From Phycisphaerae bacterium (GTDB lineage Bacteria; Planctomycetota; Phycisphaerae; Sedimentisphaerales; Anaerobacaceae): a DNA stretch of 60,208 bases. The DNA lies in contig JAAYBV010000036.1 of NCBI GenBank assembly GCA_012744475.1, positions 1 through 60,208 on the forward strand, read 5' to 3'. The notes below the pieces were generated by a model. That model was not told the origin of the DNA. It ran no database searches and was given only the letters and a program-made list of their open reading frames with translations. Shown here in pieces: positions 1-60,208 of this stretch (within the stretch, counting starts at the first letter, position 1; each line of letters starts with the position of its first letter). Position numbers and translations under genes: made by a program.

Positions 1-146
1 TAGTACAGATTCTTGCAGCCGGGCATCGCATCCAGGGCCGCCACACGAATGTTGATGCCCACCACGTAGTCCAGCAGAATGAACGCCGGCGTCAGCAGAT
101 AGTAGTATCGCGGAATCCCATGTCCCATCCGCCTGCTCATATCCAT
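1..146 (-). CDS. Membrane protein, N-terminal fragment (cut by window edge)
   Basis: The reverse strand is open from an ATG at 144-146 to base 1, giving about 48 residues beginning MDMSRRMGHGIPRYYYLL. A hydrophobic stretch (YYYLLTPAFILLDYVVGI) looks like a first transmembrane helix. The gene continues beyond the left edge, so its family cannot be named. A second ATG at 138-140 is an alternative start. It follows another small membrane-protein gene on the same strand, so the two may be co-transcribed. Confidence 0.55.
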   Translation of the reverse strand, partial: MDMSRRMGHGIPRYYYLLTPAFILLDYVVGINIRVAALDAMPGCKNLY

Positions 147-175
147 CGTTTCTTCTTCACGTGCGACGCCCTCCT

Positions 176-457
176 TCACATCTTGAACCCGAAAAAGAGC
201 CAGAGGAAGAAGCCCGCGACAATCACCGGCGGCATGCCATTCAGAATCAGTCCCAGCACGACACCGGTCTTCGTATCCTTGCGGATGTGAGCGAGGCCCG
301 CTGCAACGCCGACGAGGTTGCACAGCAGAGCCAAGGGCATCAGCAGTCGCAACGCGATGCCCGCCACCGGGTGACGCAGGTACAGATCCGAGAACAGGAA
401 CACGCCATACACCACCCACCACGGCAGTGCAACCAGTCCCAACCGAATTGGCGTCAT
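176..457 (-). CDS. Small integral membrane protein, unknown function
   Basis: This 93-residue protein has about three hydrophobic helices (residues 4-25, 33-56 and 67-92). The start is preceded by GAAAGGGACATC, a fair ribosome binding site. The helical pattern resembles small membrane proteins that sit beside larger membrane proteins in Planctomycetota, but I recognise no family. It lies 30 bases upstream of the truncated membrane gene at the left edge, on the same strand, which suggests an operon. Confidence 0.6.
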   Translation of the reverse strand: MTPIRLGLVALPWWVVYGVFLFSDLYLRHPVAGIALRLLMPLALLCNLVGVAAGLAHIRKDTKTGVVLGLILNGMPPVIVAGFFLWLFFGFKM

Positions 458-497
458 GATGTCCCTTTCGCGTAATCACAGCACCATTCTGTCGGTC

Positions 498-728
498 TCA
501 GCGTGACCACGGACAGTGCGCACAACTCTCGCATGTGCGGTGGAATTCTTGCAGCGAAGAGAACCTCCCACTTTCCTCTATCCAGTGTCTGAGTTGATCG
601 GCGATGTCCGCGGGACCGCCTCTTCCGGCAAAGCAGTACTCCCAGCACAGGCCCTGCGCAATCCGCGTCTGAACCGCAGGGCAGAACCACTCATCGCGAG
701 CATCGTCATTTCGTCGCATTGTCCGCAT
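498..728 (-). CDS. Small cysteine-containing protein, unknown function
   Basis: The 76-residue product contains six cysteines (FCPAVQ, GLCWEYCFA, CESCAHC), and the C-terminal CxxCxxC cluster could bind metal. I chose the ATG at 728 because GGAGAGG lies about 9 bases upstream; a GTG at 752 would add eight residues. The composition (GGPADIADQLRHWIEES) is protein-like rather than an antisense shadow, and there is no better ORF on the opposite strand. No function can be assigned. Confidence 0.5.
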   Translation of the reverse strand: MRTMRRNDDARDEWFCPAVQTRIAQGLCWEYCFAGRGGPADIADQLRHWIEESGRFSSLQEFHRTCESCAHCPWSR

Positions 729-923
729 CCGTCTTGGCCTCTCCAGAACCACGGTCCCGCGTCACAACCGTCGCACCCGGCCGTGACTTCGTTCATTCTA
801 TCACTGAGCCGTACATCAGGCAAGGCCTTCGCGCGACGGATGAGCAACAATCGTCTGGGCGCCGCATGCGTCGCCCCTACGTGCAGACACGAAATACCCC
901 AAGGCGCCTGGAGGTGGGGACGG

Positions 924-1751
924 CTACACGAACAGGTCGCGACGGCGCCAGATGAGGCCGCCGAGGCCGGCGGCGGCCAGGGCGATGGCGGCGAGGATCG
1001 CCATGTTGCGGACGGGCCAGCCCTGCCAGAGGTCGGAGTAGTAGATCAGGTAGAACAACGTCGCCTTTCGCAGGAACTTCAGATCGGGCCACCACTGGGC
1101 GACGATGGCGACGAAGTAGTTGAGCGTCAGGAAGGCGACGGCGACACCGACGGCGGCGTAGAACCGCCGGAACGTCACCGCGATCAATAGCGCGAACGCG
1201 CCGAACGTGCTGGCCAGCAGTCCCGAGGTCATCGCGATGCGGAAAAACAGGTGCAGGTCGATCGGCTCCGTGAACGTGTAGAGGTTTACGGCCGCCGCCG
1301 TTCCGGCGAACATCACCAGGACCAGGCCAAACGTGCCGACCACTGCCACGATCGCGGCACAGACATAGACGTGCGTCTTGGCTACCGCCCGGCTGAGGAT
1401 CAGCTCCATCGAGCCCTTCTGCACCTCCGCGGTGAGCAATCCCGCCGGCACGCCCACCACGAACACCATCTGGAGGAACATCACGAACGGATGCTGGTAG
1501 CCGACCGTCAGGAGGGCCGTCATGCTGCCGGAATCGAGCATGTCGCCGCCCAGCGCCGTCTTGACGATCGACGGAAGCATGTTGATGAAGGCCAGGAACG
1601 TCCGGACGTTGAGGTTGTCGTGGACGATGGCCGCAACGCCGATCTGCATCAGGAAGATCAACAGGCCGATCCCGAGCCACGCCGGAAAGACCCGCGCGAA
1701 CCAGAACCGCAGCAGCACGAACGGAAATCGCGGGCGCGACGAGCGGCTCAT
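924..1751 (-). CDS. ABC-2 type transporter permease
   Basis: This 275-residue protein has about six predicted membrane helices, an early helix (PAWLGIGLLIFLMQIGVAAI) and a C-terminal one (NMAILAAIALAAAGLGGLIW). That fits ABC-2 family exporter permeases. Its ATG overlaps the stop codon of the upstream ATPase by four bases (ATGA), so translation is probably coupled. A strong site, GGAGGTGACGC, precedes the start. Together with the ATPase it would form an exporter in the cytoplasmic membrane. The substrate is unknown. Confidence 0.85.
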   Translation of the reverse strand: MSRSSRPRFPFVLLRFWFARVFPAWLGIGLLIFLMQIGVAAIVHDNLNVRTFLAFINMLPSIVKTALGGDMLDSGSMTALLTVGYQHPFVMFLQMVFVVGVPAGLLTAEVQKGSMELILSRAVAKTHVYVCAAIVAVVGTFGLVLVMFAGTAAAVNLYTFTEPIDLHLFFRIAMTSGLLASTFGAFALLIAVTFRRFYAAVGVAVAFLTLNYFVAIVAQWWPDLKFLRKATLFYLIYYSDLWQGWPVRNMAILAAIALAAAGLGGLIWRRRDLFV

Positions 1752-2689
1752 GCGTCACCTCCTTGCGGAGCGACGCGGCCGCGCCCGACTGAACCGGCCG
1801 ATGGCTCTCGATAGTACTGGATGAAGGCGTCTTCGAGCGACATCTGCGGCGTAGCAATGCGCTCGACCGCGAACTGCCCCAGCCATTTGAGAATCGGATC
1901 GGCGGCGCCCTGATACGCCAGGTCCAGCGTGCCGGGCTTTTGTTTGACGACCCGCACGCCTGCCAGTGTGGCCGGCAGGCGAGGCGCCAGATGCCCATCG
2001 GTGAACCAGACCGTCAGCCGGTGCTCGCTGCTCTGAACGATCTGCGCGATCGGCGCGACTTCGACCAGCCGGCCTTCGCGCAGGATGCCCGCTCGACCGC
2101 AGACCGCGGCCACTTCGCCCAGGTCGTGCGACGACAAGAGCACAGTCGCGCCCTGCTCGGCGGTCTCGCGGATCAGGTCCAGCGCCGCCTGCCGCATCAG
2201 CGGATCGAGCCCCGCCGTCGGCTCATCGAGAATCAGCACCTCGGGCTCGTGCTGGAACGCATAGATCAGGCCCACCTTCTGGCGATTGCCCTTGGACAGG
2301 TCGCCCACGCGCCGGCTCAGGTCGAGGTCGAACCGCTCGGCCAGTTGCCTTCGTCGGGCCGCGACGCGGTCGCCGCCCCCGAGAGCCGCCAGGACGCCAA
2401 GCGAGCGGGCCGACCGCATCGTCGGCCAGATGTGAAACTCGCCCGGCAGATAGCCGATCCGCGCGTGCTCGGTGGCCCGTCCGGGCACGATGCGCCGGCC
2501 CAGCACGCGGACTTGGCCGCTCGTGGGCCGAAGCAAGCCCATGATGCAGCGGAGCGTCGTGGTCTTGCCCGAGCCGTTCGGGCCGAGATAGCCGAAGATC
2601 TCACCCGGCTCGATGGCGAACGTCACGTCCTCGACCCCCCGGGCCGAGCCGTACCGTTTCGTCAATGATTCGACCTCAAGCGTTGGCAT
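1748..2689 (-). CDS. ABC transporter ATP-binding protein
   Basis: This 313-residue ATPase has Walker A GPNGSGKT (about residues 38-45), a signature-like region (DLSKGNRQKVGLIYAFQ), Walker B EVLILDEPTAGLDP and the H-loop in SSHDLGEV. The signature motif reads LSKGN rather than the canonical LSGGQ, as is common in ABC-2 exporters. A C-terminal extension of about 90 residues is typical of CcmA/DrrA-like ATPases. It overlaps the downstream permease by four bases. The partner is therefore clear, but the cargo is not. Confidence 0.9.
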   Translation of the reverse strand: MPTLEVESLTKRYGSARGVEDVTFAIEPGEIFGYLGPNGSGKTTTLRCIMGLLRPTSGQVRVLGRRIVPGRATEHARIGYLPGEFHIWPTMRSARSLGVLAALGGGDRVAARRRQLAERFDLDLSRRVGDLSKGNRQKVGLIYAFQHEPEVLILDEPTAGLDPLMRQAALDLIRETAEQGATVLLSSHDLGEVAAVCGRAGILREGRLVEVAPIAQIVQSSEHRLTVWFTDGHLAPRLPATLAGVRVVKQKPGTLDLAYQGAADPILKWLGQFAVERIATPQMSLEDAFIQYYREPSAGSVGRGRVAPQGGDA

Positions 2690-2879
2690 CGTTCGTAGGG
2701 ACGCCGTCAGGCGTTACTTATTCTGTTGGCTCCAGCCGCGCGATCGGCCTACACGGATAGACGCACGAAATCCGCCTTGCTTTCACGGATTCCCGGAAAC
2801 CAATAGCTGTGAGGAGCACGGAGAACCGGCAGACTCCTGCGATCTGGAGCCTCCGGCCTCCCGCCTCCGGTGCGTCCGC
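2690..2879. other. Intergenic stretch with one repeat-like copy
   Basis: No credible gene is seen here. Bases 2690-2716 (CGTTCGTAGGGACGCCGTCA onward) resemble the R1 palindromic repeat found near 3330, 5880 and 46455. The rest shows no clear signal. Confidence 0.4.
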
Positions 2880-3161
2880 TCACGCGGTGCGGCTGGTGAC
2901 CTCGATCAGGTGGTAGCCGAACTGCGTCCGCACCGGGCCCTGTACCGTGCCGACCGCGGCGCTGAAGACCACCTCGTCGAACTCCCTGACCATCTGACCG
3001 GGACCGAACGTGCCGAGGTCGCCGCCCTGGCGGCCCGAGGGGCACTTTGAGTGCTTCCGCGCCAGGTCCGCGAAGTCCGCGCCCCCTTCGATCTGCTTCT
3101 TGAGGTCCTCGCATTTGGCCTGCGTTTCCACCAGGATGTGCCGCGCTGCCGCTTTTGCCAT
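2880..3161 (-). CDS. ppiC: Parvulin-type peptidyl-prolyl cis-trans isomerase
   Basis: The 93-residue product is a complete stand-alone PpiC/rotamase domain: ARHILVET at the N-terminus, the [13 protein letters not shown] loop, FDEVVFSA, and the C-terminal [15 protein letters not shown] that closes the parvulin fold. The length matches E. coli PpiC (93 residues). There is no signal peptide, so it should act in the cytoplasm on prolyl bonds of folding proteins. GGAGAGCACG precedes the start. It lies about 190 bases from the ABC genes and is probably a separate unit. Confidence 0.9.
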
Positions 3162-3323
3162 CGTGCTCTCCAGTCTTTGGCGTTCCGTTGCGGCCCGGCG
3201 ACCACCCCGTCGCGGACCGTTCGTCGTTCGCAGCGAGGTCGCAAGGCATCACCCCCGCGCCCCCCCACTACGAGCCGGCTATTGTGCTCCAAACCCACCC
3301 CCAACGCAACACAATTCGATGCT

Positions 3324-3420
3324 CCGTTCGTAGTGTGCCGTTCGTAGTGTGCCCGTGAGGGCATGATGTTTGTAGTGTGCCCGTAAGGGCATAACGCCTT
3401 ACGGCATCACTACAAACGAT
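3324..3420. repeat. R1 palindromic repeat cluster
   Basis: Two copies of TCGTAGTGTGCCCGTRAGGGC are followed by the inverse word CATCACTACAAACGA. The unit carries an inner hairpin (GCCCGTAAGGGC) and an outer arm (TTGTAGTG / CACTACAA). The same words occur at 3559-3582, 5872-5960 and 46455-46520, so this is a dispersed REP-like family. Together with R4 (3431-3547) it fills the gene-free gap 3162-3591. Confidence 0.7.
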
Positions 3421-3430
3421 GAAGGCGGGT

Positions 3431-3547
3431 GGCAGCCTCAAGCCGACAGGCTTGGGGATGGTTGAACGCGAAGGAAGTCTCGCACTGGGCAACCACGCGC
3501 CGACTCCGCCATCCCCAAGGCTTCGCTGCGCTGCGCCTTGAGGCTGC
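3431..3547. repeat. R4 long inverted repeat
   Basis: Arms GGCAGCCTCAAG and CTTGAGGCTGC bound an inner pair CTTGGGGATGG / CCATCCCCAAG. The whole stretch can fold as a nested hairpin of about 115 bases. No second copy was noticed in this window. A TGTAGTGGCGTCGTGAGACG copy of family R1 follows at 3559-3582. Confidence 0.55.
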
Positions 3548-3591
3548 TTCACGTGGTGTGTAGTGGCGTCGTGAGACGCTACTAACGGGTC

Positions 3592-4050
3592 TTACTTCCA
3601 GCGGGCCGCGCACTTGCGGCAGATGGCCTCTGTGAACAGGAAGTTCCCGCCCCTCGGCCTGGCGTGGCCGCACTGGGGGCAGATCAAGCGGAAATGCTCT
3701 CGCGCCCCGCGCATCCCCAGCGCGAAGAACATCGGAAACAGCGGCGCACCCTGCAACAGCAGCAGGGTGCCCGCCACCAGCATTCCGCCTTCGCCGTTGG
3801 CATTGGCGAAGGCGCCGACCGCTGCGGTCGTCAGAACGATGCCGCCCAACAACCCCAACAGGCGACCCCACTGCCAGGCGAGACGCTGGCCGGCGATGAT
3901 GCCGATCAGAATCAGGACCGCGACCGTCACCGGGAGTATGATGCTCACGATCGAGACCGTGCTGGACAGCAGCGCCAGCACACCCATGAACACCCGGGCA
4001 AGAACCATCATCCCCACACAAACCGCGGCGACCCAAACCGATGGACTCAT
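3592..4050 (-). CDS. Membrane protein with C-terminal zinc-ribbon-like motif
   Basis: This 152-residue protein has about four hydrophobic segments in residues 5-115. A cytoplasmic-looking tail follows with CPQCGH and, 18 residues on, CRKC, spaced like a zinc ribbon. The combination of membrane helices plus a short zinc ribbon is widespread in uncharacterised planctomycete proteins. The function is unknown. Two membrane-protein genes on the same strand lie upstream in transcription order. Confidence 0.65.
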   Translation of the reverse strand: MSPSVWVAAVCVGMMVLARVFMGVLALLSSTVSIVSIILPVTVAVLILIGIIAGQRLAWQWGRLLGLLGGIVLTTAAVGAFANANGEGGMLVAGTLLLLQGAPLFPMFFALGMRGAREHFRLICPQCGHARPRGGNFLFTEAICRKCAARWK

Positions 4051-4097
4051 AGTCTCCCTCCAAACAAGTAACCCGCAATTGCAACTCTACACAGACG

Positions 4098-4907
4098 TCA
4101 CTCGATCTCGTGCCAAATGTAGGCGCCGCCGGCTATAGGCAGGCGGTCCTCGCCGGGATAGCGAAGGACCTTACCGCCGGGCAGCGTCTGCCTTGTGGGC
4201 AGTTGCGTCTTGGGAATCGGCATGTCTTTGCGACCAACGGTCAGTCCCCAGGTACCCTCCAGCCCCGAACCCCATTCCAGGCAAACCATCGGCCGATTCG
4301 TCTCGTCGAGCGACAACCGCACATAGCGCGACTTCAGGTCCAATACCGGAGAGGGAAGATTCACGTCGCCCGGCGTCACCCTCACAGTGCCGTCTTCATC
4401 CGTCACGATTGCTATCGCCTCTTCGCTGCATGAGTTTGGATTGACCGTGTCGAGCCACGTCTGCATGGCGGGAATGTCCGCCTGCCGTTGGACATACCGC
4501 CGAAAACCCCACAGCCGGAACTGGTGTCCGGGCGGCCAGAACTCGCAAAACAGCGCCACCAGCGACACCACGCCGACGATCACAACGGTCCAGCGCACGA
4601 GCAGTCTGCGGAAACCACGAATGTGCCTGGGCCAGGCAATGAACAGCCGCAACGCCAGAATCCATGGCCCGATGAACAACAGTAACCCCAGCCACATGAA
4701 CGCGAGAAAGCCGTAGAAGCCCCACGAGGAGTGTCCATCCCGGCGCGTCCCCAGGTACTCCAGCGCCGAAGGAACGCAGAAGAACGAAACGCACAGCACG
4801 ACATACCCACCAAACAGGACAATGTCCCAGACGTACCAGGGCCGCTCTCCTCTCGCGGGAGTTTCGCCGCTCTCGCTCATTTCATGGCAGTTGGCATTCT
4901 TCACCAT
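4098..4907 (-). CDS. Hypothetical membrane protein, paralogue of the next gene
   Basis: The 269-residue product has three to four membrane helices in residues 25-125, then a soluble domain of about 140 residues ending GGAYIWHEIE. The start is set by AAGGAGCCGT just upstream. The neighbouring protein at 4938-5717 shares the same layout and landmarks: PWYxWDxVLxG near the start, WGxRxYVxxQxD, AxxxWLDxxxPN, LEWGSGLEGTW versus LTWGSGFLGTW, and IWHxxE at the end. The two are therefore a tandem duplication. No known family was recognised. Confidence 0.65.
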   Translation of the reverse strand: MVKNANCHEMSESGETPARGERPWYVWDIVLFGGYVVLCVSFFCVPSALEYLGTRRDGHSSWGFYGFLAFMWLGLLLFIGPWILALRLFIAWPRHIRGFRRLLVRWTVVIVGVVSLVALFCEFWPPGHQFRLWGFRRYVQRQADIPAMQTWLDTVNPNSCSEEAIAIVTDEDGTVRVTPGDVNLPSPVLDLKSRYVRLSLDETNRPMVCLEWGSGLEGTWGLTVGRKDMPIPKTQLPTRQTLPGGKVLRYPGEDRLPIAGGAYIWHEIE

Positions 4908-4937
4908 ACGGCTCCTTATCGCCGGCTTGCCCTATTC

Positions 4938-5717
4938 CTACTCGCGGTCGTGCCAAATAAGAACACCGGGGGACACAGTGACATTGTACGGGAATACGTC
5001 AAGGCTGTAGCCCGCCGCTCTCGCCAACTCCGACGGCGGCGTCTCCATCGTTTCCGGGCCGATGGCCAAGTGCCACGTGCCCAGGAAGCCCGAGCCCCAG
5101 GTCAGAATCACTGCCAGACCGCCGTCCTCGACAGACGACAGCGCAACGTATCGGGGCTCCAGACACAGGAGGCATGGTGGCAGGACGACATCGTCGGGCA
5201 CAAGCACAGGCTTGGATTCCTCATCCCTTCTGACATCGATCTGAACGCCGTGCCAAGCGTTTGGATCGAGGGCGTCCAGCCAGGCGCGAATCGCAGCGAC
5301 GTCCACCTGCGTCCGCACGTACTTCCGCATGCCCCACATATGCATCTCACATGCCGGCGGCCCGTACTGCAGAAGCAGAAACGGCAGGCCCACATATGCC
5401 AGCGTGCCCAAGCTCACCACAATCTGAAGTGCGATCAGCCTCCTGAGATGGACGATGCGCAGAGGCCAGCAGTGTATGATGCGGACGATCAGCGCCACCA
5501 GACAGATGAACGCGATGGGTGTGAACAACACAAGCCACATGCTTGCGCCAAATACCAGTTCCTTATCGTTGCGAAGGCCGCCCACGTACGACAATAGAGG
5601 AAACGCATTGCCGAAGGTCCCGAACACAAACAGCACGCCCAGCAGGACCACATCCCACGTATACCAGGGCAGGCCGGCTCTCGTGCGGCTGGGGTCGTTC
5701 GCATTGGATGCAGGCAT
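4938..5717 (-). CDS. Hypothetical membrane protein, paralogue of the previous gene
   Basis: The 259-residue product has the same plan as its neighbour: a short cytoplasmic start (GLPWYTWDVVLLG), hydrophobic helices over about residues 15-115, and a C-terminal soluble domain with LTWGSGFLGTWHLAIG and the terminal IWHDRE. I chose the ATG at 5717 because GAGGG lies about 8 bases upstream; a TTG at 5738 would add seven residues. The genes are 30 bases apart and probably co-transcribed. The function is unknown. Confidence 0.65.
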   Translation of the reverse strand: MPASNANDPSRTRAGLPWYTWDVVLLGVLFVFGTFGNAFPLLSYVGGLRNDKELVFGASMWLVLFTPIAFICLVALIVRIIHCWPLRIVHLRRLIALQIVVSLGTLAYVGLPFLLLQYGPPACEMHMWGMRKYVRTQVDVAAIRAWLDALDPNAWHGVQIDVRRDEESKPVLVPDDVVLPPCLLCLEPRYVALSSVEDGGLAVILTWGSGFLGTWHLAIGPETMETPPSELARAAGYSLDVFPYNVTVSPGVLIWHDRE

Positions 5718-5871
5718 CGCCGAGTCCCTCTTGCACAACGGGGATGTCCAGTCGTCTCGGGACCGCCCCGCTCTCGTATCCTGCGGGGCCCGCCGTGGCG
5801 TCCCGCCTCTGACAGCACCATTGTGCTGGAGAGAACGCGAAGACGCAAGTACATTTCGCGCCAGCGCGTCG

Positions 5872-5960
5872 TTTGTAGTGGCGTCGTGAGACGCTACCTT
5901 CCATCGGGCACGCCAGCCCTCGCAAGTCTGGGTATGCCCCTACGGGCACACTACGAGCGC
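5872..5960. repeat. R1 palindromic repeats, two half-copies
   Basis: TTTGTAGTGGCGTCGTGAGA (5872 onward, continuing to the closing GACGCTACC) and GTATGCCCCTACGGGCACAC (5932 onward) match the words seen at 3324-3582 and 46455-46520. The two words lie in opposite orientation about 35 bases apart. They fill most of the gap between the paralogue pair and the lipoprotein gene. Confidence 0.65.
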
Positions 5961-5982
5961 GCGCTGCAAGCCCCGTGGGCAT

Positions 5983-6003
5983 GGGCGAGGCATGCCTGGC
6001 CCC
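5983..6003. repeat. R2 palindrome (degenerate copy)
   Basis: GGGCGAGGCATGCCTGGCCC is a variant of the palindrome GGGGCGAGGCATGCCTCGCC found at 9486-9507 and 32539-32560. This copy abuts the stop codon of the lipoprotein gene. Confidence 0.6.
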
Positions 6004-6680
6004 TACTTGGCGGCGGCGAGCTTGGCGAGGTCGATCTTGCCCATGGCCTGCTTGATGGCGTCCATGGTGACCGCGTTGCCCCGGACTTCGACGACGAAGC
6101 GGTCGGCCACGATGATCCGCAGGAGCCCGTCTTTGGCCTCGTTGTCGTATTCCTCCATGGCCTTGTAGCCGTTGTAGGTCGTGACCTTCTCATAACCGGT
6201 GTCCGTCTCCCGGCTGTACTGGGCCATCGCCCAGCCGGTCATACCCATCTTCATCGCACCGCTGAGGTTTCCGACGTCCGTAATCGTGACGTCGATGGAA
6301 CCGTCGCCCTCGCTGGCGCCGTACTGGCCGTCGGCCACGGACAGGTCGGCTCCGCCCATCTGCGTGCGTTCGGCGGAGGCATCGATGCGGGTGAAGCCGG
6401 ACAGTTCGGCGGGCAGGAAGGCCTTTATCGCTGCGGCTGACAGCGGCTCAACCGTCGTGCCCTGATTCATCTGCGCCAGGGCCTGTTTGGTCTGGGCCTC
6501 CACCTGGGCCATGTCGGGCGCTTGCGTCGATGACGCGGACGGTGTGGCCGTCTGGCTCTGGGCCGGAGCCGCCGATCCCGATCCGGGCGCCGGCTCCTGA
6601 TCCTTCTTGCCGCAACCGGCCAGCAGCAATGCAAGCACGAACAATCCGATGACGCTACGTGTTTTCCATATCGACGCCAT
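6003..6680 (-). CDS. Lipoprotein, unknown function
   Basis: The 225-residue product starts with a type II signal peptide (SVIGLFVLALLLAGC); the lipobox LAGC places the acylated cysteine near residue 23. A low-complexity linker rich in P, A, S, Q and T follows. The folded domain covers roughly residues 80-225 and includes VDVTITDVGN-like strands and IIVADRFVVEVRGN. It is probably anchored in a membrane facing the periplasm. AAGGAAA lies upstream of the start. No enzymatic motif was seen. Confidence 0.75.
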   Translation of the reverse strand: MASIWKTRSVIGLFVLALLLAGCGKKDQEPAPGSGSAAPAQSQTATPSASSTQAPDMAQVEAQTKQALAQMNQGTTVEPLSAAAIKAFLPAELSGFTRIDASAERTQMGGADLSVADGQYGASEGDGSIDVTITDVGNLSGAMKMGMTGWAMAQYSRETDTGYEKVTTYNGYKAMEEYDNEAKDGLLRIIVADRFVVEVRGNAVTMDAIKQAMGKIDLAKLAAAK

Positions 6681-6817
6681 AGTTGAGTTTCCTTACACAA
6701 GCAGTTCATTCATTTCTGTCATGCCAGCGCGGCATTGTCGCCGCCGTCGCGCCGCAAATCAAGCCGGATCGCGGAAATCGCGACCCGCCGCCGGCGCGGA
6801 TTCCGTGAGATGGCCTC

Positions 6818-6846
6818 TTGCCAACGCCGAGGGGGCTCGGCATAAT
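6818..6846 (+). promoter_or_regulatory. Sigma-70-like promoter for the 6899 gene
   Basis: TTGCCA (6818-6823) and CATAAT (6841-6846) are separated by 17 bases and lie about 50 bases upstream of the ATG at 6899. The match is by eye. Confidence 0.5.
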
Positions 6847-6898
6847 GCCGCGAATAATTGGCGTCACCCGGTGATCGATGGACAGGAGGTGGAGAACC

Positions 6899-8071
6899 AT
6901 GAGAACAGTGCGGATCGTATGCTGGCTGCTCGTAATCGCGGCGGCGTGGCCCGTAGTATCGTTTGGCTCGGAATCGGCGGCAGTCGATGCCCGCCGAAAG
7001 TACAGCACGACGAACAGCGCGCCCCCCATAGACGTGAGACCCCCGACCGCGACCGCGCCGGCCACCCTGGCGTTCAACCGCCGGTGGGAGCCGAAGGAAC
7101 AGGCCTTCTCGTTCCTGGCGCCGCCCGACTGGACGCTCGAAGGCGGAATGTTCCACGTCGATCCGGCGCAGACGGGCGGATCGACCAATTCGATCAGCGC
7201 CAAGTGCGACCTGACGCTGAAGAAGGACGCCGAAGGCACGGTCTTGTTCCGCTGGCTGCCGACGTGGAGTTTTGCGGACATGAGCCGCAACCCGCAGTTC
7301 TCGTACAGCGCTGCGCTGTTCCCGCCCGGCTCGCAGTACCAGGGCATGACGGTCCGCCCGATGCCCGGCGTCAACCAGTTCCTCCAGGAGCTGTTCATGC
7401 AGGTCCATCCGCAGGCGGCCGACGCCAAGCTGGTCGAGTTCACGCCGATGCCGGAGCTGGGCGAGGTCTTCCGCAAGATGTACAAGTCGCTCGACGAGTC
7501 CATGCAGGCGATGGGATTCCCGCCGTTCGGCTACGACGGCGGCGGCATCCTCGTCGAGTACACCGAGGGCCAGCGCCGCTACCGCGAGACGCTGTCGACC
7601 TGCCTGGTCGACATGCGCGCCTCCGGCGCGATGTGGAGCAATCAGTACACGCTGGCGATGCGAGCCCCGGCCAACGAAACCCTGACGTGGAAACCCGTCT
7701 TCGACATCATCCGCCAGTCCATGAAGCTCAACCCTGAGTGGTTCGCCCGCGCCTCGCAGGCCGACGCCGAGCGGGCGAAGGCGGCGCAGGACACCATGCG
7801 GTACATCCAGAACATCGATCGCGAGATCTACGCCAATCGCGCCAAGACCAACGCCGAGATCCGCCACGAGAGCTACCTCTGGCTCAACGCCCAGAACGAG
7901 TACGTCAATCCGTTCAACGGCCAGACCGAGCAGGACACCGCCCAGTTCAAATACCGCTGGACCACCGAACAGGGCGACATGATCTACACCGACCGGGCGG
8001 ACTTCAATCCGAACACGACCCGGCCGTATAACGACCGGACCTGGAAGCTCACCCCCGTCCGCGAGCGGTGA
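6899..8071 (+). CDS. Secreted hypothetical protein
   Basis: The 390-residue product begins with a signal peptide (VRIVCWLLVIAAAWPVVSFG, cleavage about residue 22). The mature part has a region starting RRWEPKEQAFSFLAPPDWTL, which looks like the start of a compact beta domain. A charged helical stretch follows (ADAERAKAAQDTMRYIQNID), then a C-terminal segment rich in aromatic and polar residues. GGAGGTGGAGAACC precedes the ATG. It is divergent from the lipoprotein gene. No family was recognised. Confidence 0.7.
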   Translation: MRTVRIVCWLLVIAAAWPVVSFGSESAAVDARRKYSTTNSAPPIDVRPPTATAPATLAFNRRWEPKEQAFSFLAPPDWTLEGGMFHVDPAQTGGSTNSISAKCDLTLKKDAEGTVLFRWLPTWSFADMSRNPQFSYSAALFPPGSQYQGMTVRPMPGVNQFLQELFMQVHPQAADAKLVEFTPMPELGEVFRKMYKSLDESMQAMGFPPFGYDGGGILVEYTEGQRRYRETLSTCLVDMRASGAMWSNQYTLAMRAPANETLTWKPVFDIIRQSMKLNPEWFARASQADAERAKAAQDTMRYIQNIDREIYANRAKTNAEIRHESYLWLNAQNEYVNPFNGQTEQDTAQFKYRWTTEQGDMIYTDRADFNPNTTRPYNDRTWKLTPVRER

Positions 8072-8235
8072 GCCGGCTGTGGCCCCGATTCTTTAGCCCG
8101 CACCGGGCGGCCCCTATCTAATACCAATTCGGTCCTATAATTTTCTTCCGACCGGTGAACCGCTTTTGCGAGCCATCGTAATAGGCGCAGTAATCCAGGC
8201 AGGGATGGTTGGATGATTCCGTAAAGGAGATGACC

Positions 8236-8487
8236 ATGAAGGATTCACTGCTGAAAACGCTCGACTGCATCACCTACTCGTTGATCATGATTGGGGCTCT
8301 GAACTGGGGATTGGTGGGCCTGTTCCGCTTCGACGTCATCGCGGCGTTCTTCGGGCCGATGAGCGAACTGAGCCGCATCGTCTACGCCACTGTGGGCATT
8401 GCGGCCTTGTACGACCTGTTCTCGATACGCTCGATGATCCACCGCTGGGACGTCCACCTGCACCACCCCGCGCCCGTGCACGCGTGA
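8236..8487 (+). CDS. DUF378 family small membrane protein
   Basis: The 83-residue product carries the DUF378 pattern: a first helix with ITYSLIMIGALNWGLVGLF and a second helix with SRIVYATVGIAALYDLFSI, the two-helix layout of the family. AAAGGAG lies six bases before the ATG at 8236, which decides between this start and ATG 8230. The family has no established function; it is a membrane protein. A clear terminator follows. Confidence 0.85.
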   Translation: MKDSLLKTLDCITYSLIMIGALNWGLVGLFRFDVIAAFFGPMSELSRIVYATVGIAALYDLFSIRSMIHRWDVHLHHPAPVHA

Positions 8488-8518
8488 TCGACCCGACTTC
8501 AACATCTTCACTTCCCAT

Positions 8519-8551
8519 AGCCCTCTTGCTCGTGGCAAGGGGCTTTTTTGC
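8519..8551 (+). terminator. Rho-independent terminator after the DUF378 gene
   Basis: AGCCCTCTTGC and GCAAGGGGCT form a stem around a TCGTG loop, followed directly by TTTTTT. It lies about 30 bases after the DUF378 stop codon. Confidence 0.8.
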
Positions 8552-8583
8552 GCCGGCGGTCGACAGACGTGCCGCGGAATCAT

Positions 8584-9414
8584 CTACGGGTGAAGCCGGT
8601 TGTACTCTTCGAGCAGGCCGATCGTGTGGCGCAGCAGCGACAGGCCGCCCCATCGGCCGTGGCCGGGCACGACGATGCACGCATCGGGATAGCGTGCCAG
8701 CACCTTGCGGACCGACGCCGGCCAGGCAACCATATCCGCATCGCCCGTGAAGCCCGGCGTTCGTGACGCCAGAGCCTTGACCATGCAGCCGCCGAAGAGC
8801 AGCCGGCGGCCCCGGAAGTAGACCACGACGTTGTCGACCGTGTGACTCGGGCCGGGAAAGTGAACCTCCACCGTCTCCGGACCGACCTTCAGCACCAGTC
8901 CCTCCGTCAGCGGATAAAGGCGATTCGGCGCGACGAGCTTCTGGCGGATGAGGATGTCGCGGTACTTCTTGTTCGCCTCGCCCTCGAAGTACGGCAGAAC
9001 CTTCCGCACCGTCTCGGTCCAGCACTCGGCGATCAGTCGCGGCGTGACGTCCGAGCCATAGCACAGCACGCCCCGCGAAAGCAGGTAGCCGTTGCCACCG
9101 AGATTGTCGTTGTGAAAGCCCGTGTTGATCTCGACCACGTTCGGATCGGCAAACGTTCGCTCGAGCCATTCGTGGACCAGCCGCGTCGCCTCGTCCGTGC
9201 ACGGCGTATCGACCCACACGAACCGCTGCTCGTCGCATCGCACCAGCAGGCTGTTGTTGCCGCCGGCGAACTGATGCACCACCAGCCACACCCCCTCCTC
9301 AATCGGCTCCAGTCGCACCTCGTCGCCCAGCGCAATCGGCTCGCCCGCCCCACACCAGCCCGCCGACGCGAGCAGCACGACCAACGCGATCCACCACACC
9401 GTGACACCCTTCAT
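8584..9414 (-). CDS. Class B beta-lactamase-like metallo-hydrolase, secreted
   Basis: The 276-residue protein has a signal peptide (MKGVTVWWIALVVLLASAG) and the landmarks of subclass B1/B2 metallo-beta-lactamases rather than just the generic fold: INTGFHNDNLGGNGYL (metal loop), GPSHTVDNVVVYF, LFGGCMVK and VPGHGRWGG. These supply the equivalents of H118, D120, H196, C221 and H263. The usual H116 position is Gly, so the site may bind only one zinc or be altered. AAAGGAG precedes the start. The substrate is unknown; a beta-lactamase role is only inferred from motif similarity. Confidence 0.8.
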   Translation of the reverse strand: MKGVTVWWIALVVLLASAGWCGAGEPIALGDEVRLEPIEEGVWLVVHQFAGGNNSLLVRCDEQRFVWVDTPCTDEATRLVHEWLERTFADPNVVEINTGFHNDNLGGNGYLLSRGVLCYGSDVTPRLIAECWTETVRKVLPYFEGEANKKYRDILIRQKLVAPNRLYPLTEGLVLKVGPETVEVHFPGPSHTVDNVVVYFRGRRLLFGGCMVKALASRTPGFTGDADMVAWPASVRKVLARYPDACIVVPGHGRWGGLSLLRHTIGLLEEYNRLHP

Positions 9415-9485
9415 GCGAACTCCTTTTCCCAGCAACCCGGCTCATCCTATCCGTCACGAAACCCTCCCGCAAGCCCCCGTTCGCA

Positions 9486-9507
9486 GGGGCGAGGCATGCC
9501 TCGCCCT
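9486..9507. repeat. R2 palindrome
   Basis: A palindrome centred on GAGGCATGCCTC (bases 9486-9507) is followed by TTAC. Near-identical copies lie at 32539-32560 and, degenerate, at 5983-6003. Confidence 0.7.
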
Positions 9508-9575
9508 TACCCCTTGTCCCCCGCCGCCGTCGCGACTATAATACCATCACCTCGGACGTTTTCGCGGAAAGGCCT

Positions 9576-10304
9576 ATGGGACAGAACGAGACACTGAACG
9601 ACGAGACCAGGAACTGGGTGTACTTTCTGGAGCCCGATCCGGCAGCACTGGCCAGAGCGAATCGCCGCATTCAAACCACCCTCTTCGGCATCTTCGCCTT
9701 CTTCGCCACCGCAATCTGCTGGATCTGGTGGATCAACCCGCCGGACGGATTTCGTCTTCCACTGATCCTGGTCGCTGCCGCCTGGATCGCCGGCATGCTC
9801 TTCTCGCTGCTGGCCTTCTGCGTACGCGGCCTGGTGAAGGAAAGCCATGCCTGCATCGGCGCCGATTTCCTCACCGCCAGCAATCCCGGCGCTAGTTCCG
9901 GCGTGGCGATCGTCCCCTTCCAGGACATCGTCGCGGTCAGTCTCGGTCTGTCGCAAGGCCGCATCGTCGAGGTCATCGTCCGCGCCAAGAGACTGACATG
10001 GGTCTACCTGCAACACGTCAAGGACCCGGCCATCGCGGTCCGCGCGATCTTCCAGTCCGGTCCCGCCGGCGTGAAGTGGCGACGCCAGCACTGGCCCTTC
10101 ACGAGGCTCACGCGCGATGAAGTCGCCGCCCTCATCAAAAACGCCGACCTGCCTTCCATGAACGAGATGCTGCCGCCGGGCGCCACCTGGGCGCGAATGG
10201 ACGAGATGTTCGTCCGAGACGCGAAGGGACAGCCGTCCGCCGGCGGATCGGTCCGCCGCGTCAACATGGTCGCCCGCAAATCGCCGGCGACGGAGGCTCG
10301 TTAG
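9576..10304 (+). CDS. Hypothetical membrane protein with two helices
   Basis: The 242-residue product has two adjacent membrane helices (TLFGIFAFFATAICWIWWI and LILVAAAWIAGMLFSLLAF, about residues 34-85). A soluble domain of about 155 residues follows, including IVPFQDIVAVSLGLSQGRIV, which recalls the PH-like domains of small bacterial membrane proteins. That comparison is only suggestive. GGAAAGG precedes the ATG. A weak terminator-like hairpin follows at 10332-10350. Confidence 0.65.
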   Translation: MGQNETLNDETRNWVYFLEPDPAALARANRRIQTTLFGIFAFFATAICWIWWINPPDGFRLPLILVAAAWIAGMLFSLLAFCVRGLVKESHACIGADFLTASNPGASSGVAIVPFQDIVAVSLGLSQGRIVEVIVRAKRLTWVYLQHVKDPAIAVRAIFQSGPAGVKWRRQHWPFTRLTRDEVAALIKNADLPSMNEMLPPGATWARMDEMFVRDAKGQPSAGGSVRRVNMVARKSPATEAR

Positions 10305-10331
10305 CTCTTGATTCACAGCAGGTTACGAAAA

Positions 10332-10352
10332 GCACATAATATGTGTTTTATG
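10332..10352 (+). terminator. Weak terminator-like hairpin
   Basis: GCACATAATATGTG folds into a short A/T-rich stem followed by TTTTAT, 28 bases after the stop of the preceding gene. The stem is only about 6-7 pairs. Confidence 0.35.
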
Positions 10353-10353
10353 G

Positions 10354-10382
10354 TTGACGAATACCGGCTTTTCGTTTAGACT
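10354..10382 (+). promoter_or_regulatory. Sigma-70-like promoter of the HNH-AP2 gene
   Basis: TTGACG (10354-10359) and TAGACT (10377-10382) are 17 bases apart. The implied leader of about 230 bases to the ATG at 10620 contains several strong hairpins (GTCTCACTGAGGTGAGAC; CCGCTCTTGCGG; CGCTCCGCCTGGCGGAGCG), so the gene may have a structured 5' leader. No known riboswitch class was recognised. Confidence 0.55.
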
Positions 10383-10619
10383 TCTGGTGTCTCACTGAGG
10401 TGAGACGCGACGCCGCTCTTGCGGCGGCGATTGACAACCGGTATACGAGAATCCGCTCCGCCTGGCGGAGCGCCGGCCCAGGGCGGTGCCGCCGATGGCG
10501 CACCGCAGTGCCCTGCCGGCCGGGTCCCCTGCTGCTCGTGTGCCCATTCCCTGTCCGCACTCCATCCACCCGAGAACTCCACCAGTCTCGATGCGCGCCC
10601 GTACGTGAAGAAAGGAGCG

Positions 10620-11408
10620 ATGATGACCAAGCCCCGCAAACCAACCGACGTCCAACAACCGCAAACCAACGACAATCCGTGCAACCAGCGCCCCACCGAC
10701 GGGCCGGAAAGCCCCTCGTGCAAGCGGCAGTGCAGTTGCTGCGTCTACGCGCAATGGGTGCGTCCCGGCGTCAGCGTGCTCTTTCCCATGGGCTGGATGA
10801 GCCGCCTGATGTGCGTCAACTGCGACGCCGCGCCGGGCGAGATGCGTCAGGTCTCGCCCACCTTCTCGTGCCCGAACTTCCGCCCGCGCCCGGAGCCCCC
10901 GGTCCGCCTGCCGGAGCCGCCGGCCCCCAGCGACGACGTCCGCTACATCGCCCTGACCAAGGGCAAGTTCGCCATCGTCGACGCCGCCGACTACGAGTGG
11001 CTCAGCAAGTACAAGTGGCACCTCGTCGCGCCGGGCAAGTTGTACGCCGGCCGCAAGGAAGGCGGCAAGACCATCTACATGCACCGCGAGATCATGCAGC
11101 CGCCGCCCGGCATGATGATCGACCACATCAACGGCAACGGCCTCGACGACCGCCGGGCCAACATGCGCACCTGCACGAACCAGCAGAACATGCGGAACCT
11201 CCGCAAGCGCTGTTCCGGCTCGTCCATCTACAAGGGCGTCTATTACGACAAACGCCGCCGCACGTGGTCCGCCCGCATCTGCCACAACGGCAAGAACATC
11301 CACCTCGGCACCTTCCCCACCGAAATCGAAGCCGCCCGCGCCTACGACAAGGCCGCTCGCGAACTGTTCGGAGAATTCGCCTGTCTAAATTTCCCCCAGG
11401 AAATTTAG
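10620..11408 (+). CDS. HNH endonuclease with AP2-like DNA-binding domain
   Basis: The 262-residue product has three parts. Residues about 30-80 are cysteine-rich (CKRQCSCC, CVNCD, FSCPNF) and may bind zinc. Residues about 105-195 form an HNH module with MHREIM, IDHINGNGLDD and NMRTCTNQQNMRN. Residues about 200-255 match an AP2/ERF-type DNA-binding module (YKGVYYDKRRRTWSARI, HLGTFPTEIEAARAYDKAA). HNH-AP2 proteins are typical free-standing homing endonucleases. The start is fixed by AAAGGAGCG. The cysteine-rich N-terminus is unusual for the family. The gene lies next to the repeat-bounded NACHT cassette. Confidence 0.85.
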   Translation: MMTKPRKPTDVQQPQTNDNPCNQRPTDGPESPSCKRQCSCCVYAQWVRPGVSVLFPMGWMSRLMCVNCDAAPGEMRQVSPTFSCPNFRPRPEPPVRLPEPPAPSDDVRYIALTKGKFAIVDAADYEWLSKYKWHLVAPGKLYAGRKEGGKTIYMHREIMQPPPGMMIDHINGNGLDDRRANMRTCTNQQNMRNLRKRCSGSSIYKGVYYDKRRRTWSARICHNGKNIHLGTFPTEIEAARAYDKAARELFGEFACLNFPQEI

Positions 11409-11410
11409 AC
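11385..11410 (+). terminator. Perfect hairpin overlapping the HNH-AP2 stop codon
   Basis: TCTAAATTTCC and GGAAATTTAGA form an 11-pair perfect stem around CCCA. There is no U-tract. It overlaps the end of the coding sequence and directly abuts the word-repeat arm beginning at 11410. It may stop transcription or act as an insertion target. Confidence 0.45.
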
Positions 11411-11521
11411 GTCGCTCGTATCTCGTCGCTCGTCGCTCGTGCCGCCAGAGGCGGGGTAAGACCTCGTCGCTGGTCGCTCGTCGCCCGGGTTTCAACGCCG
11501 TATCTGGTATCTCGTATCTCG
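11410..11521. repeat. Word-repeat arm, left side of NACHT cassette
   Basis: Iterated words built from TCGTCGC/TCGTATC: 11410-11441 (CGTCGCTCGTATCTCGTCGC continuing), 11463-11484 (CTCGTCGCTGGTCGCTCGTC) and 11500-11521 (TATCTGGTATCTCGTATCTC). The first stretch is inverted and nearly identical at 14817-14847 beyond the NACHT gene. Related words flank the S23 gene at 15.5-15.9 kb and occur at 27.2, 31.5 and 32.6 kb. Confidence 0.8.
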
Positions 11522-11552
11522 GAGGCCGCAGGCCGGAGCGGCAATTGGCGGT

Positions 11553-11618
11553 TTGGGGTATTAGGATTTCGGTCTTTGGGGTTTGTTTCGAGTTTCGGGT
11601 TTCATGCTTCGGATTTCG
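11553..11618. repeat. GATTTCGG/TTTCGGGTTT-type word repeat
   Basis: A low-complexity stretch of iterated GGATTTCGG, TTTGGGGTTTG and TTTCGAGTTTCGGG words. It is similar in style to the GAAATTCGAAATCC element at 42190-42345 and to the CCGAAATCCCC words at 27310-27335. No inverted partner is obvious nearby. Confidence 0.55.
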
Positions 11619-11638
11619 CTGGCCGGCCGCATTTGTCC

Positions 11639-11667
11639 TTGCGGTCCGGCCGATTGCTGAGCATAAT
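11639..11667 (+). promoter_or_regulatory. Sigma-70-like promoter of the NACHT cassette
   Basis: TTGCGG (11639-11644) and CATAAT (11662-11667) are 17 bases apart. The promoter lies downstream of the left repeat arm and about 80 bases before the TIR-like remnant, so it would drive the remnant and the NACHT gene. Confidence 0.45.
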
Positions 11668-11746
11668 GGTACCGATTGAAGCGTGACCTGTCGCCGGCGC
11701 GAGCGGCGCCCACAGGTCCTGACGATCTCGTGTGCAGGCGGGAGAA

Positions 11747-11905
11747 ATGGCCGAGGCTCTTCAGTATGATGTCTTTCTGAGCCGCAGCGCCCGCGATATA
11801 TCCAGCGCGTGCAAGGCTCTTGACAGCAGACAACATTTGTATCGGCTACAACTGGGTGTCATTCTCACCAGCGCCTTGTTGACGCGGCATTCTTCCGCTA
11901 ACTGA
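11747..11905 (+). pseudogene. Truncated TIR-domain start (remnant)
   Basis: The 52-codon ORF begins MAEALQYDVFLSRSARDI. This matches the first beta strand and loop of bacterial TIR domains (typically YDVFLSYSSKDK). The similarity then stops and the rest (SSACKALDSRQHLYRLQLG onward) resembles no TIR region. I read it as the 5' end of a lost TIR gene fused to unrelated sequence. GGAGAA precedes the ATG at the usual distance. It sits 22 bases before the NACHT gene, in a plausible defence context. Confidence 0.6.
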
Positions 11906-11927
11906 CGGTCCTACAGGAAGATTCGAT

Positions 11928-14723
11928 ATGGCCAAGTCAAGTCCCAAGCTCAAAGCGACGAAACCAAAGAACGTCTTCACGAAGCCGCTCCAGGCCGATT
12001 TCAAGGCGTTGTTCAAAGCGCTCGGCAGTGGGATCGGGCATACGGTCTGCGGCAAGTGGGAGGAGATCGGCGCCGACACAGCGGAGGCTCTGTCCGCCAT
12101 TGGCGTGGCGACAGAGCCGGAAGAACTCGTATTCCTACTAATTCGCCGATCCATGACCAAAGCCCTGTTTGACCTGATCGGCGAAAGTGCCGGCGGCCAG
12201 CTCACGAAGCCCGAAACGGACACGGACACCCTCTTGGAGCAACTGGACTTCTCCATCTGCGCGGAAGACGTCCAGATCGATCAGAAATTCCTCGATAGAC
12301 CCACTGAACTACCCTTGATAAAGAACCTTCAATCACTTCTGAGACAGTGGCTTGAGGGTCTCGGCGTCGCCGAGCCGGCCGCGGCAGCAATCGTTGACCG
12401 CCTTCCAAGCTACTTTCTCTATGCCCTGAATGAGGAATGGAGAAGGAACGCGAAATCATACCGCCCTTTGCTTGAGGCTCTCGACACACCCTTTGCGAGG
12501 GCGGGCGAGCGCGAGTGGGCATGGAGCACATATTCAGCACTCCTCAGGCGTCGGGTGCAGGAGAGTATCTTTGACGAACCGTTCAGCCTGAGCCAGATAT
12601 ATGTTGGGTTGAACGCATTCTTCTACGAAGAAGAGCCGAACAAGGACTTGACTAACGAAATCGCTCGCACAGGACGCGAGCGACGGCGCGTGGTAATCGC
12701 ACTGAAAGAGGAATTGCAGAATTGGCTTGAGAACCCAAATCCACAAAACGTCATCCGGGTCATCAGTGGCGGGCCGGGCAGCGGCAAGTCTTCATTTGCC
12801 CGTATCTTTGCGGCGCAACTCTCAGAGAACCCAAAGATCAAGGTTCTTTACGTCCCCCTTCACCTGATCGATCCGGCCAGAGACATTGTCGAGGAGATAG
12901 GACGGTTTGTCAGGGACGAAGGTGTCCTGCCGAGCAATCCTTTAGACCCAGATTCGCCCGAGGCAAACCTACTGATCATCTTCGATGGCCTCGATGAACT
13001 GGCTGGCCAGGGTAAAGCCGCAGCGGAGACAGCAAGAGGCTTCATCCGAGAGGTGGAGCGGACTGTCGAGAAGCGCAATTTGCAGCGCGTGAAGCTTCGC
13101 GTCCTGATCAGTGGGCGGGAACTAGTGGTGCAGGAGAACGAATCCGAGTTCCGTCGTCCACGTCAGATACTCAACTTGCTCCCCTACTTCGTCTCGCGCC
13201 CGTCGGACGACAAGCGACACCCCGTTCGCGAGGATGACGAGTACGACGACCCCCACGAGCTTCTGAAGGTTGACCTCCGAGAACAGTGGTGGGAGAACTA
13301 CGGGGTCTTGACGGGACGGGGGTTTGGCGGTCTACCGAAAGAACTGGGCCGCGAAGACCTCCGCGAGATTACCGCCCAGCCGCTTCTCAATTACTTGGTT
13401 GCCCTGAGCTTCACCCGCGAAAAGCTTGACTTCACCAAGGATATCAACCTGAATGCCATCTACGCCGACCTGGTTGGCGCAGTGCATGAACGCGGATACG
13501 AGAAACACCGAATCTACGGTCCCATCCGACACATGAAGGCGGATGAATTCTCTCGCGTGCTCGAGGAGATTGGCTTGGCAGCCTGGCATGGAGACGGACG
13601 CACGACCACGGTCAGAGAAATCGAGGACCACTGCCGCGCCAGCGGCGTTGGCGTCCTGCTGGACGCCTTCCAGGAGGGCGCCAAGGCGGGTGTGACGCGC
13701 TTGCTGGCAGCCTTCTTCTTCCGCCAGTATGGACGCCGGCCCAGCGGAGATCCTACATTTGTGTTCACACACAAGAGCTTTGGTGAATACCTCGCGGCAC
13801 GAAGAGTCGTGCGTGCGATTGAGAGGATCGCTCGCGAGCTTGAACGCCGCGCAAACAATCCCGACGAAGGGTGGGACGAACGAGATGCGCTCAAGCATTG
13901 GGCCCAAATCTGTGGTCCAGCCGCAATCTCCCGGTATCTTCACGCGTTTCTTCTGAACGAGATAGGGCTACGATCCCCTTCACAACTGGTGCAGTGGCAG
14001 GGCCGCCTTGCGACCCTGTTCGGGTATGTCCTGCGACAAGGAATGCCGATGGAGCAACTTCAGATTGGCCCATTCAGAGACGTCCTCTTCCAGTCGCGGA
14101 ATGCGGAAGAAGCGTTGCTTGCGGCCTTGAACGCTTGCGCGCGTGTTACCGGCCAGATGAGCCCCATCGAACACCCCACCCCGACAGCTTTTGGGGCTTG
14201 GTTCAAGCGCATTCAAGGCCAGCGATCAGGCCCCGACTCAACGCTGGCTTCGGAGTGCTTGTCTTTTTTGAACCTCAAGGGCATCACCTTGTATATCAGT
14301 GACTTCTACGAGACAAATCTCAGGTCTTCGGACTTGGAGGATCTGCAGGCCTCCATGACCTGCTTCTCAAATTCAAATCTCTGTGAGGCGAATCTCCGAA
14401 GAGCTATACTGGTTTCAAGCAAGCTGAGTGCAGCCGCGCTGCAAAGAGCCGATCTGCAGCAGGCACGTCTGATGAGAGCCGATCTTCATATAGCTGTCCT
14501 TCGAGAGGCCAACCTGGAAAGAGCTAACCTGGAAGGAGCTAACCTGGAAGGAGCCAACCTGGAAGGAGCCAACCTGGAAGGAGCCAGCCTGGAAAAAGCC
14601 AACCTGGAAAAAGCCAACCTGGAAGGAGCCAACCTGGAAGGAGCCAGGCTGAAAGGAGCCAACCTCCCAACACAATTCCGGGCAAAGGCTTTGGCCAGTG
14701 AGTCCCGCACGAAGGGCGATTAG
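11928..14723 (+). CDS. NACHT NTPase with C-terminal pentapeptide repeats
   Basis: This 931-residue STAND-type protein has an N-terminal region of about 220 residues with no recognised domain, then FSLSQIYVGLNAFFYEEE, a segment common just before bacterial NACHT modules. Walker A GGPGSGKS is at about residues 281-288 and Walker B IIFDGLDEL at about 350-358. A helical middle region follows, then pentapeptide repeats (AxLxx) at about 785-920. Bacterial NACHT proteins are NLR relatives with shown antiphage roles. Here the pentapeptide solenoid would be the sensor or scaffold and the N-terminus the effector; that assignment is inference. ACAGGAAG precedes the ATG. The gene is bounded by inverted word repeats. 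Confidence 0.88.
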   Translation: MAKSSPKLKATKPKNVFTKPLQADFKALFKALGSGIGHTVCGKWEEIGADTAEALSAIGVATEPEELVFLLIRRSMTKALFDLIGESAGGQLTKPETDTDTLLEQLDFSICAEDVQIDQKFLDRPTELPLIKNLQSLLRQWLEGLGVAEPAAAAIVDRLPSYFLYALNEEWRRNAKSYRPLLEALDTPFARAGEREWAWSTYSALLRRRVQESIFDEPFSLSQIYVGLNAFFYEEEPNKDLTNEIARTGRERRRVVIALKEELQNWLENPNPQNVIRVISGGPGSGKSSFARIFAAQLSENPKIKVLYVPLHLIDPARDIVEEIGRFVRDEGVLPSNPLDPDSPEANLLIIFDGLDELAGQGKAAAETARGFIREVERTVEKRNLQRVKLRVLISGRELVVQENESEFRRPRQILNLLPYFVSRPSDDKRHPVREDDEYDDPHELLKVDLREQWWENYGVLTGRGFGGLPKELGREDLREITAQPLLNYLVALSFTREKLDFTKDINLNAIYADLVGAVHERGYEKHRIYGPIRHMKADEFSRVLEEIGLAAWHGDGRTTTVREIEDHCRASGVGVLLDAFQEGAKAGVTRLLAAFFFRQYGRRPSGDPTFVFTHKSFGEYLAARRVVRAIERIARELERRANNPDEGWDERDALKHWAQICGPAAISRYLHAFLLNEIGLRSPSQLVQWQGRLATLFGYVLRQGMPMEQLQIGPFRDVLFQSRNAEEALLAALNACARVTGQMSPIEHPTPTAFGAWFKRIQGQRSGPDSTLASECLSFLNLKGITLYISDFYETNLRSSDLEDLQASMTCFSNSNLCEANLRRAILVSSKLSAAALQRADLQQARLMRADLHIAVLREANLERANLEGANLEGANLEGANLEGASLEKANLEKANLEGANLEGARLKGANLPTQFRAKALASESRTKGD
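14515..14660 (+). repeat. In-frame 15-bp tandem repeat in the NACHT gene
   Basis: About ten near-identical copies of AACCTGGAAGGAGCC encode ANLEG/ANLEK pentapeptides. The identity is at DNA level, not just protein level, so copy number can change by slippage without breaking the frame. Confidence 0.85.
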
Positions 14724-14816
14724 GTTGCGTTCACTCTGGAACTGCTTTGGTTCGCGCGCGAGGGTATCGGAGAAACAGCGCCTTGCGGCGTCACAGCAGA
14801 GGGAAACCCATCTGCG

Positions 14817-14849
14817 CGAGCGACGAGATACGAGATACGAGCGACGCGG
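14817..14849. repeat. Word-repeat arm, right side of NACHT cassette
   Basis: CGAGCGACGAGATACGAGAT continuing to CGAGCGACGCGG is, when reverse-complemented, nearly the same as the arm at 11410-11441. The two arms enclose about 3.4 kb containing the TIR remnant and the NACHT gene. Confidence 0.8.
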
Positions 14850-14874
14850 AAATGATGGCGGAGCCATCATTTCC
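14848..14874. terminator. Perfect 12-bp hairpin between convergent genes
   Basis: GGAAATGATGGC and GCCATCATTTCC form a perfect 12-pair stem with a GGA loop. It covers the last codons of the V-ATPase D gene and abuts the word-repeat arm. The position between convergent genes suggests a terminator, though no U-tract is present. Confidence 0.5.
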
Positions 14875-15484
14875 GGATGATGTCGGTGATTTTCATGAGG
14901 CGAGACGTGTTGTCTCGTTCGGCTTCGGAGAGTTTGTCGTGGATGTAGCGGGTGGTCTCCTGGATTTCGGGGATGACGACGTGCTCGAGGACGTTGACGC
15001 GGCGGCGGGTCATCTGGAGCTCGACGGCCAGCAGGCGCGCCTGCTTTTCCTTCTCGGCCAGCTCGATCAGCAGGTCGAACGCGCGTTCGAGCGACAGGAG
15101 CGCCACGTCCATCTCGCCGGAGGTGGTGGCGTAGCCGTAGCAGATGATCTCGCCCTCGATCTCCTTGAGCAGGTGCGGGACCTTGACGTTCATCACGGAG
15201 GCGAACTGCATCGCCATACTGAACTTCTTCGTCGGGACCGCCAGGGCGGCGGTGGTGTGTTCAGGCTCCATCGAGGCGCGGGCGAGCATGAACCGGCGGA
15301 ACGTCTGCGACAGCTCGGTCTCGACCTTCTGGCGCAAGGGCTGGATGTCCCGCGCGATCTTGATCAACTGCCGCGAAATCTCGTCCCGCTTTTCGCTGAG
15401 CAGCCGATGACCCCGGCTGGCCAGCGCAACCCGCTTTCGCAGCCGCAACAGTTCCATGCGTGTAGCGTTTACGTTGGCTAACAT
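14867..15484 (-). CDS. atpD: V-type ATP synthase subunit D
   Basis: The 205-residue protein matches the D (central shaft) subunit: an N-terminal helix with NATRMELLRLRKRVALASRG, a long coiled coil, and the C-terminal helix with RRRVNVLEHVVIPEIQETTR, the family hallmark. It links catalytic A3B3 rotation to the membrane ring. The length is typical (200-220). The ATG overlaps the stop of the upstream S23 gene by seven bases, so an inserted S23 gene now sits where the B-D junction should be. It is the last gene of the operon. Confidence 0.95.
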   Translation of the reverse strand: MLANVNATRMELLRLRKRVALASRGHRLLSEKRDEISRQLIKIARDIQPLRQKVETELSQTFRRFMLARASMEPEHTTAALAVPTKKFSMAMQFASVMNVKVPHLLKEIEGEIICYGYATTSGEMDVALLSLERAFDLLIELAEKEKQARLLAVELQMTRRRVNVLEHVVIPEIQETTRYIHDKLSEAERDNTSRLMKITDIIRK

Positions 15485-15879
15485 AGTTCGTCGCTCGTCC
15501 CTCGTCGCTGGTCGCTCGCGTTCCTATCCACTCTGCCGATCAGGTTCGTGAGCATGCGCGATTCGTGGTCCAGGTCCTCTGCAAGTTCTTTCAAGTCCGT
15601 GTCGGTCATGTAGCGTCGGCGATGTGCGATGATCGACTGCGTGTCGAGTTCCGCACAAGACCCTAATGAGATGTACAGGAACTGACGGTATTCCTTCGCG
15701 TGGCCACGGACGAAGCCCTCGGCAGTGTTCGAAGGAATCGAGACGGCCGCCTTTCGCATCTGGAGCGTCAGGCCGTAGAGTTCTCCGCGTGGAAACTTGT
15801 CCGTCAGTGTGTACACCCTGTCAACGATTTCGATCCCTTTCTGCCATACCTTCAGCTGCTTGTAGTCACTCACCTTCAT
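15478..15879 (-). CDS. Four-helix-bundle protein, S23 ribosomal intervening-sequence type (copy 1)
   Basis: The 133-residue protein carries the S23/TIGR02436 landmarks: LKVWQKGIEIVDRVYTLT, FPRGELYGLTLQMRKAAVSI, PSNTAEG and the GSCAELDTQ helix. Members are encoded inside 23S rRNA intervening sequences in Leptospira and others, and also at scattered loci; their biochemical role is unproven. Here it lies between V-ATPase B and D. GGAGGGAGACG precedes the ATG. Its last codons (NASDQRRGTSDELC) are written by the iterated repeat itself, and the stop overlaps the atpD start. Inverted arms at 15905-15934 and 15487-15520 bracket it. Confidence 0.88.
   Translation of the reverse strand: MKVSDYKQLKVWQKGIEIVDRVYTLTDKFPRGELYGLTLQMRKAAVSIPSNTAEGFVRGHAKEYRQFLYISLGSCAELDTQSIIAHRRRYMTDTDLKELAEDLDHESRMLTNLIGRVDRNASDQRRGTSDELC
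15487..15520. repeat. Word-repeat arm downstream of S23 copy 1
   Basis: TTCGTCGCTCGTCCCTCGTC continuing to GGTCGCTCGCG is made of 7-8 base TCGTCGC-like words. The reverse complement of 15905-15934 matches it with few differences and one word-length gap. It encodes the C-terminus of the S23 protein. Confidence 0.8.
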
Positions 15880-15904
15880 CGTCTCCCTCCTCCATTGCTT
15901 GCAT

Positions 15905-15934
15905 CGAGCGACGAGCGACAAGCGACGAACGACG
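15905..15934. repeat. Word-repeat arm upstream of S23 copy 1
   Basis: CGAGCGACGAGCGACAAGCG continuing to ACGAACGACG lies between the atpB stop and the S23 start. It is inverted relative to 15487-15520, so the transcript could pair the two arms and loop out the S23 frame. Confidence 0.8.
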
Positions 15935-15941
15935 CCGCAAG

Positions 15942-17342
15942 CTACGCGCCGCCGGCTTTCTGCCGGAACTTGGGCATATACTTCTCGATGAGCTTGACGT
16001 CGATGCGTTTGAGCTCGGCGTTCTCGAACATGCTCAGCAGCTCCCAACCGAGGTCGAGCGTCTGCTGGACCGTGCGGTTCTCGTAATAGTCCTGGGAGAT
16101 GTAACGGGCCTCGAAGGCGTTTGCGAACTTCATGTACTTGCGGTCCTCGTCCGACAGGGCCGCCTCGCCCATGATCGTCGCCAGCTCCTGCATTTCCTTG
16201 CCGCGTGCGTACGCGGCGTAGAGCTGGTTGTAGAGGTCCGCGTGGTCCTCGCGGGTCTTGTTCTTGCCGATGCCCTTGTCCTTCAGACGCGAGAGGCTGG
16301 GCAGCACGTCCACCGGCGGCGCAACGCCCTGGCGGTGCAGCGAGCGGCTGAGGATGACCTGGCCCTCGGTGATGTAGCCGGTCAGGTCGGGCACCGGGTG
16401 GGTCTTGTCGTCTTCGGGCATGGTCAGGACCGGCACCATCGTGATGGAGCCTTTCTTGCCCTTGATGCGTCCGGCCCGTTCGTAGATCGTCGCCAGGTCG
16501 GTGTAAAGGTAGCCGGGATAGCCGCGACGGCCGGGCACTTCCTTGCGGGCGGCGCTGATCTCGCGGAGCGCCTCGCAGTAGTTCGTCATGTCGTTGAGGA
16601 TGACCAGCACGTGCATGTCCAGCTCGAAGGCCAGGTACTCGGCGGCGGTCAGGGCGAATCGCGGCGTGGCGATGCGCTCGATGGCCGGCTCGTTGGCCAG
16701 ATTGATGAACATGACCGCGCGCTCGATGGCGCCGGTGTTGTGCAGGTCGTCGATGAAGAATTGGGCCGCTTCGAACGTGATGCCCATCGCGGCGAAGACC
16801 ACCGCGAAATCCTCGCCTTTGCCGAGGACGGTGGCCTGGCGGGCGAACTGGGCGGTGAGGTCGTCGTGGGGCAGGCCGGAGCCGGAAAAGATCGGCAGCT
16901 TCTGGCCGCGAACGAGCGGGTTGAGGCCGTCGATCGTGGAGATGCCCGTCTGGATGAACTCGTTGGGATAGTCGCGGGCGTACGGGTTGATCGGCTGGCC
17001 GTTGATGTCGAGCCGGTTCGTCGGGATGATCGAGGGGCCGTCGTCCTTGGGGACGCCCAGGCCGCTGAAGACGCGGCCGAGGATGTCGGGCGAGACGCCC
17101 AGCTCCAGCGGCTTGGCCAGGAAGCGAACGGTGCTGCGCTTGACGTCGATGCCGCTGGTGCCCTCGAAGACCTGGACGAGGACCTTGTCGTTCTCGACCT
17201 GGAGGATCTGGCCGTGGCGGATGGAGCCGTCGGCCAGCTCAATGTCGACGATGTGGCCGAACTTGGCCTCGTCGACCATCTCGACCATCATCAGGGGGCC
17301 TTGGATGTTCGTGACTGTCTGGTATTCTTTCACCGATCGCAT
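15942..17342 (-). CDS. atpB: V-type ATP synthase subunit B
   Basis: The 466-residue product is the non-catalytic B subunit of the A3B3 head: N-terminal [23 protein letters not shown]-like [38 protein letters not shown] and the [12 protein letters not shown] region, all standard for NtpB/AtpB. It lacks a P-loop, as expected. The length is typical (about 460). It follows subunit A by 38 bases. Its 3' end is followed by the S23 element rather than directly by subunit D. Confidence 0.96.
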
Positions 17343-17380
17343 GGGACACTCCTACGGCTGTCGGGAAGCTGTTCGCCTCG

Positions 17381-19162
17381 TCATTTGGCGGCGGCCGCAC
17401 CTTGAAGCTGTTTCATCTGGTCTTCGATCTTCCGGCGGATCTGGACGATCTTGTCGATCTCCGTCTGCGGGATGTACTTGGCGCGGGCGATGTCCTCGCG
17501 GACGGCCAGCTTGAAGATCTCCGCCGTCTCGACGCCCGCCTCGATCGCTTCGAGGCCCTGGCGGTGGAAGTGCAGGACGGTCTTGAGCATCTCGTACTGC
17601 TTGACCATCGAGGTGAACGTGTCGACCGCGTGGAAGGCGTTCTGGTGGAGGTAGTCCTCGCGCAGCGACCGCGACGTCTCCAGGGCCAGCCGGTCGCGCG
17701 GCGACAGCGCCTCGGCGCCGACCAGGCGGACGATTTCGCGCAGCTCCGACTCCTGCTCCAGCAGCGTCATCGCCTCGACCGTCATCCGCTCCATCTCCTG
17801 GCCCTGCTCCTTGTCGTCGAAGCAGCCCTTGAGGTATTGTTTGTAGAACGAGTACGAGGTGAGCCAGTCGATGGCGGGGAAGTGCCGCTGGTAGGCCAGC
17901 TCGCCCTTGAGCGACCAGAACACCTTGACCACGTGCAGCGTCGCCTGCACGACGGAGTCGGACAGGTCGCCGCCGGGCGGGCTCACCGCCCCGATCACCG
18001 ACAGCCCGCCTTCCCGCTCCGGCCCACCCAGGCACTTGACCCGCCCCGCCCGCTCATAAAACGCCGCAATCCGGGCGCTTAAATAGGCCGGATACCCTTC
18101 CTCGGCGGGCATCTCTTCGAGGCGGGTGGAGATTTCGCGCATGGCCTCGGCCCAACGGCTGGTGCTGTCAGCCATGAGGGCGACGGTGTAGCCCATGTCG
18201 CGGAAATACTCGGCCAGCGTGATCCCGGTATAGACGGACGCCTCGCGCGCCGCCACGGGCATATTCGACGTATTGGCGATCAGCACCGACCGCCGCATCA
18301 GCGGCTCGCCACTGCGCGGGTCCTTCAACTCCGGAAACTCCGTCAGCACGTCCGTCATCTCGTTGCCGCGTTCGCCGCAGCCGACGTACACCACCACGTC
18401 CGCATCCACCCACTTGGCGAGCTGGTGCTGCACGACGGTCTTGCCCGTCCCGAACGGCCCCGGCACGCACGCGGTCCCGCCCTTGCTGATCGGGAAGAAC
18501 GTATCGATCACGCGCTGCCCGCTGACCAGAATATGCTCCGGCGCCAGACGCCGCGCGATCGGCCGCGGGTTCCGCACCGGCCAGCGCTGCATCAGCTTCA
18601 GCTCGTGTGTCGCCCCCTCGTCGCCCCGGCAGGTCCCCACCGTCTCCTCGACGGTGAAATCGCCCTCGCGAATCCCGGAGATCGTGCCGCTCACGCCCGG
18701 CGGGATCATGATCTTGTGCACCATCAGGGTCGTCTCTTTGACCTCACCGATGATGTCGCCCGGGCCCACCTTCGTCCCGTCGCCGACCGTCGGCTTGAAG
18801 TGCCATTTCTTCTTGCGGTCGAGGCCCGGCATGTCGCTGCCGCGGCTCATGAACGAGCCTTCCACGCCCACCAGATCGTCGAGCGGCCGCTGGATCCCGT
18901 CGTAGATGCTCTCGATCAGCCCAGGCCCCAGTTCCACGCTCAGAGGCGCCTCGGTGTCCACCACCGGCTCACCCGGCCCGATGCCCGTCGTCTCCTCGTA
19001 GACCTGGATCGAAGCCGTGTCCCCGCGCAGCTCCACGATCTCGCCGATCAGGTTCAGCGCGCCGACGCGCACCACGTCGTACATGCGGGCGCCGGCCATG
19101 CCCTCGGCCACCACCACCGGACCGGCCACTTTCACTACGCGACCTACTCTTTTTTCACTCAT
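17381..19162 (-). CDS. atpA: V-type ATP synthase subunit A (catalytic)
   Basis: The 593-residue catalytic subunit has Walker A GPFGTGKT within VPGPFGTGKTVVQHQLAKW, the catalytic glutamate region CGERGNEMTDVL, the ADSTSRWAEAMREIS stretch, and the extra non-homologous region near residues 110-190 that distinguishes V-type A from F-type beta. I chose MSEKRVGRVVKVAGPV at 19162 because the family begins there. It hydrolyses or makes ATP on the cytoplasmic face. It lies 13 bases after subunit F. Confidence 0.96.
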   Translation of the reverse strand: MSEKRVGRVVKVAGPVVVAEGMAGARMYDVVRVGALNLIGEIVELRGDTASIQVYEETTGIGPGEPVVDTEAPLSVELGPGLIESIYDGIQRPLDDLVGVEGSFMSRGSDMPGLDRKKKWHFKPTVGDGTKVGPGDIIGEVKETTLMVHKIMIPPGVSGTISGIREGDFTVEETVGTCRGDEGATHELKLMQRWPVRNPRPIARRLAPEHILVSGQRVIDTFFPISKGGTACVPGPFGTGKTVVQHQLAKWVDADVVVYVGCGERGNEMTDVLTEFPELKDPRSGEPLMRRSVLIANTSNMPVAAREASVYTGITLAEYFRDMGYTVALMADSTSRWAEAMREISTRLEEMPAEEGYPAYLSARIAAFYERAGRVKCLGGPEREGGLSVIGAVSPPGGDLSDSVVQATLHVVKVFWSLKGELAYQRHFPAIDWLTSYSFYKQYLKGCFDDKEQGQEMERMTVEAMTLLEQESELREIVRLVGAEALSPRDRLALETSRSLREDYLHQNAFHAVDTFTSMVKQYEMLKTVLHFHRQGLEAIEAGVETAEIFKLAVREDIARAKYIPQTEIDKIVQIRRKIEDQMKQLQGAAAAK

Positions 19163-19175
19163 CACGAAAACCTTC

Positions 19176-19499
19176 TCAATTGTGCTGGAGGATGTTGATG
19201 CCGGTGGCGAGTTTGAGGACCTTGCCCAACGCCTCGGTGGCAAACCCTGCCGAGGCGGTCGTGAACGGGACCACCACCACGCAGGGGGTCGGCTTGCTCT
19301 CGGTGGGCGCGAACGCCGCATCCGCCTGCAGCGCGACGTTCTCAGCCACCACCACCAGCGCGTAGCCGGCGTCGACGATCTTCTCAGCCGCCGCAACCAC
19401 CTGCTCGGCCTGCTGCTCGACCGCAAACGTGTCGGCCCCGAGCGCCCGGAACGGCATCACGAAGTCCGCGTCACCCAGTACTGCCACTTTGCCTTCCAT
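19176..19499 (-). CDS. atpF: V-type ATP synthase subunit F
   Basis: The 107-residue protein fits subunit F (NtpG type): VAVLGDADFVMPFRALGAD at the start, YALVVVAENVA in the middle and PCVVVVPFTTASAG near the end. It binds the D shaft and modulates rotation. The length is typical (about 100-110). AAGGA precedes the ATG. The stretch between subunit C and this gene is occupied by an S23 gene and its inverted arms. Confidence 0.93.
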   Translation of the reverse strand: MEGKVAVLGDADFVMPFRALGADTFAVEQQAEQVVAAAEKIVDAGYALVVVAENVALQADAAFAPTESKPTPCVVVVPFTTASAGFATEALGKVLKLATGINILQHN

Positions 19500-19513
19500 C
19501 TACTTCGTTCCTT

Positions 19514-19537
19514 GTGAAGCGTGAAACGTGAAGCGTC
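19514..19537. repeat. 24-bp inverted-repeat arm downstream of S23 copy 2
   Basis: Bases 19514-19537 (GTGAAGCGTGAAACGTGAAG plus CGTC) are the exact reverse complement of 19943-19966. The arm is an iteration of a GTGAAGC/GTGAAAC word. Confidence 0.92.
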
Positions 19538-19552
19538 TTTCAGACTCTAAGC

Positions 19553-19921
19553 TCACCCGAGTTTCTTCACCAGATTCCTTAGCATGCGAGTCTCATGATC
19601 GAGCTTCTCAAGCAACGCGCCCTTGGCCTCCAGGGCCACGTATTTCAACTCCGCAGCGATTTCGATCTGCGTCTCCAACTCGGCACAGGAGCCCAACGCT
19701 ACATATGAGAACTGCTTGTATTCCTTGTTGTGGAACCGATTGAACCCTTCGGCGATATTCGACGGAATCGACACCGCCGACCGGCGCATCTGACTGGTCA
19801 GACCGAACACTTCCTGCCGAGGAAAGCCTTCAACCGTCGTGTAAACATCCTTTACGATCTCAATACCTTTCTGCCAGACATCCAAATCTCTGAAGTTCGT
19901 GATCTTCGTGTTCATGCCCAT
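19553..19921 (-). CDS. Four-helix-bundle protein, S23 ribosomal intervening-sequence type (copy 2)
   Basis: The 122-residue product shows the same family landmarks as copy 1: RDLDVWQKGIEIVKDVYTTV, FPRQEVFGLTSQMRRSAVSI, PSNIAEGF and GSCAELETQIEIA, ending LRNLVKKLG. It lies between V-ATPase C and F. The start is ATG 19919-19921 or the ATG six bases on; no good ribosome binding site is visible because the repeat arm lies directly upstream. A perfect 24-bp inverted repeat (19514-19537 / 19943-19966) encloses it. The two S23 proteins are related but their flanking words differ. Confidence 0.88.
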   Translation of the reverse strand: MGMNTKITNFRDLDVWQKGIEIVKDVYTTVEGFPRQEVFGLTSQMRRSAVSIPSNIAEGFNRFHNKEYKQFSYVALGSCAELETQIEIAAELKYVALEAKGALLEKLDHETRMLRNLVKKLG

Positions 19922-19923
19922 CG

Positions 19924-19968
19924 CGCTTCACGCTTCACGAACGACGCTTCACGTTTCACGCTTCACGC
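19924..19968. repeat. Inverted-repeat arm upstream of S23 copy 2
   Basis: CGCTTCACGCTTCACGAACG continuing through 19966 holds several CGCTTCAC words; 19943-19966 is the exact inverse of 19514-19537. The arm runs into the last codon of atpC: the TGA stop at 19963-19965 is inside the repeat word. Confidence 0.9.
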
Positions 19969-21009
19969 GATCCGGTCGAGGATCAACTTGGTGTCCAGTT
20001 GGTTCTTCTTGGCGGTCAGGATCAGGCGGACGGTGCGGATCTCGTGCTCCTTGGCGAGGAAGAACGCGATCACGGGCTGCGGACCCGAGGCGATCTGCAT
20101 TGTCTGCCTGAGGTAGCCCAGCAGGTAGTCGTCGCACTGCTGCTCGACCACGAGGAACGATCCGTTGGCGGCGAGGTAGCCGGCGCCGCTCTCGACGATG
20201 TGATGGTACGGCGTCGCGAAGAACAGCGCCCCCAGCGCCTCGTAAGGCAGATCGAACCCCTGGCGAAGCCGGTCCATCTCGACGAAACCGCCCTCCAGCA
20301 GCGCGTCCCGCGGATCGGCCCCCAGGCTCTTGACGCGCAGCATCGTGCGGAGATTCGTCAGATCGACCTGAATCCGGAACAGGTTCACCAGGAAGACGTT
20401 CCCATCGACAGTCCGCGCCCGTTCGAGGCCGTACGCCGCCTCGGCGCGGTCGATCGCGAAGTCGATCTGGCGGACACTCTTGTTCTGGTAGTACGCCAGG
20501 GTCGCCTGGTCAATCGCGGCCTGCACGTGCTCCGGCAGGATCGCGTAATTCTGCTCCTCGAACGCCTGCGCCAGCAGTTCGGGCGGCGCATTGCCTTCCG
20601 CGCTGTAGTCGGCGCCGACGGGTTTGTCCGTGAGGACCCGGCGCAGGACCAGGCGGAGGTTCGCATAGTCGTTGCGGTTGCGGAAGATCTCCACGATCCG
20701 CTCGTCGAGCATCAGGTCTTCGAAGAGCCGGCGAACCGCCGAGCGACGCTGTCGCAGCATCGTCTCCAGCTCCGCAGCGCCCGCTCCCGACGGGAGCGTA
20801 TACTCCGTACCGCTCAGCGAGCCGGCGGCCGACGTGAAATCCGACGCGTTGGCCATGTCCAGCAGGGCCGTCCGCGTCAGCATCTGCGTCTCCATGCTGC
20901 GGACCTGCGCGGTCTGGAACATGTAGGCGTAGTCGTCCTCGCCCACCGGCGGGTACGTGAAGAAGTCGTGAATCCCCAGGTCCATCTTGTCCAATTGCAT
21001 CTCGGGCAT
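19963..21009 (-). CDS. atpC: V-type ATP synthase subunit C
   Basis: The 348-residue product is the C (AC39-like) subunit that joins the D/F shaft to the membrane ring: largely helical, with DDYLLGYLRQTM and the terminal EHEIRTVRLILTAKKNQLD, a typical ending. Its stop codon is supplied by the inserted repeat word (CGTGAAGCG). The native C-terminus may thus have been trimmed or kept by chance; the ending LDTKLILDRIA looks near complete. Subunit E lies six bases upstream. Confidence 0.92.
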   Translation of the reverse strand: MPEMQLDKMDLGIHDFFTYPPVGEDDYAYMFQTAQVRSMETQMLTRTALLDMANASDFTSAAGSLSGTEYTLPSGAGAAELETMLRQRRSAVRRLFEDLMLDERIVEIFRNRNDYANLRLVLRRVLTDKPVGADYSAEGNAPPELLAQAFEEQNYAILPEHVQAAIDQATLAYYQNKSVRQIDFAIDRAEAAYGLERARTVDGNVFLVNLFRIQVDLTNLRTMLRVKSLGADPRDALLEGGFVEMDRLRQGFDLPYEALGALFFATPYHHIVESGAGYLAANGSFLVVEQQCDDYLLGYLRQTMQIASGPQPVIAFFLAKEHEIRTVRLILTAKKNQLDTKLILDRIA

Positions 21010-21015
21010 GTTCTG

Positions 21016-21627
21016 CTACCGCGACCGACCCGTGTCGGCATCCGTTGAAAAGAGGTCTTTGGCCACCTCGATTTCGAGGTCTTTGCGCGCCTGCTCGACG
21101 AGCACATCGAGGCAGACGTTCGTGCGGACCTTGCCTCGCTGGAGAAGGAAACCGCCTCCGAGATTGTGCTTCTCGGCGGCCAGCGTGAGCCGGCCCTTGT
21201 CCTTGAGCCGGGCGTTGACGTCCGCGACGAGCTGCGCATCGATCCGCGCCTCGTCCCTGCCGGCGATCACCTTCTCGTCGCCGGTCTCGACCGCCGCGAC
21301 CATCAGCCGGGCCATCAGCTCGCGGTACTCTCCGTCGGGAAGCTCGCGGAGCCTCTGTTGGACCTGGCGGAAGACATCGTCCAGCAACGAGGCCTTGGTC
21401 GTCACGTACTCCTTGGCTGTTTCCATCCGCGCGACCGCCAGTCGCTGCGACCGCTCCTCGGCGGCCGCCTTCTCCACCAGAGCCTGAGTCTCCTGTTCGA
21501 ATCGAGCCAGGTCGGCCTTGAGCTTGGCCGTCTCGGCGGCCTCGCGCTCTTCCGCCTGCTTGCGGATCGCCTCGGCCTGCGCCCGCGCGTCCGACAGTAT
21601 CTTGGTTATGACCTGATCAGCTTCCAT
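21016..21627 (-). CDS. atpE: V-type ATP synthase subunit E
   Basis: The 203-residue product is the E subunit of the peripheral stalk. An N-terminal charged coiled coil (ILSDARAQAEAIRKQAEERE) of about 90 residues precedes a globular C-terminal domain with VDVNARLKDKGRL-like and GGGFLLQRGKVRTNV segments. It pairs with the G/H subunit to form the stator. It lies 31 bases after subunit K and six before subunit C, within the operon. Confidence 0.92.
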   Translation of the reverse strand: MEADQVITKILSDARAQAEAIRKQAEEREAAETAKLKADLARFEQETQALVEKAAAEERSQRLAVARMETAKEYVTTKASLLDDVFRQVQQRLRELPDGEYRELMARLMVAAVETGDEKVIAGRDEARIDAQLVADVNARLKDKGRLTLAAEKHNLGGGFLLQRGKVRTNVCLDVLVEQARKDLEIEVAKDLFSTDADTGRSR

Positions 21628-21658
21628 CGTTCATTCCTGCTGTAAAGGGGATGTATGC

Positions 21659-22162
21659 TTAGGCCGCAACGCCGGGCGCCTGGAGCGGAATACCCATCAG
21701 CAGAATCAGCAGCGAAACGAGGAAGCCCAGAATCGCATACAGCTCGATCATAGCGGCGTAGACAACGCCGGCTTTGAAGGCCATCTCCGGACGCTTGGCG
21801 CTCATCAGAATGCCCGCGGCGCCGGTCCGGCCCTGTTGGATACCGCTGATCCAGCCGGCAAAGGCGATGGGCAGGCAGGCCGCCAGGATCTGAAGGCCCT
21901 GGTACCAGGTGATGGCGATGGGCGCCCCGGCGAACATGTTCAGCTTGATCATCACGAACAGGCCGACGACGAAGCCGTAGATGCCCTGCGTGCTGGGCAG
22001 CACGACCAGCAGCATCAAAGTACCATAACGTTCCGGCTTCTCACTGAGCACGCCCGTGGCGGCCTTCGCCGCCGCCGCCAGGCCGATGGCCGACCCGAAT
22101 CCCGACAGAAACACGGCCAATGCAGCCCCCAGCAGCGCGAATCCGATACCCATGAATTCCAT
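21659..22162 (-). CDS. atpK: V-type ATP synthase subunit K (proteolipid ring)
   Basis: The 167-residue protein is a duplicated two-hairpin proteolipid with four membrane helices. The ion-carrying glutamate is in helix 4 (AAMIELYAILGF). LPSTQGIYGF and SGIQQGR align with the T64, Q65 and Q110 sodium ligands of Enterococcus hirae NtpK, so the ring is probably Na+-selective. The first hairpin lacks an acidic residue, as in other V-type double-hairpin subunits. The start follows GAGGTCAGAG. It forms the rotor ring in the membrane. Confidence 0.94.
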   Translation of the reverse strand: MEFMGIGFALLGAALAVFLSGFGSAIGLAAAAKAATGVLSEKPERYGTLMLLVVLPSTQGIYGFVVGLFVMIKLNMFAGAPIAITWYQGLQILAACLPIAFAGWISGIQQGRTGAAGILMSAKRPEMAFKAGVVYAAMIELYAILGFLVSLLILLMGIPLQAPGVAA

Positions 22163-22225
22163 AATCTCTGACCTCTTTTCCTGTGTGCGTAACTTGAGTT
22201 TTTTGCTTCGCCACAACCCGTGGCG

Positions 22226-24196
22226 TCATTCGATGAAGACGTAGCGATAATCATTCCGCAGGGGAGTGAACGCCTGGCCACCGCCCTGGAAGAACTTGGG
22301 GAAGAACTCCACGAACTGCAATCGCAGGCTGTGGACGAACGCGCCGAGCATGGAAAGGCCCAGGTTGAAGACGTGGCCTCCTACGAAGACCAGTGCTCCC
22401 AGGAGCCAGCCCACGTAGGGGGCCCCGCTGACGAGCTTGACGAGAACGTTGACCGCCATGCCGAAGCCGGCGCCGACCATGCCCAGCGCCATCAGACGGA
22501 CGTAGCTGAGGATGTCACCGCCGAAGAAGACCGTGCTGAAGAGGTTGAAGGCGCCCATGCCGAGCCGGCCGCCGATGGGCATGTTCCGCTCGCTGAAGAA
22601 CAGGATGCCGAACGCCGGAAAGATCAGGGCGAAACCGAACACCCTGGCCAGCGACGCCGGCAGGATGCCGGCCTTGCTCAGACCCAGGCCCAGCAGGCAA
22701 TTGAGCATCACGATCCAGGTCAACTGATCACACACCGCCGCGACGATGTCCTTCTTGCGCAGATTGAAGATCAGCGCGATGAACAGGCCGAACTGGATCT
22801 GCAAATAGCCCAGCCCGAGCGACAGCGCGAAGAACGTCATCGGCTGCGTCATCGGATCGAACAGCATGATCGACTCACGGATGCTGTTGACCGCCTTGTA
22901 CAGGCCCGTGCCCGCAGGAATCAGGGACGTGGTCGCATCGCTGAACCAGCCTCCCGTGATGGCTCCCGCTATAGCCGTTGTCACGCCGCACATCAGCAGC
23001 AGCCACACGACCGTCTTGTTGCCTCGCACCTTCCGCGATGCCCATATCAGCAAGGCAATCAGAAGCAGACCGTAACCCACATCCGCCAGACACAGCCCAA
23101 AGAAGATCGCGAAGAACGGCGCCAGGAACACCGTCGGATCGAGCGACGTCGGCACCGGCAAACCGTACAGACGCGTGATCGTCTCGAACGGACGGACCAC
23201 CGGATGGTTCTCGATTTCGATCGGGGGTTCCTCGCCGGCAGCCGGGTCCACTTTCATCAGACTGGCGGCGTCGAACTGCGACACGGCCTTCTCCAGCCGG
23301 GCGTAATCCTGGACCTTGCACCAGCCCTCCAGGATCATCGTCTGCTCCGTAGCCGGGATGTGGTCCCGTTTCTGCTCGCGCCCGAGCATGTTGCGGTAGT
23401 GATCGCAGAGCACCTGCAATGTCAGCAGGTTCGCGGACAAGGCGGTCGCGGCCTTGCGATGCTCCTCGAGACGTCCGCGGGCATCGGCCAGCTTGCGCTC
23501 GTGCTCGGCGATCAGCTCGGCAACCGTCCCGGTCATCGGCTCGAAGGTGACGGTCTCGAACTCATGGGATCGCAGCAGTTTCTGGACCGGTTCGCTTTGC
23601 TCCCGCATGGCGACGACGATGACCGCCTCGCGCGTACCCGCGGGACCCACGCGCTGGATGCCCGCCCCCGCCTGGGTCACCTGCTCCTGGAACGCGTCGA
23701 AATGCTGGCCGGGCACCAGACCCGCCCAGGAAATGGTCGTCCGCAGCCGGGTCAGTTCCTCGACCGGGGTCTGCAAAGGCAACCAGGGTCGCAGCGTGTC
23801 CAGCAGGCCTTGCAGATGTTCGATCTCGGCGCGGGCCTTCTCCAGAGCCGCCTGCACCTGCTCGGCCTCTTCCAGAACCTTGCGTGCCTGGGGGTCGGAG
23901 ATGATTTCGTCGTATTGCCGCACTGTGATGATCTTTCGCGGCATGAACAGGCTGCCCTTCTCCGGCAGCGCGTGCTCTTTGAGGAACCCGATGCTCCGTT
24001 CGAGGCGCGCCAGGAGCTCTTCGACGTCTCTGGGGCGATCGCGTCCAACGGTCAGACCCGGCGCGTCCTTGCTGATCGTCGCCTCGTCGGCGTTGAGGAT
24101 CTGGCAGATGCCCTCGGCCTGGAGCGCCGCCAGCAGGTCACCGACCTGCGAGCGATGGCTCACGATCAGGACCTTGGCCATCGGGGTAATCGCCAT
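22226..24196 (-). CDS. atpI: V-type ATP synthase subunit I
   Basis: The 656-residue product is the large membrane stator subunit. A cytoplasmic N-terminal half (residues 1-330) contains two coiled-coil stretches. The C-terminal half has about seven helices with FFAIFFGLCLADVGYGLLLI, the signature of V/A-type subunit I, and GDILSYVRLMALGMVGAGFG carrying the ring-facing arginine. It provides the ion half-channels. The length is typical (600-680). It begins three bases after the G/H subunit. Confidence 0.95.
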   Translation of the reverse strand: MAITPMAKVLIVSHRSQVGDLLAALQAEGICQILNADEATISKDAPGLTVGRDRPRDVEELLARLERSIGFLKEHALPEKGSLFMPRKIITVRQYDEIISDPQARKVLEEAEQVQAALEKARAEIEHLQGLLDTLRPWLPLQTPVEELTRLRTTISWAGLVPGQHFDAFQEQVTQAGAGIQRVGPAGTREAVIVVAMREQSEPVQKLLRSHEFETVTFEPMTGTVAELIAEHERKLADARGRLEEHRKAATALSANLLTLQVLCDHYRNMLGREQKRDHIPATEQTMILEGWCKVQDYARLEKAVSQFDAASLMKVDPAAGEEPPIEIENHPVVRPFETITRLYGLPVPTSLDPTVFLAPFFAIFFGLCLADVGYGLLLIALLIWASRKVRGNKTVVWLLLMCGVTTAIAGAITGGWFSDATTSLIPAGTGLYKAVNSIRESIMLFDPMTQPMTFFALSLGLGYLQIQFGLFIALIFNLRKKDIVAAVCDQLTWIVMLNCLLGLGLSKAGILPASLARVFGFALIFPAFGILFFSERNMPIGGRLGMGAFNLFSTVFFGGDILSYVRLMALGMVGAGFGMAVNVLVKLVSGAPYVGWLLGALVFVGGHVFNLGLSMLGAFVHSLRLQFVEFFPKFFQGGGQAFTPLRNDYRYVFIE

Positions 24197-24199
24197 GGA

Positions 24200-24508
24200 T
24201 CAACCTTTCTTCAAGTACTCGACGACTTTGGCCGCTGCGGCAGGCACCTTGTCCCGCACCTGGCTGCGCAACTGGTTTCGCTGTTGCTCCGCCTGGCTCT
24301 TGAGGGCTTGAATCTGACCCTCCGCTTCCTTCCGCGCCTTCTCGACGGCCGCATCAATCGCCCGCTGTCGAGCCGATTCGGCCTGCTCCAGGCGCTGCTG
24401 GCGCTCCTGGCGTCCCTTGTCCGCCAGCGCCACGACGTCGGCCTTCGCCTGCTCGATCATCTCCTGCGCCTGCGTTTCGGCCTGCTTGATTTTCTTGATC
24501 AGTTCCAT
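24200..24508 (-). CDS. V-type ATP synthase subunit G/H (peripheral stalk)
   Basis: The roughly 102-residue, almost entirely helical and charged product (IKQAETQAQEMIEQAKADVV, EKARKEAEGQIQALKSQAEQ) fits the small stalk subunit that pairs with E (AhaH/NtpF type). ATG 24508 begins MELIKKIK; ATG 24520 would add MYRH. It is the first ATPase gene in the operon, about 100 bases after mdh. Identification rests on coiled-coil character and position. Confidence 0.85.
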   Translation of the reverse strand: MELIKKIKQAETQAQEMIEQAKADVVALADKGRQERQQRLEQAESARQRAIDAAVEKARKEAEGQIQALKSQAEQQRNQLRSQVRDKVPAAAAKVVEYLKKG

Positions 24509-24607
24509 GTGCCGGTACACCCCTATTGTGACAGCGACTCGAAAAGAACCGGGAGTCTATAGCACCCACATACTCGTGGCAAGCAAAAACCCCATCTGGA
24601 CGGGCGA

Positions 24608-25540
24608 TCACAGCATCCGGTCTACGTCCGCGACCAGCTCCTTGACGTGCGCCAACGATTCGCCGAACTGCTGCTTCTCCGAATCATCGAGGTCCAGTTC
24701 GATAACCCATTCCACCCCCCGCCGGCCCAACACCGCCGGAACGCCGACAAAGTATCCACCCACCTCATATTCGTCACGACAGTACGCAGAACATGAAAAA
24801 ACACCTCTGGTATCTCGGAGAATGGCCTCGGCCATCTTGACGGCGCCGGCGGCCGGCGCATAGTAGGCGCTGTAGCCCAGAAGGTTCACCACCTCGATGC
24901 CGCCTTTGCGCGTGCGCTCGACCAGCTCGGCGATTTTCGTCTCGCTGAGAAACTGCGCAATGGGCACACCGCCGACGGTTGTGAATCTGGGCAAGGGAAC
25001 CATGTCGTCGCCGTGGCCGCCCATCAGCACGCAGTGGATGTCGTCGACGCACACGCCCAGCTCGGTCGCGAGGAAGTAACAGAAGCGCGCCGAGTCCAGC
25101 GCGCCGGCCATGCCCACGATTCGCCGCTGCGGAAAGCCCGTCGTCTTGGCAACCGCATAGACCATCGCATCGAGCGGATTGCACACGACGATGACGAAGG
25201 CGTCCGGACAGTGTGCGGCGATCTGCTGGCTGACGGACTTGACGATGTTGGCGTTGGTGGCGAGCAGGTCGTCGCGGCTCATGCCGGGCTTTCGCGGCAC
25301 GCCGCTCGTGACGATCACTACGTCGCTGCCAGCGGCGGCCGACCAGTCGGTCGTCCCGACGATGCGCTGCTCCGACCCGTACAGGCCACTGGCCTCGGCC
25401 ATGTCCAGGGCCTTGCCCTGGGCCAGACCCTTTACGATATCCAATAGAACGATCTCGCCCAGCCGCCTCGTCGCGGCGATGTGGGCCGTCGTGGCCCCGA
25501 CGTTGCCGGCTCCGACGACCGTGATCTTGTCTTTTGCCAT
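24608..25540 (-). CDS. mdh: Malate dehydrogenase
   Basis: The 310-residue protein has an NAD-binding start (KITVVGAGNVGATTAHI), the D of VLLDIVKG that favours NAD+, the substrate loop VPRKPGMSRDD, catalytic MAGALDSARF and the proton-relay histidine MGGHGDDMVPL. This fits the LDH-like malate dehydrogenases (about 310 residues). R in VPRKPGM supports malate over lactate. It oxidises malate to oxaloacetate in the cytoplasm. It heads the V-ATPase operon behind a strong promoter. The start at 25540 removes six residues of a longer frame. Confidence 0.93.
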   Translation of the reverse strand: MAKDKITVVGAGNVGATTAHIAATRRLGEIVLLDIVKGLAQGKALDMAEASGLYGSEQRIVGTTDWSAAAGSDVVIVTSGVPRKPGMSRDDLLATNANIVKSVSQQIAAHCPDAFVIVVCNPLDAMVYAVAKTTGFPQRRIVGMAGALDSARFCYFLATELGVCVDDIHCVLMGGHGDDMVPLPRFTTVGGVPIAQFLSETKIAELVERTRKGGIEVVNLLGYSAYYAPAAGAVKMAEAILRDTRGVFSCSAYCRDEYEVGGYFVGVPAVLGRRGVEWVIELDLDDSEKQQFGESLAHVKELVADVDRML

Positions 25541-25585
25541 CGCAAACACCCCTACCAAGCTTGTTTGAGATTACGACCGGGCGAA

Positions 25586-25614
25586 ATGCTACAGGGATGC
25601 TCCGGCATTGTCAA
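25586..25614 (-). promoter_or_regulatory. Strong sigma-70-like promoter of mdh and V-ATPase operon
   Basis: On the reverse strand TTGACA (25609-25614) and TAGCAT (25586-25591) are separated by exactly 17 bases, about 45 bases before the mdh ATG. No other obvious promoter was seen before the ATPase genes. Confidence 0.7.
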
Positions 25615-25653
25615 TCCAACAGGGAAATAATGTGATTGTTTTCACAGAGACCG

Positions 25654-27081
25654 TCAGAGGCATTCCGTTCGAAGCTGCTGCCAGCGGGCCCTCATCGCGT
25701 TCAGGAGGCCCTGGCGGTCGGGTTCGGCGGCGAGATTGCGCTGCTCGTGGGGGTCGCTTTCAAGGTCGAAGAGCTGCTCGTACGCCGGCTGTTGCTCGAT
25801 GTACCGCAGGTACTTGTATCGCAGCGAGACCACGCCTTCGCTCTGGGGTATGAGGTTGGGGCCTTTGCCGCCGGGGCGGTTGACGAACAGGTGCTCGTAG
25901 AAGAAGTCGCTGCGGCACAGGCCCGGCCGGCCGCGAAGCAGAGGGCAGAGGTCCACGCCCTGCATCGCCGACGGCGCCTCCACGCCCGCCAGCGACAGGA
26001 TCGTCGGCGCCAGGTCGATGTTCAGCGCGATCTGCGAGGCGACGTGGCCGCGACAGGAGGCGGGCAGGCGCGGGTCGTACACCAGCAGCGGCACGCGGAT
26101 CGACTCTTCGTAGCCATACCACTTGCCCGCCAGGCCGTGCTCGCCCAGGAAGAAGCCGTTGTCGCCGGTGAACACGATGACCGTGTTGTCCGCCTGGCCG
26201 AGGCGCGCCAGCTCGGCGCGGATCCGCCCGAGCACGGTGTCGACGCCCGTGATCAGCCGGTAGTAGCCTTTGACCGACTCCTGGAACTTGGCGGGCGTGT
26301 CGAACCGCATCTTCCAGCGCACGCGGGCGGTCGTCGCGTCGTCGCGCAGAAACGCCGGCAGCGTCGCGAAGTGCGCGGCCGAGGCCGTCTGCGGCACGGG
26401 GATCGTGACGTCTCTATACAGGTTTTTGTAGATCGGGTCATAGATGAATTGGCGAGGGTCGCTATCCTGCACGTGCGGGGCCTTGAAGCTGATCGACAGG
26501 CAGAAGGGCCGGTCGTCGCCGCCCTGGAGGAACTCGACCGCCTGCTCGCCCAGAATCTGCGTGAGGTGCTTGTAGTGGCCGCGTTCGTCGGTCTGCTCGT
26601 AGACCGGCTGGCCGGCGATGCCTTTCCAGTAGTCGAATGTCCCTTTGTGGAAGTCGCGGTCGACGCCGACGCCGTACTTGCCGATCAGGCCGAGGCGATA
26701 GCCCGCTTGCTTGAGCCGCGCGGCGTAGGTGTCGGCCCAGGCGGCGTCGGAGAACGGCGTCGCGAAGTCGTGGATGCCGTGGCGGCGGCTGTACTGGCCC
26801 GAGAAGATACTGGCCCGGCTCGAGCAGCAGATCGACGTCGTGACGAAGGCGTTGGTGAACCGCACGCCCTCGGCGGCCATCGCGTCGAGGTGCGGCGTGT
26901 GGATGATCGCGTTGCCCGCGCAGCCCAGCGTGTCCCACCGCTGATCGTCCGTCAGCAGAAACAGGATGTTGGGCCGCCGGCTCGTCGCGGCCCGCACCGC
27001 CGGCCGCCCGCACGCCATCGCGCCCAGCCCGACCGCCGCCGACCGCAAGAACGCCCGTCGTGTTGTCCCCTGCTTCACCAT
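25654..27081 (-). CDS. Sulfatase, Tat-exported
   Basis: The 475-residue enzyme starts with a twin-arginine signal (TRRAFLRSAAVGLGAMACG). The metal site LLTDDQRWDTLG is followed by the formylglycine motif in SICCSSRASIFSGQ (CCSSR, fitting C-x-S/A/P-x-R). Further landmarks are GDNGFFLGEHGLAGKWYGYE and RVPLLVYDP. These place it in the type I (Cys-type) sulfatases. It would remove sulfate from a polysaccharide or sulfated metabolite outside the cytoplasm; the substrate is unknown. GGAAGGAGCCGCG precedes the start. A maturation enzyme is not in this window. Confidence 0.92.
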   Translation of the reverse strand: MVKQGTTRRAFLRSAAVGLGAMACGRPAVRAATSRRPNILFLLTDDQRWDTLGCAGNAIIHTPHLDAMAAEGVRFTNAFVTTSICCSSRASIFSGQYSRRHGIHDFATPFSDAAWADTYAARLKQAGYRLGLIGKYGVGVDRDFHKGTFDYWKGIAGQPVYEQTDERGHYKHLTQILGEQAVEFLQGGDDRPFCLSISFKAPHVQDSDPRQFIYDPIYKNLYRDVTIPVPQTASAAHFATLPAFLRDDATTARVRWKMRFDTPAKFQESVKGYYRLITGVDTVLGRIRAELARLGQADNTVIVFTGDNGFFLGEHGLAGKWYGYEESIRVPLLVYDPRLPASCRGHVASQIALNIDLAPTILSLAGVEAPSAMQGVDLCPLLRGRPGLCRSDFFYEHLFVNRPGGKGPNLIPQSEGVVSLRYKYLRYIEQQPAYEQLFDLESDPHEQRNLAAEPDRQGLLNAMRARWQQLRTECL

Positions 27082-27156
27082 CGCGGCTCCTTCCATTCGA
27101 TTCGCCACTGATCTATCGCGACATCATAATCCCCCTGCTCCCGCCCCGCCACAACA

Positions 27157-27279
27157 ACTCGTATCTCGTATCTCCCCTCGGCTTGGCTCGGGGCAGGCTT
27201 TGCTCGTATCTCGCGAACTGGGAACTGCAAACTGAGAACTGCAAACTGAGAACTGCAAACTGAGAACGGCCAACTGCCG
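27157..27279. repeat. TATCTCG words and GAACTGCAAACTGA tandem repeat
   Basis: Bases 27157-27174 and 27201-27215 carry CTCGTATCTCG words. From 27214 to 27279 a 14-bp unit GAACTGCAAACTGA is repeated about three to four times. Further on (27305-27335) CCGAAATCCCC words occur. The gap 27082-27578 holds no gene that I can support. Confidence 0.7.
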
Positions 27280-27578
27280 CCGCAAGCCGGAGAGTCCGCG
27301 AATCCGCCATCCGAAATCCCCAACCCGAAATCCCCCGCCCATTCCGCCCTTTTTCGTTATCCCCCGCCCGATTCTGGTCGATAAGAGAACAAGTTGGAAG
27401 CAACCTTGATGGGACACGACGAGATGGATATCGAATCCTTCGTATCAGCCGGAGCCTTGGCGTCTTGCCGGTGGCAATTGAGAGGACCGAACGAATGAAC
27501 CTTCTGGGACTGTTCTTCATAGCGGCGGGCGAGCATGTAGAGGACAGACCACGCCAACGACCAACAGGAGGCATAACT

Positions 27579-27908
27579 ATGGATTTTCTTGTGTGTAAAT
27601 GCAGTCTTTCGGGTCTGGAGGTACATGTGCCCATCGAAAACCTTAGTGATGAACGGCAGGCTGTCTTGAGGGCAGAGAAAATCGCAATTGTGACAAAGGA
27701 AGGGAGCAAGGTTGTGCTGTTCACACGAGAAGGTGATGCCATGTGCGGCTGGAAAGTGATGAGCGGGGGACGAGTGAGAAGTCTCGCCATGGACGAGATG
27801 CAAGGAGTCTGCCGGGTCGACTCTGGCAGTTTTGAACTTGCCAAGCGGCAAACCGAGAGGCTTAAGAAAGCGAGCCAAAGCCAGAGAAAATGCAGGACTG
27901 AAGACTGA
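27579..27908 (+). CDS. Small hypothetical protein
   Basis: The 109-residue product begins MDFLVCKCSLSGLEVHVPIE. It has a mixed central part (EKIAIVTKEGSKVVLFTREG) and a lysine/arginine-rich tail. GGAGG at 27568-27572 fixes the start inside a longer frame. It is the first gene of the block that holds the methyltransferase and DGQHR genes, about 280 bases upstream of the methyltransferase. No family was recognised, and any link to the following genes is only positional. Confidence 0.55.
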   Translation: MDFLVCKCSLSGLEVHVPIENLSDERQAVLRAEKIAIVTKEGSKVVLFTREGDAMCGWKVMSGGRVRSLAMDEMQGVCRVDSGSFELAKRQTERLKKASQSQRKCRTED

Positions 27909-28189
27909 ACGGTCTACTGCTCGTCCTGAAAGCGAGATGTTTGGGCGTGTAGGATATGTGCGCTGAAGGCTGCGATCTGTCCTGGCGGCGCTGGCGCCAT
28001 AGGGTGTTTTTCGCTTTACAGGAATGGTGCTTTCCGCGATACTGCTACTCGAAACCCATCAGACTGAGACCAGAAGCTACATGCAGGTCGCAAGAGTCGA
28101 GCTATCGAGATGGAAGAATGAGGCGAAACAGACACCGAGACAGAAGTAGTACGCGCGGGCAAACTTGTGCACTCAGCCCCCGTTCAGAC

Positions 28190-29551
28190 ATGGCAGAATT
28201 CGTTGACGGATACCATCTTCACGACGCACGTATGCTCGACGACGTGTTTCCCCGGACCGAGTTCATAGACGTCACCATTACCTCTCCGCCATACTGGAAT
28301 TTGAAGAACTATGGCTCCAGACAGCAAATCGGCTTCGGGCAGACCTACAGCAACTACCTGGAAGACATCCAGACGGTGTTTGCGGGGGTCCACGCACGCA
28401 CCAAATCTACAGGGTCCTTGTGGATAATCAGCGATACTTTCAAGCAAAATGGGGAACTCATTCTCTTGCCCTTTGACATTTCTGAGCGAATGAGGCAAAT
28501 CGGCTGGGTTCTACAGGATGTTATTATCTGGCAGAAGGATAAGGCATTACCATGGTCTCACCAAGGGAAGTTGCGAAACATCTTCGAATATGTGGCCCTC
28601 TACTCAAAATCGCGCAAGTTCAAGTACCATCTCGCAGGCGTAAGAGATGTTAGCGACGTGAAGGATTACTGGGTGCGCTATCCCGAGCGATACAGCCCTG
28701 AAGGAAAGACACCATCGCGAAATTGGACATTCCCGATACCCCGCCAAGGTGCGTGGGGAAAAGCGAGGAACTATGTTAAGCACGCGTGCCCCCTGCCCCC
28801 AGCCTTGGTGGAACGGATGCTCAGGCTTACGTCTGACAGGGGAGATATCGTGTTTGATCCGTTTGCCGGATCGGGTAGTGTCCTGGCGAGCGCACACGCC
28901 ATGGGGCGCCGCTACGTAGGCTTTGACCTGAGCAGGAAGTATAAGTCCATGTTCCGCTCAAAGGTTCTCCCGGCCGTGGCACAGGATTACGAGAGAAGAA
29001 CAGCGCAAACAAATGGACAGGAGAGAGTGCGCCAGAGATTTGGTGCACTCATTCTGTCCTTGAGAACACTGAAGTATCCTAAAGAACTCGTCCGATTGTA
29101 CCGACAGAGTTGGCGCGGTTTCCAATGCGACCTTGTCCTTGCTATTCGAGGCCGAAGCCATGACTCGCTGCATCTTGTATTCGTTTGTCCTCGTAACGGC
29201 ACGTCGCCACAGACCGTCATCAAGCGAGCGACGCGCATTTCTGCAAAGGCACCACTCTCCAAGTTTGGTTTAGAGGTAGAGATCGACGCCATCACCAGAC
29301 ACGATTTCTCGGAAGACTCTCTGGCCGTTTTCGGTCTCAGGCCACGAAGCAGTCTTAAGGTATACAGGGATGGGCGTTTCTACGCATGGAATGATCGCGT
29401 CACGGTCCAGACGCTCTGCGAGGCCATGAAGAATGGCGGATTCACTAAAGGCCCGTCAGAGGGATATCCTCCCATTCTAAGCACTCTGGCAATCAGCATT
29501 GACCCCAAGCGTCCAGAAAAAGCATTCGAGGACAACAATGCCGAAGGCTAA
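28190..29551 (+). CDS. Beta-class DNA methyltransferase (N4-cytosine or N6-adenine)
   Basis: The 453-residue product has catalytic motif IV TSPPYW at residues 31-36 and the SAM-binding motif FDPFAGSG at about 222-229, in that order. This is the beta-class layout of the N6_N4_Mtase family. Residues about 265-453 form an extra C-terminal region of unknown type (for example LHLVFVCPRNGTSPQTVIKR), larger than usual for this family. I chose ATG 28190 because homology begins there; the frame is open further upstream and no clear ribosome binding site decides. The stop overlaps the next gene by 14 bases. The modified base and target site cannot be told from sequence. Confidence 0.88.
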   Translation: MAEFVDGYHLHDARMLDDVFPRTEFIDVTITSPPYWNLKNYGSRQQIGFGQTYSNYLEDIQTVFAGVHARTKSTGSLWIISDTFKQNGELILLPFDISERMRQIGWVLQDVIIWQKDKALPWSHQGKLRNIFEYVALYSKSRKFKYHLAGVRDVSDVKDYWVRYPERYSPEGKTPSRNWTFPIPRQGAWGKARNYVKHACPLPPALVERMLRLTSDRGDIVFDPFAGSGSVLASAHAMGRRYVGFDLSRKYKSMFRSKVLPAVAQDYERRTAQTNGQERVRQRFGALILSLRTLKYPKELVRLYRQSWRGFQCDLVLAIRGRSHDSLHLVFVCPRNGTSPQTVIKRATRISAKAPLSKFGLEVEIDAITRHDFSEDSLAVFGLRPRSSLKVYRDGRFYAWNDRVTVQTLCEAMKNGGFTKGPSEGYPPILSTLAISIDPKRPEKAFEDNNAEG

Positions 29552-31271
29552 GATTGGACGCACGAAGAGAAGGAGAAACCGCCCGCAACTCACCACAGAA
29601 GAAAGGGAAAGACGAAAGGCTGCGCGCAAACACAAGACCGACATTCGAACGACCTTCATCAATGCTGGGTTCGAGCATATAAAGACGCGGGACAAACACT
29701 TCACCGTCTTTGATCGACGAGGTGAAATAGATGCGATCTACGCGTACGAGAACATCGTCGTATGCGTTGAGGACACGCAGACCTCGCGTCAAGAGGACAT
29801 TGTAGATCATTTGCGAAAAAAGGTGGAGTACACCCAACACTTGGCTGGCCACCAGGACGAGTTCCTTCAAGTGCTGCGCCGCGAATTCCCTATATTCCGC
29901 GGATATGTGCGGAGACATGCGCAATATTCTACGCCTGAGTACCATGTGGTGCACGTATACTCTTCGATGAATACTCTGGACAAGATCCATAAGTCACGCT
30001 ACGCCACCACTTTTCGATTTCTGGACTATCCGTGCCTACAATATTTCCTGACTATCTCCAGGACAATCCACAGGTCTACCAGGTTCGAATTGATCAAATT
30101 CCTCGGATTGAGTCTCAAGGACATCGGCGCGGACCTCAGTGGGGCAGACTCCACCACGTATGAGGCCCTACTCCTGCCTGAAACTGCAAGTAGCTTTCCG
30201 ACCGGTCACAAGTTGGTATCGTTCTTGGTAGATCCGCGAATGTTACTGGAACGCTCTTACGTCCTTCGAAGTGACAGTTGGATGGACAGTGATTGTCTGT
30301 ACCAGAGACTGCTGTCCAGAAATAAGATCAACAGCATGCGCGAATACCTCGTCAAAGAAGGTCGCGTCTTCGTGAACAACATTATCGCCACCCTACCGGC
30401 TGGCTGCCAGATAACTGATAGAGAGGAGAAACGGCTGGACGGCACCGCTATCACTAAGATAGTGCCGGTACATATCAGCATACCGAGAGAATTCAACGCC
30501 ATAGGCATTATAGACGGGCAGCACAGACTGTATTCGTATCACGAAGGTGACGACCGTTTTGACGGGAAGATTGAACCCTTACGAGGCAAACAGCACCTTC
30601 TCGTGACGGGCATAGTGTACCCAAAGCACATCCCTCCTGCAAAGAGGCAACGTTTCGAGGCACAGCTTTTTCTTGAGATCAACGACAAGCAGAAGAGAGT
30701 AAGAGGTGATCTCAAACAGGCAATTGAACGCATTGTGCAACCGCACTCCCCGATAGCCATAGCAAAGGCAGTGGTCCAGGGTTTGGCCGAGACAGGACCT
30801 CTTACAGGTAGACTGGAAGTTCATTTCTATGATACTGGTAAGATAAAGACCACATCTATCGTAAGCTATGGAATGCGTCATATCGTGAGCCTTGACGGTG
30901 AACATTCCTTATTCAAGCGGTGGACGAACAAGCAGAAGAAGACAATCCAGAAGAATAGAAGCGTACTCGAGGTCTATGTCGATCACTGCGTCAGCGAGAT
31001 CAACATGTTCCTTGGCGCATTCAAGTCCGCCCTACCGGGAGACATGTGGACTACAGATCGTAAGAAGAGCCGAGCACTGACCACTACCACTATCAACGGC
31101 CTCATATTCTGCCTGCGTCTCCTCATCGAAAAGGATGCACTGGGAGACTTTGACTACTACAGAGCGGGATTCTCCAACATGAAAGTCAGCTTCAAGCCGG
31201 AACGCTTCACCTATCGGTCGAGCCATTGGAAGAGCCTTGGCGAGGAACTATTTGAACAATGCTTTACCTGA
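29538..31271 (+). CDS. DGQHR-domain protein with nuclease-like N-terminus (DndB-like)
   Basis: The 577-residue product has the diagnostic motif IIDGQHRLYSY (DGQHR at 326-330) and AQLFLEINDKQKRV downstream, both typical of the DGQHR/DndB family. The N-terminal part (about 20-130), with GEIDAIYAYENIVVCVEDTQ, resembles the core strand of PD-(D/E)XK-like folds seen in other DGQHR proteins, though the final lysine is not evident. GAGGACAACA precedes ATG 29538, within the end of the methyltransferase gene, so translation is coupled. No dndA/C/D/E genes are present here. A restriction or DNA-modification-sensing role is inferred. Confidence 0.8.
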   Translation: MPKAKIGRTKRRRNRPQLTTEERERRKAARKHKTDIRTTFINAGFEHIKTRDKHFTVFDRRGEIDAIYAYENIVVCVEDTQTSRQEDIVDHLRKKVEYTQHLAGHQDEFLQVLRREFPIFRGYVRRHAQYSTPEYHVVHVYSSMNTLDKIHKSRYATTFRFLDYPCLQYFLTISRTIHRSTRFELIKFLGLSLKDIGADLSGADSTTYEALLLPETASSFPTGHKLVSFLVDPRMLLERSYVLRSDSWMDSDCLYQRLLSRNKINSMREYLVKEGRVFVNNIIATLPAGCQITDREEKRLDGTAITKIVPVHISIPREFNAIGIIDGQHRLYSYHEGDDRFDGKIEPLRGKQHLLVTGIVYPKHIPPAKRQRFEAQLFLEINDKQKRVRGDLKQAIERIVQPHSPIAIAKAVVQGLAETGPLTGRLEVHFYDTGKIKTTSIVSYGMRHIVSLDGEHSLFKRWTNKQKKTIQKNRSVLEVYVDHCVSEINMFLGAFKSALPGDMWTTDRKKSRALTTTTINGLIFCLRLLIEKDALGDFDYYRAGFSNMKVSFKPERFTYRSSHWKSLGEELFEQCFT

Positions 31272-31274
31272 CGC

Positions 31275-31350
31275 TGGGGACAGTCTCCTGCGTGCGGCTA
31301 AAACCGTCACGGATGGTGGGGACGGATGGTGGGGGACAGACACCCATTTT
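31275..31350. repeat. GGGGACAG-type short repeats
   Basis: TGGGGACAGTCTCC (from 31275) and GGGGGACAGACACCCA (from 31331) are two related words 55 bases apart, with GGATGGTGGGGACGGATGGT between them. Such GGGGACAGTCTCC words often mark REP-type repeats in other genomes; here no transposase accompanies them. Confidence 0.45.
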
Positions 31351-31472
31351 CTCGTGCGGTTGGCGAGGGCGGAGGGTAGATCACCATCCGGTGGCGGAAT
31401 GGCAGTGCGGCGGGATGGGGGCTTCGCGCGGGCTACGAGCGGTAGCTGCGAATCGCAGGTAGCGCGGCGGAA

Positions 31473-31495
31473 CGTATCTCGTATCTCGTATCTCG
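31473..31495. repeat. TATCTCG word-repeat arm, left of dinD remnant
   Basis: CGTATCTCGTATCTCGTATC plus TCG is inverted relative to 32571-32607. It lies exactly where the dinD reading frame loses its 5' end. Confidence 0.8.
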
Positions 31496-31501
31496 CCACG
31501 C

Positions 31502-32242
31502 TTCGCGAAAGTCGTCGACAAAGCTATAACCGCTTGCCAGACAGCCGGTTATGATCCAAAGGACCATTTTGCCGATATCAGCAAAATGGTCGATCTCGGC
31601 TCGGGGGCCAAGCGAGAAATCGATGATATCGCGCTGAGCCGATACGCCTGCTACCTTATCGCCCAGAACGGGGACCCCGCCAAGGAACAGATCGCGTTCG
31701 CGCAGACCTATTTTGCCGTCCAGACCCGCAAGCAGGAGGTCATTGAGAAGCGTCTGGCCGAGGCGGAGCGGGTCGGGGCGAGAAGGCGGCTGAGCCGGTC
31801 GGAGAAGGAGCTTTCCGGCGTGATCTTCGAGCGGCTCGGCGATGGGGAGAGCTTTGCGCGGATTCGCAGCAAGGGCGATACGGCTCTGTTTGGTGGCCGC
31901 ACCACGCAGGACATGAAACGCAAGCTCGCCGTGCCGGCCAGCCGGCCGTTGGCCGACTTTCTCCCGACCATCACGATCAAGGCCAAAGACTTCGCCAACG
32001 AGATCACCAACTTCAACGTCAAGCAGAACGACATGCGTACGGAGACGAGGATAACGGGCGAGCACGTGAGGAACAACGAAGAGGTACGTCGTCTGCTCGT
32101 GGATCGCGGCATCGTGCCCGAAAGGCTGCCTCCGGGCGAAGATGTGAAGAAGGTGGAACGTCGCCTCGCGACCGAGCAGAAGAAGTTGCCCAAGCAGGTC
32201 AAGGGTCTCGAAGGCCCCAGCACCGGGGAAGACGCCGGATGA
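31502..32242 (+). pseudogene. dinD: DNA damage-inducible protein D (dinD), 5'-truncated
   Basis: Translation from 31502 gives FAKVVDKAITACQTAGYD, then HFADISKMVDLGSGAK, LSRYACYLIAQNGDPAK, FAQTYFAVQTRKQE, and the C-terminal PPGEDVKKVERRLATEQKKL. This matches E. coli DinD along most of its length (LSRYACYLVVQNGDPAK and GQTYFAIQTRRQEL). About the first 40-50 residues are missing; the frame runs into the TATCTCG repeat. An internal ATG at 31586 could give 218 residues, but without the complete N-terminal domain. DinD inhibits RecA filaments in E. coli and is often found near restriction systems. Confidence 0.8.
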
Positions 32243-32447
32243 GACGAAGGCGCATCAGCGGCAGAGCGACGCGCCGGACAAGGGAGACGACCGGCTGGTC
32301 TACGAGCTATACGGCGTGACCGACGACGAAATCCGGATGGTGGAGGAGGCGGAGCCGGGGACGGGCGGGTTGCGGATAGCACAGTGGTGTGCGGTGCACA
32401 CCCTACGCCGCTTCACGCATCCCGTTGGTGCAGGCCGGAGGCGGTAG
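32241..32447 (+). pseudogene. Remnant C-terminus of a type IIG-like restriction-methylase
   Basis: Read in the frame starting at 32241, the sequence gives ETKAHQRQSDAPDKGDDRLV and then YELYGVTDDEIRMVEEAE. This is the characteristic end of Eco57I-type restriction-modification methylases (LVYELYGLTEEEIxIVE). The rest of the gene is absent and small deletions are suggested in the remnant. It overlaps the dinD stop. Together with truncated dinD it marks a decayed restriction-modification locus. Confidence 0.6.
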
Positions 32448-32538
32448 GCCACAGGCCGGAGGAGCCGTGGTCGGCGCCGCACGCACGACACATGACGCAA
32501 CACGCGCGACGAAAGGCCGGCGACGAGCATGCAGCGCA

Positions 32539-32607
32539 GGGGCGAGGCATGCCTCGCCCCTACCGATTCACGAGATACGAGATACGAGCGACGAGATACG
32601 AGATACG
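32539..32607. repeat. R2 palindrome and TATCTCG word-repeat arm
   Basis: A perfect R2 palindrome occupies 32539-32560. At 32571-32607 follow CGAGATACGAGATACGAGCG and CGAGATACGAGATACG, the inverse of the arm at 31473-31495. The pair encloses the dinD and methylase remnants. The gap 32448-32609 otherwise holds no gene. Confidence 0.75.
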
Positions 32608-32609
32608 CC

Positions 32610-34055
32610 CTATTCGACGGCGAACCAGTCGTCGGTCAGGGTGCTGTCTTCGAGCCAGTGCTCTTCGAGCAGGGCCCTGTCGAGCTCGTCGACGCGGCAG
32701 TCTCCGTTGAGGTCGCCGACCGGAGGCACATAGCCGGGCAGCGACTGAGCGGCCTCGCACGGGTTGTTGTAGACGTTGATCGTGACCGCGTCGGTGCCGA
32801 TGTACTCGCCGTCGAAGGCGGCCAACTGCAAGACGTACTGGCCCGTCGCGGCCAGCATGACGTTCGTGTCCTCGGCGTTCGGCGTCTCGATCATGGCATC
32901 GCCTTTGGCCGGCTCCGTCTTGACCGTCCAGACCACCGTGTAGGGCATGACCGTGCCATCGTCGGTGACGGTCGCATCGAGCGCGCCGGTCCTGGGTCCA
33001 CCCTCCAGCCAGGTCACGATGTCGGGGCCGGCGTCCACCTGCGGAACGAGATTGTCGGAAAGGAACGTAAAGATCGGGCCATAGATCGGATCGTTTTCGC
33101 TGCCGACGTAGGTATCGACCGCCCAGTAGTACCGCGTCTTGCGTTCGGCCTGCACCGTCACGGAGGTGACGTTCTGCGCGCTGACGACCTGTATCGCCTC
33201 GGGGTTGGTGAAATCGACCAGCGCCTGATAGTCGTCGGTGAAGTAGACGTCGACGAGGACCGGCTCGCCCGGCACGCAGGGATCGGGCAGGGTCCAGCTC
33301 AGCGTCACCTGGCCCGGCGAGACGAGGGCGCCGTCGGCGGGATGCGGATCGAGCAGCGCGGTGGCGGTCAGCGTGGTCCGGCCGGGGTTGGTGACATCGT
33401 AGTCCAGGTGCAGGACGCCCTGGCCGCGATAGGCGATGATCCAGCCATTGTCGATGTACGTTTGAAGCGTCGCGGTGTCGTCGCCGTCAAGGATCAGCGT
33501 GCCGGCGCCGACGTCCATCAGGCCCTTGGCGCTGGTCATGCGCAGGTCGGCGGCGTAGACCGTGCCGCCCCGCAGGTTCGCGGTGCCGGTGCCGGCAAGG
33601 CCGGGGATGACCAGCTCATCCTCCAACTCGATGACGCCGCCGGTCATGTTGAGCGTACCGATGCCGTCCCAGCCGAGCTGAAGCGATCCGGTCGCGAAGA
33701 GGCCGCCGCTGACATTCAGGACGCCGTGGCCGGACGGGCTGTCGACGCCAACGTAGGCGCCGGAGGCGGTGAGCGAGCCGCCGGTGATGTCCAGGTTGGT
33801 CAGGACACCGCCGTTGCCGACCCGCAAGGTCTCGCAGATGGCTTCGATACCCTCCTGGACCACGCAATGCGTGTTCTCCGGCATGTCGATAGACGCCGGG
33901 TCGGTTTCGGTCGGAACTGTGTCCGTGTTCCAGTTCTGCGGCGTGCTCCAGAGCGAGTCGGGCCCGCCGTCGTCCCAGGAAATCAACGCCGAGGCGCCCC
34001 CGCCCAGCGCCAGCAACAGGACCAAAGAGACCAAGCACGTCATTCTGCTGAACAT
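32610..34055 (-). CDS. Secreted protein with beta-repeat region and dockerin-like C-terminus
   Basis: The 481-residue product starts with a signal peptide (MTCLVSLVLLLALGGGASA). Residues about 70-230 have repeated short beta motifs (VGNGGVLTNLDITGGSLTAS, GVLNVSGGLFATG, GTLNMTGGVI), like autotransporter-type PEP repeats. An Fn3-like segment (PADGALVSPGQVTLSWTLPD) and a PKD-like segment (VDAGPDIVTWL) follow. The C-terminus GDLNGDCRVDELDRALL is a dockerin type I-like calcium loop, probably single. GGAGG precedes the ATG. It is likely a cell-surface or extracellular scaffold-associated protein; its ligand is unknown. Confidence 0.8.
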   Translation of the reverse strand: MFSRMTCLVSLVLLLALGGGASALISWDDGGPDSLWSTPQNWNTDTVPTETDPASIDMPENTHCVVQEGIEAICETLRVGNGGVLTNLDITGGSLTASGAYVGVDSPSGHGVLNVSGGLFATGSLQLGWDGIGTLNMTGGVIELEDELVIPGLAGTGTANLRGGTVYAADLRMTSAKGLMDVGAGTLILDGDDTATLQTYIDNGWIIAYRGQGVLHLDYDVTNPGRTTLTATALLDPHPADGALVSPGQVTLSWTLPDPCVPGEPVLVDVYFTDDYQALVDFTNPEAIQVVSAQNVTSVTVQAERKTRYYWAVDTYVGSENDPIYGPIFTFLSDNLVPQVDAGPDIVTWLEGGPRTGALDATVTDDGTVMPYTVVWTVKTEPAKGDAMIETPNAEDTNVMLAATGQYVLQLAAFDGEYIGTDAVTINVYNNPCEAAQSLPGYVPPVGDLNGDCRVDELDRALLEEHWLEDSTLTDDWFAVE

Positions 34056-34639
34056 GGCAATCCTCCTTCAGAACCGTCGTTCATTTCTATGATAGACGTT
34101 TTTCGGAATTCCGCGTCTGCCTTCGTACCTGGCGCATCCGCACGCTCTACAGGGCATGATACCACCGGCGTGGGGGGATTTCAACCGTCGAGGCGGCCGA
34201 TCGGGGCTTTTTTGTGCCCGCAGGCAGGCTTAGCGAGGGAAACAAAAAAGGTCCAGCATCCTCCGGGGGGTAGGGACACCGGACCTCTCATCATATTACA
34301 TTGCCTGCCACGGCTGGAATATCCATCGGCTCGAAAAGGGCCCGACTTACGAAAAATACCCCCTATACCGGTCGGACAACACGAAAATACGTACTTGCCA
34401 CAATGGACGGGCTCCTCCGCCCCCTGTCTGGCAGGCCCCCCTGCGGCCGCGTCGCAGGGTCCGATAGGCATCGGCCGCTTTTTGTGATGCGTCAGGCCGC
34501 CTGTGGCCGATAAAGTGACCGTGGGAAAGAGCAGAGGGCGGAGGTCTTGAACCCGCCGACGGACTCTTTCGCAGGGAGGCTGACGCCCGGTCAGCGGCGT
34601 CGCTCGAGGCGTCGGAACTTCACGGGAGGTTGTGAGATC
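34056..34639. other. Gene-free divergent intergenic region
   Basis: This 584-base stretch lies between divergent genes. It contains two similar words, GATCGGGGCTTTTTTGTG near 34200 and ATCGGCCGCTTTTTGTGATG near 34475, each resembling a terminator stem-plus-T-run. A CTTTTTTGT / ACAAAAAAG pair spans 34209-34251. A small RNA is possible, but I cannot support one, and no known riboswitch was recognised. Confidence 0.3.
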
Positions 34640-35644
34640 ATGAAAGCCAGCGTCCTGATCAGCACTTACAACCAGGAAAAGGTCATCGGCCAGGCCATCG
34701 AGGGGGCGTTGTCGCAGACGACGGATTTCGACTTCGAGATCGTCGTCGGAGAGGACTGCTCCACCGATTCCACGCGTGCGGTGATCTGCGGTTACCGCGA
34801 CCGGTATCCGGATCGCATTCGCCCGCTGTTCCGCGAGCACAACCTGGGGCTGATGCGGAACCTGCCCGAGTCGTTTCTGGCCTGTCGGGGCGAGTACGTC
34901 GCCTGTCTGGACGGCGACGACTACTGGACGAACCCGCACAAGCTTCAGCGTCAGGTCGAGTTTCTCGACGCGCATCCCGACTGCAGCATCTGCTTCCACA
35001 ACGCGATGATGGTCTGGGACGACGGCTCGCAGGGTCCGACCCTCCATTCGCCTCCGGGTCGGCGGCCCACGTACGGCCTCGGTGAGCTGCTGGCGCACGA
35101 TTTCATCAGCACGTCGTCGGCGATGGTCCGCAACCACCTTGTGCGGGAGTTTCCGAGCTGGTTCGGGACGCTTGCGGTGCCCGACTGGCCGTTCTTCGTG
35201 CTGCACGCGATGCACGGGAAGATCGGCTATCTCGACGAGGACTGGGCGGTGTACCGCCAGCATCCGGCGGGCATGTATTGCCGGCTCGCCGAGGAGAAAC
35301 GCATGGAGCAGAACATCGGCATCACCCGCACCTTCCGCGACGTGATGGGCCCCGAGTGGCGAGGCCCACTGACGGAAGCGGTCCACAGCCGGTGTCTGAG
35401 CCTGGCGCTGTACTATCAGCGGCACGGAGACAAAGCCAAGGCCGCGAAATTCGCTCGGATGGCGGTCCAGGAGAGGGCGCCGGGTCTGCTTCGGTCCTGC
35501 CGCACGGCGCTGAAGGTTTTCGCGTACATGCGCGTGCCGGCCCTGCCGGGTCTGGTCGCGCGATGTCGGGCGCGGGCCAGGGGAGGCGCGTCCGGCGAAT
35601 CTACCCGCCCGGACCACGAAGGCCAGGCTTCCATCGATAGGTAA
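34640..35644 (+). CDS. Glycosyltransferase family 2
   Basis: The 334-residue enzyme begins with the GT-A signature VLISTYNQEKVIGQAIEGAL. It has IVVGEDCSTDSTR and the metal-binding ACLDGDDYW, then PHKLQRQVEFLDAHPDCSIC, the pattern of family 2 transferases acting in capsule, LPS or protein glycosylation. The ATG at 34640 is chosen for homology and the GGGAGG upstream; the frame is open further upstream. No membrane helix is seen, so it is probably cytoplasmic or peripheral. It stands alone and ends six bases before a convergent gene. Donor and acceptor are unknown. Confidence 0.9.
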   Translation: MKASVLISTYNQEKVIGQAIEGALSQTTDFDFEIVVGEDCSTDSTRAVICGYRDRYPDRIRPLFREHNLGLMRNLPESFLACRGEYVACLDGDDYWTNPHKLQRQVEFLDAHPDCSICFHNAMMVWDDGSQGPTLHSPPGRRPTYGLGELLAHDFISTSSAMVRNHLVREFPSWFGTLAVPDWPFFVLHAMHGKIGYLDEDWAVYRQHPAGMYCRLAEEKRMEQNIGITRTFRDVMGPEWRGPLTEAVHSRCLSLALYYQRHGDKAKAAKFARMAVQERAPGLLRSCRTALKVFAYMRVPALPGLVARCRARARGGASGESTRPDHEGQASIDR

Positions 35645-35650
35645 AGCCCA

Positions 35651-38521
35651 TCATCGCGCCACGCCGTACGCGTGGGCCAGCAGCTTGATCGGGTGGGTGA
35701 CGGTCACCTCGCCGATGTGCTCGATCTGCATCTTGCACGCGGCGCACTCGGTCAGCACGTTGCGCATCGACGCCGTCGCGATGGCGTTCCTGAGACTCTC
35801 GGAGATCCGGTCGGCCAGGTCGTAGTTCTTCTTCTGCATGCCGAACGTGCCCGACAGGCCGCAGCAGCCGGCGCGAAGGTCCGTGACTTTCACGCCAAAA
35901 TGCTCGCCCAGCAGCTTCAGCGTCACGGTTTCGTCGCCCACGGCGCACAGGTGACACGGGAGATGATAGACGAACTCGTCGGGCACTCCTGCGGTCGGGG
36001 CCTTGAGGCGGCCGCGCCGCCGCAGGTCGGCCAGGAAGTTCATCAGCTCCCAGGTGTTCTCCGAGACCCGCCGGGCGTCGTCGCCGGAAACGTAGTGACG
36101 CATCTCCTGCTGAAGGCACAGTGCGGCGCTGGGCTCGGAGCAGACGACCTTGTATCCGCCGCGGACCGCCTGAGTGAAGCGCGCGACGTTGAACGCCAGA
36201 TCGCGGCGGGCGGTCTTGACGTCGCCATATACAATGGCGGGCAGCGGCACCGGGCGCTGGGCGGGCACGATCACTTCGACGTCGTTGTGACGCAACACGT
36301 CGAGGACGGCGAACCCCAGCTCGTGATCATTGCTGTTGGCGTAGGAGTCGACGAAGTAGGCGACTCTGTCGACCGGCGCGGCCAGCGGGCCGACGGCGGC
36401 CAGATGTTTCCGCGCCGCCCTGACGAACGAGCCTCGCTGGAAGGTCGGCATGCGGCGTCGGCGGTCCAGGCCGATCGTCCGGTCCATCGCCCATTGGAAC
36501 GGCCGCAGTCGCAGGAACGCATTCGAGACCGGCGAGAAGGCACTGCCCAGCAGGCTCAGGTAGCGGTTGTGGCTCAGGGCGAATTCCGTGCGGCGCAGCC
36601 CCTTGCGCCGGACGTACTCGGCGCGGGCGGCGGCCATCAGCGTCGAGACGCGGACGCCCGACGGACACTGCCTCTCGCACATCTTGCAGTTGACGCACAG
36701 GTCGAGGAACGTGCGGAATTCAGGCGATTCGAAGTCCTTTTCATCCATCTGGCCCGTGGCCCAGTAGTGCAGCAGGTTGGCCTTGGCGCGCGAGCTGCCC
36801 AACTCCTCGCCCAGGGCGCGGTAGACCGGGCACATGCGCAGGGCCGGATCGCGCGTCAGACAAAGCCCGCAGCCGTAACACTGCTCGAACTCCAGTGCCA
36901 GCTCATGGTCGGCGAAGTGCATCTCGGACCGCGTCTTCTCGGGCAGAATGGGTCTGGCCCGGCGGAGGTTCTTGACCATGATGTCGGGATCGTCGTTGAG
37001 GATCTTGCCCGGGTTCATCAGGCCCGACGGATCGAAGATCGTCTTGACGTTGCGCAGAACCTCGTAGAACGCGTCGCCGTACTGCCGGCGGACGAAACCG
37101 GCCCGCAGCAGCCCGTCGGCGTGCTCGCCGCTGATCGAGCCGCCGAGCGACCAGACCAGCGAGAAGACCTCGTCGGCCATCGCCCGCATCTTGTCGACGT
37201 CGCGCGGGTTGCCCAGGTCGAGGTAGGGTCTGAGGTGCAGCTCGCCGTCGCCGGCGTGGCCGAAGAACGACATGGTCGTGCCGTACTTGCGCTCGATCTT
37301 CTGAAGGCCGTCGATGTACTCGGCTAGGCGCGTGTGGTCGACGCTGGCGTCCTCCATGAACTCGGCGGGGTGCTCGCGACGCCGCTTTCGATAGAGCAAC
37401 GGGCCGGCGTCCTTGCGCGACTTCCAGACGCGGGCCTGATCGGCGGGCGAGGTAATGATGGTCCGCCCCGCCGCCTGCTTGCCCACGGCCAGGTCGGTCA
37501 CCTCGATCCGCTCGCGGACCTGGGCCTCGGTGTCGCCGACGTGTTCGATCAGCAGCACCGCCGCGGCATCGGCCGGCAGGATGTCACGATACTGGGGCAA
37601 CTGGTCGATCGCCAGATGAATCAGGGTCCGGTCCATCAGCTCGCACGCGGCCGGCGTGGTCTTGACGATGGTCGGGACCGCCCGCGCCATGCGGTCGAGC
37701 GAGTCGAACTCCAGTTGGAGCAGACCCTTGACCTTCGGCAGCGGGACCGTCCGCAGCGTGATGCGCGTGAAGACCGCCAGCGTTCCCTCCGAGCCGGCCA
37801 GCAGGCGGGCCAGATCGATCCGATGATCGTGGCAGACCGACGCGATGTTGTATCCGCTGCGGTTGCGTTTCGTGGCGGGGACCGCCCTGTCAATCACGTT
37901 CTGGTTGGCGGTCAGCAGCGACCAGCACTCCCTGGCAATGGCGTCGGCCCGGCGGCCGCCGGCCTTCTCCACGTCGACGGCGTTGGCGAACGAGGCCACC
38001 GTCCCATCGGGCAGCACCGCCTCGATCGACTCGACGTGCTCGCTCATGTGGCCGTATTGCAGGGAGTGCGCGCCGGTGGCATTGTTGGCCAGGCAGCCGC
38101 CGACGGTGGCGCGGTTGGCGCTGGAGGGGTCGGGCCCGATCTTGCGGCCGTACCGCGCGAGGTGCTTGTTGAGGTCGTCGAGAACGACGCCCGGTTCGCA
38201 CGTCACGGTGGCGCCGTCGTCGGCGGTGTGAAGGATCCGCGTCATGTGCCGGGTCATGTCGAGCACGATGCCCGAACACAGGCACTCGCCGGCGACGCCG
38301 CTGCCGGCGCCGCGCGGCGCGACGGGCAAGCCCTCCCGAACGGCGTACGCCACAACGGCCTCGATGTCACGCGAGCGGCGAGGGGCGACCACGCACTGCG
38401 GAACGATGCGATAACTGCTGGCGTCCGTGCTGAACGCGACACGATGAAGGATGTCGGCAAACGCCTCGCCTTCGATCCGGCCGGTCAGGTCGGCAGCGAT
38501 TTGGATCGGGTCTTTGGCCAT
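35651..38521 (-). CDS. FAD-linked oxidase fused to Fe-S reductase (D-lactate dehydrogenase-like)
   Basis: The 956-residue fusion has a PCMH-type FAD domain (PRGAGSGVAGECL, residues about 69-81), the FAD-oxidase C-terminal region (FFGHAGDGELHLRPYLD), two ferredoxin-like 4Fe-4S clusters (CYGCGLCLTRD near 548, CVNCKMCERQCPSG near 605), and a C-terminal CCG domain (GCCGLSGTFG near 884). This GlcD plus GlcF layout is found in large D-lactate or 2-hydroxyacid dehydrogenases. It would oxidise a 2-hydroxyacid and pass electrons to the respiratory chain. No strong ribosome binding site is seen at ATG 38521. It converges on the glycosyltransferase gene. Confidence 0.88.
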   Translation of the reverse strand: MAKDPIQIAADLTGRIEGEAFADILHRVAFSTDASSYRIVPQCVVAPRRSRDIEAVVAYAVREGLPVAPRGAGSGVAGECLCSGIVLDMTRHMTRILHTADDGATVTCEPGVVLDDLNKHLARYGRKIGPDPSSANRATVGGCLANNATGAHSLQYGHMSEHVESIEAVLPDGTVASFANAVDVEKAGGRRADAIARECWSLLTANQNVIDRAVPATKRNRSGYNIASVCHDHRIDLARLLAGSEGTLAVFTRITLRTVPLPKVKGLLQLEFDSLDRMARAVPTIVKTTPAACELMDRTLIHLAIDQLPQYRDILPADAAAVLLIEHVGDTEAQVRERIEVTDLAVGKQAAGRTIITSPADQARVWKSRKDAGPLLYRKRRREHPAEFMEDASVDHTRLAEYIDGLQKIERKYGTTMSFFGHAGDGELHLRPYLDLGNPRDVDKMRAMADEVFSLVWSLGGSISGEHADGLLRAGFVRRQYGDAFYEVLRNVKTIFDPSGLMNPGKILNDDPDIMVKNLRRARPILPEKTRSEMHFADHELALEFEQCYGCGLCLTRDPALRMCPVYRALGEELGSSRAKANLLHYWATGQMDEKDFESPEFRTFLDLCVNCKMCERQCPSGVRVSTLMAAARAEYVRRKGLRRTEFALSHNRYLSLLGSAFSPVSNAFLRLRPFQWAMDRTIGLDRRRRMPTFQRGSFVRAARKHLAAVGPLAAPVDRVAYFVDSYANSNDHELGFAVLDVLRHNDVEVIVPAQRPVPLPAIVYGDVKTARRDLAFNVARFTQAVRGGYKVVCSEPSAALCLQQEMRHYVSGDDARRVSENTWELMNFLADLRRRGRLKAPTAGVPDEFVYHLPCHLCAVGDETVTLKLLGEHFGVKVTDLRAGCCGLSGTFGMQKKNYDLADRISESLRNAIATASMRNVLTECAACKMQIEHIGEVTVTHPIKLLAHAYGVAR

Positions 38522-38571
38522 GTGTCAGAGATCTACGTCCATCAGGGGTTCCGGCAGGCGGCGCGCCTGGC

Positions 38572-39390
38572 CTATTGCTGGAAGTCACGCGGCAGGAACT
38601 GGGAGGCGGCCACTTCCCCGCTCATCCGCAGCACCGCCAGATCGTCTTCGCCGACCTGCCCGTTGATGAACTGCTGGACGGTCGGATGGGGATGATCGCG
38701 GATATGGTCGGCATTTCCGTCGGCGATAATCCGCCCGTTGTGCAGCATGATGATGCGGTCAGCGACCTTATAGGCGCTCTTCATGTCGTGCGTAACCACG
38801 ATGCTGGTCACGCTCAGGTCCCGTTCGAGCTTGAGGATCAGTTCGTTGATGATGTCGGAGCGGATCGGGTCGAGCCCGGTCGTCGGCTCGTCGTACAGAA
38901 TCACCTCGGGATTCAAGGCAATCGCCCGCGCCAGGGCGACGCGTTTGCGCTGCCCGCCGGAGAGGCTCGCCGGATAGTAGTTCTGAAACCCGTCCAGGCC
39001 CACCATCGCCAGCTTGGCCTTGACCACCTCCTGTATCTGGCTCCACTTGACGTCCTTGAAGTGCTGGCGGATCGGAAACATGATGTTCTCGGCCACGCTC
39101 ATGCTGTCGAACAGCGCCCCTTCCTGGAACAGGTATCCGAAGCGCGTGCGGACGCTGTGCAGTTCCCGTTCACTGAGGTGGTCAATCCGCTGGCCGTCGA
39201 AAGAAACCTCGCCGGTGGTGGGCCGTTGCAGCACGATGAAATGCTTCATCAGCACCGTCTTGCCGCAGCCGCTGGGGCCGATGATCACCGTGGTCTTGCC
39301 CCTCTCGATGGAGACGGACACGTTGTCGAGCACCAGCTTCTTGCCGAACTTCTTGGTCAGACTCTTGACGTCAATGATGGCGTTGGTCAT
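38572..39390 (-). CDS. mlaF: ABC transporter ATPase of the Mla (MCE) type
   Basis: The 272-residue ATPase has Walker A GPSGCGKT, the MlaF-like FGYLFQEGALFDSMSVAENI, signature LSGGQRKRVALARA, Walker B EVILYDEPTTGLDP and the H-loop VVTHDMKSAYKVAD. FQEGALFDSMSVAENI is characteristic of MlaF/Mkl proteins, which power phospholipid or lipid transport. It follows mlaE by about 95 bases. The MCE substrate-binding protein MlaD is not seen in the window. Start at ATG 39390; the longer open frame is an artefact. Confidence 0.9.
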   Translation of the reverse strand: MTNAIIDVKSLTKKFGKKLVLDNVSVSIERGKTTVIIGPSGCGKTVLMKHFIVLQRPTTGEVSFDGQRIDHLSERELHSVRTRFGYLFQEGALFDSMSVAENIMFPIRQHFKDVKWSQIQEVVKAKLAMVGLDGFQNYYPASLSGGQRKRVALARAIALNPEVILYDEPTTGLDPIRSDIINELILKLERDLSVTSIVVTHDMKSAYKVADRIIMLHNGRIIADGNADHIRDHPHPTVQQFINGQVGEDDLAVLRMSGEVAASQFLPRDFQQ

Positions 39391-39485
39391 TCCGTCCCCG
39401 TTGGCCGGTCTGTTGTGATCGTTCTGTCGTTCCAAGCCAAGCACTCCCGCGTCGGCCCGTGATCCGGGCGCTGCAAACCCCGGCG

Positions 39486-40295
39486 TCAGACCAGACTCTT
39501 GATCGGCCAGAACGTCAGGTAGATGCTCTTGAACACCACCGCCAGGGCGAAATCCAGGGCCAGAATCGAGATGAAACTGGCCACGAAGGCGTCGGTACAG
39601 GCCTGGCCCACGCCGTGCGCGCCTTCTTTGCAGTTGAATCCCTTGTAGCAACTGATCGTGGCCATGGCGCCGCCGAAGAAGAAGCCTTTGATGATGCCGA
39701 TCGCCACGTCCCACAGCTCGACGCCGGAGGCGCTGAAGTTCCAGTAGGCCCGGCTGTTGATCCCCAGTTGCAGGAAGCTCACCAAGGCCCCGCCGATCAC
39801 GCCCATGGCATCGGCATACATGATCAGGATGGGGGTCAGCAGCAGGCACGCCAGCAGTCGAGGCGCTACCAGGTATCGGATCGGGTCGGTTCCCATGCTC
39901 CTGACCGCATCGATCTGCTCGGTGACGTTCATCGTTCCCAGTTCGGCCGTGAGGGCCCCGCCGACGCGTCCGGCCAGCATGACCGCGGCCAGCACCGGCC
40001 CGAGTTCCTTGACCACCGAGATGTTGATCAGCACGCCCAGGTGCTCTTCGAGCCCCATCCCCGCCAGTTGGTCATAGGCCTGAACCGCCAGGGTCATTCC
40101 CACAAAGGCGCCGGTAATCATGATCACCGGCACGCTCCGGACGCCGATGATGTTCATCTGGGTCCAGATCAGCGGATAGGTCTGCCGGGCACAGCAGCTT
40201 CGAAGCGAGGTGGTCACCGACCGCCAGGCGAATCGTCCAAACCGACCGGCGTCGACCACATCCTGGACGGCTTTGGCCCCAAGCGTTGCTATCAT
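39486..40295 (-). CDS. mlaE: MlaE-family lipid ABC transporter permease
   Basis: The 269-residue membrane protein carries the MlaE hallmarks: VPVIMITGAFVGMTLAVQAY, VLAAVMLAGRVGGALTAELG, TMNVTEQIDAVRSMGTDPI and YLVAPRLLACLLLTPILIMY. It forms the permease of an inner-membrane lipid transporter with mlaF, whose gene follows. AAGGGAATG lies upstream of ATG 40295; a TTG at 40298 is an alternative start. About five helices are expected. Confidence 0.92.
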   Translation of the reverse strand: MIATLGAKAVQDVVDAGRFGRFAWRSVTTSLRSCCARQTYPLIWTQMNIIGVRSVPVIMITGAFVGMTLAVQAYDQLAGMGLEEHLGVLINISVVKELGPVLAAVMLAGRVGGALTAELGTMNVTEQIDAVRSMGTDPIRYLVAPRLLACLLLTPILIMYADAMGVIGGALVSFLQLGINSRAYWNFSASGVELWDVAIGIIKGFFFGGAMATISCYKGFNCKEGAHGVGQACTDAFVASFISILALDFALAVVFKSIYLTFWPIKSLV

Positions 40296-40392
40296 CAAGG
40301 CATTCCCTTATGCGAGGAACGAAGGTTCACGGCCTCGTTCGATGCGAGCCGCCATGCTCCGGCTGTCCTTGTAACCGGCCCGGGCAGCCTTG

Positions 40393-40857
40393 TCAAGCGC
40401 GACCGCCCCCGCCGGAAGCGGGCGGCGACAGCATCTCTTCGAGGATTTCGGCGGCGTCCTTGACGAGATCGGGGCAGATGGTGCGGAACAGGCCCTCCCG
40501 GGTGGCCTTCTGGGCCCCCTCGGGCGTGCTGATGTCGCAGCCGAGCAGTTGCTTGCAGACCACGCTTCGGTTGCGCTGCTGGAACTTCGCGACAAACTGG
40601 CCGAGGGCCGCATAGACGTCGCCGCGACCATCCCGCTGGTCGCAGTGGGGGCCGGCGAATCTGAGCCCGAGGACCATGAAGGCCCCGGTGACGGCGCCGC
40701 AGGTCTCGCCCAGGCGCATTCCGCCGGCAAAGCCCGATGCCAGCTTCATCGCCTGCTCGCGCGGCAGTCCGAGGTCCGGACCGTAGATCGCCGCAATCGC
40801 CTGCGAGCAGGCCGCCCCGCCGCAGAAGCACTCCACCGCCTGATCCACTTTGCTCAT
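40393..40857 (-). CDS. C_GCAxxG_C_C family redox-type protein
   Basis: The 154-residue product fits the C_GCAxxG_C_C family: an N-terminal CGGAACSQAI pair, GFAGGMRLGETCGAVTGAFM (the GCAxxG-like core, here ETCGAVTG), and C-terminal VCKQLLGCDI and TICPDLVKDA cysteines. Family members are thought to bind a metal or redox centre, but the function is not established. The ATG at 40857 is chosen by homology. It lies about 95 bases upstream of mlaE on the same strand, and co-transcription is possible. Confidence 0.85.
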   Translation of the reverse strand: MSKVDQAVECFCGGAACSQAIAAIYGPDLGLPREQAMKLASGFAGGMRLGETCGAVTGAFMVLGLRFAGPHCDQRDGRGDVYAALGQFVAKFQQRNRSVVCKQLLGCDISTPEGAQKATREGLFRTICPDLVKDAAEILEEMLSPPASGGGGRA

Positions 40858-40993
40858 ATTCCCACTCCTTGGGTCCAAATCCGTGCGTCCGTTGACGACG
40901 TGGACCGCTATTGTAGAGTCTCGCCGGCCAAACGGCAATCATCGAGTCTCACAGTATCTGCACTGGTGCAGGGTCATTTCGGGCAACGAAAGC

Positions 40994-41079
40994 GGTGTGG
41001 CAGCGGCAGGCACGGCCCGCCGATGGAGGCGCCGAGAAAGAGGAAGACCATCGGCAAACTGCGTTTGCCGCTGCCACCC
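40994..41079. repeat. R3 long palindromic repeat, copy 1
   Basis: GGTGTGGCAG at one end and CTGCCACCC at the other bracket GCCCGCCGATGG, CCATCGGC and GGCAAACTGCGTTTGCC. The same layout occurs at 52874-52962, so this is a dispersed two-level hairpin. Confidence 0.7.
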
Positions 41080-41102
41080 GGCGCACAGATGCACGCGGGC
41101 AA

Positions 41103-41131
41103 TTGACACTGAGACACCGTCGGGCTAAGAT
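41103..41131 (+). promoter_or_regulatory. Near-consensus sigma-70 promoter of tsaD
   Basis: TTGACA (41103-41108) and TAAGAT (41126-41131) are exactly 17 bases apart. The -10 box ends only nine bases before the tsaD ATG, so the transcript should be leaderless or nearly so. Confidence 0.7.
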
Positions 41132-41140
41132 CGCCGCTCT

Positions 41141-42184
41141 ATGGCGATGAAGGAAAGTCACATTACGATTCTCGGGATCGAGACGAGCTGCGACGAGACG
41201 GCGGCGGCGGTCGTCACCGATGGTCGGCAGGTCCGTTCGTCCGTGGTCGCCTCGCAGACGGCGCTGCACCAGAAGTACGGGGGCGTGGTGCCCGAAATCG
41301 CCTCGCGGGCGCACATCGAGAATCTGCTGCCGGTGCTCACGGAGGCGATGCACCAGGCCGGCGTCGGCAGGGACGAGATCGACGCGATTGCCATCGCCAA
41401 CCAGCCGGGATTGGCCATCGCCCTGGTCGTGGGAGTCACCGCCGCCAAGACGCTGAGCATGATGTGGGGCAGGCCGCTGGTCGCGATCAACCACCTTCAC
41501 GCCCACCTCCAGTCGGCGATGCTCAACGAGGAGCAAATCGAGCTGCCGGCGGTGGCCCTGGTCGTCTCAGGTGGGCACACCTCGTTGTACGACTGCGAGT
41601 CGGCGCTGGACCTGACGCTGCTGGGCTCGACGATCGACGATGCGGCCGGCGAGGCGTTCGACAAGGTCGCGACCATCCTGAAGCTGCCCTACCCCGGCGG
41701 GCCCAGCATCGAAAAGGCCGCGCGTAACGGCGACCCCAAGGCGATTCGCTTTCCGCGCTCGATGCTCGGACGCGACTCGCTGGACTTTTCCTTCAGCGGG
41801 CTCAAGACCGCCGTGCTGTATCACTGCCGGGGCAAGGACATGAAGGGCGCCGATTGCGTGGACCGGATGAGCGAGCAGCAGATCGCCGACATCGCGGCCT
41901 CGTTTCAGGCGGCGGTTGCCGACGTGCTGGTCCGCAAGACCCGACGCGCCGCCGACCGGATCGGCGCCAGGACGGTACTGCTGGGCGGAGGCGTTGCCGC
42001 CAACGGCGCGCTGCGCGAAGCGATGGAGAGGATGTGCCTTCGCCACAAACCCCCGCGGCGGCTGCTCGTGGCTCCCAAAACCTATTGCACGGACAACGCG
42101 GTCATGGTAGCCTCGCTGGCGTATCACAAGTACAAGGCCGGCCTGTTCGCGGACCTGACGCTGGAACCCAACTCGACCGGCTGA
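41141..42184 (+). CDS. tsaD: tRNA N6-adenosine threonylcarbamoyltransferase
   Basis: The 347-residue protein is TsaD: ILGIETSCDETAAAVV at the N-terminus, the metal-binding NHLHAHLQSAML (HxxxH-type site), VSGGHTSLYD, DDAAGEAFDKVA and the C-terminal LLGGGVAANGALRE. It transfers threonylcarbamoyl to A37 of ANN-decoding tRNAs with TsaB, TsaC and TsaE. The length is typical (about 340). No Shine-Dalgarno is seen at ATG 41141 or at the in-frame ATG 41147, matching a leaderless message from the adjacent promoter. larB and nnrD follow on the same strand. Confidence 0.96.
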   Translation: MAMKESHITILGIETSCDETAAAVVTDGRQVRSSVVASQTALHQKYGGVVPEIASRAHIENLLPVLTEAMHQAGVGRDEIDAIAIANQPGLAIALVVGVTAAKTLSMMWGRPLVAINHLHAHLQSAMLNEEQIELPAVALVVSGGHTSLYDCESALDLTLLGSTIDDAAGEAFDKVATILKLPYPGGPSIEKAARNGDPKAIRFPRSMLGRDSLDFSFSGLKTAVLYHCRGKDMKGADCVDRMSEQQIADIAASFQAAVADVLVRKTRRAADRIGARTVLLGGGVAANGALREAMERMCLRHKPPRRLLVAPKTYCTDNAVMVASLAYHKYKAGLFADLTLEPNSTG

Positions 42185-42189
42185 AAAAG

Positions 42190-42345
42190 AAACACGAAAT
42201 TCGAAATCCAAAATCCGAAACAAGCACGAATGACAGAAATCCCAAATTCAAAACGAGTCATCCGGCAGGCCACAGCGTTTCGGTCATTGGGATTTGGCGC
42301 CTTGGATTTGTTTCGGATTTCGATATCCGGATTTCGAATTTCTTG
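42190..42345. repeat. GAAATTCGAAATCC inverted-repeat element without a gene
   Basis: The left arm (42194-42250: CGAAATTCGAAATCC, AATCCGAAACAA, GAAATCCCAAATTC) and right arm (42281-42345) are inverted copies. They share perfect GAAATTCGAAATCC and AATCCGAAACAA blocks plus AAATCCCAA / TTGGGATTT. Only about 30 bases separate them. It has the layout of the S23-bearing elements but no ORF. It runs into the 5' end of larB. Confidence 0.8.
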
Positions 42346-43127
42346 AAAGGAATCAAGCCATTCAGCCGGAACTCTTGAGACAACTGTTGGGGCAGGTCAA
42401 AGACGGCCGGGTCGGCGTCGATGACGCCATAGAGCGGCTGCGGCACCTGCCGTTCGAAGACCTCGGTTTCGCCTGCGTCGATCACCATCGGCAGCTCCGC
42501 CAGGGGTTTCCCGAGGTCATCTTCTGTTCGGGCAAGACGACCGAGCAGGTCCTCGCAATCTTCGAATCGCTGGCGGCCCGAGGCAACAACGTCCTGGCGA
42601 CCCGCGCGAGCAACGAAACGTTCGAGGCACTGGTCGCGACGGGCAAGTTCCCGCTTGCCCGTTACGAGGCGCTGGCCCGCGCGATCGTGCTGGAGCAGAA
42701 GCCGCCGGCGGCGTCGAAGAGCGTCCTGCCGATCCTCACGGCGGGAACCGCCGACCTGCCGGTGGCGATGGAAGCCAAAGTCACCGCCGAGATCATGGGC
42801 CAGCGCACGGAGCTGATCTGCGACGTGGGCGTCGCAGGCCTGCACCGTCTGCTCGGACATCTGCCCAAACTGAACGAAGCCAATGTGCTGATCGTGGTCG
42901 CCGGCATGGAGGGGGCGCTGGCGAGCGTCGTAGGCGGCCTGGTGAACTGCCCGGTGATCGCGGTGCCGACCAGCGTCGGTTACGGCGCGAGCTTCGGCGG
43001 GCTGTCGGCGTTGCTGACAATGCTCAACAGTTGCGCCTCCGGCGTGACGACGGTGAATATCGACAACGGGTTCTCCGCGGCGGTGACCGCGACGCTGATC
43101 AACCGGAAGATCGACGGGGTCCCATAG
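42294..43127 (+). CDS. larB: Nickel pincer cofactor biosynthesis protein LarB
   Basis: Homology to LarB begins around PELLRQLLGQVKDGRVGVDD and continues with LPFEDLGFACVDHHR, GFPEVIFCSGKTTEQV, TAGTADLPVAMEA, the AIR-carboxylase-like VVAGMEGALASVVGGL and NSCASGVTTVNIDNG. LarB carboxylates and hydrolyses nicotinic acid adenine dinucleotide in making the nickel-pincer cofactor of LarA. The start is unclear: the listed frame opens at TTG 42294 inside the repeat element. TTG 42375 or an ATT at 42360 behind AAAGGAAT are other options. The native start may have been altered by the repeat. It ends four bases before nnrD. Confidence 0.88.
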   Translation: MAPWICFGFRYPDFEFLERNQAIQPELLRQLLGQVKDGRVGVDDAIERLRHLPFEDLGFACVDHHRQLRQGFPEVIFCSGKTTEQVLAIFESLAARGNNVLATRASNETFEALVATGKFPLARYEALARAIVLEQKPPAASKSVLPILTAGTADLPVAMEAKVTAEIMGQRTELICDVGVAGLHRLLGHLPKLNEANVLIVVAGMEGALASVVGGLVNCPVIAVPTSVGYGASFGGLSALLTMLNSCASGVTTVNIDNGFSAAVTATLINRKIDGVP

Positions 43128-43130
43128 ACT

Positions 43131-43997
43131 ATGGAGATCGTACGAGAGGCGCCGAGGCTCAAACCCCGGCCTGTCGACGGACACAAGGGGACATTCGGCA
43201 AGGTCTGCATCGTCGCCGGCAGCGTGGGGATGAGCGGCGCGGCGGCGTTGGCCGGCCGGGCGGCGCTGCGGTCCGGCGCGGGACTGGTTCGCGTGGCCAC
43301 CGCGCGCAGCGCCCTGCCCGTCGTTGCCGCGATTGAGCCCTGTTACACCACCATTGCCCTGGCCGAAGACGCCGCCGGACGCATCAGCGGCAAGGCAATC
43401 GGCGCGATCCTTGAGGCGACGCTGCAGAATGACGTAACCGCCATCGGTCCGGGTCTGGGCGCCAGCGCCGGCCTGCGCTCGGTGATCGAGACGCTCATCC
43501 GGCAGGAGGGCCTGCGGCTGCTCATCGACGGGGACGGACTGAACAACCTGAGCCGACTGCCCGACTGGCCGAGGAGACGCAGGGCCCAACTGGTTCTGAC
43601 GCCGCATCCGGGAGAGATGGCACGGCTGTGGTCGGGTCTGTTCCGAGACGAGATTCCATCCGACCGGCAGGAAGCGGCCGCGCGCATGGCCCAGGCCACG
43701 GACAGCGTCGTCGCCCTCAAAGGCGCCGGCACCGTCGTGGCCGACGGGCAGCGTTTCTACGTCAACTCCACGGGCAACCCCGGCATGGCCACCGCCGGCT
43801 CGGGCGATGTGCTGACCGGCGTGGTCGCTGCGTTGATGGGCCAGGGACTCGACAACTTCGAGGCCACGGTGCTGGGCGTCCACGTTCACGGCGCCGCCGG
43901 TGACATCGCCGCCGAGACGTATGGCCAGATCAGCTTGATAGCGACTGACATCCTCGAAGCCCTGCCCAAGGCATTTGCGGCAGTCGCTCTGTTTTGA
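43131..43997 (+). CDS. nnrD: ADP/ATP-dependent NAD(P)H-hydrate dehydratase
   Basis: The 288-residue product is the ribokinase-like C-terminal YjeF domain without the epimerase half: HKGTFGKVCIVAGSVGMSGA, IGPGLGASAGLRSV, LLIDGDGLNNLSRLPD, VLTPHPGEMARL and NPGMATAGSGDVLTGVVAAL, the last carrying the catalytic aspartate. It repairs hydrated NAD(P)H. The gene is tightly coupled to larB, an enzyme that also acts on an NAD precursor. The stand-alone form without the epimerase is common. Confidence 0.93.
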   Translation: MEIVREAPRLKPRPVDGHKGTFGKVCIVAGSVGMSGAAALAGRAALRSGAGLVRVATARSALPVVAAIEPCYTTIALAEDAAGRISGKAIGAILEATLQNDVTAIGPGLGASAGLRSVIETLIRQEGLRLLIDGDGLNNLSRLPDWPRRRRAQLVLTPHPGEMARLWSGLFRDEIPSDRQEAAARMAQATDSVVALKGAGTVVADGQRFYVNSTGNPGMATAGSGDVLTGVVAALMGQGLDNFEATVLGVHVHGAAGDIAAETYGQISLIATDILEALPKAFAAVALF

Positions 43998-44076
43998 TAT
44001 GCCATCGCCCGCGAGACACCGCAGCGATCCGCCGATTCTCACGCGAAAAACACCTCTTCGAGAAGAGAGGAATCTG

Positions 44077-44104
44077 TTGCAGGGCCCCCGAGACCGGCTA
44101 TAAT
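44077..44104 (+). promoter_or_regulatory. Sigma-70-like promoter of the SSS symporter
   Basis: TTGCAG (44077-44082) and TATAAT (44099-44104) are 16 bases apart, about 55 bases before the ATG at 44159. Confidence 0.6.
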
Positions 44105-44158
44105 GCGACGCCATGTGTCGAACCAGGTTGGGACCGCCACGCAAGGAAAGGACACTCT

Positions 44159-46117
44159 ATGCCGTCGGTAAGCGTGCTTGACATTGTCGTATTCGTCGCC
44201 TTTGTGGTCTCCGTCGTGACCATCGGCCTGCTGAAGAGCCGCAAAGAGAAGACCGGCGAAGACTATTTCCTTGCCGGCCGTGGCCTGTCCTGGTGGCTCA
44301 TCGGCTTCTCGCTGATCGCCGCCAACATCTCGACCGAGCAGTTCGTAGGCATGAGCGGCCAGGCCGCCGACTGGCTGGGCATGGCGATCGCCAGCTACGA
44401 ATGGATGGCCGCCATCACGCTGGTCGTCGTCGCCTTCCTGTTCCTGCCGGCGTTCCTCAAGAGCGGCATCTACACCATCCCCGAGTTCCTCGAATACCGC
44501 TACAACGCCTTCGCAAGGACGATCATGGCGGTCAGTACGATGATCATTCTCGTCGGCGTGCCGACCGCCTCGGTGATCTACTCGGGCGCCAAGGTGATCT
44601 GCGTGTACTTCCAGGGCCAAAGCCTGTTCGGGCTGGACTTGGGCAACATCGTCGTCGGCTGCTGGATCATCGGCCTGGCGGCGGCGATCTACGTCTTCGC
44701 CGGCGGATTGAAGGCCTGCGCGTGGGCGGACCTGATCCAGGGCTCGGCACTGATCGTGGGAGGCGCCTTCGTGATGTACTTCGCGATGCGTGCCCTCGGC
44801 CAAGCTGATCCGGCGGCGCTGGCGGCCACCGCAGCCGACCCGAACGTCACCGCCGACCAGCTCACCAACACCGGCGCCTGGGGACGCTTCTTCGCGATCA
44901 ATGCCGCTCCGCTGCCGGCCGGCAAGCTCCACATGGTCCGCCAGATCACCGACTCGACGATTCCGTGGACGGCGCTCGTCGTCGGCCTGTGGATTCCCAA
45001 CTTCTTCTATTGGGGTTTGAACCAGTACATCACGCAGCGCACGCTCGGCTCCAAGTCGCTGGCCCAGGGACAGCGAGGCATCGTCTTCGCCGCGTTCCTC
45101 AAGCTGCTCATCCCGTTCGTCGTGGTCATTCCCGGCATCCTGGCCTTCAACCTGTTCCACCAGGATCTCCAGGCGGAGGCCGGGCGTAAGAACAGCATCG
45201 CCCTGGCCGCCTTCGAGCAGAAAGAGCAGATCGTCTTCGAGTTCACGGTCGCCTTTGCGAAGCTCAACGGCGCCACCGCCGTCGAAATGTACGCTCACAA
45301 CGCGGCGCTGGTCCAGGCGGTGCCCGTGGCGGCCGCGACGCTCTCGGCGGATGATCTGGTCGCCAAGAACACCGAATTCATCGCGACCGCCAAGTCCAAG
45401 GGCATCAAGATATCGCAGAAGCTCGTCGGTCACGATTTCGACGCCGCTTTCCCGACGCTGATCCGCAATCTCGTCTCCAAGCATCGCGGTATCCTCGGCT
45501 TCGTCCTGGCGGCCCTGTTCGGCGCGGTCGTCAGCTCAATCGCGGCCATGCTCAACGCCGCTTCGACCATCTTCACGATGGACATCTTCCGCAAGGTCAA
45601 GAAGGACGCCTCGCAGAAGGCGCTGATCACGTGCGGGCGGGTCTGTATCGTGGTCTTCGTGCTGATCGCGATCTTCATCGCGCCGAAGCTCGACAGTCCG
45701 GCGTTCGGCGGCATCTTCACCTTCATCCAGGAGTTCCAGGGTTTCATCTCGCCGGGCATCCTGGCGATTTTCCTGTTCGGGTTGCTCGTACACCGCGCGC
45801 CGCGCCATGCAGGGACCGTGGGACTGGTGCTCAACCCGATCCTGTATGGGACGCTGAAGTGGGCCGACCGGATTCCCGGGTTCGGGCAGACCGAATTGGC
45901 GGGCAAACTCGCCCAGATCGCGTTCCTGAACCGCATGGCCATCTGCTTCGGCATCATTCTGGCGGTGCTGGCGGTGATGACGGTCATCAAGCCGCTGCCC
46001 GAACCGGTCGTGCTGCCGACGAACCCGAAGATGGACATGACCAGCTCGCGCGGCGCCAAGCTCGCCGGGGTGGGCGTCGTGATCCTGACGCTGGCTCTCT
46101 ACGCCATCTTCTGGTAA
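44159..46117 (+). CDS. Sodium:solute symporter (SSS family)
   Basis: The 652-residue membrane protein begins MPSVSVLDIVVFVAFVVSVV and has about 14 helices. It shows the SSS landmarks DYFLAGRGLSWWLIGFSLIA, NISTEQFVGMSGQA, GIYTIPEFLEYRYN, FAGGLKACAWADLIQG and SSIAAMLNAASTIFTMDI. It resembles SglT/vSGLT-type sugar carriers, which fits a saccharolytic organism and a sodium-linked V-ATPase; the substrate remains inferred. A loop around residues 340-430 is longer than in simple members. AAGGAAAGGA precedes the ATG. A good terminator follows. Confidence 0.93.
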   Translation: MPSVSVLDIVVFVAFVVSVVTIGLLKSRKEKTGEDYFLAGRGLSWWLIGFSLIAANISTEQFVGMSGQAADWLGMAIASYEWMAAITLVVVAFLFLPAFLKSGIYTIPEFLEYRYNAFARTIMAVSTMIILVGVPTASVIYSGAKVICVYFQGQSLFGLDLGNIVVGCWIIGLAAAIYVFAGGLKACAWADLIQGSALIVGGAFVMYFAMRALGQADPAALAATAADPNVTADQLTNTGAWGRFFAINAAPLPAGKLHMVRQITDSTIPWTALVVGLWIPNFFYWGLNQYITQRTLGSKSLAQGQRGIVFAAFLKLLIPFVVVIPGILAFNLFHQDLQAEAGRKNSIALAAFEQKEQIVFEFTVAFAKLNGATAVEMYAHNAALVQAVPVAAATLSADDLVAKNTEFIATAKSKGIKISQKLVGHDFDAAFPTLIRNLVSKHRGILGFVLAALFGAVVSSIAAMLNAASTIFTMDIFRKVKKDASQKALITCGRVCIVVFVLIAIFIAPKLDSPAFGGIFTFIQEFQGFISPGILAIFLFGLLVHRAPRHAGTVGLVLNPILYGTLKWADRIPGFGQTELAGKLAQIAFLNRMAICFGIILAVLAVMTVIKPLPEPVVLPTNPKMDMTSSRGAKLAGVGVVILTLALYAIFW

Positions 46118-46166
46118 TCGGCAGGAAGCTCGCGGTTGCCGCCGCGTCAGTCGAGTCGAACACACC

Positions 46167-46208
46167 AGCGGCCCTTCAGAATCACCTGACGGGCCGCTTT
46201 CCTTTTCG
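46167..46208 (+). terminator. Rho-independent terminator after the symporter gene
   Basis: AGCGGCCC and GGGCCGCT form a stem (46167-46174 / 46191-46198) with a 16-base loop, followed by TTTCCTTTTC. It lies about 50 bases after the symporter stop. Confidence 0.7.
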
Positions 46209-46251
46209 CTTCCGCACGACTGTGACCGCCTTGAGGTCCCTACAAACGGGA

Positions 46252-46280
46252 TTGTGCAGAAGGGGCAACTCTGGTATAAA
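46252..46280 (+). promoter_or_regulatory. Sigma-70-like promoter of the first giant secreted gene
   Basis: TTGTGC (46252-46257) and TATAAA (46275-46280) are 17 bases apart. The leader to ATG 46576 is about 290 bases and includes a G/C-rich folded stretch (46290-46370) and an R1 palindrome. Confidence 0.5.
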
Positions 46281-46454
46281 TGATAAAAGGAGCCGGGGGG
46301 CCAAACGGGTCAGGGCTCCTGGAAGTCGCGCAGGCGGACACGGCTCCGGCGTGCGGCCGGAGCGGGACGAGGACGGTCGGATGCGAAGGAGACACGTCAC
46401 GAGTGGAGGATTCACCTTTTTTGAGGCTGTATCTGCCGGTGCCGGCGGCCTACC

Positions 46455-46520
46455 CGTTCGTAGTGTGCCCGTAAGGGCATACGATGATGGGGTAACGCGT
46501 GACGGCCTCACTACAAACGA
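46455..46520. repeat. R1 palindromic repeat in a long 5' leader
   Basis: TCGTAGTGTGCCCGTAAGGG begins a unit that closes with CCTCACTACAAACGA. It matches the cluster at 3324-3420. Here it lies inside the probable 5' leader of the following gene. Confidence 0.7.
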
Positions 46521-46575
46521 CAGCGAACACAACCGGGTCTTGACCTTCAACCACATGGCAAAAGGAGGACGAGAA

Positions 46576-48849
46576 ATGGTTTCCAAGAGATTCGCGGCAT
46601 TCGGAGTGCTTCTGCCCCTGGTTCTGGTTTCCCTGTGTGCGTCGCGGGTCGGCGCGCAGATCTACTTCTCCGACGACTTCGCGGACCCGGCCGAGTCCGC
46701 GACCAAATGGGAAGTCATCAGCGGCGACTGGCAGATCGCCGACGGCCTGTACCAGCAGCTCAGCACCGCCAGTCCGTGGCAGGCGTCGATGGTGGCCTCG
46801 GATCGCTGGAAGGACGAGTGGGTCGAGTACACCATCGAGTTCAAGGTCCGTTCCCTGACGCCGGGCGATGCCCCGGTCAACGTGCTGTTCCGCGTCCAGG
46901 ACCCCGCGCCGGTGACGTGGGACGACCGGAACGGACCGAACACGCACATGTACCGCTGGATCATCAACGGCTGGACGAACACGGAGTCGCGCCTGTACAT
47001 CTACAACGAAGGCGCCGCCACGATGCTGACGCAGACGAACAACGCGCTGGAGGTGGGGACGTGGTACCACATCAAGCTGGAAGTGGCTTCGACCGGGCTG
47101 GCCGGCTACGTGGACGACGTGGAGATGTTCCGCGTCCAGCATGCCCAATGGACCACGGGGCGAGTCGGCCTCCACGCCTACAGCGGCGTGATGGACTTTG
47201 ACGACTTTGTCGTGTACGGCCCGTTGGGCCTGGTGAGCGCCTCGACGCCCTCGCCGGAGGATGGCGCGGTCGATGTACGGCGCGACGGCGTGTTGAGCTG
47301 GACGGCCGGGGCCTCGGCGGTCACGCACGACGTGTACCTGGGCACGAGCTTTGCGGACGTCAACGCGGCCAGCCGGGCCAACCCGATGGGCGTGCTGGTC
47401 AGCCAGGGACAGACCGCCGCGACGTATGATCCTGGTCTGCTGGAGCTGGGCCGGACGTACTACTGGCGCATCGACGAAGTGAACGGCCCGCCGGACTACA
47501 CCATCTTCAAAGGCGATGTCTGGAGCTTCGAAGTCGAGCCTTTCGCGTATCCGATTGAAGACGTGACGGTTGCCGCCTCCAGCTTCATGGAAGGCGCCGG
47601 GCCTGAGAACGTGGTCAACGGTTCCGGCCTGGATGAGAACGATCAGCACTCGGCCAAATCGGCGGACATGTGGCTCAGCGGCGAGAACGCAGACCAGCCC
47701 ACCTTCATCGAGTTCACCTTCAACCGCCTCTACAAGCTCCATCAGATGCTCGTCTGGAACTACAACATCCAGTTCGAGGCATTCCTGGGCTACGGTTTCA
47801 AAAACACGACGGTGGAGTATTCCGAGAACGGGGTCGACTGGATGGTCCTGGGGGATTTCGAGTTCGCGCAGGCCACCAGCCTTCCCGCGTACGCCTCCAA
47901 CACCACGATCGACTTCGAAGGCCGCGCCGTCCAGGCGGTGCGTCTGACCGCCAACAGCAACTGGGGCGGCGCGTTTCCTCAGTACGGCCTGAGCGAGGTC
48001 CGCTTCACGTACGTTCCCACCTTCGCTCGCGACCCGCAGCCGGCAGACGGAGCGGCCGGCGTACCTCCGGATGCGACCCTGAGCTGGCGGCCCGGACGAG
48101 AGGCGGCGACGCACGAAGTTCATCTCGGAACCGATCCCGGCGCGCTGACGCCGGCGGGCGGCGGCCAGGCACCGAGCCTGACGCCGCAGACGCTCGCGTT
48201 CGGAACGACCTGCTACTGGAGAGTCGACGAAGTCAACGAGGCCGAGCCGACGGCAGTATGGCAGGGTGATCTGTGGACTTTTGCCACGCTCGAATATGCG
48301 ACCATCGACGATTTCGAGAGTTACACCGACAATATCGACGCGCACGAAACCATCTTCGACACATGGCTCGACGGCTGGGTCAACAACAGCGGCTCGACCG
48401 TCGGTTACCTCGACGCGCCCTTTGCCGAGCGAACGATCGTCCACAGCGGCGCGCAGTCGATGCCCCTGACCTACGACAATTCGTCCGCCCCCTTCTATTC
48501 CGAAGCCGAGCGGGACCTGAGCGGGATGGCCTGGAACATCCACGGCGCCGACACGCTGCGAATGTTCGTCTCTGGGCCAGTGGTCGGGGGAAACGATCCC
48601 GAGCCGTTCTACGTGGCCGTCGAAGACGCCGGCGGACACGTGGCGGTCGTGACGCATCCTGACATCGCGCTGAGCGCCGGCTGGACCGAATGGCGGATCC
48701 CGTTCAGCGAGCTGCCCGGCGTCGATCTGAGCAACGTCAGAACGATGTACATCGGCCTGGGCGACCGCGACAATCCCAGAGCCGGCGGCGCCGGGCTGGT
48801 CTTCGTCGACGACATCGGATTCGGGCATCCGGGCTCTGCCGGCGACTGA
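46576..48849 (+). CDS. Secreted multidomain protein: ConA-like, Fn3-like, discoidin
   Basis: The 757-residue product has a signal peptide (residues 1-28, ending SRVGAQ), then a ConA-like beta-sandwich (about 30-215: WQIADGLYQQLS, VEYTIEFKVRSL, FDDFVVYGPL). An Fn3-like module covers about 216-320 (DGAVDVRRDGVLSWTAGASA, GRTYYWRIDEVN), an F5/8C discoidin module about 324-479 (GPENVVNGSGLDENDQHSAK, QYGLSEVRF), and a second Fn3-like module about 480-570. A terminal domain begins IDDFESYTDN (575) and ends VFVDDIGFGHP. AAAGGAGGAC precedes the ATG. It is probably an extracellular glycan-binding protein. No catalytic residues were recognised. It is closely related to the next gene. Confidence 0.85.
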   Translation: MVSKRFAAFGVLLPLVLVSLCASRVGAQIYFSDDFADPAESATKWEVISGDWQIADGLYQQLSTASPWQASMVASDRWKDEWVEYTIEFKVRSLTPGDAPVNVLFRVQDPAPVTWDDRNGPNTHMYRWIINGWTNTESRLYIYNEGAATMLTQTNNALEVGTWYHIKLEVASTGLAGYVDDVEMFRVQHAQWTTGRVGLHAYSGVMDFDDFVVYGPLGLVSASTPSPEDGAVDVRRDGVLSWTAGASAVTHDVYLGTSFADVNAASRANPMGVLVSQGQTAATYDPGLLELGRTYYWRIDEVNGPPDYTIFKGDVWSFEVEPFAYPIEDVTVAASSFMEGAGPENVVNGSGLDENDQHSAKSADMWLSGENADQPTFIEFTFNRLYKLHQMLVWNYNIQFEAFLGYGFKNTTVEYSENGVDWMVLGDFEFAQATSLPAYASNTTIDFEGRAVQAVRLTANSNWGGAFPQYGLSEVRFTYVPTFARDPQPADGAAGVPPDATLSWRPGREAATHEVHLGTDPGALTPAGGGQAPSLTPQTLAFGTTCYWRVDEVNEAEPTAVWQGDLWTFATLEYATIDDFESYTDNIDAHETIFDTWLDGWVNNSGSTVGYLDAPFAERTIVHSGAQSMPLTYDNSSAPFYSEAERDLSGMAWNIHGADTLRMFVSGPVVGGNDPEPFYVAVEDAGGHVAVVTHPDIALSAGWTEWRIPFSELPGVDLSNVRTMYIGLGDRDNPRAGGAGLVFVDDIGFGHPGSAGD

Positions 48850-49166
48850 TGGAGATCGCGGAAACGGCATTCTGAGCCGCATTGTGGCGGTACAAAGACG
48901 CAATATGGTGGTTTTTACGCGGTTTTTCTGCTAACATAGGAGGACAGAGTCCTATAATACAGATCGGAGCAAGCGGCGTCTGCGTCGGAGGTGGCCGGCT
49001 CGACAGCGTAAGGGGGGTCTAATCCGAGCCAAAGCATCTCCGGAAGGCATTGCGCCCGATTCCGCGATACAGTATTCCTGTGAGAGGCAATTTGTGCCGA
49101 TCAGAGACATGGCTCGGCGCGTGACCGAGACATAGCCGTGCGGGTTCTGTCTGAAGGAGGATGTTC
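48850..49166. other. Leader/intergenic region before the second giant gene
   Basis: There is no gene in this 317-base stretch. CCTATAATAC at 48951-48960 has a good -10 box just after a GGACAGAGTCC palindrome, but no convincing -35 lies 16-18 bases before it. If used, the leader would be about 200 bases. Confidence 0.3.
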
Positions 49167-52100
49167 ATGTTCACCAGACCATTCCATGTGTGCATTGTCG
49201 TTCTGGCGATGGCGGGCTGTATGGCAACCCAGGGCGCCGTGTTTATGGACAGCTTCGAGGAGGCCCATGACTTCGTCGCCGCCGGCGTCACCGGCACGGT
49301 GTGGGACGGATTCATCGGCCTCGCCGACGGCGAGACCGTCGAGGCGCTCAATGCGTCGATGGACCGGGCGGGCCAGCTCTACATGCAGTCGGCGAACGCC
49401 TACTGGCACGAGCCGTGGACGCCGCTGGGCCCGTTCCTCTACAAGGTCATCGAGGGCGACTTCGTCGCCACGGTGAAGGTGACAGACTACCAGGGCACTG
49501 CGGCACAGCCGCTGTACCACAACAACTGCGGGCTGCTGGCCCGGGCGCTGCCTGACGACGCCGGTCCCGGCGAGGACTGGGTGGCTCTCGACTACTTCCC
49601 CATTTGGAGCTGCGGGAACTTCGTGCGCACCGCCAACGACAACGTGCGGACGGAGAACGGACACAACGGCGCGCAGTTCAACCTTGACCCGTATCTTCAG
49701 ATCGAACGAGTCGGCAACACGTTTCATTTCCGCACCAGCGCCGACGGCGTGAATTGGACGGAGATGGGCGTTTCGCCGATCGTGCGGGACGACCTGGCCG
49801 ATGTGCCGCTGCAGGTTGGGCTGTATCAGGCGACATACTCCGCCGATTCGGGCTACGTCGCGTTCGATGACTTTTCCATCGACGGCCCGCTGGTGGTGCC
49901 GGGCATGAAGGCGTATAGTCCCACCCCGGCCGATGAGGCCACGGACGTGGCGCGAGACGCCTCGCTGGGTTGGACGGCTCCCGAGGGTCTGACGGCATAC
50001 GACGTCTACTTCGGGACATCCCTGGATGATGTCACGACCGCAAGCAGAGCCAATCCGCTGGGCGTTCTGGTCGCCCAGGGACAAAGCGACATGACGTACG
50101 CTCCGGCCGATTCACTGGAATACGGACAGACGTACTACTGGCGCGTCGACGCCATCGAAGCCGACGGCGTCACCATGCACGCCGGCGATGTCTGGAGCTT
50201 CACCGCCGAACCCTACGTCTACGCCATCGAGAGCGTCGTGGCGACCAGCAACGCGGCCTCCGAAGAGGCGACCGGGCCGGCCAACACGGTCAACGGCTCG
50301 GGCCTGAACGCCGACGATCAGCATTCGACGGAGGCGACGGACATGTGGCTGGCCATCCCCGGCGACGAGCCCGTCTGGATCCAGTTCGAGTTTGACAAGA
50401 GCTACAAGCTCTACGAGATGTGGGTCTGGAACTACAACGTGATGTTCGAGAAGATGCTCGGACTGGGCCTCAAGGACGTCACGGTCGAGTATTCGGCCAA
50501 CGGAATGGAGTGGACCGCCCTGAGCGATGTTCAGCTCACACAGGCGACGGCCAAGAGCACCTATACGCATAACACCACCATCGATCTCGGTGGCGCGGTC
50601 GCCCGCTTCGTCCGGCTGACGGTCAATAGCGGTTTCGGCGTGATGGGCCAGTATGGTCTGAGCGAGGTCCGCTTCCTCTACAAGCCCGTCAAAGCCCGGG
50701 ACCCGCAGCCGGCCAACAACAAGACCGCCGTCAGCCCCCAGACGGCGCTGAGCTGGCGGGCCGGCCGCGAGGCGGCGACGCAGGAGGTCTACTTCGACAC
50801 GAACAAGGTCGCCGTCATGACCGGCACGACGCCTGCGGCCTCCGTCACCCAGAGCCGCTACGAGCCCGGCGAACTGAACCTGGGTACGACGTACTACTGG
50901 AAGGTCGACGAGGTCAACGACGCCGCCAGCCCGAGTCGGTGGGACGGCGACCTGTGGAGTTTCTCCACGCGGGAGTTCCTGGTCGTGGATGATTTCGAGA
51001 GCTACACGGACAACGTCGACGCCGGCGAGGCGATCTTCGACACATGGCTCGACGGCTGGGTCAATCAGACCGGCTCGACCGTCGGCTATCTGAACGCGCC
51101 GTTTGCCGAGAAGACGATCGTCCACGCAGGCCGCCAGTCGATGCCTCTGGCCTACGACAACACCTCGGCGCCGTGGCACTCCGAGGCCGAGCGCACCTGG
51201 GACAGCCCGCAGGATTGGACGCGGAACGGCGCCGACACGCTGCGGCTGTTCTTCCGCGGCCACTCTCTGGGCTTTGTCGAGACCGGCGCCGGCAGCGTCA
51301 CCATGAGCGGCGTCGGCACCGACATCTGGAACACGCAGGATGAGTTCCGGTTCGTCTACAAGCCGCTCGCCGGAGACGGTTCGGTCATCGCCCGCGTCGA
51401 CAGCATCGAGAACACCGACGTCTGGGCGAAGGCGGGCGTGATGATCCGCGAGAGCCTCGATGACACCTCGAAGTACGCGATGGTCATGGTGACCGCTGCC
51501 AGCGGCGTGTCGTTCCAGCAGCGCATCTCGCCGGGCGGCGACAGCACGTCGGTCACGCAGGCCGCCCTCGAAGCGCCCTACTGGGTGAAACTGACGCGCG
51601 CCGGCAACACGTTCACCGCGCAGCGTTCGGAAGACGGCACCACCTGGGTCAACATCACCGCCGACGCGGCGGCTTCGTCGGCCACGATCTCGATGATCGG
51701 CAACGTCTACGTCGGCCTGGCGGTGACCAGCCACAATGCGGCGGCCGCTGCGACGGCGCAGTTCTCGAACGTGGCGACCACCGGCTCGGTGAGCGGGCAG
51801 TGGCAGAGCGCCGAGATCGGCGTCGCGCAGCCCAGCAACACGCCGGACAGTCTGTACGTCGCCGTCCGCGACGGCAGCGGACACACCGCTGTGGCCGTCC
51901 ACCCCGACCCGGCGGCCAGCCTGCTCGACACCTGGCAGCAATGGCTGATTCCGCTGAGCGAGCTCAGCGCCGGCGGCGTGGTCCTCAACCGCATCGAAAC
52001 GCTGGTCATCGGCGTCGGCGACCCGGACGGCCAAGCTGCGGGCGGACAGGGCATGGTCTTCATCGACGACATCGGCGTCGGTCATCCGCTCGCCGCTGAG

Positions 52101-52766
52101 CCGATGTCGACCGAGATCGAAACGTTCGACGTCTCGCGAGACTTCCTGACCGAAGGCGCTGAAGGAACCTTCTGGGACGGCTTCCTGGGCTTGGGCGACA
52201 ACGAAACGGCCGATGCGTTGAACGCGTCGATCGATCGCGAAGGCCAGTTGTACATCCAGTCGACCGGGGCCTTCTTCCACGAGCCCTGGTCGCCCATCGG
52301 GCCGTTCCTGTACAAAGTGGTCGAGGGCAACTTCGTCGCGACGGTGAAGGTCGCCGAGTACGCCGGGACCGCCGAAGCGCCGGTGTACCACAACACCTGC
52401 GGCATGATGGCCAGGGCCCTGCCCGACGAGGCCGGACCGGGCGAGGACTGGGTCTCGCTGGACTACTTCCCCATCTGGAGTTGCGGCAACTTCGTCCGCA
52501 GCGCCGACGACGACGTCCGCACGGAGAACGGCCACAACGGCAAGGCCTTTGCATCCGACCGCTATCTCCAGATCGAGCGGGTCGGCAACGTGTTCCATTT
52601 CCGGACCAGTCCCGACGGCCTCGCGTGGACGGCCATGGCCGTTTCCCCGCTGACGCGGGACGACCTCGATGGTGTGGCGCTGCAAGTGGGCTTGTTCCAG
52701 GCGACGTATTCGAGCGATCCAGGCTACGCGGCGTTCGACGACTTCATCCTGGAGACGCCCAAGTAA
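49167..52766 (+). CDS. Giant secreted multidomain protein, paralogue with inserted and duplicated modules
   Basis: The 1199-residue product starts with a signal peptide (PFHVCIVVLAMAGCMATQGA). A ConA-like module (about 22-242: GFIGLADGETVEALNASMDR, WSCGNFVR, TFHFRTSADGVNW) recurs at the C-terminus (about 980-1199: GFLGLGDNETADALNASIDR, WSCGNFVR, VFHFRTSPDGLAW). Between them come an Fn3-like module, a discoidin module, a second Fn3-like module, and the DDFESYTDNVD domain (from 606). That domain is split by about 170 residues of another ConA-like (DUF1349-type) module (SIENTDVWAKAGVMIRESLD). ATG 49167 is used because GGAGG directly abuts ATG 49161. The role is presumably extracellular carbohydrate binding. 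Confidence 0.85.
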   Translation: MFTRPFHVCIVVLAMAGCMATQGAVFMDSFEEAHDFVAAGVTGTVWDGFIGLADGETVEALNASMDRAGQLYMQSANAYWHEPWTPLGPFLYKVIEGDFVATVKVTDYQGTAAQPLYHNNCGLLARALPDDAGPGEDWVALDYFPIWSCGNFVRTANDNVRTENGHNGAQFNLDPYLQIERVGNTFHFRTSADGVNWTEMGVSPIVRDDLADVPLQVGLYQATYSADSGYVAFDDFSIDGPLVVPGMKAYSPTPADEATDVARDASLGWTAPEGLTAYDVYFGTSLDDVTTASRANPLGVLVAQGQSDMTYAPADSLEYGQTYYWRVDAIEADGVTMHAGDVWSFTAEPYVYAIESVVATSNAASEEATGPANTVNGSGLNADDQHSTEATDMWLAIPGDEPVWIQFEFDKSYKLYEMWVWNYNVMFEKMLGLGLKDVTVEYSANGMEWTALSDVQLTQATAKSTYTHNTTIDLGGAVARFVRLTVNSGFGVMGQYGLSEVRFLYKPVKARDPQPANNKTAVSPQTALSWRAGREAATQEVYFDTNKVAVMTGTTPAASVTQSRYEPGELNLGTTYYWKVDEVNDAASPSRWDGDLWSFSTREFLVVDDFESYTDNVDAGEAIFDTWLDGWVNQTGSTVGYLNAPFAEKTIVHAGRQSMPLAYDNTSAPWHSEAERTWDSPQDWTRNGADTLRLFFRGHSLGFVETGAGSVTMSGVGTDIWNTQDEFRFVYKPLAGDGSVIARVDSIENTDVWAKAGVMIRESLDDTSKYAMVMVTAASGVSFQQRISPGGDSTSVTQAALEAPYWVKLTRAGNTFTAQRSEDGTTWVNITADAAASSATISMIGNVYVGLAVTSHNAAAAATAQFSNVATTGSVSGQWQSAEIGVAQPSNTPDSLYVAVRDGSGHTAVAVHPDPAASLLDTWQQWLIPLSELSAGGVVLNRIETLVIGVGDPDGQAAGGQGMVFIDDIGVGHPLAAEPMSTEIETFDVSRDFLTEGAEGTFWDGFLGLGDNETADALNASIDREGQLYIQSTGAFFHEPWSPIGPFLYKVVEGNFVATVKVAEYAGTAEAPVYHNTCGMMARALPDEAGPGEDWVSLDYFPIWSCGNFVRSADDDVRTENGHNGKAFASDRYLQIERVGNVFHFRTSPDGLAWTAMAVSPLTRDDLDGVALQVGLFQATYSSDPGYAAFDDFILETPK

Positions 52767-52826
52767 ACCGCCAGACCCGACCGAGGGGGTTTACCAATTC
52801 CCTCGAGCCGGTTGTTCCGTACTCCC

Positions 52827-52862
52827 AGGGCCTGTGTCCACTCGGCACAGGCCCTCTTCTTT
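52827..52862 (+). terminator. Rho-independent terminator after the giant gene
   Basis: AGGGCCTGTG (52827-52836) and CACAGGCCCT (52846-52855) form a perfect 10-pair stem with a nine-base loop, followed by CTTCTTT. Confidence 0.85.
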
Positions 52863-52873
52863 GCGCCCGCGCA

Positions 52874-52962
52874 CGTGTGGCAGACCGCGCACATAGTTTG
52901 CCGATGGAGTCCCTCACACGCAGCCCAGACCATCGGCAAGCTCCGCTTGCCGCTGCCACACG
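52874..52962. repeat. R3 long palindromic repeat, copy 2
   Basis: CGTGTGGCAG and CTGCCACACG bracket AGTTTGCCGATGG, CCATCGGCAAG and CTCCGCTTGCC. The layout matches 40994-41079. It lies between the terminator of the giant gene and the promoter of galK. Confidence 0.75.
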
Positions 52963-52984
52963 AACAAGCCATACAGATAGTGCC

Positions 52985-53013
52985 TTGATGTTTGGCGGGC
53001 GTTGGGCTATATT
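52985..53013 (+). promoter_or_regulatory. Sigma-70-like promoter of galK-pyrK-pyrD
   Basis: TTGATG (52985-52990) and TATATT (53008-53013) are exactly 17 bases apart, about 58 bases before the galK ATG. Confidence 0.6.
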
Positions 53014-53070
53014 CGCACGCAGTCGTCGCATGAGCTGATAACCTTTCGTTTTTGGAGAACGCAAAGCGAG

Positions 53071-54315
53071 ATGGGACTGACACAGGAAGGCCGGGCGGCG
53101 TTGGAGAAGATCCAACGGTGGGCGAAGGAGCACAAGCTGAACATCGCAGGCGGCAAGGTCCGGCGGACCTCGTCCCGGTTCTGTCTGGGCGTCGAGCACG
53201 GCGACTACAACGGCACCGAGCTGTTCGGCGTGGGCACCGACCGCTTCATCTGGATGGCCTACAAACCCAACGGCGCCAACAAGGTCCGGCTCTTCAGCGG
53301 CAACTTTCCCGACGACGGCGTGATCGAATACGCCATCGGCCATGTCCCGCAGCCCAAATCAGCGGCCATCGCCCAGACGTGGGGCCGATTTCCCTACGGC
53401 ATCGACTACATCCTGCGGCGTGAGGGGTTCCAGCTCACCCAGGGGATCGACGCGGTTCTTTACGGTAACATCCCGGGCGGCGGCATGAGCCGCTCGGCGT
53501 CGTTGTGCATCAATCTGATTCTCTCGCTGTTCGATGCGAACCAGATCAAGGTCAAGAAGGACATTCAGATCGTCGATCTGGCTCAGGCGGTCGAGAACGA
53601 CTACATCGGCTCGCCCTGCGGGAAACTCGACCAGACGATGGTCCTGTTCGCCCGGGAAGGCATGGGCACATACTACAATCCGTCCGACCGCTCGATCGAG
53701 TACGTGCCGATGGGCGCCGGCGCCACGGATTTCCGGATCATGGTGCTCGACACAGGCACCGACCGCCCCGGCCTGGAAAAATCGACCTACGCCGTGCGAC
53801 GGCGCGAGTGCGAAGAGCTGGTCGCCATCCTGCAAAAGGCCGGATTCCAGATCTCCTGCCTGGCCGACATCAAGGACGAAGCGGTCTATCGCAAGATCAT
53901 AACGCAGTTCGGTCCGAAATTCCCCGACCTCTGCGCACGACTGACGTACATCTATGGCGCTCAGCAGCGATTCTACAGGATGATGGACGCGTGGAAGGCG
54001 GGCGACATCGAGACCGTCGGCGCGATCTTCCGCCACGACGGCATCGGCCTGCGCGACGACTACCGGATCTCGGGGCCGGAGCTGGAGACGATGTGCGACA
54101 TCGTCCGTACCGTGCCGGGGGTGCTGGGCGAGCGAATGCTGGGCGGCGGCGACAAGGGCGCCTCCGGCGCGCTGGTGCGGGCCGAGAGCGTCGAGGCCGT
54201 GCGCGACGCGGTCCAGACGGCCTATCCACGCAGCCGGCCCGACTTCGCCGACAAGTTCGCGGTGCACACGTGCAAGGTCGTCGACGGCGTCAAAGTCTTC
54301 GAAGGCGAGCTCTGA
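53071..54315 (+). CDS. galK: Galactokinase-like GHMP sugar kinase
   Basis: The 414-residue protein has the galactokinase N-terminal motif GVEHGDYNGTELFGVG, the GHMP phosphate loop GNIPGGGMSRSASLC (usually PxGxGLSSSA), CGKLDQTMVLFAREG, and a C-terminal GGGDKGASGALVRAE matching the third GHMP motif. The first part of a typical galactokinase signature (GRVNLIGEH) is altered, so the sugar may not be galactose. It would phosphorylate a hexose at C1. ATG 53071 begins the homology. It is followed closely by pyrK and pyrD. Confidence 0.82.
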   Translation: MGLTQEGRAALEKIQRWAKEHKLNIAGGKVRRTSSRFCLGVEHGDYNGTELFGVGTDRFIWMAYKPNGANKVRLFSGNFPDDGVIEYAIGHVPQPKSAAIAQTWGRFPYGIDYILRREGFQLTQGIDAVLYGNIPGGGMSRSASLCINLILSLFDANQIKVKKDIQIVDLAQAVENDYIGSPCGKLDQTMVLFAREGMGTYYNPSDRSIEYVPMGAGATDFRIMVLDTGTDRPGLEKSTYAVRRRECEELVAILQKAGFQISCLADIKDEAVYRKIITQFGPKFPDLCARLTYIYGAQQRFYRMMDAWKAGDIETVGAIFRHDGIGLRDDYRISGPELETMCDIVRTVPGVLGERMLGGGDKGASGALVRAESVEAVRDAVQTAYPRSRPDFADKFAVHTCKVVDGVKVFEGEL

Positions 54316-54336
54316 CGCATCAGGAAGCAATCCCGC

Positions 54337-55299
54337 ATGACGCAGAAACACGAATCACGGAAGAAGGGATGTCACGCCGCGACGGTCCTGTCCAATGTCC
54401 GGGCGGGCGAATGTTTCTGGAAGATGCGGCTTCGCTTCTCGGGCGAGGCGGCCGGCGCGTTCGCGAGGTTCAGGCCGGGCCAGTTCATCGAGTTCGACAC
54501 GTCGGACCTGGCAATCCCCGCGACCGAAAGCATCCCGAACGCCCTGCGGGACGGCGCGCGACGCAGCGTCCTGCTGCGCCGCCCGTTCAGCTTCTCCGAC
54601 GTCGCAGTCCAGGGCGATGCGACGCTCGCCGACCTGCTCTACTGCGTCGTCGGTCCCGCCAGCCTGCGCATGACCACCCTTCGCGCCGGCGACGTCGCCA
54701 GCCTCATCGGACCGCTGGGCAATGGCTTCACCGTCCCGGCAGGCAAGCGGACCGCCCTGCTGGTCGTCGGAGGCATGGGCCTTCCGCCGATCCGCTGTCT
54801 GGCCAGGTTGCTGAGTACCGAGCACAAGGACGTCGAGGCGATCGCCTTCATCGGCGCTCGGACGGTGGCCTCCCTGCCTCTGGAAGAACGTCCTGCCGCC
54901 TTCGATGGAGGTCTGAGTCTGTCGGTTCCGACTTTCGCGACGTTGGGCGTTCACTCGATGGTGGCCACCGACGACGGTTCGGCCGGCCATCGGGGACCCG
55001 TCACCGAGTGTCTGGCGCGGTGGCTGCAGGAGAATGTGGATCGAGACAGGGAGAGTTTGATCGTCTACGCCTGCGGCCCCGAGCGGATGCTGGAGGCGGT
55101 GGCGCAAATCGCGGCCGAAAGGGACATCGATTGCCAGGTCAGCATGGAACGCCGCATGGCCTGTGGGATCGGACTGTGCCAGAGCTGCGCGATCGAGTGC
55201 CGCGTCGAGGATTCGACTGAGACCGTCTACAAGCTCTGCTGCCAGGACGGGCCGGTCTTCGACGCCAGAGAAGTGGTCTTCGGCGCAGAAACCGCGTGA
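54337..55299 (+). CDS. pyrK: Dihydroorotate dehydrogenase electron-transfer subunit
   Basis: The 320-residue product fits PyrK: an FAD-binding ferredoxin-reductase fold (RRPFSFSDVAVQ, LIGPLGNGFTVPAGKRTALL), the NAD region LVVGGMGLPPIRCLARLL and YACGPERMLEAVAQ, and a C-terminal [2Fe-2S] site with cysteines in MACGIGLCQSCAIEC and LCCQDGPVFDA. It passes electrons from PyrD to NAD+. Its length is somewhat above the usual 250-270. AGGAAG precedes the ATG. It lies 21 bases after galK and 36 before pyrD. Confidence 0.92.
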   Translation: MTQKHESRKKGCHAATVLSNVRAGECFWKMRLRFSGEAAGAFARFRPGQFIEFDTSDLAIPATESIPNALRDGARRSVLLRRPFSFSDVAVQGDATLADLLYCVVGPASLRMTTLRAGDVASLIGPLGNGFTVPAGKRTALLVVGGMGLPPIRCLARLLSTEHKDVEAIAFIGARTVASLPLEERPAAFDGGLSLSVPTFATLGVHSMVATDDGSAGHRGPVTECLARWLQENVDRDRESLIVYACGPERMLEAVAQIAAERDIDCQVSMERRMACGIGLCQSCAIECRVEDSTETVYKLCCQDGPVFDAREVVFGAETA

Positions 55300-55335
55300 C
55301 GCTCTTGTGCCCGAATAGATAGATCACGAACCGAA

Positions 55336-56277
55336 ATGAATGAGCGAATCGACATGTCGGTGGAGTTTGCGGGGCGGAAGCTGGCCAATCCGGTGTTCAC
55401 CGCATCGGGCACGTGCGGGTACGCCGACGAACTGGCTGACTTCATGGACGTCAATGCCCTCGGCGGCTTCATCACCAAGAGCATCACGCTCAAGCCGCGC
55501 AGGGGCAACCCCACGCCGCGAATCGTCGAGACCGACGCGGGCATGCTGAACGCCATCGGCCTGGCCAACGTGGGCCTGGAACGCTTCATCGCGGAGAAAC
55601 TGCCCCTGATCGCGAAGATGGAGCCGGCGGTCTTCGTGAATGTGGCCGGAACGACGATCGAGGAGTACGTCGCGGTCGTCGAGCGGCTGGCGGGCGAGAA
55701 GGCCCTGGCCGGCTTCGAGTTGAACATCAGTTGCCCGAACGTCAAGAAAGGCGGCATCAGCTTTGGGATCGATCCCGCCCAAGTCGAGGAGATCACGCGG
55801 GCGGTCAAGAAGGCGTGCAGATCGAAGGTGCTAATCGTCAAGCTCACGCCGACGGTGACGGATATCAGCGTCACGGCCCGCGCCGCCATCGCCGGCGGCG
55901 CCGATGCGCTGAGCCTGATCAACACCTTCACCGCGATGGTCATCGACATCGAGACACGCCGGCCGGTGCTGGCGAACCGGACAGGAGGTCTGTCGGGTCC
56001 GGCCGTCAGGCCGATCGCGGTCTACCTCGTCAACAAGGTCTACCGGGAGGTGGCCCGCGAGGCGGGAATCCCCATCCTGGGCCTGGGGGGCATTCGCACC
56101 GCCTCCGACGCGATCGAGTTCCTGATCGCCGGCGCAACGGCCGTCGCGGTCGGGACCGCCAGCTTCATCGAGCCTGACTGTGCAACGCAGATCGTCGGGG
56201 GCCTGCATGACTACTGCGTGCGAAAGAGGATCGCCTCGCCCGCCGAACTGACCGGCACGCTCGCCGGACCCGCCTGA
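55336..56277 (+). CDS. pyrD: Dihydroorotate dehydrogenase, type 1B catalytic subunit
   Basis: The 313-residue enzyme has NPVFTASGTCGYADEL, FITKSITLKPRRGNPTPRI, FELNISCPNVKKGG with the catalytic cysteine that marks class 1 enzymes, SLINTFTAMVIDIETRRPVL, GGLSGPAVRPIAVYLV and GLGGIRTASDAIEF. It oxidises dihydroorotate to orotate in pyrimidine synthesis and pairs with the PyrK just upstream. The length is typical (about 305). It ends 55 bases before the sulfatase gene. Confidence 0.96.
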   Translation: MNERIDMSVEFAGRKLANPVFTASGTCGYADELADFMDVNALGGFITKSITLKPRRGNPTPRIVETDAGMLNAIGLANVGLERFIAEKLPLIAKMEPAVFVNVAGTTIEEYVAVVERLAGEKALAGFELNISCPNVKKGGISFGIDPAQVEEITRAVKKACRSKVLIVKLTPTVTDISVTARAAIAGGADALSLINTFTAMVIDIETRRPVLANRTGGLSGPAVRPIAVYLVNKVYREVAREAGIPILGLGGIRTASDAIEFLIAGATAVAVGTASFIEPDCATQIVGGLHDYCVRKRIASPAELTGTLAGPA

Positions 56278-56332
56278 GGCGAGTCCGACGTCGATATACA
56301 CTCGTTCCATGCAAGAGAAGGGAGACTCGAAG

Positions 56333-57817
56333 ATGAAACGACGCGAGTTCTTGATGGCCGTCGGCTGCAGCGCCGCCGCAACGGTTCTACCGGGCTGTAC
56401 CACCAATGCACCCAAGACCGCCACGGCGCCGCGCGCGCAGCGGCCGAACATCCTGTGGCTGATCTCGGAAGACACCTCGCCCGATTTCGCCTGCTACGGC
56501 CATCCGCTCGTCAAGACGCCAAACCTCGACAGGTTGGCCAGCCAAGGCGCCCGCTTCACCAACGCGTTCGTCACCGGCCCGGTCTGCTCGGCATCGCGCT
56601 CCGCCTTCATGACGGGCATATACCAGACCAGCATCGGCGCGCACAACCATCGCAGCCATCGCGACGACGGCTACACGCTGCCGGCGCCGGTGAACGTGAT
56701 CACCGAATACTTCCGCCAGGCGGGCTACTTCACCAGCAACGCCTCCGGCCTGAACTACAAGAAGGCCGGCAAGACCGACTGGAACTTCACCCCGAAGGGC
56801 GAGCCTTTCGACGGCACCGACTGGGCGCAGCGCAAACCCAACCAGCCGTTCTTCGCCCAGGTCAACCTCAGCCTGACCCATCGGGACTTCAAACGCGACC
56901 CCAAGAACCCGATCGACCCGAAAGCAGTGAAGCTGCCGCCCTGCTATCCGGATCATCCGGTCGCCCGGCGCGATTGGGCCGACTATCTCGAATCCATCCA
57001 GAACCTCGACACCGAGGTCGGCGTGACGCTGGCCTGGCTCGAAAAGGAGGGCCTGGCGGACAACACCATTGTCATGTACTTCGGCGACCATGGCCGCCCG
57101 CACGTGTGGGGAAAACAATGGCTCTATGACGAGGGCATTCGCATCCCGGCGATCATCCGCTGGCCCGGCCACATCGAGCCAGGCACCGTCGTCGATGACC
57201 TCATCAGCAGCATCGATTTCGCGCCGACCTTCCTGTCGCTGGCGGGGATCGCAGTACCCAAGCACCTTCAGGGCTATCCGTTCCTCGTCCGCGGCAAGAA
57301 GGCCCGCAAGTACGTCTTCGCCGCCCGCGACCGATGCGACGGCACCGTCGACCGCATCCGCTGCATTCGCTCGAAGCGGTACAAGTACATCCGCAACTTC
57401 TGTCCCGAACGGCCGTACACACAGTTCAACGCGTACAAGAAGCTGCAATATCCCGTCCTGACGCTGCTGCACGTGCTGCACAAACAAGGGCGGTTGACGC
57501 CGGAGCAGGCGCGGTTCATGGCGCCGACACGCCCGACAGAGGAGTTCTATGACCTCGAAAACGATCCGTTTGAGACGCACAACCTCGTCGACGACCGCGC
57601 GCACGCCAAGGCGCTCAGGGAGCACCGCGCCAAACTCAACGAGTGGATCAGGGCCACCAAGGATCAGGGCCAGACACCCGAAACTGAGAGCGTGGTCGCC
57701 TACTGGCAGAAGGACATGGCCGCATCGTACGAGCGGCAGATGAAGAGCCGGGAACTGTCTCCCGATATTTCCGATGAGGATTACCTGAGCTGGTGGGTCA
57801 AGAAGCTGCTTGTCTGA
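56333..57817 (+). CDS. Sulfatase with lipoprotein/Tat-like N-terminus
   Basis: The 494-residue enzyme starts MKRREFLMAVGCSAAATVLP followed by GC, giving a Tat-like signal with a possible lipobox. It has the metal site LISEDTSPDFACYG and the formylglycine motif VCSASRSAFMTG (CSASR). Later landmarks are YFGDHGRPHVWGKQWLYDEG, RIPAIIRWPGH and the sulfatase ending EFYDLENDPFETHNLVDD. It resembles the N-sulfoglucosamine sulfohydrolase-type group. It would desulfate extracellular polysaccharide; the substrate is unknown. The start follows GGGAGA. It precedes an M14 peptidase and a DUF4962 gene on the same strand. Confidence 0.92.
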   Translation: MKRREFLMAVGCSAAATVLPGCTTNAPKTATAPRAQRPNILWLISEDTSPDFACYGHPLVKTPNLDRLASQGARFTNAFVTGPVCSASRSAFMTGIYQTSIGAHNHRSHRDDGYTLPAPVNVITEYFRQAGYFTSNASGLNYKKAGKTDWNFTPKGEPFDGTDWAQRKPNQPFFAQVNLSLTHRDFKRDPKNPIDPKAVKLPPCYPDHPVARRDWADYLESIQNLDTEVGVTLAWLEKEGLADNTIVMYFGDHGRPHVWGKQWLYDEGIRIPAIIRWPGHIEPGTVVDDLISSIDFAPTFLSLAGIAVPKHLQGYPFLVRGKKARKYVFAARDRCDGTVDRIRCIRSKRYKYIRNFCPERPYTQFNAYKKLQYPVLTLLHVLHKQGRLTPEQARFMAPTRPTEEFYDLENDPFETHNLVDDRAHAKALREHRAKLNEWIRATKDQGQTPETESVVAYWQKDMAASYERQMKSRELSPDISDEDYLSWWVKKLLV

Positions 57818-57853
57818 GCCGCGCCCTGCCCTCTCAACATCTCGGAGGTACGC

Positions 57854-59011
57854 ATGAATCAGAACACGTCACCACTGTTCGGCATCGTGGTCCTTGTTGT
57901 TCTCATCAGCCAGACGCTCGGTGGCTCCACGCACGCCGCCGACAGAGCGGATCGCATGACCTACGCCCAGGCCAAAGCGCGAATCCCTCAGCGGCAACTG
58001 CCCGAGTTCTGGGTCGGCGACGTCAAGGGGCTGGCGGACCGGTTCGAGCGGCTGACGCGCGGGACCGCCCGCGTCATCGCGATCTCGCCGGGCGGCAGAC
58101 CGATCCACCTCGTCACGTACGGCGACAAAGAGCCGCTCCAGCAGAAGGCCAACTTCAACTCCGCCATCGGAGGCCGTCTGCCCAGCGCCTATATGGACAA
58201 GAACGCGAGGAAGAAGCCCGTGGTCTTCTTCGTCGGTCCCGTGCATGGCCACGAGGTCGAGGCCTTGACCGGTCTGGTGAACCTCATCGAAATCATGGAG
58301 TCCGGCAGAGACCTGCGAGGCCGGGATCAGAGTCACCTGCAAGCGCTCGGCTCGCAGTGCCGTCTGTTGATCGTTCCGGCGGGCAACCCCGATGGGACAG
58401 CGCGGTTCGAGCCCCGCTCGCTTCAGGGGATGGAGCAGAACGACCTGCGGTTCTGGGGCCAGGGCACCTGGAGCGACGATCGGCTGTGCGGCTGGCCTCA
58501 GGTCAAGAGGCAGCACCCGCTCGTGGGCGACAACGTCGGTTTTGTGGGCTGCTACTTCAACGACGCCGGCATCAATCCGATGCACGATGAGTTCTTCGCG
58601 CCGATGGGGCCGGAGGCGCCCGCGATCCTGAAGATCGCCCGCGAGGAAGGGCCCGATCTGGCGGTCTCGCTGCACAGCCACGAGCCGCCCCCGGCCCTGC
58701 TGCGGCCGGCCTACCTCCCGCACGCGATCCAACAGGACGTTCGCGTTCTGGCGGAGCGCTACTACGCCATGCTGGACCAGCACAGTCTGCCGCACGACAG
58801 CCCGCCCCAGGTGCGTGCCGAGGATCAGGAGATGCCCAGCGCCTTCAATCTGACCAGCGTGTTGTACCACATCAGCGGAGCGACCTCCTTCACGTTCGAG
58901 TGCCCGCACGGCCTGATAGGCTCGTGCGAAGTGACACACGAGCAAATCCTCGACATCCAACTGACCCTCTATGAGGCCATGCTGCGCCATGAGCTTGACA
59001 AGAAGAAGTGA
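57854..59011 (+). CDS. M14-type zinc carboxypeptidase-like protein, secreted
   Basis: The 385-residue protein has a signal peptide (LFGIVVLVVLISQTLGGSTHA). A zinc site GPVHGHEVE carries H131 and E134 (HxxE), and a second histidine lies at H274 in LAVSLHSHE. The likely catalytic glutamate is in FTFECPHG. This matches the M14 carboxypeptidase pattern. CGGAGG precedes the ATG. In this setting, between a sulfatase and a DUF4962 protein, it may process glycopeptide or peptidoglycan-type material; that is speculation. Its end overlaps the next gene by 23 bases. Confidence 0.85.
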   Translation: MNQNTSPLFGIVVLVVLISQTLGGSTHAADRADRMTYAQAKARIPQRQLPEFWVGDVKGLADRFERLTRGTARVIAISPGGRPIHLVTYGDKEPLQQKANFNSAIGGRLPSAYMDKNARKKPVVFFVGPVHGHEVEALTGLVNLIEIMESGRDLRGRDQSHLQALGSQCRLLIVPAGNPDGTARFEPRSLQGMEQNDLRFWGQGTWSDDRLCGWPQVKRQHPLVGDNVGFVGCYFNDAGINPMHDEFFAPMGPEAPAILKIAREEGPDLAVSLHSHEPPPALLRPAYLPHAIQQDVRVLAERYYAMLDQHSLPHDSPPQVRAEDQEMPSAFNLTSVLYHISGATSFTFECPHGLIGSCEVTHEQILDIQLTLYEAMLRHELDKKK

Positions 59012-60208
59012 CATCGCTATCCGGCCGGCCCGCTGGATTCCGCTGTACGTAGCTCTGCTGTGCGCCGTCGCCTGCGCCGAGACGCTGAAGCTCGACGAGA
59101 GACCTGCCCAGCCGGGCGAATGGGGCTATCGCCCTGCAGACGCGAGTGTCTCGGCGACCGATCCGCCGGCCTTCAGCTGGCGTCCGGCCGGCGGCCTGAA
59201 ATGGGAGATCGAGTGCGTTCGCGAGGGAGCCTCTGCGGACATCGCGTACCGCGCCAGCGACGTCGAGTTCAACGTGCATTGTCCTCCGAGGATCTTCGGG
59301 CCGGGACAGTACACGTGGCGATACAGAGGCATCGACAAGGAAGGCAACTGCACGAACTGGAGTCAGTCGCGAACGTTCACGATTGCCCCCGATGCGGCGA
59401 AGATGCCGTTGCCGGCGCGGGAGGAGCTGCTGGCTCGCATTCCCAGGACCCATCCGCGACTGTTCCTGCGGCCGGAGAATCTGCCTAAGCTCCGTGCTCT
59501 GGCCCAAGGCGAAATGAAGGCGCAGTACGAAGGCCTCGTCAAGCAGTGCGAGCAGATCCTGGCAGACCCGCCGCCCACCGCCGAGCCGCCAACGTATCCG
59601 CCGGAGATGGAGCGTAAGAGCGAGGAATGGCGCCTGATGTGGTGGGGCAATCGGACCTATACGATCAAGGCCCTCAACAGCGCCGCGACGCTGGCCTTCA
59701 CCCGCCTGCTGGGCGGGCAGGAGAAATACGGCCGGGAGGCCAAACGCATCCTGCTCGAATGCGCCAACTGGGACCCCAAGGGCAGCACCGGCTACCGCTA
59801 CAACGATGAGGCGGGCATGCCGTACAACTACTACTTCTCGCGGACCTACAGCTTCGTCAACGATCTGCTGAGCGACGACGAGAAGGAAGCCTGCCGCAAG
59901 GTGATGAAGGTCCGCGGCGACGAGATGTATCAGCATCTGTGCCCGCGACACCTCTGGCAGCCCTACGCCAGCCACTCCAACCGGGCCTGGCACTTCCTCG
60001 GCGAAGTGGGCATCGCCTTCCTTGGCGAGATCGACGCCGCCGACGACTGGGTGTGGTTCGCGACGAACGTGTTCTTCAACGTCTATCCCGTCTGGAGCGA
60101 CGACGACGGCGGCTGGCACGAAGGCTCGTCGTACTGGTCGAGCTACATCGACCGCTTCACGTGGTGGGCCGACGTCATGCGCGAGGCGATGGGGATCGAC
60201 GCCTACGA
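58989..60208 (+). CDS. DUF4962 / heparinase II/III-like protein, C-terminus cut by window edge
   Basis: The frame is open from ATG 58989 to the last base (406 codons, no stop). A membrane/signal segment (WIPLYVALLCAVACAET) is followed by an Fn3-like region (SATDPPAFSWRPAGGLKWEI, YTWRYRGIDKEGNC). The DUF4962-type region then covers HPRLFLRPENLPKLRALA, NDEAGMPYNYYFSRTYSFVN, SHSNRAWHFLGEVGIAFLGE and GGWHEGSSYWSSYIDRFTWW. This is the toroid domain of heparinase II/III and alginate lyase relatives. It is probably a secreted polysaccharide lyase. It overlaps the M14 gene by 23 bases, so translation is coupled. Confidence 0.85.
   Translation, partial: MSLTRRSDIAIRPARWIPLYVALLCAVACAETLKLDERPAQPGEWGYRPADASVSATDPPAFSWRPAGGLKWEIECVREGASADIAYRASDVEFNVHCPPRIFGPGQYTWRYRGIDKEGNCTNWSQSRTFTIAPDAAKMPLPAREELLARIPRTHPRLFLRPENLPKLRALAQGEMKAQYEGLVKQCEQILADPPPTAEPPTYPPEMERKSEEWRLMWWGNRTYTIKALNSAATLAFTRLLGGQEKYGREAKRILLECANWDPKGSTGYRYNDEAGMPYNYYFSRTYSFVNDLLSDDEKEACRKVMKVRGDEMYQHLCPRHLWQPYASHSNRAWHFLGEVGIAFLGEIDAADDWVWFATNVFFNVYPVWSDDDGGWHEGSSYWSSYIDRFTWWADVMREAMGIDAY

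Follow-up and report, generated by a model that had tools for sequence, protein, structure and literature searches.

An S23 gene in a V-ATPase operon as a probable copy of a widespread minimal mobile element with inverted arrays of a lineage-specific heptanucleotide word

The segment lying between the V-ATPase C and F genes of a Phycisphaerae bacterium is probably a copy of a very widespread minimal mobile element of ~430 bp, in which a gene for an S23 protein sits between inverted arrays whose word, 7 nt long (sometimes 8 or 9), is peculiar to the protein lineage. The DNA under study, here called the window, is a stretch of 60,208 nucleotides that constitutes contig 6 of the host draft genome (G000; 5.75 Mb, 118 contigs, 99.6% complete). 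On other copies of the class, the arms arrive together with the gene, the element stands between genes of an operon, on or beside the stop codon of the upstream gene and mostly in the sense orientation, and copies decay to remnants, with arms also occurring free of the gene. The class is wider than the sequence-only reading of the window had supposed, being widespread in bacteria and present in some archaea. We place high confidence in the mobile element, an intermediate degree in a word-reading protein, and less in a mechanism that depends upon an mRNA stem. The features to which the argument refers are as follows, in positions of the window.

19176..19499, minus strand: atpF (V-ATPase F; PF01990, E 1e-11)
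19514..19541, minus strand: right arm in the operon sense, the downstream word array, with the perfect 24-nt inverted repeat at 19514-19537
19553..19921, minus strand: S23a gene, for a four-helix bundle protein of 122 aa (PF05635, E 3e-36; TIGR02436, 117.5 bits; structural model)
19921..19967, minus strand: left arm in the operon sense, the upstream word array, with the inverted-repeat partner at 19939-19966; overlaps the atpC stop codon; outer limits set by eye
19963..21009, minus strand: atpC (V-ATPase C/AC39; PF01992, E 4e-43), its TGA stop inside the arm
14814..14852, minus strand: word array after atpD, GTCGCTC and GTATCTC mixed, with no S23 gene of its own
15478..15879, minus strand: S23b gene of the second element (E 3e-34 to PF05635 for the longer open frame 15478-16047; ATG start picked by inspection)
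15489..15518, minus strand: downstream word array (GTCGCTC) of the second element, through which the S23b frame reads to the atpD start codon
15905..15934, minus strand: upstream word array of the second element
42182..42344, no strand assigned: candidate mini-element, a mirror pair of heptad arrays (42182-42224 and 42308-42344) about an 84-nt loop, without S23

The operon runs on the minus strand in the order E, C, S23a, F, A, B, S23b, D. Direct comparison bears out the anatomy that had been read from the letters: 19514-19537 and 19943-19966 are exact reverse complements, both arms iterate a GTGAAGC/GTGAAAC word, and the TGA that ends atpC (19963-19965) is part of the arm word. The gene enclosed between V-ATPase C and F is indeed of the S23 type, with 124.3 bits to PF05635 (cut-off 33.8) and 117.5 bits to TIGR02436 (cut-off 24). 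If one mismatch is allowed the arms lengthen to 19514-19541 and 19939-19966 (28 nt, 96%), and by eye the outer word array continues to about 19921. No longer perfect inverted repeat than these 24 nt exists in 18800-20800, and none of 500 dinucleotide shuffles reaches that length (maximum 20); together with the locus controls of the named and fresh sets described below, the shuffles rule out a chance origin of the arms. The S23a frame is flanked by complementary ends, as the definition of an intervening sequence (IVS) requires, and its locus is the atpC/atpF gap, not a 23S rRNA gene.

A second S23 element (15478-15942), with the word GTCGCTC, lies ~4 kb from S23a between V-ATPase B and D. By eye, each of the seven PF05635 genes of G000 lies between word arrays, with seven different words among them: CAGTTGA, GTGAAGC, GTCGCTC, an AAGTTTC-like word, TGGAATAC (8 nt), TTACGAT and ATCCGAA. 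The inverted alignment scores, in the same order, are 32, 51, 40, 23, 48, 22 and 45, five of the seven being at least 26. Because the words differ among the copies, and S23a and S23b are 57% identical, no recent burst is seen in this genome.

Inverted arms of this kind are a general property of canonical S23 genes. PF05635 is present in 35 of 41 related genomes and S23 genes in 102 of 199 sampled genomes of the phylum, the host being counted in both; an inverted score of 26 is reached by 18 of 29 loci from the relatives (two of the 29 cut). A larger named set comprises the best 80 of 589 confirmed candidates from a capped one-motif scan, a choice that favors canonical S23; by its record titles it spans some twenty phylum-level groups, including Bacteroidota, Clostridia, Acidobacteria, Patescibacteria, a cyanobacterium, and Methanophagales archaea, and one archaeal locus (L134) is a clear case of word arrays round S23. 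Five loci lacked full 200-nt flanks, leaving 75. Periodicity in a flank, defined as 18 or more matches out of 28 at lag 7 or 8, is found at 72 of these 75 loci versus 33 of 371 control placements made at other positions of those loci, and periodicity in both flanks at 51 versus 5. An inverted Smith-Waterman score of at least 26 is attained by 57 of 75 loci; among swapped partners the figure is 4 of 225, and among placements 5 of 371. In direct orientation, 11 of 75 loci score as high. In the lag spectrum, 7 (58 loci) and 14 (44) stand out, with 8 (16) less pronounced, such that the arms qualify as heptanucleotide arrays, i.e., tandem degenerate 7-nt words in intergenic DNA. Since the 371 placements fall mostly, by position, in coding DNA, the gene-flank controls considered below weigh more.

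The thresholds for the named set were chosen after the relatives' and named loci had been inspected, and the same thresholds were applied to a fresh set, the best-scoring loci of a new draw from the phylum, from which 4 of 28 loci cut by contig ends were omitted. Here, the inverted score is reached at 23 of 24 loci versus 2 of 72 swapped partners; 23 of 24 have one flank at 18 or more, and 20 of 24 have both at 17 or more. The sequence-only reading had staked its generality on arms being the rule for S23 genes elsewhere, and for canonical loci, named and fresh alike, that expectation holds. Among 150 unique S23 genes, the period is 7 in 100, 8 in 20 and 9 in 3, with no clear period in both flanks in 27; the inverted score is reached by 110.

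Not every branch of the Pfam family obeys this rule. In the same phylum, the Avd genes that belong to diversity-generating retroelements (DGRs) show inverted arms at 0 of 12 loci and periodicity at 1 of 12; the 12 are what remained of 20 after 8 truncated at contig ends were set aside, and 4 of them fall short of the NF033474 cut-off. At 10 of the 12, the locus also contains an open frame with a YxDD motif of the reverse-transcriptase type. Likewise, a divergent PF05635 subfamily that accounts for 25 matches in one genome of the phylum and 21 in another (G041 and G053; loci L322-L351) shows inverted arms at 0 of 18 uncut loci (12 of 30 cut), though one member (L327) has weak lag-7 arrays on both sides. 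These two controls assign the arms to canonical S23 genes. The two genomes are the richest in PF05635 matches and had been candidates for a recent burst, which was rejected in that their copies are of the divergent subfamily; their gene cores are up to 91% identical to each other and belong to other biology. Two further arrangements were seen in passing: a PF05635 match ~700 bp from a DGR Avd gene (G092:C68:125427-126742), and a pair of S23 matches with starts separated by 435 bp, roughly the length of an element, perhaps elements in tandem (G127:C1:594893-595645).

That the gene and its arms form one inserted unit is supported by comparison of V-ATPase junctions among the five congeners with the operon (G000 and G002-G005; all slices include the stop codons). 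At the C-F junction, G004 carries the element with the same word and an in-frame TGA in its S23 gene, while the slice without S23 measures 27 nt in G005, 70 nt with a leftover stretch of word in G002, and 104 nt in G003. At F-A, the element is in G004, with arrays of 80–87 nt lacking S23 in G002 and G003 and a mere 16 nt in G000 and G005. At B-D, elements are present in G000, G003, G004 and G005, each with a different word, and 35 nt in G002. In other genera, the C-F gap at the 16 loci where F was called next to C ranges from -20 to 215 nt and holds no S23; the remaining loci had a different frame after C or were cut or unsuitable. Comparison of this junction in relatives was the check that the sequence-only reading had put forward for an inserted segment, and the S23-less gaps and remnants, along with the empty plasmid sites of other copies, agree with insertion. 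The relatives are too diverged for a target duplication to be readable at the window's own C-F site. Divergence is uneven within this single operon (window 14867-21627): A, B and D are 87–98% identical to their counterparts in G002-G005 and F 72–78%, with C and E only 52–58%.

Evidence for insertion also comes from cyanobacterial plasmids. With S23a as query, 31 plasmid records match at E 1e-5, mostly from cyanobacteria, and no phage record gives a tblastn match at that level. Empty plasmid sites reveal the insertion of ~430 bp. The first site reads AAAAAGTAATTAACAAAT when empty (Nostoc linckia, Aulosira) and AAAAAGTAAT-element-GTAATTAACAAAT when filled (Trichormus, Scytonema), with GTAAT duplicated and 428 bp gained between sequences ~98% identical. 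At the third site, where filled and empty forms are 90–93% identical, TTCTA is duplicated in one copy (L173), and a second filled copy (L183) has the mismatched TTCTG on its right-hand side. Both the GTAAT and the TTCTA duplications include all or part of the upstream gene's stop codon. In all, an exact 5-bp duplication is found at two of seven plasmid sites and an imperfect one (TAATG/TTATG) at one more; the other four give no readable duplication because their flanks have diverged or been rearranged. The inverted ends of these other copies of the class thus arrive with the gene, as the terminal inverted repeats of a transposon do, and only S23 lies between the arms, with no transposase of the element's own.

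The plasmid copies also display variation and decay. A single element lineage, with a single word, occupies three plasmid contexts, and a copy in Aulosira lies within the 3' end of a gene, the counterpart of which in the empty relative is longer. At the first site, Nostoc C052 has a truncated S23 and Brasilonema the arms with only a short loop; these are remnants and mini-elements. In the Brasilonema plasmid (L178, 540-720), at the site of the Trichormus element, a short G+C-rich loop stands between the word arms in place of S23.

Both neighbors run in the S23 direction at 52 of 66 named loci with both called, and both against it at 2; a simple open-frame rule underlies these calls as well as the stop distances and the counts of three-frame stops. 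In 41 of 54 cases, the start of the upstream array lies 15 nt or less from the stop codon of the upstream gene; downstream distances are biased by the choice of the earliest candidate start codon. In the plasmid cases that are clearest, empty sites have gaps of only 3–13 nt, such that the placement may reflect selection for harmless sites, not targeting. A copy in Nostoc edaphicum is an exception, being antisense to both its neighbors, nrdB and nrdA. Stops in all three frames occur in the upstream arm in 47 of 123 elements on the sense strand versus 23 of 123 antisense, a difference that is suggestive only, and on the sense strand of that arm G exceeds C in 89 of 105 elements and is exceeded by it in 13.

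Word arrays also occur apart from S23 genes. In the window, S23-less heptad arrays lie at 11405-11539, 14814-14852, 27212-27278, 31472-31508 and 32560-32613, several of them carrying GTCGCTC and GTATCTC, the words of the B-D elements in G000 and G005. By eye, a 931-aa frame at 11928-14723 has a P-loop (GGPGSGKSS) and C-terminal pentapeptide-like repeats. Across 400 kb of G000 (window included, an N stretch set aside), 20 lag-7 arrays are found, of which two are the S23b arms and several bear element words; by comparison, lags 9, 12 and 14 give 10, 5 and 9 arrays, and lags 5, 6, 8, 10, 11 and 13 only 0–2 each. Six of the lag-7 arrays have a mirror partner 18–121 nt away (score 24–35, three at 26 or more), which is too close for S23 to lie in between. 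The idea that more S23 genes bring more solitary arrays was dropped, as the trend is not clean: the G006 draft (84% complete), with no S23 match, has 12 arrays in 400 kb, and two other S23-less genomes (G034 and G038) together have 1 in 186 kb. The arrays in G006 indicate that arrays can outlive the gene or exist without it.

The word itself is tied to the protein. Among 123 elements with a clear period, whose pairs are not independent, 19 of 22 pairs at 70% amino acid identity or more share a word in the same sense and 0 of 22 in antisense; sharing falls to 22% at 60–70% identity, ~4% at 50–60% and ~1% below. Related S23 proteins have words in common even across phyla, as with a planctomycete element (L017) and cyanobacterial plasmid elements that are 67–74% identical in protein and share CAGAAGT/CAGGAGT. 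The period, too, follows the protein tree, with 12 changes between 7 and 8 versus 18.8 in shuffles (0 of 200 as low). The S23 protein is under purifying selection: dN/dS is 0.03–0.14 in all but two of the 17 computable pairs; one of the two has 0.20, and the other, a nearly identical pair with very few changes, 0.86. A further 14 pairs are saturated at synonymous sites. Because synonymous sites are near or beyond saturation in several of the word-sharing pairs, the shared word reflects more than recent common ancestry of neutral DNA.

The most serious competitor to the mobile element is the interpretation first placed upon the window, namely, that this is an IVS of mRNA, the arms of which pair in RNA, leaving S23 in the loop of a stem that RNase III cuts, with the copy persisting because the RNA is processed. 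We consider it doubtful. It has the precedent of the Coxiella 23S rRNA element, which is of like anatomy and, in the accessible text of its description, has a stem cut by RNase III in vitro (PMC4990558), and it accords with the sense orientation within operons and with a strong predicted fold of the S23a sense strand, in which the arms form one long stem (z -4.76, 0 of 100 shuffles). However, S23b in the same operon has a weak predicted fold (z -1.85, 3 of 100 shuffles), and the Nostoc nrdB-nrdA copy, at least, is antisense to both neighbors. The order of word variants partly agrees between arms (103 of 123 elements above the word-shuffled mean, mean z 0.90, 14 with p ≤0.05), as pairing would have it, but DNA-level copying between arms would explain this equally well. 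Selected pairing in the sense RNA would favor G.U over A.C mismatches, and there is no clear bias: G.U-compatible mismatches number 165 versus 145 in 115 elements (p 0.28) and 41 versus 33 in 24 fresh elements (p 0.42). RNA processing, which may occur all the same, gains no support thereby, and the mismatches between arms give no signal of selection for RNA pairing. Nor did an Rfam scan of 16 S23 loci, chosen for missing or odd neighbors, return a match, and hence no rRNA. What stands of the mRNA proposal is the Coxiella-like anatomy, the sense position in an operon and the S23a fold; what does not is RNA pairing as the keeper of arm likeness. The arms look at least as much like the lineage-specific end sequences of a mobile DNA element, and the original interpretation as a whole is partly supported.

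Structure bears upon a second alternative. The S23a model (pLDDT 96.6) has the four-helix bundle fold, aligning with XCC0516 (2GSC) at TM (query) 0.87–0.92 and with 2RLD at 0.76–0.79, both of which are structures of five chains. It also resembles Avd, with TM 0.76–0.78 to 4DWL and 0.74–0.77 to the DGR ribonucleoprotein (8UB7, 8UBB, 8UBE), at Foldseek E values of 0.015 or more in each case; in sequence, S23a scores 22.4 bits with NF033474 (Avd), short of the cut-off of 80. From this likeness to Avd, both alone and in the ribonucleoprotein, and from the sense orientation, one might propose a retroelement, in which S23 acts with a reverse transcriptase in trans, slippage lengthens the arms, and fold-back synthesis copies one arm from the other. 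This is improbable, for G000, 99.6% complete, has no RVT_1 match, nor do G020, G008, G031, G013 or G001, all of which have several S23 genes (7 in G000, 13 in G020, and 9 each in G008 and G031). Reverse transcription in trans is thus unlikely to be needed in residence.

The co-variation of word and protein, together with the conservation of the protein, would also be expected if S23 were a resident gene that controls itself, the arms being its operator or mRNA sites and the element not mobile at all. We give this little credence, since it leaves aside the word-free empty sites, the target duplications, the occurrence of one lineage in several contexts, the second array past the stop codon in mirror orientation, and the mini-elements formed by S23-less arms. 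As a complete account autoregulation is contradicted by the empty sites, and it may exist besides. Finally, that the arrays are ordinary slippage repeats, with S23 genes nearby by coincidence, has like arrays elsewhere in the genome without S23 to recommend it and is refuted, to the point of being scarcely conceivable, by the mirroring of one word on both sides (57/75 versus 4/225 swapped) and by the absence of arrays at empty sites.

Several related systems have been described. The Coxiella burnetii 23S rRNA IVS, according to the accessible text, is 428 nt long with a 28-bp terminal stem, has two or three tandem GACAGAT heptamers and a degenerate one before the S23 frame, and has been termed a selfish genetic element (PMC4990558); both the element and S23 are absent from the ribosome structure, as far as the accessible text goes (PMC13392368). 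The window element has the same protein family, size, terminal inverted repeats and heptamers but sits between protein genes of an operon, rather than in 23S rRNA; the Coxiella account, in its accessible part, gives heptamers for that one element, not as a family-wide mirror pair, and includes neither a target duplication nor a link between word and protein (PMC4990558). The rRNA IVSs look like a special case of the S23 mobile element.

Dispersed tandem heptamers, too, have been reported from intergenic DNA of Nostoc and Xanthomonas (PMC4692102) and of Beggiatoaceae (PMC4679880), in the available portions of these papers, including 70 and 75 convergent pairs in two Xanthomonas genomes (PMC4692102). 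Those repeats are described there as generally unassociated with mobile elements and as lacking a detailed literature (PMC4692102), and their role is left open in the Beggiatoaceae study (PMC4679880); S23-related terms do not appear in the available text of either paper. The words of the cyanobacterial plasmid elements, TAGGGAG and CAGAAGT, are in the same style. Such heptanucleotide repeat arrays are also called STRR-like.

Avd of the DGRs has the same fold as S23a with only weak sequence similarity, and is mostly encoded beside a reverse-transcriptase-like frame without inverted word arrays, whereas S23a of G000 has no reverse transcriptase beside it. The relation between Avd and S23 has been noted before, in the accessible text (PMC10053308), 23S rRNA IVP is listed among CRISPR-adaptation-linked domains (PMC10910872, accessible part), and a review of 23S insertions does not include S23 in its accessible text (PMC2672173). 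A link of S23 genes with word arrays or target duplications was not found in the open-licence PMC literature, though such a paper may exist behind a subscription or as a preprint.

MITEs, and REPINs with their transposases, are short mirror-ended elements that lack catalysis of their own and have a partner gene in other copies. S23 elements are likewise short, mirror-ended and devoid of their own catalysis; unlike MITEs and REPINs, they have as partner no known transposase, and the short word repeated in the arrays at their ends differs between lineages. To our knowledge, no function is known for the S23 protein.

Returning to the mobile element, one can imagine how so little DNA might move. 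A ring of S23, given the Avd-like bundle and the five chains of its two solved relatives, would recognize its own word array at both ends, strand-specifically, and would draw the ends together, with the transposition chemistry supplied in trans by another enzyme; minis and solo arrays would then be passengers or remains. A Y1 transposase match is found in 33 of 41 genomes, G000 having one weak match, and none is found in 8 of 41, including the S23-bearing drafts G029, G019 and G024; neither the reverse-transcriptase nor the Y1 matches singled out a helper that would move the element. At the RNA level, folding of the arms may in addition loop out S23, which would make the effect on the host operon milder, by analogy with the rRNA IVS. 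More speculatively, and with somewhat more doubt than belief, we suggest that canonical S23 is the end-reading subunit of an unrecognized transposition system with no catalytic enzyme of its own, a five-membered ring that reads a private lineage word in a 7- (or 8-, 9-) nt register on one strand and whose ~430-bp elements are placed at operon stop codons with a 5-bp duplication. The cyanobacterial, Xanthomonas and Beggiatoaceae heptamers and the S23 inserts of 23S rRNA would be its footprints, and Avd a relative recruited to, or derived from, reverse transcription.

Two old puzzles, the role of the S23 protein and the source of the 7-nt repeats, may perhaps be eased in this way. Joining S23 with the heptanucleotide repeats makes of them a single testable system, a protein and the word that it should bind. 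For the host, this is a very small mobile element able to occupy an operon such as that of the V-ATPase with no gene broken. For the family, the results suggest that the Avd subunit of the DGRs shares one history with the rRNA intervening sequences, and the code that relates word to protein might be predictable from protein sequence.
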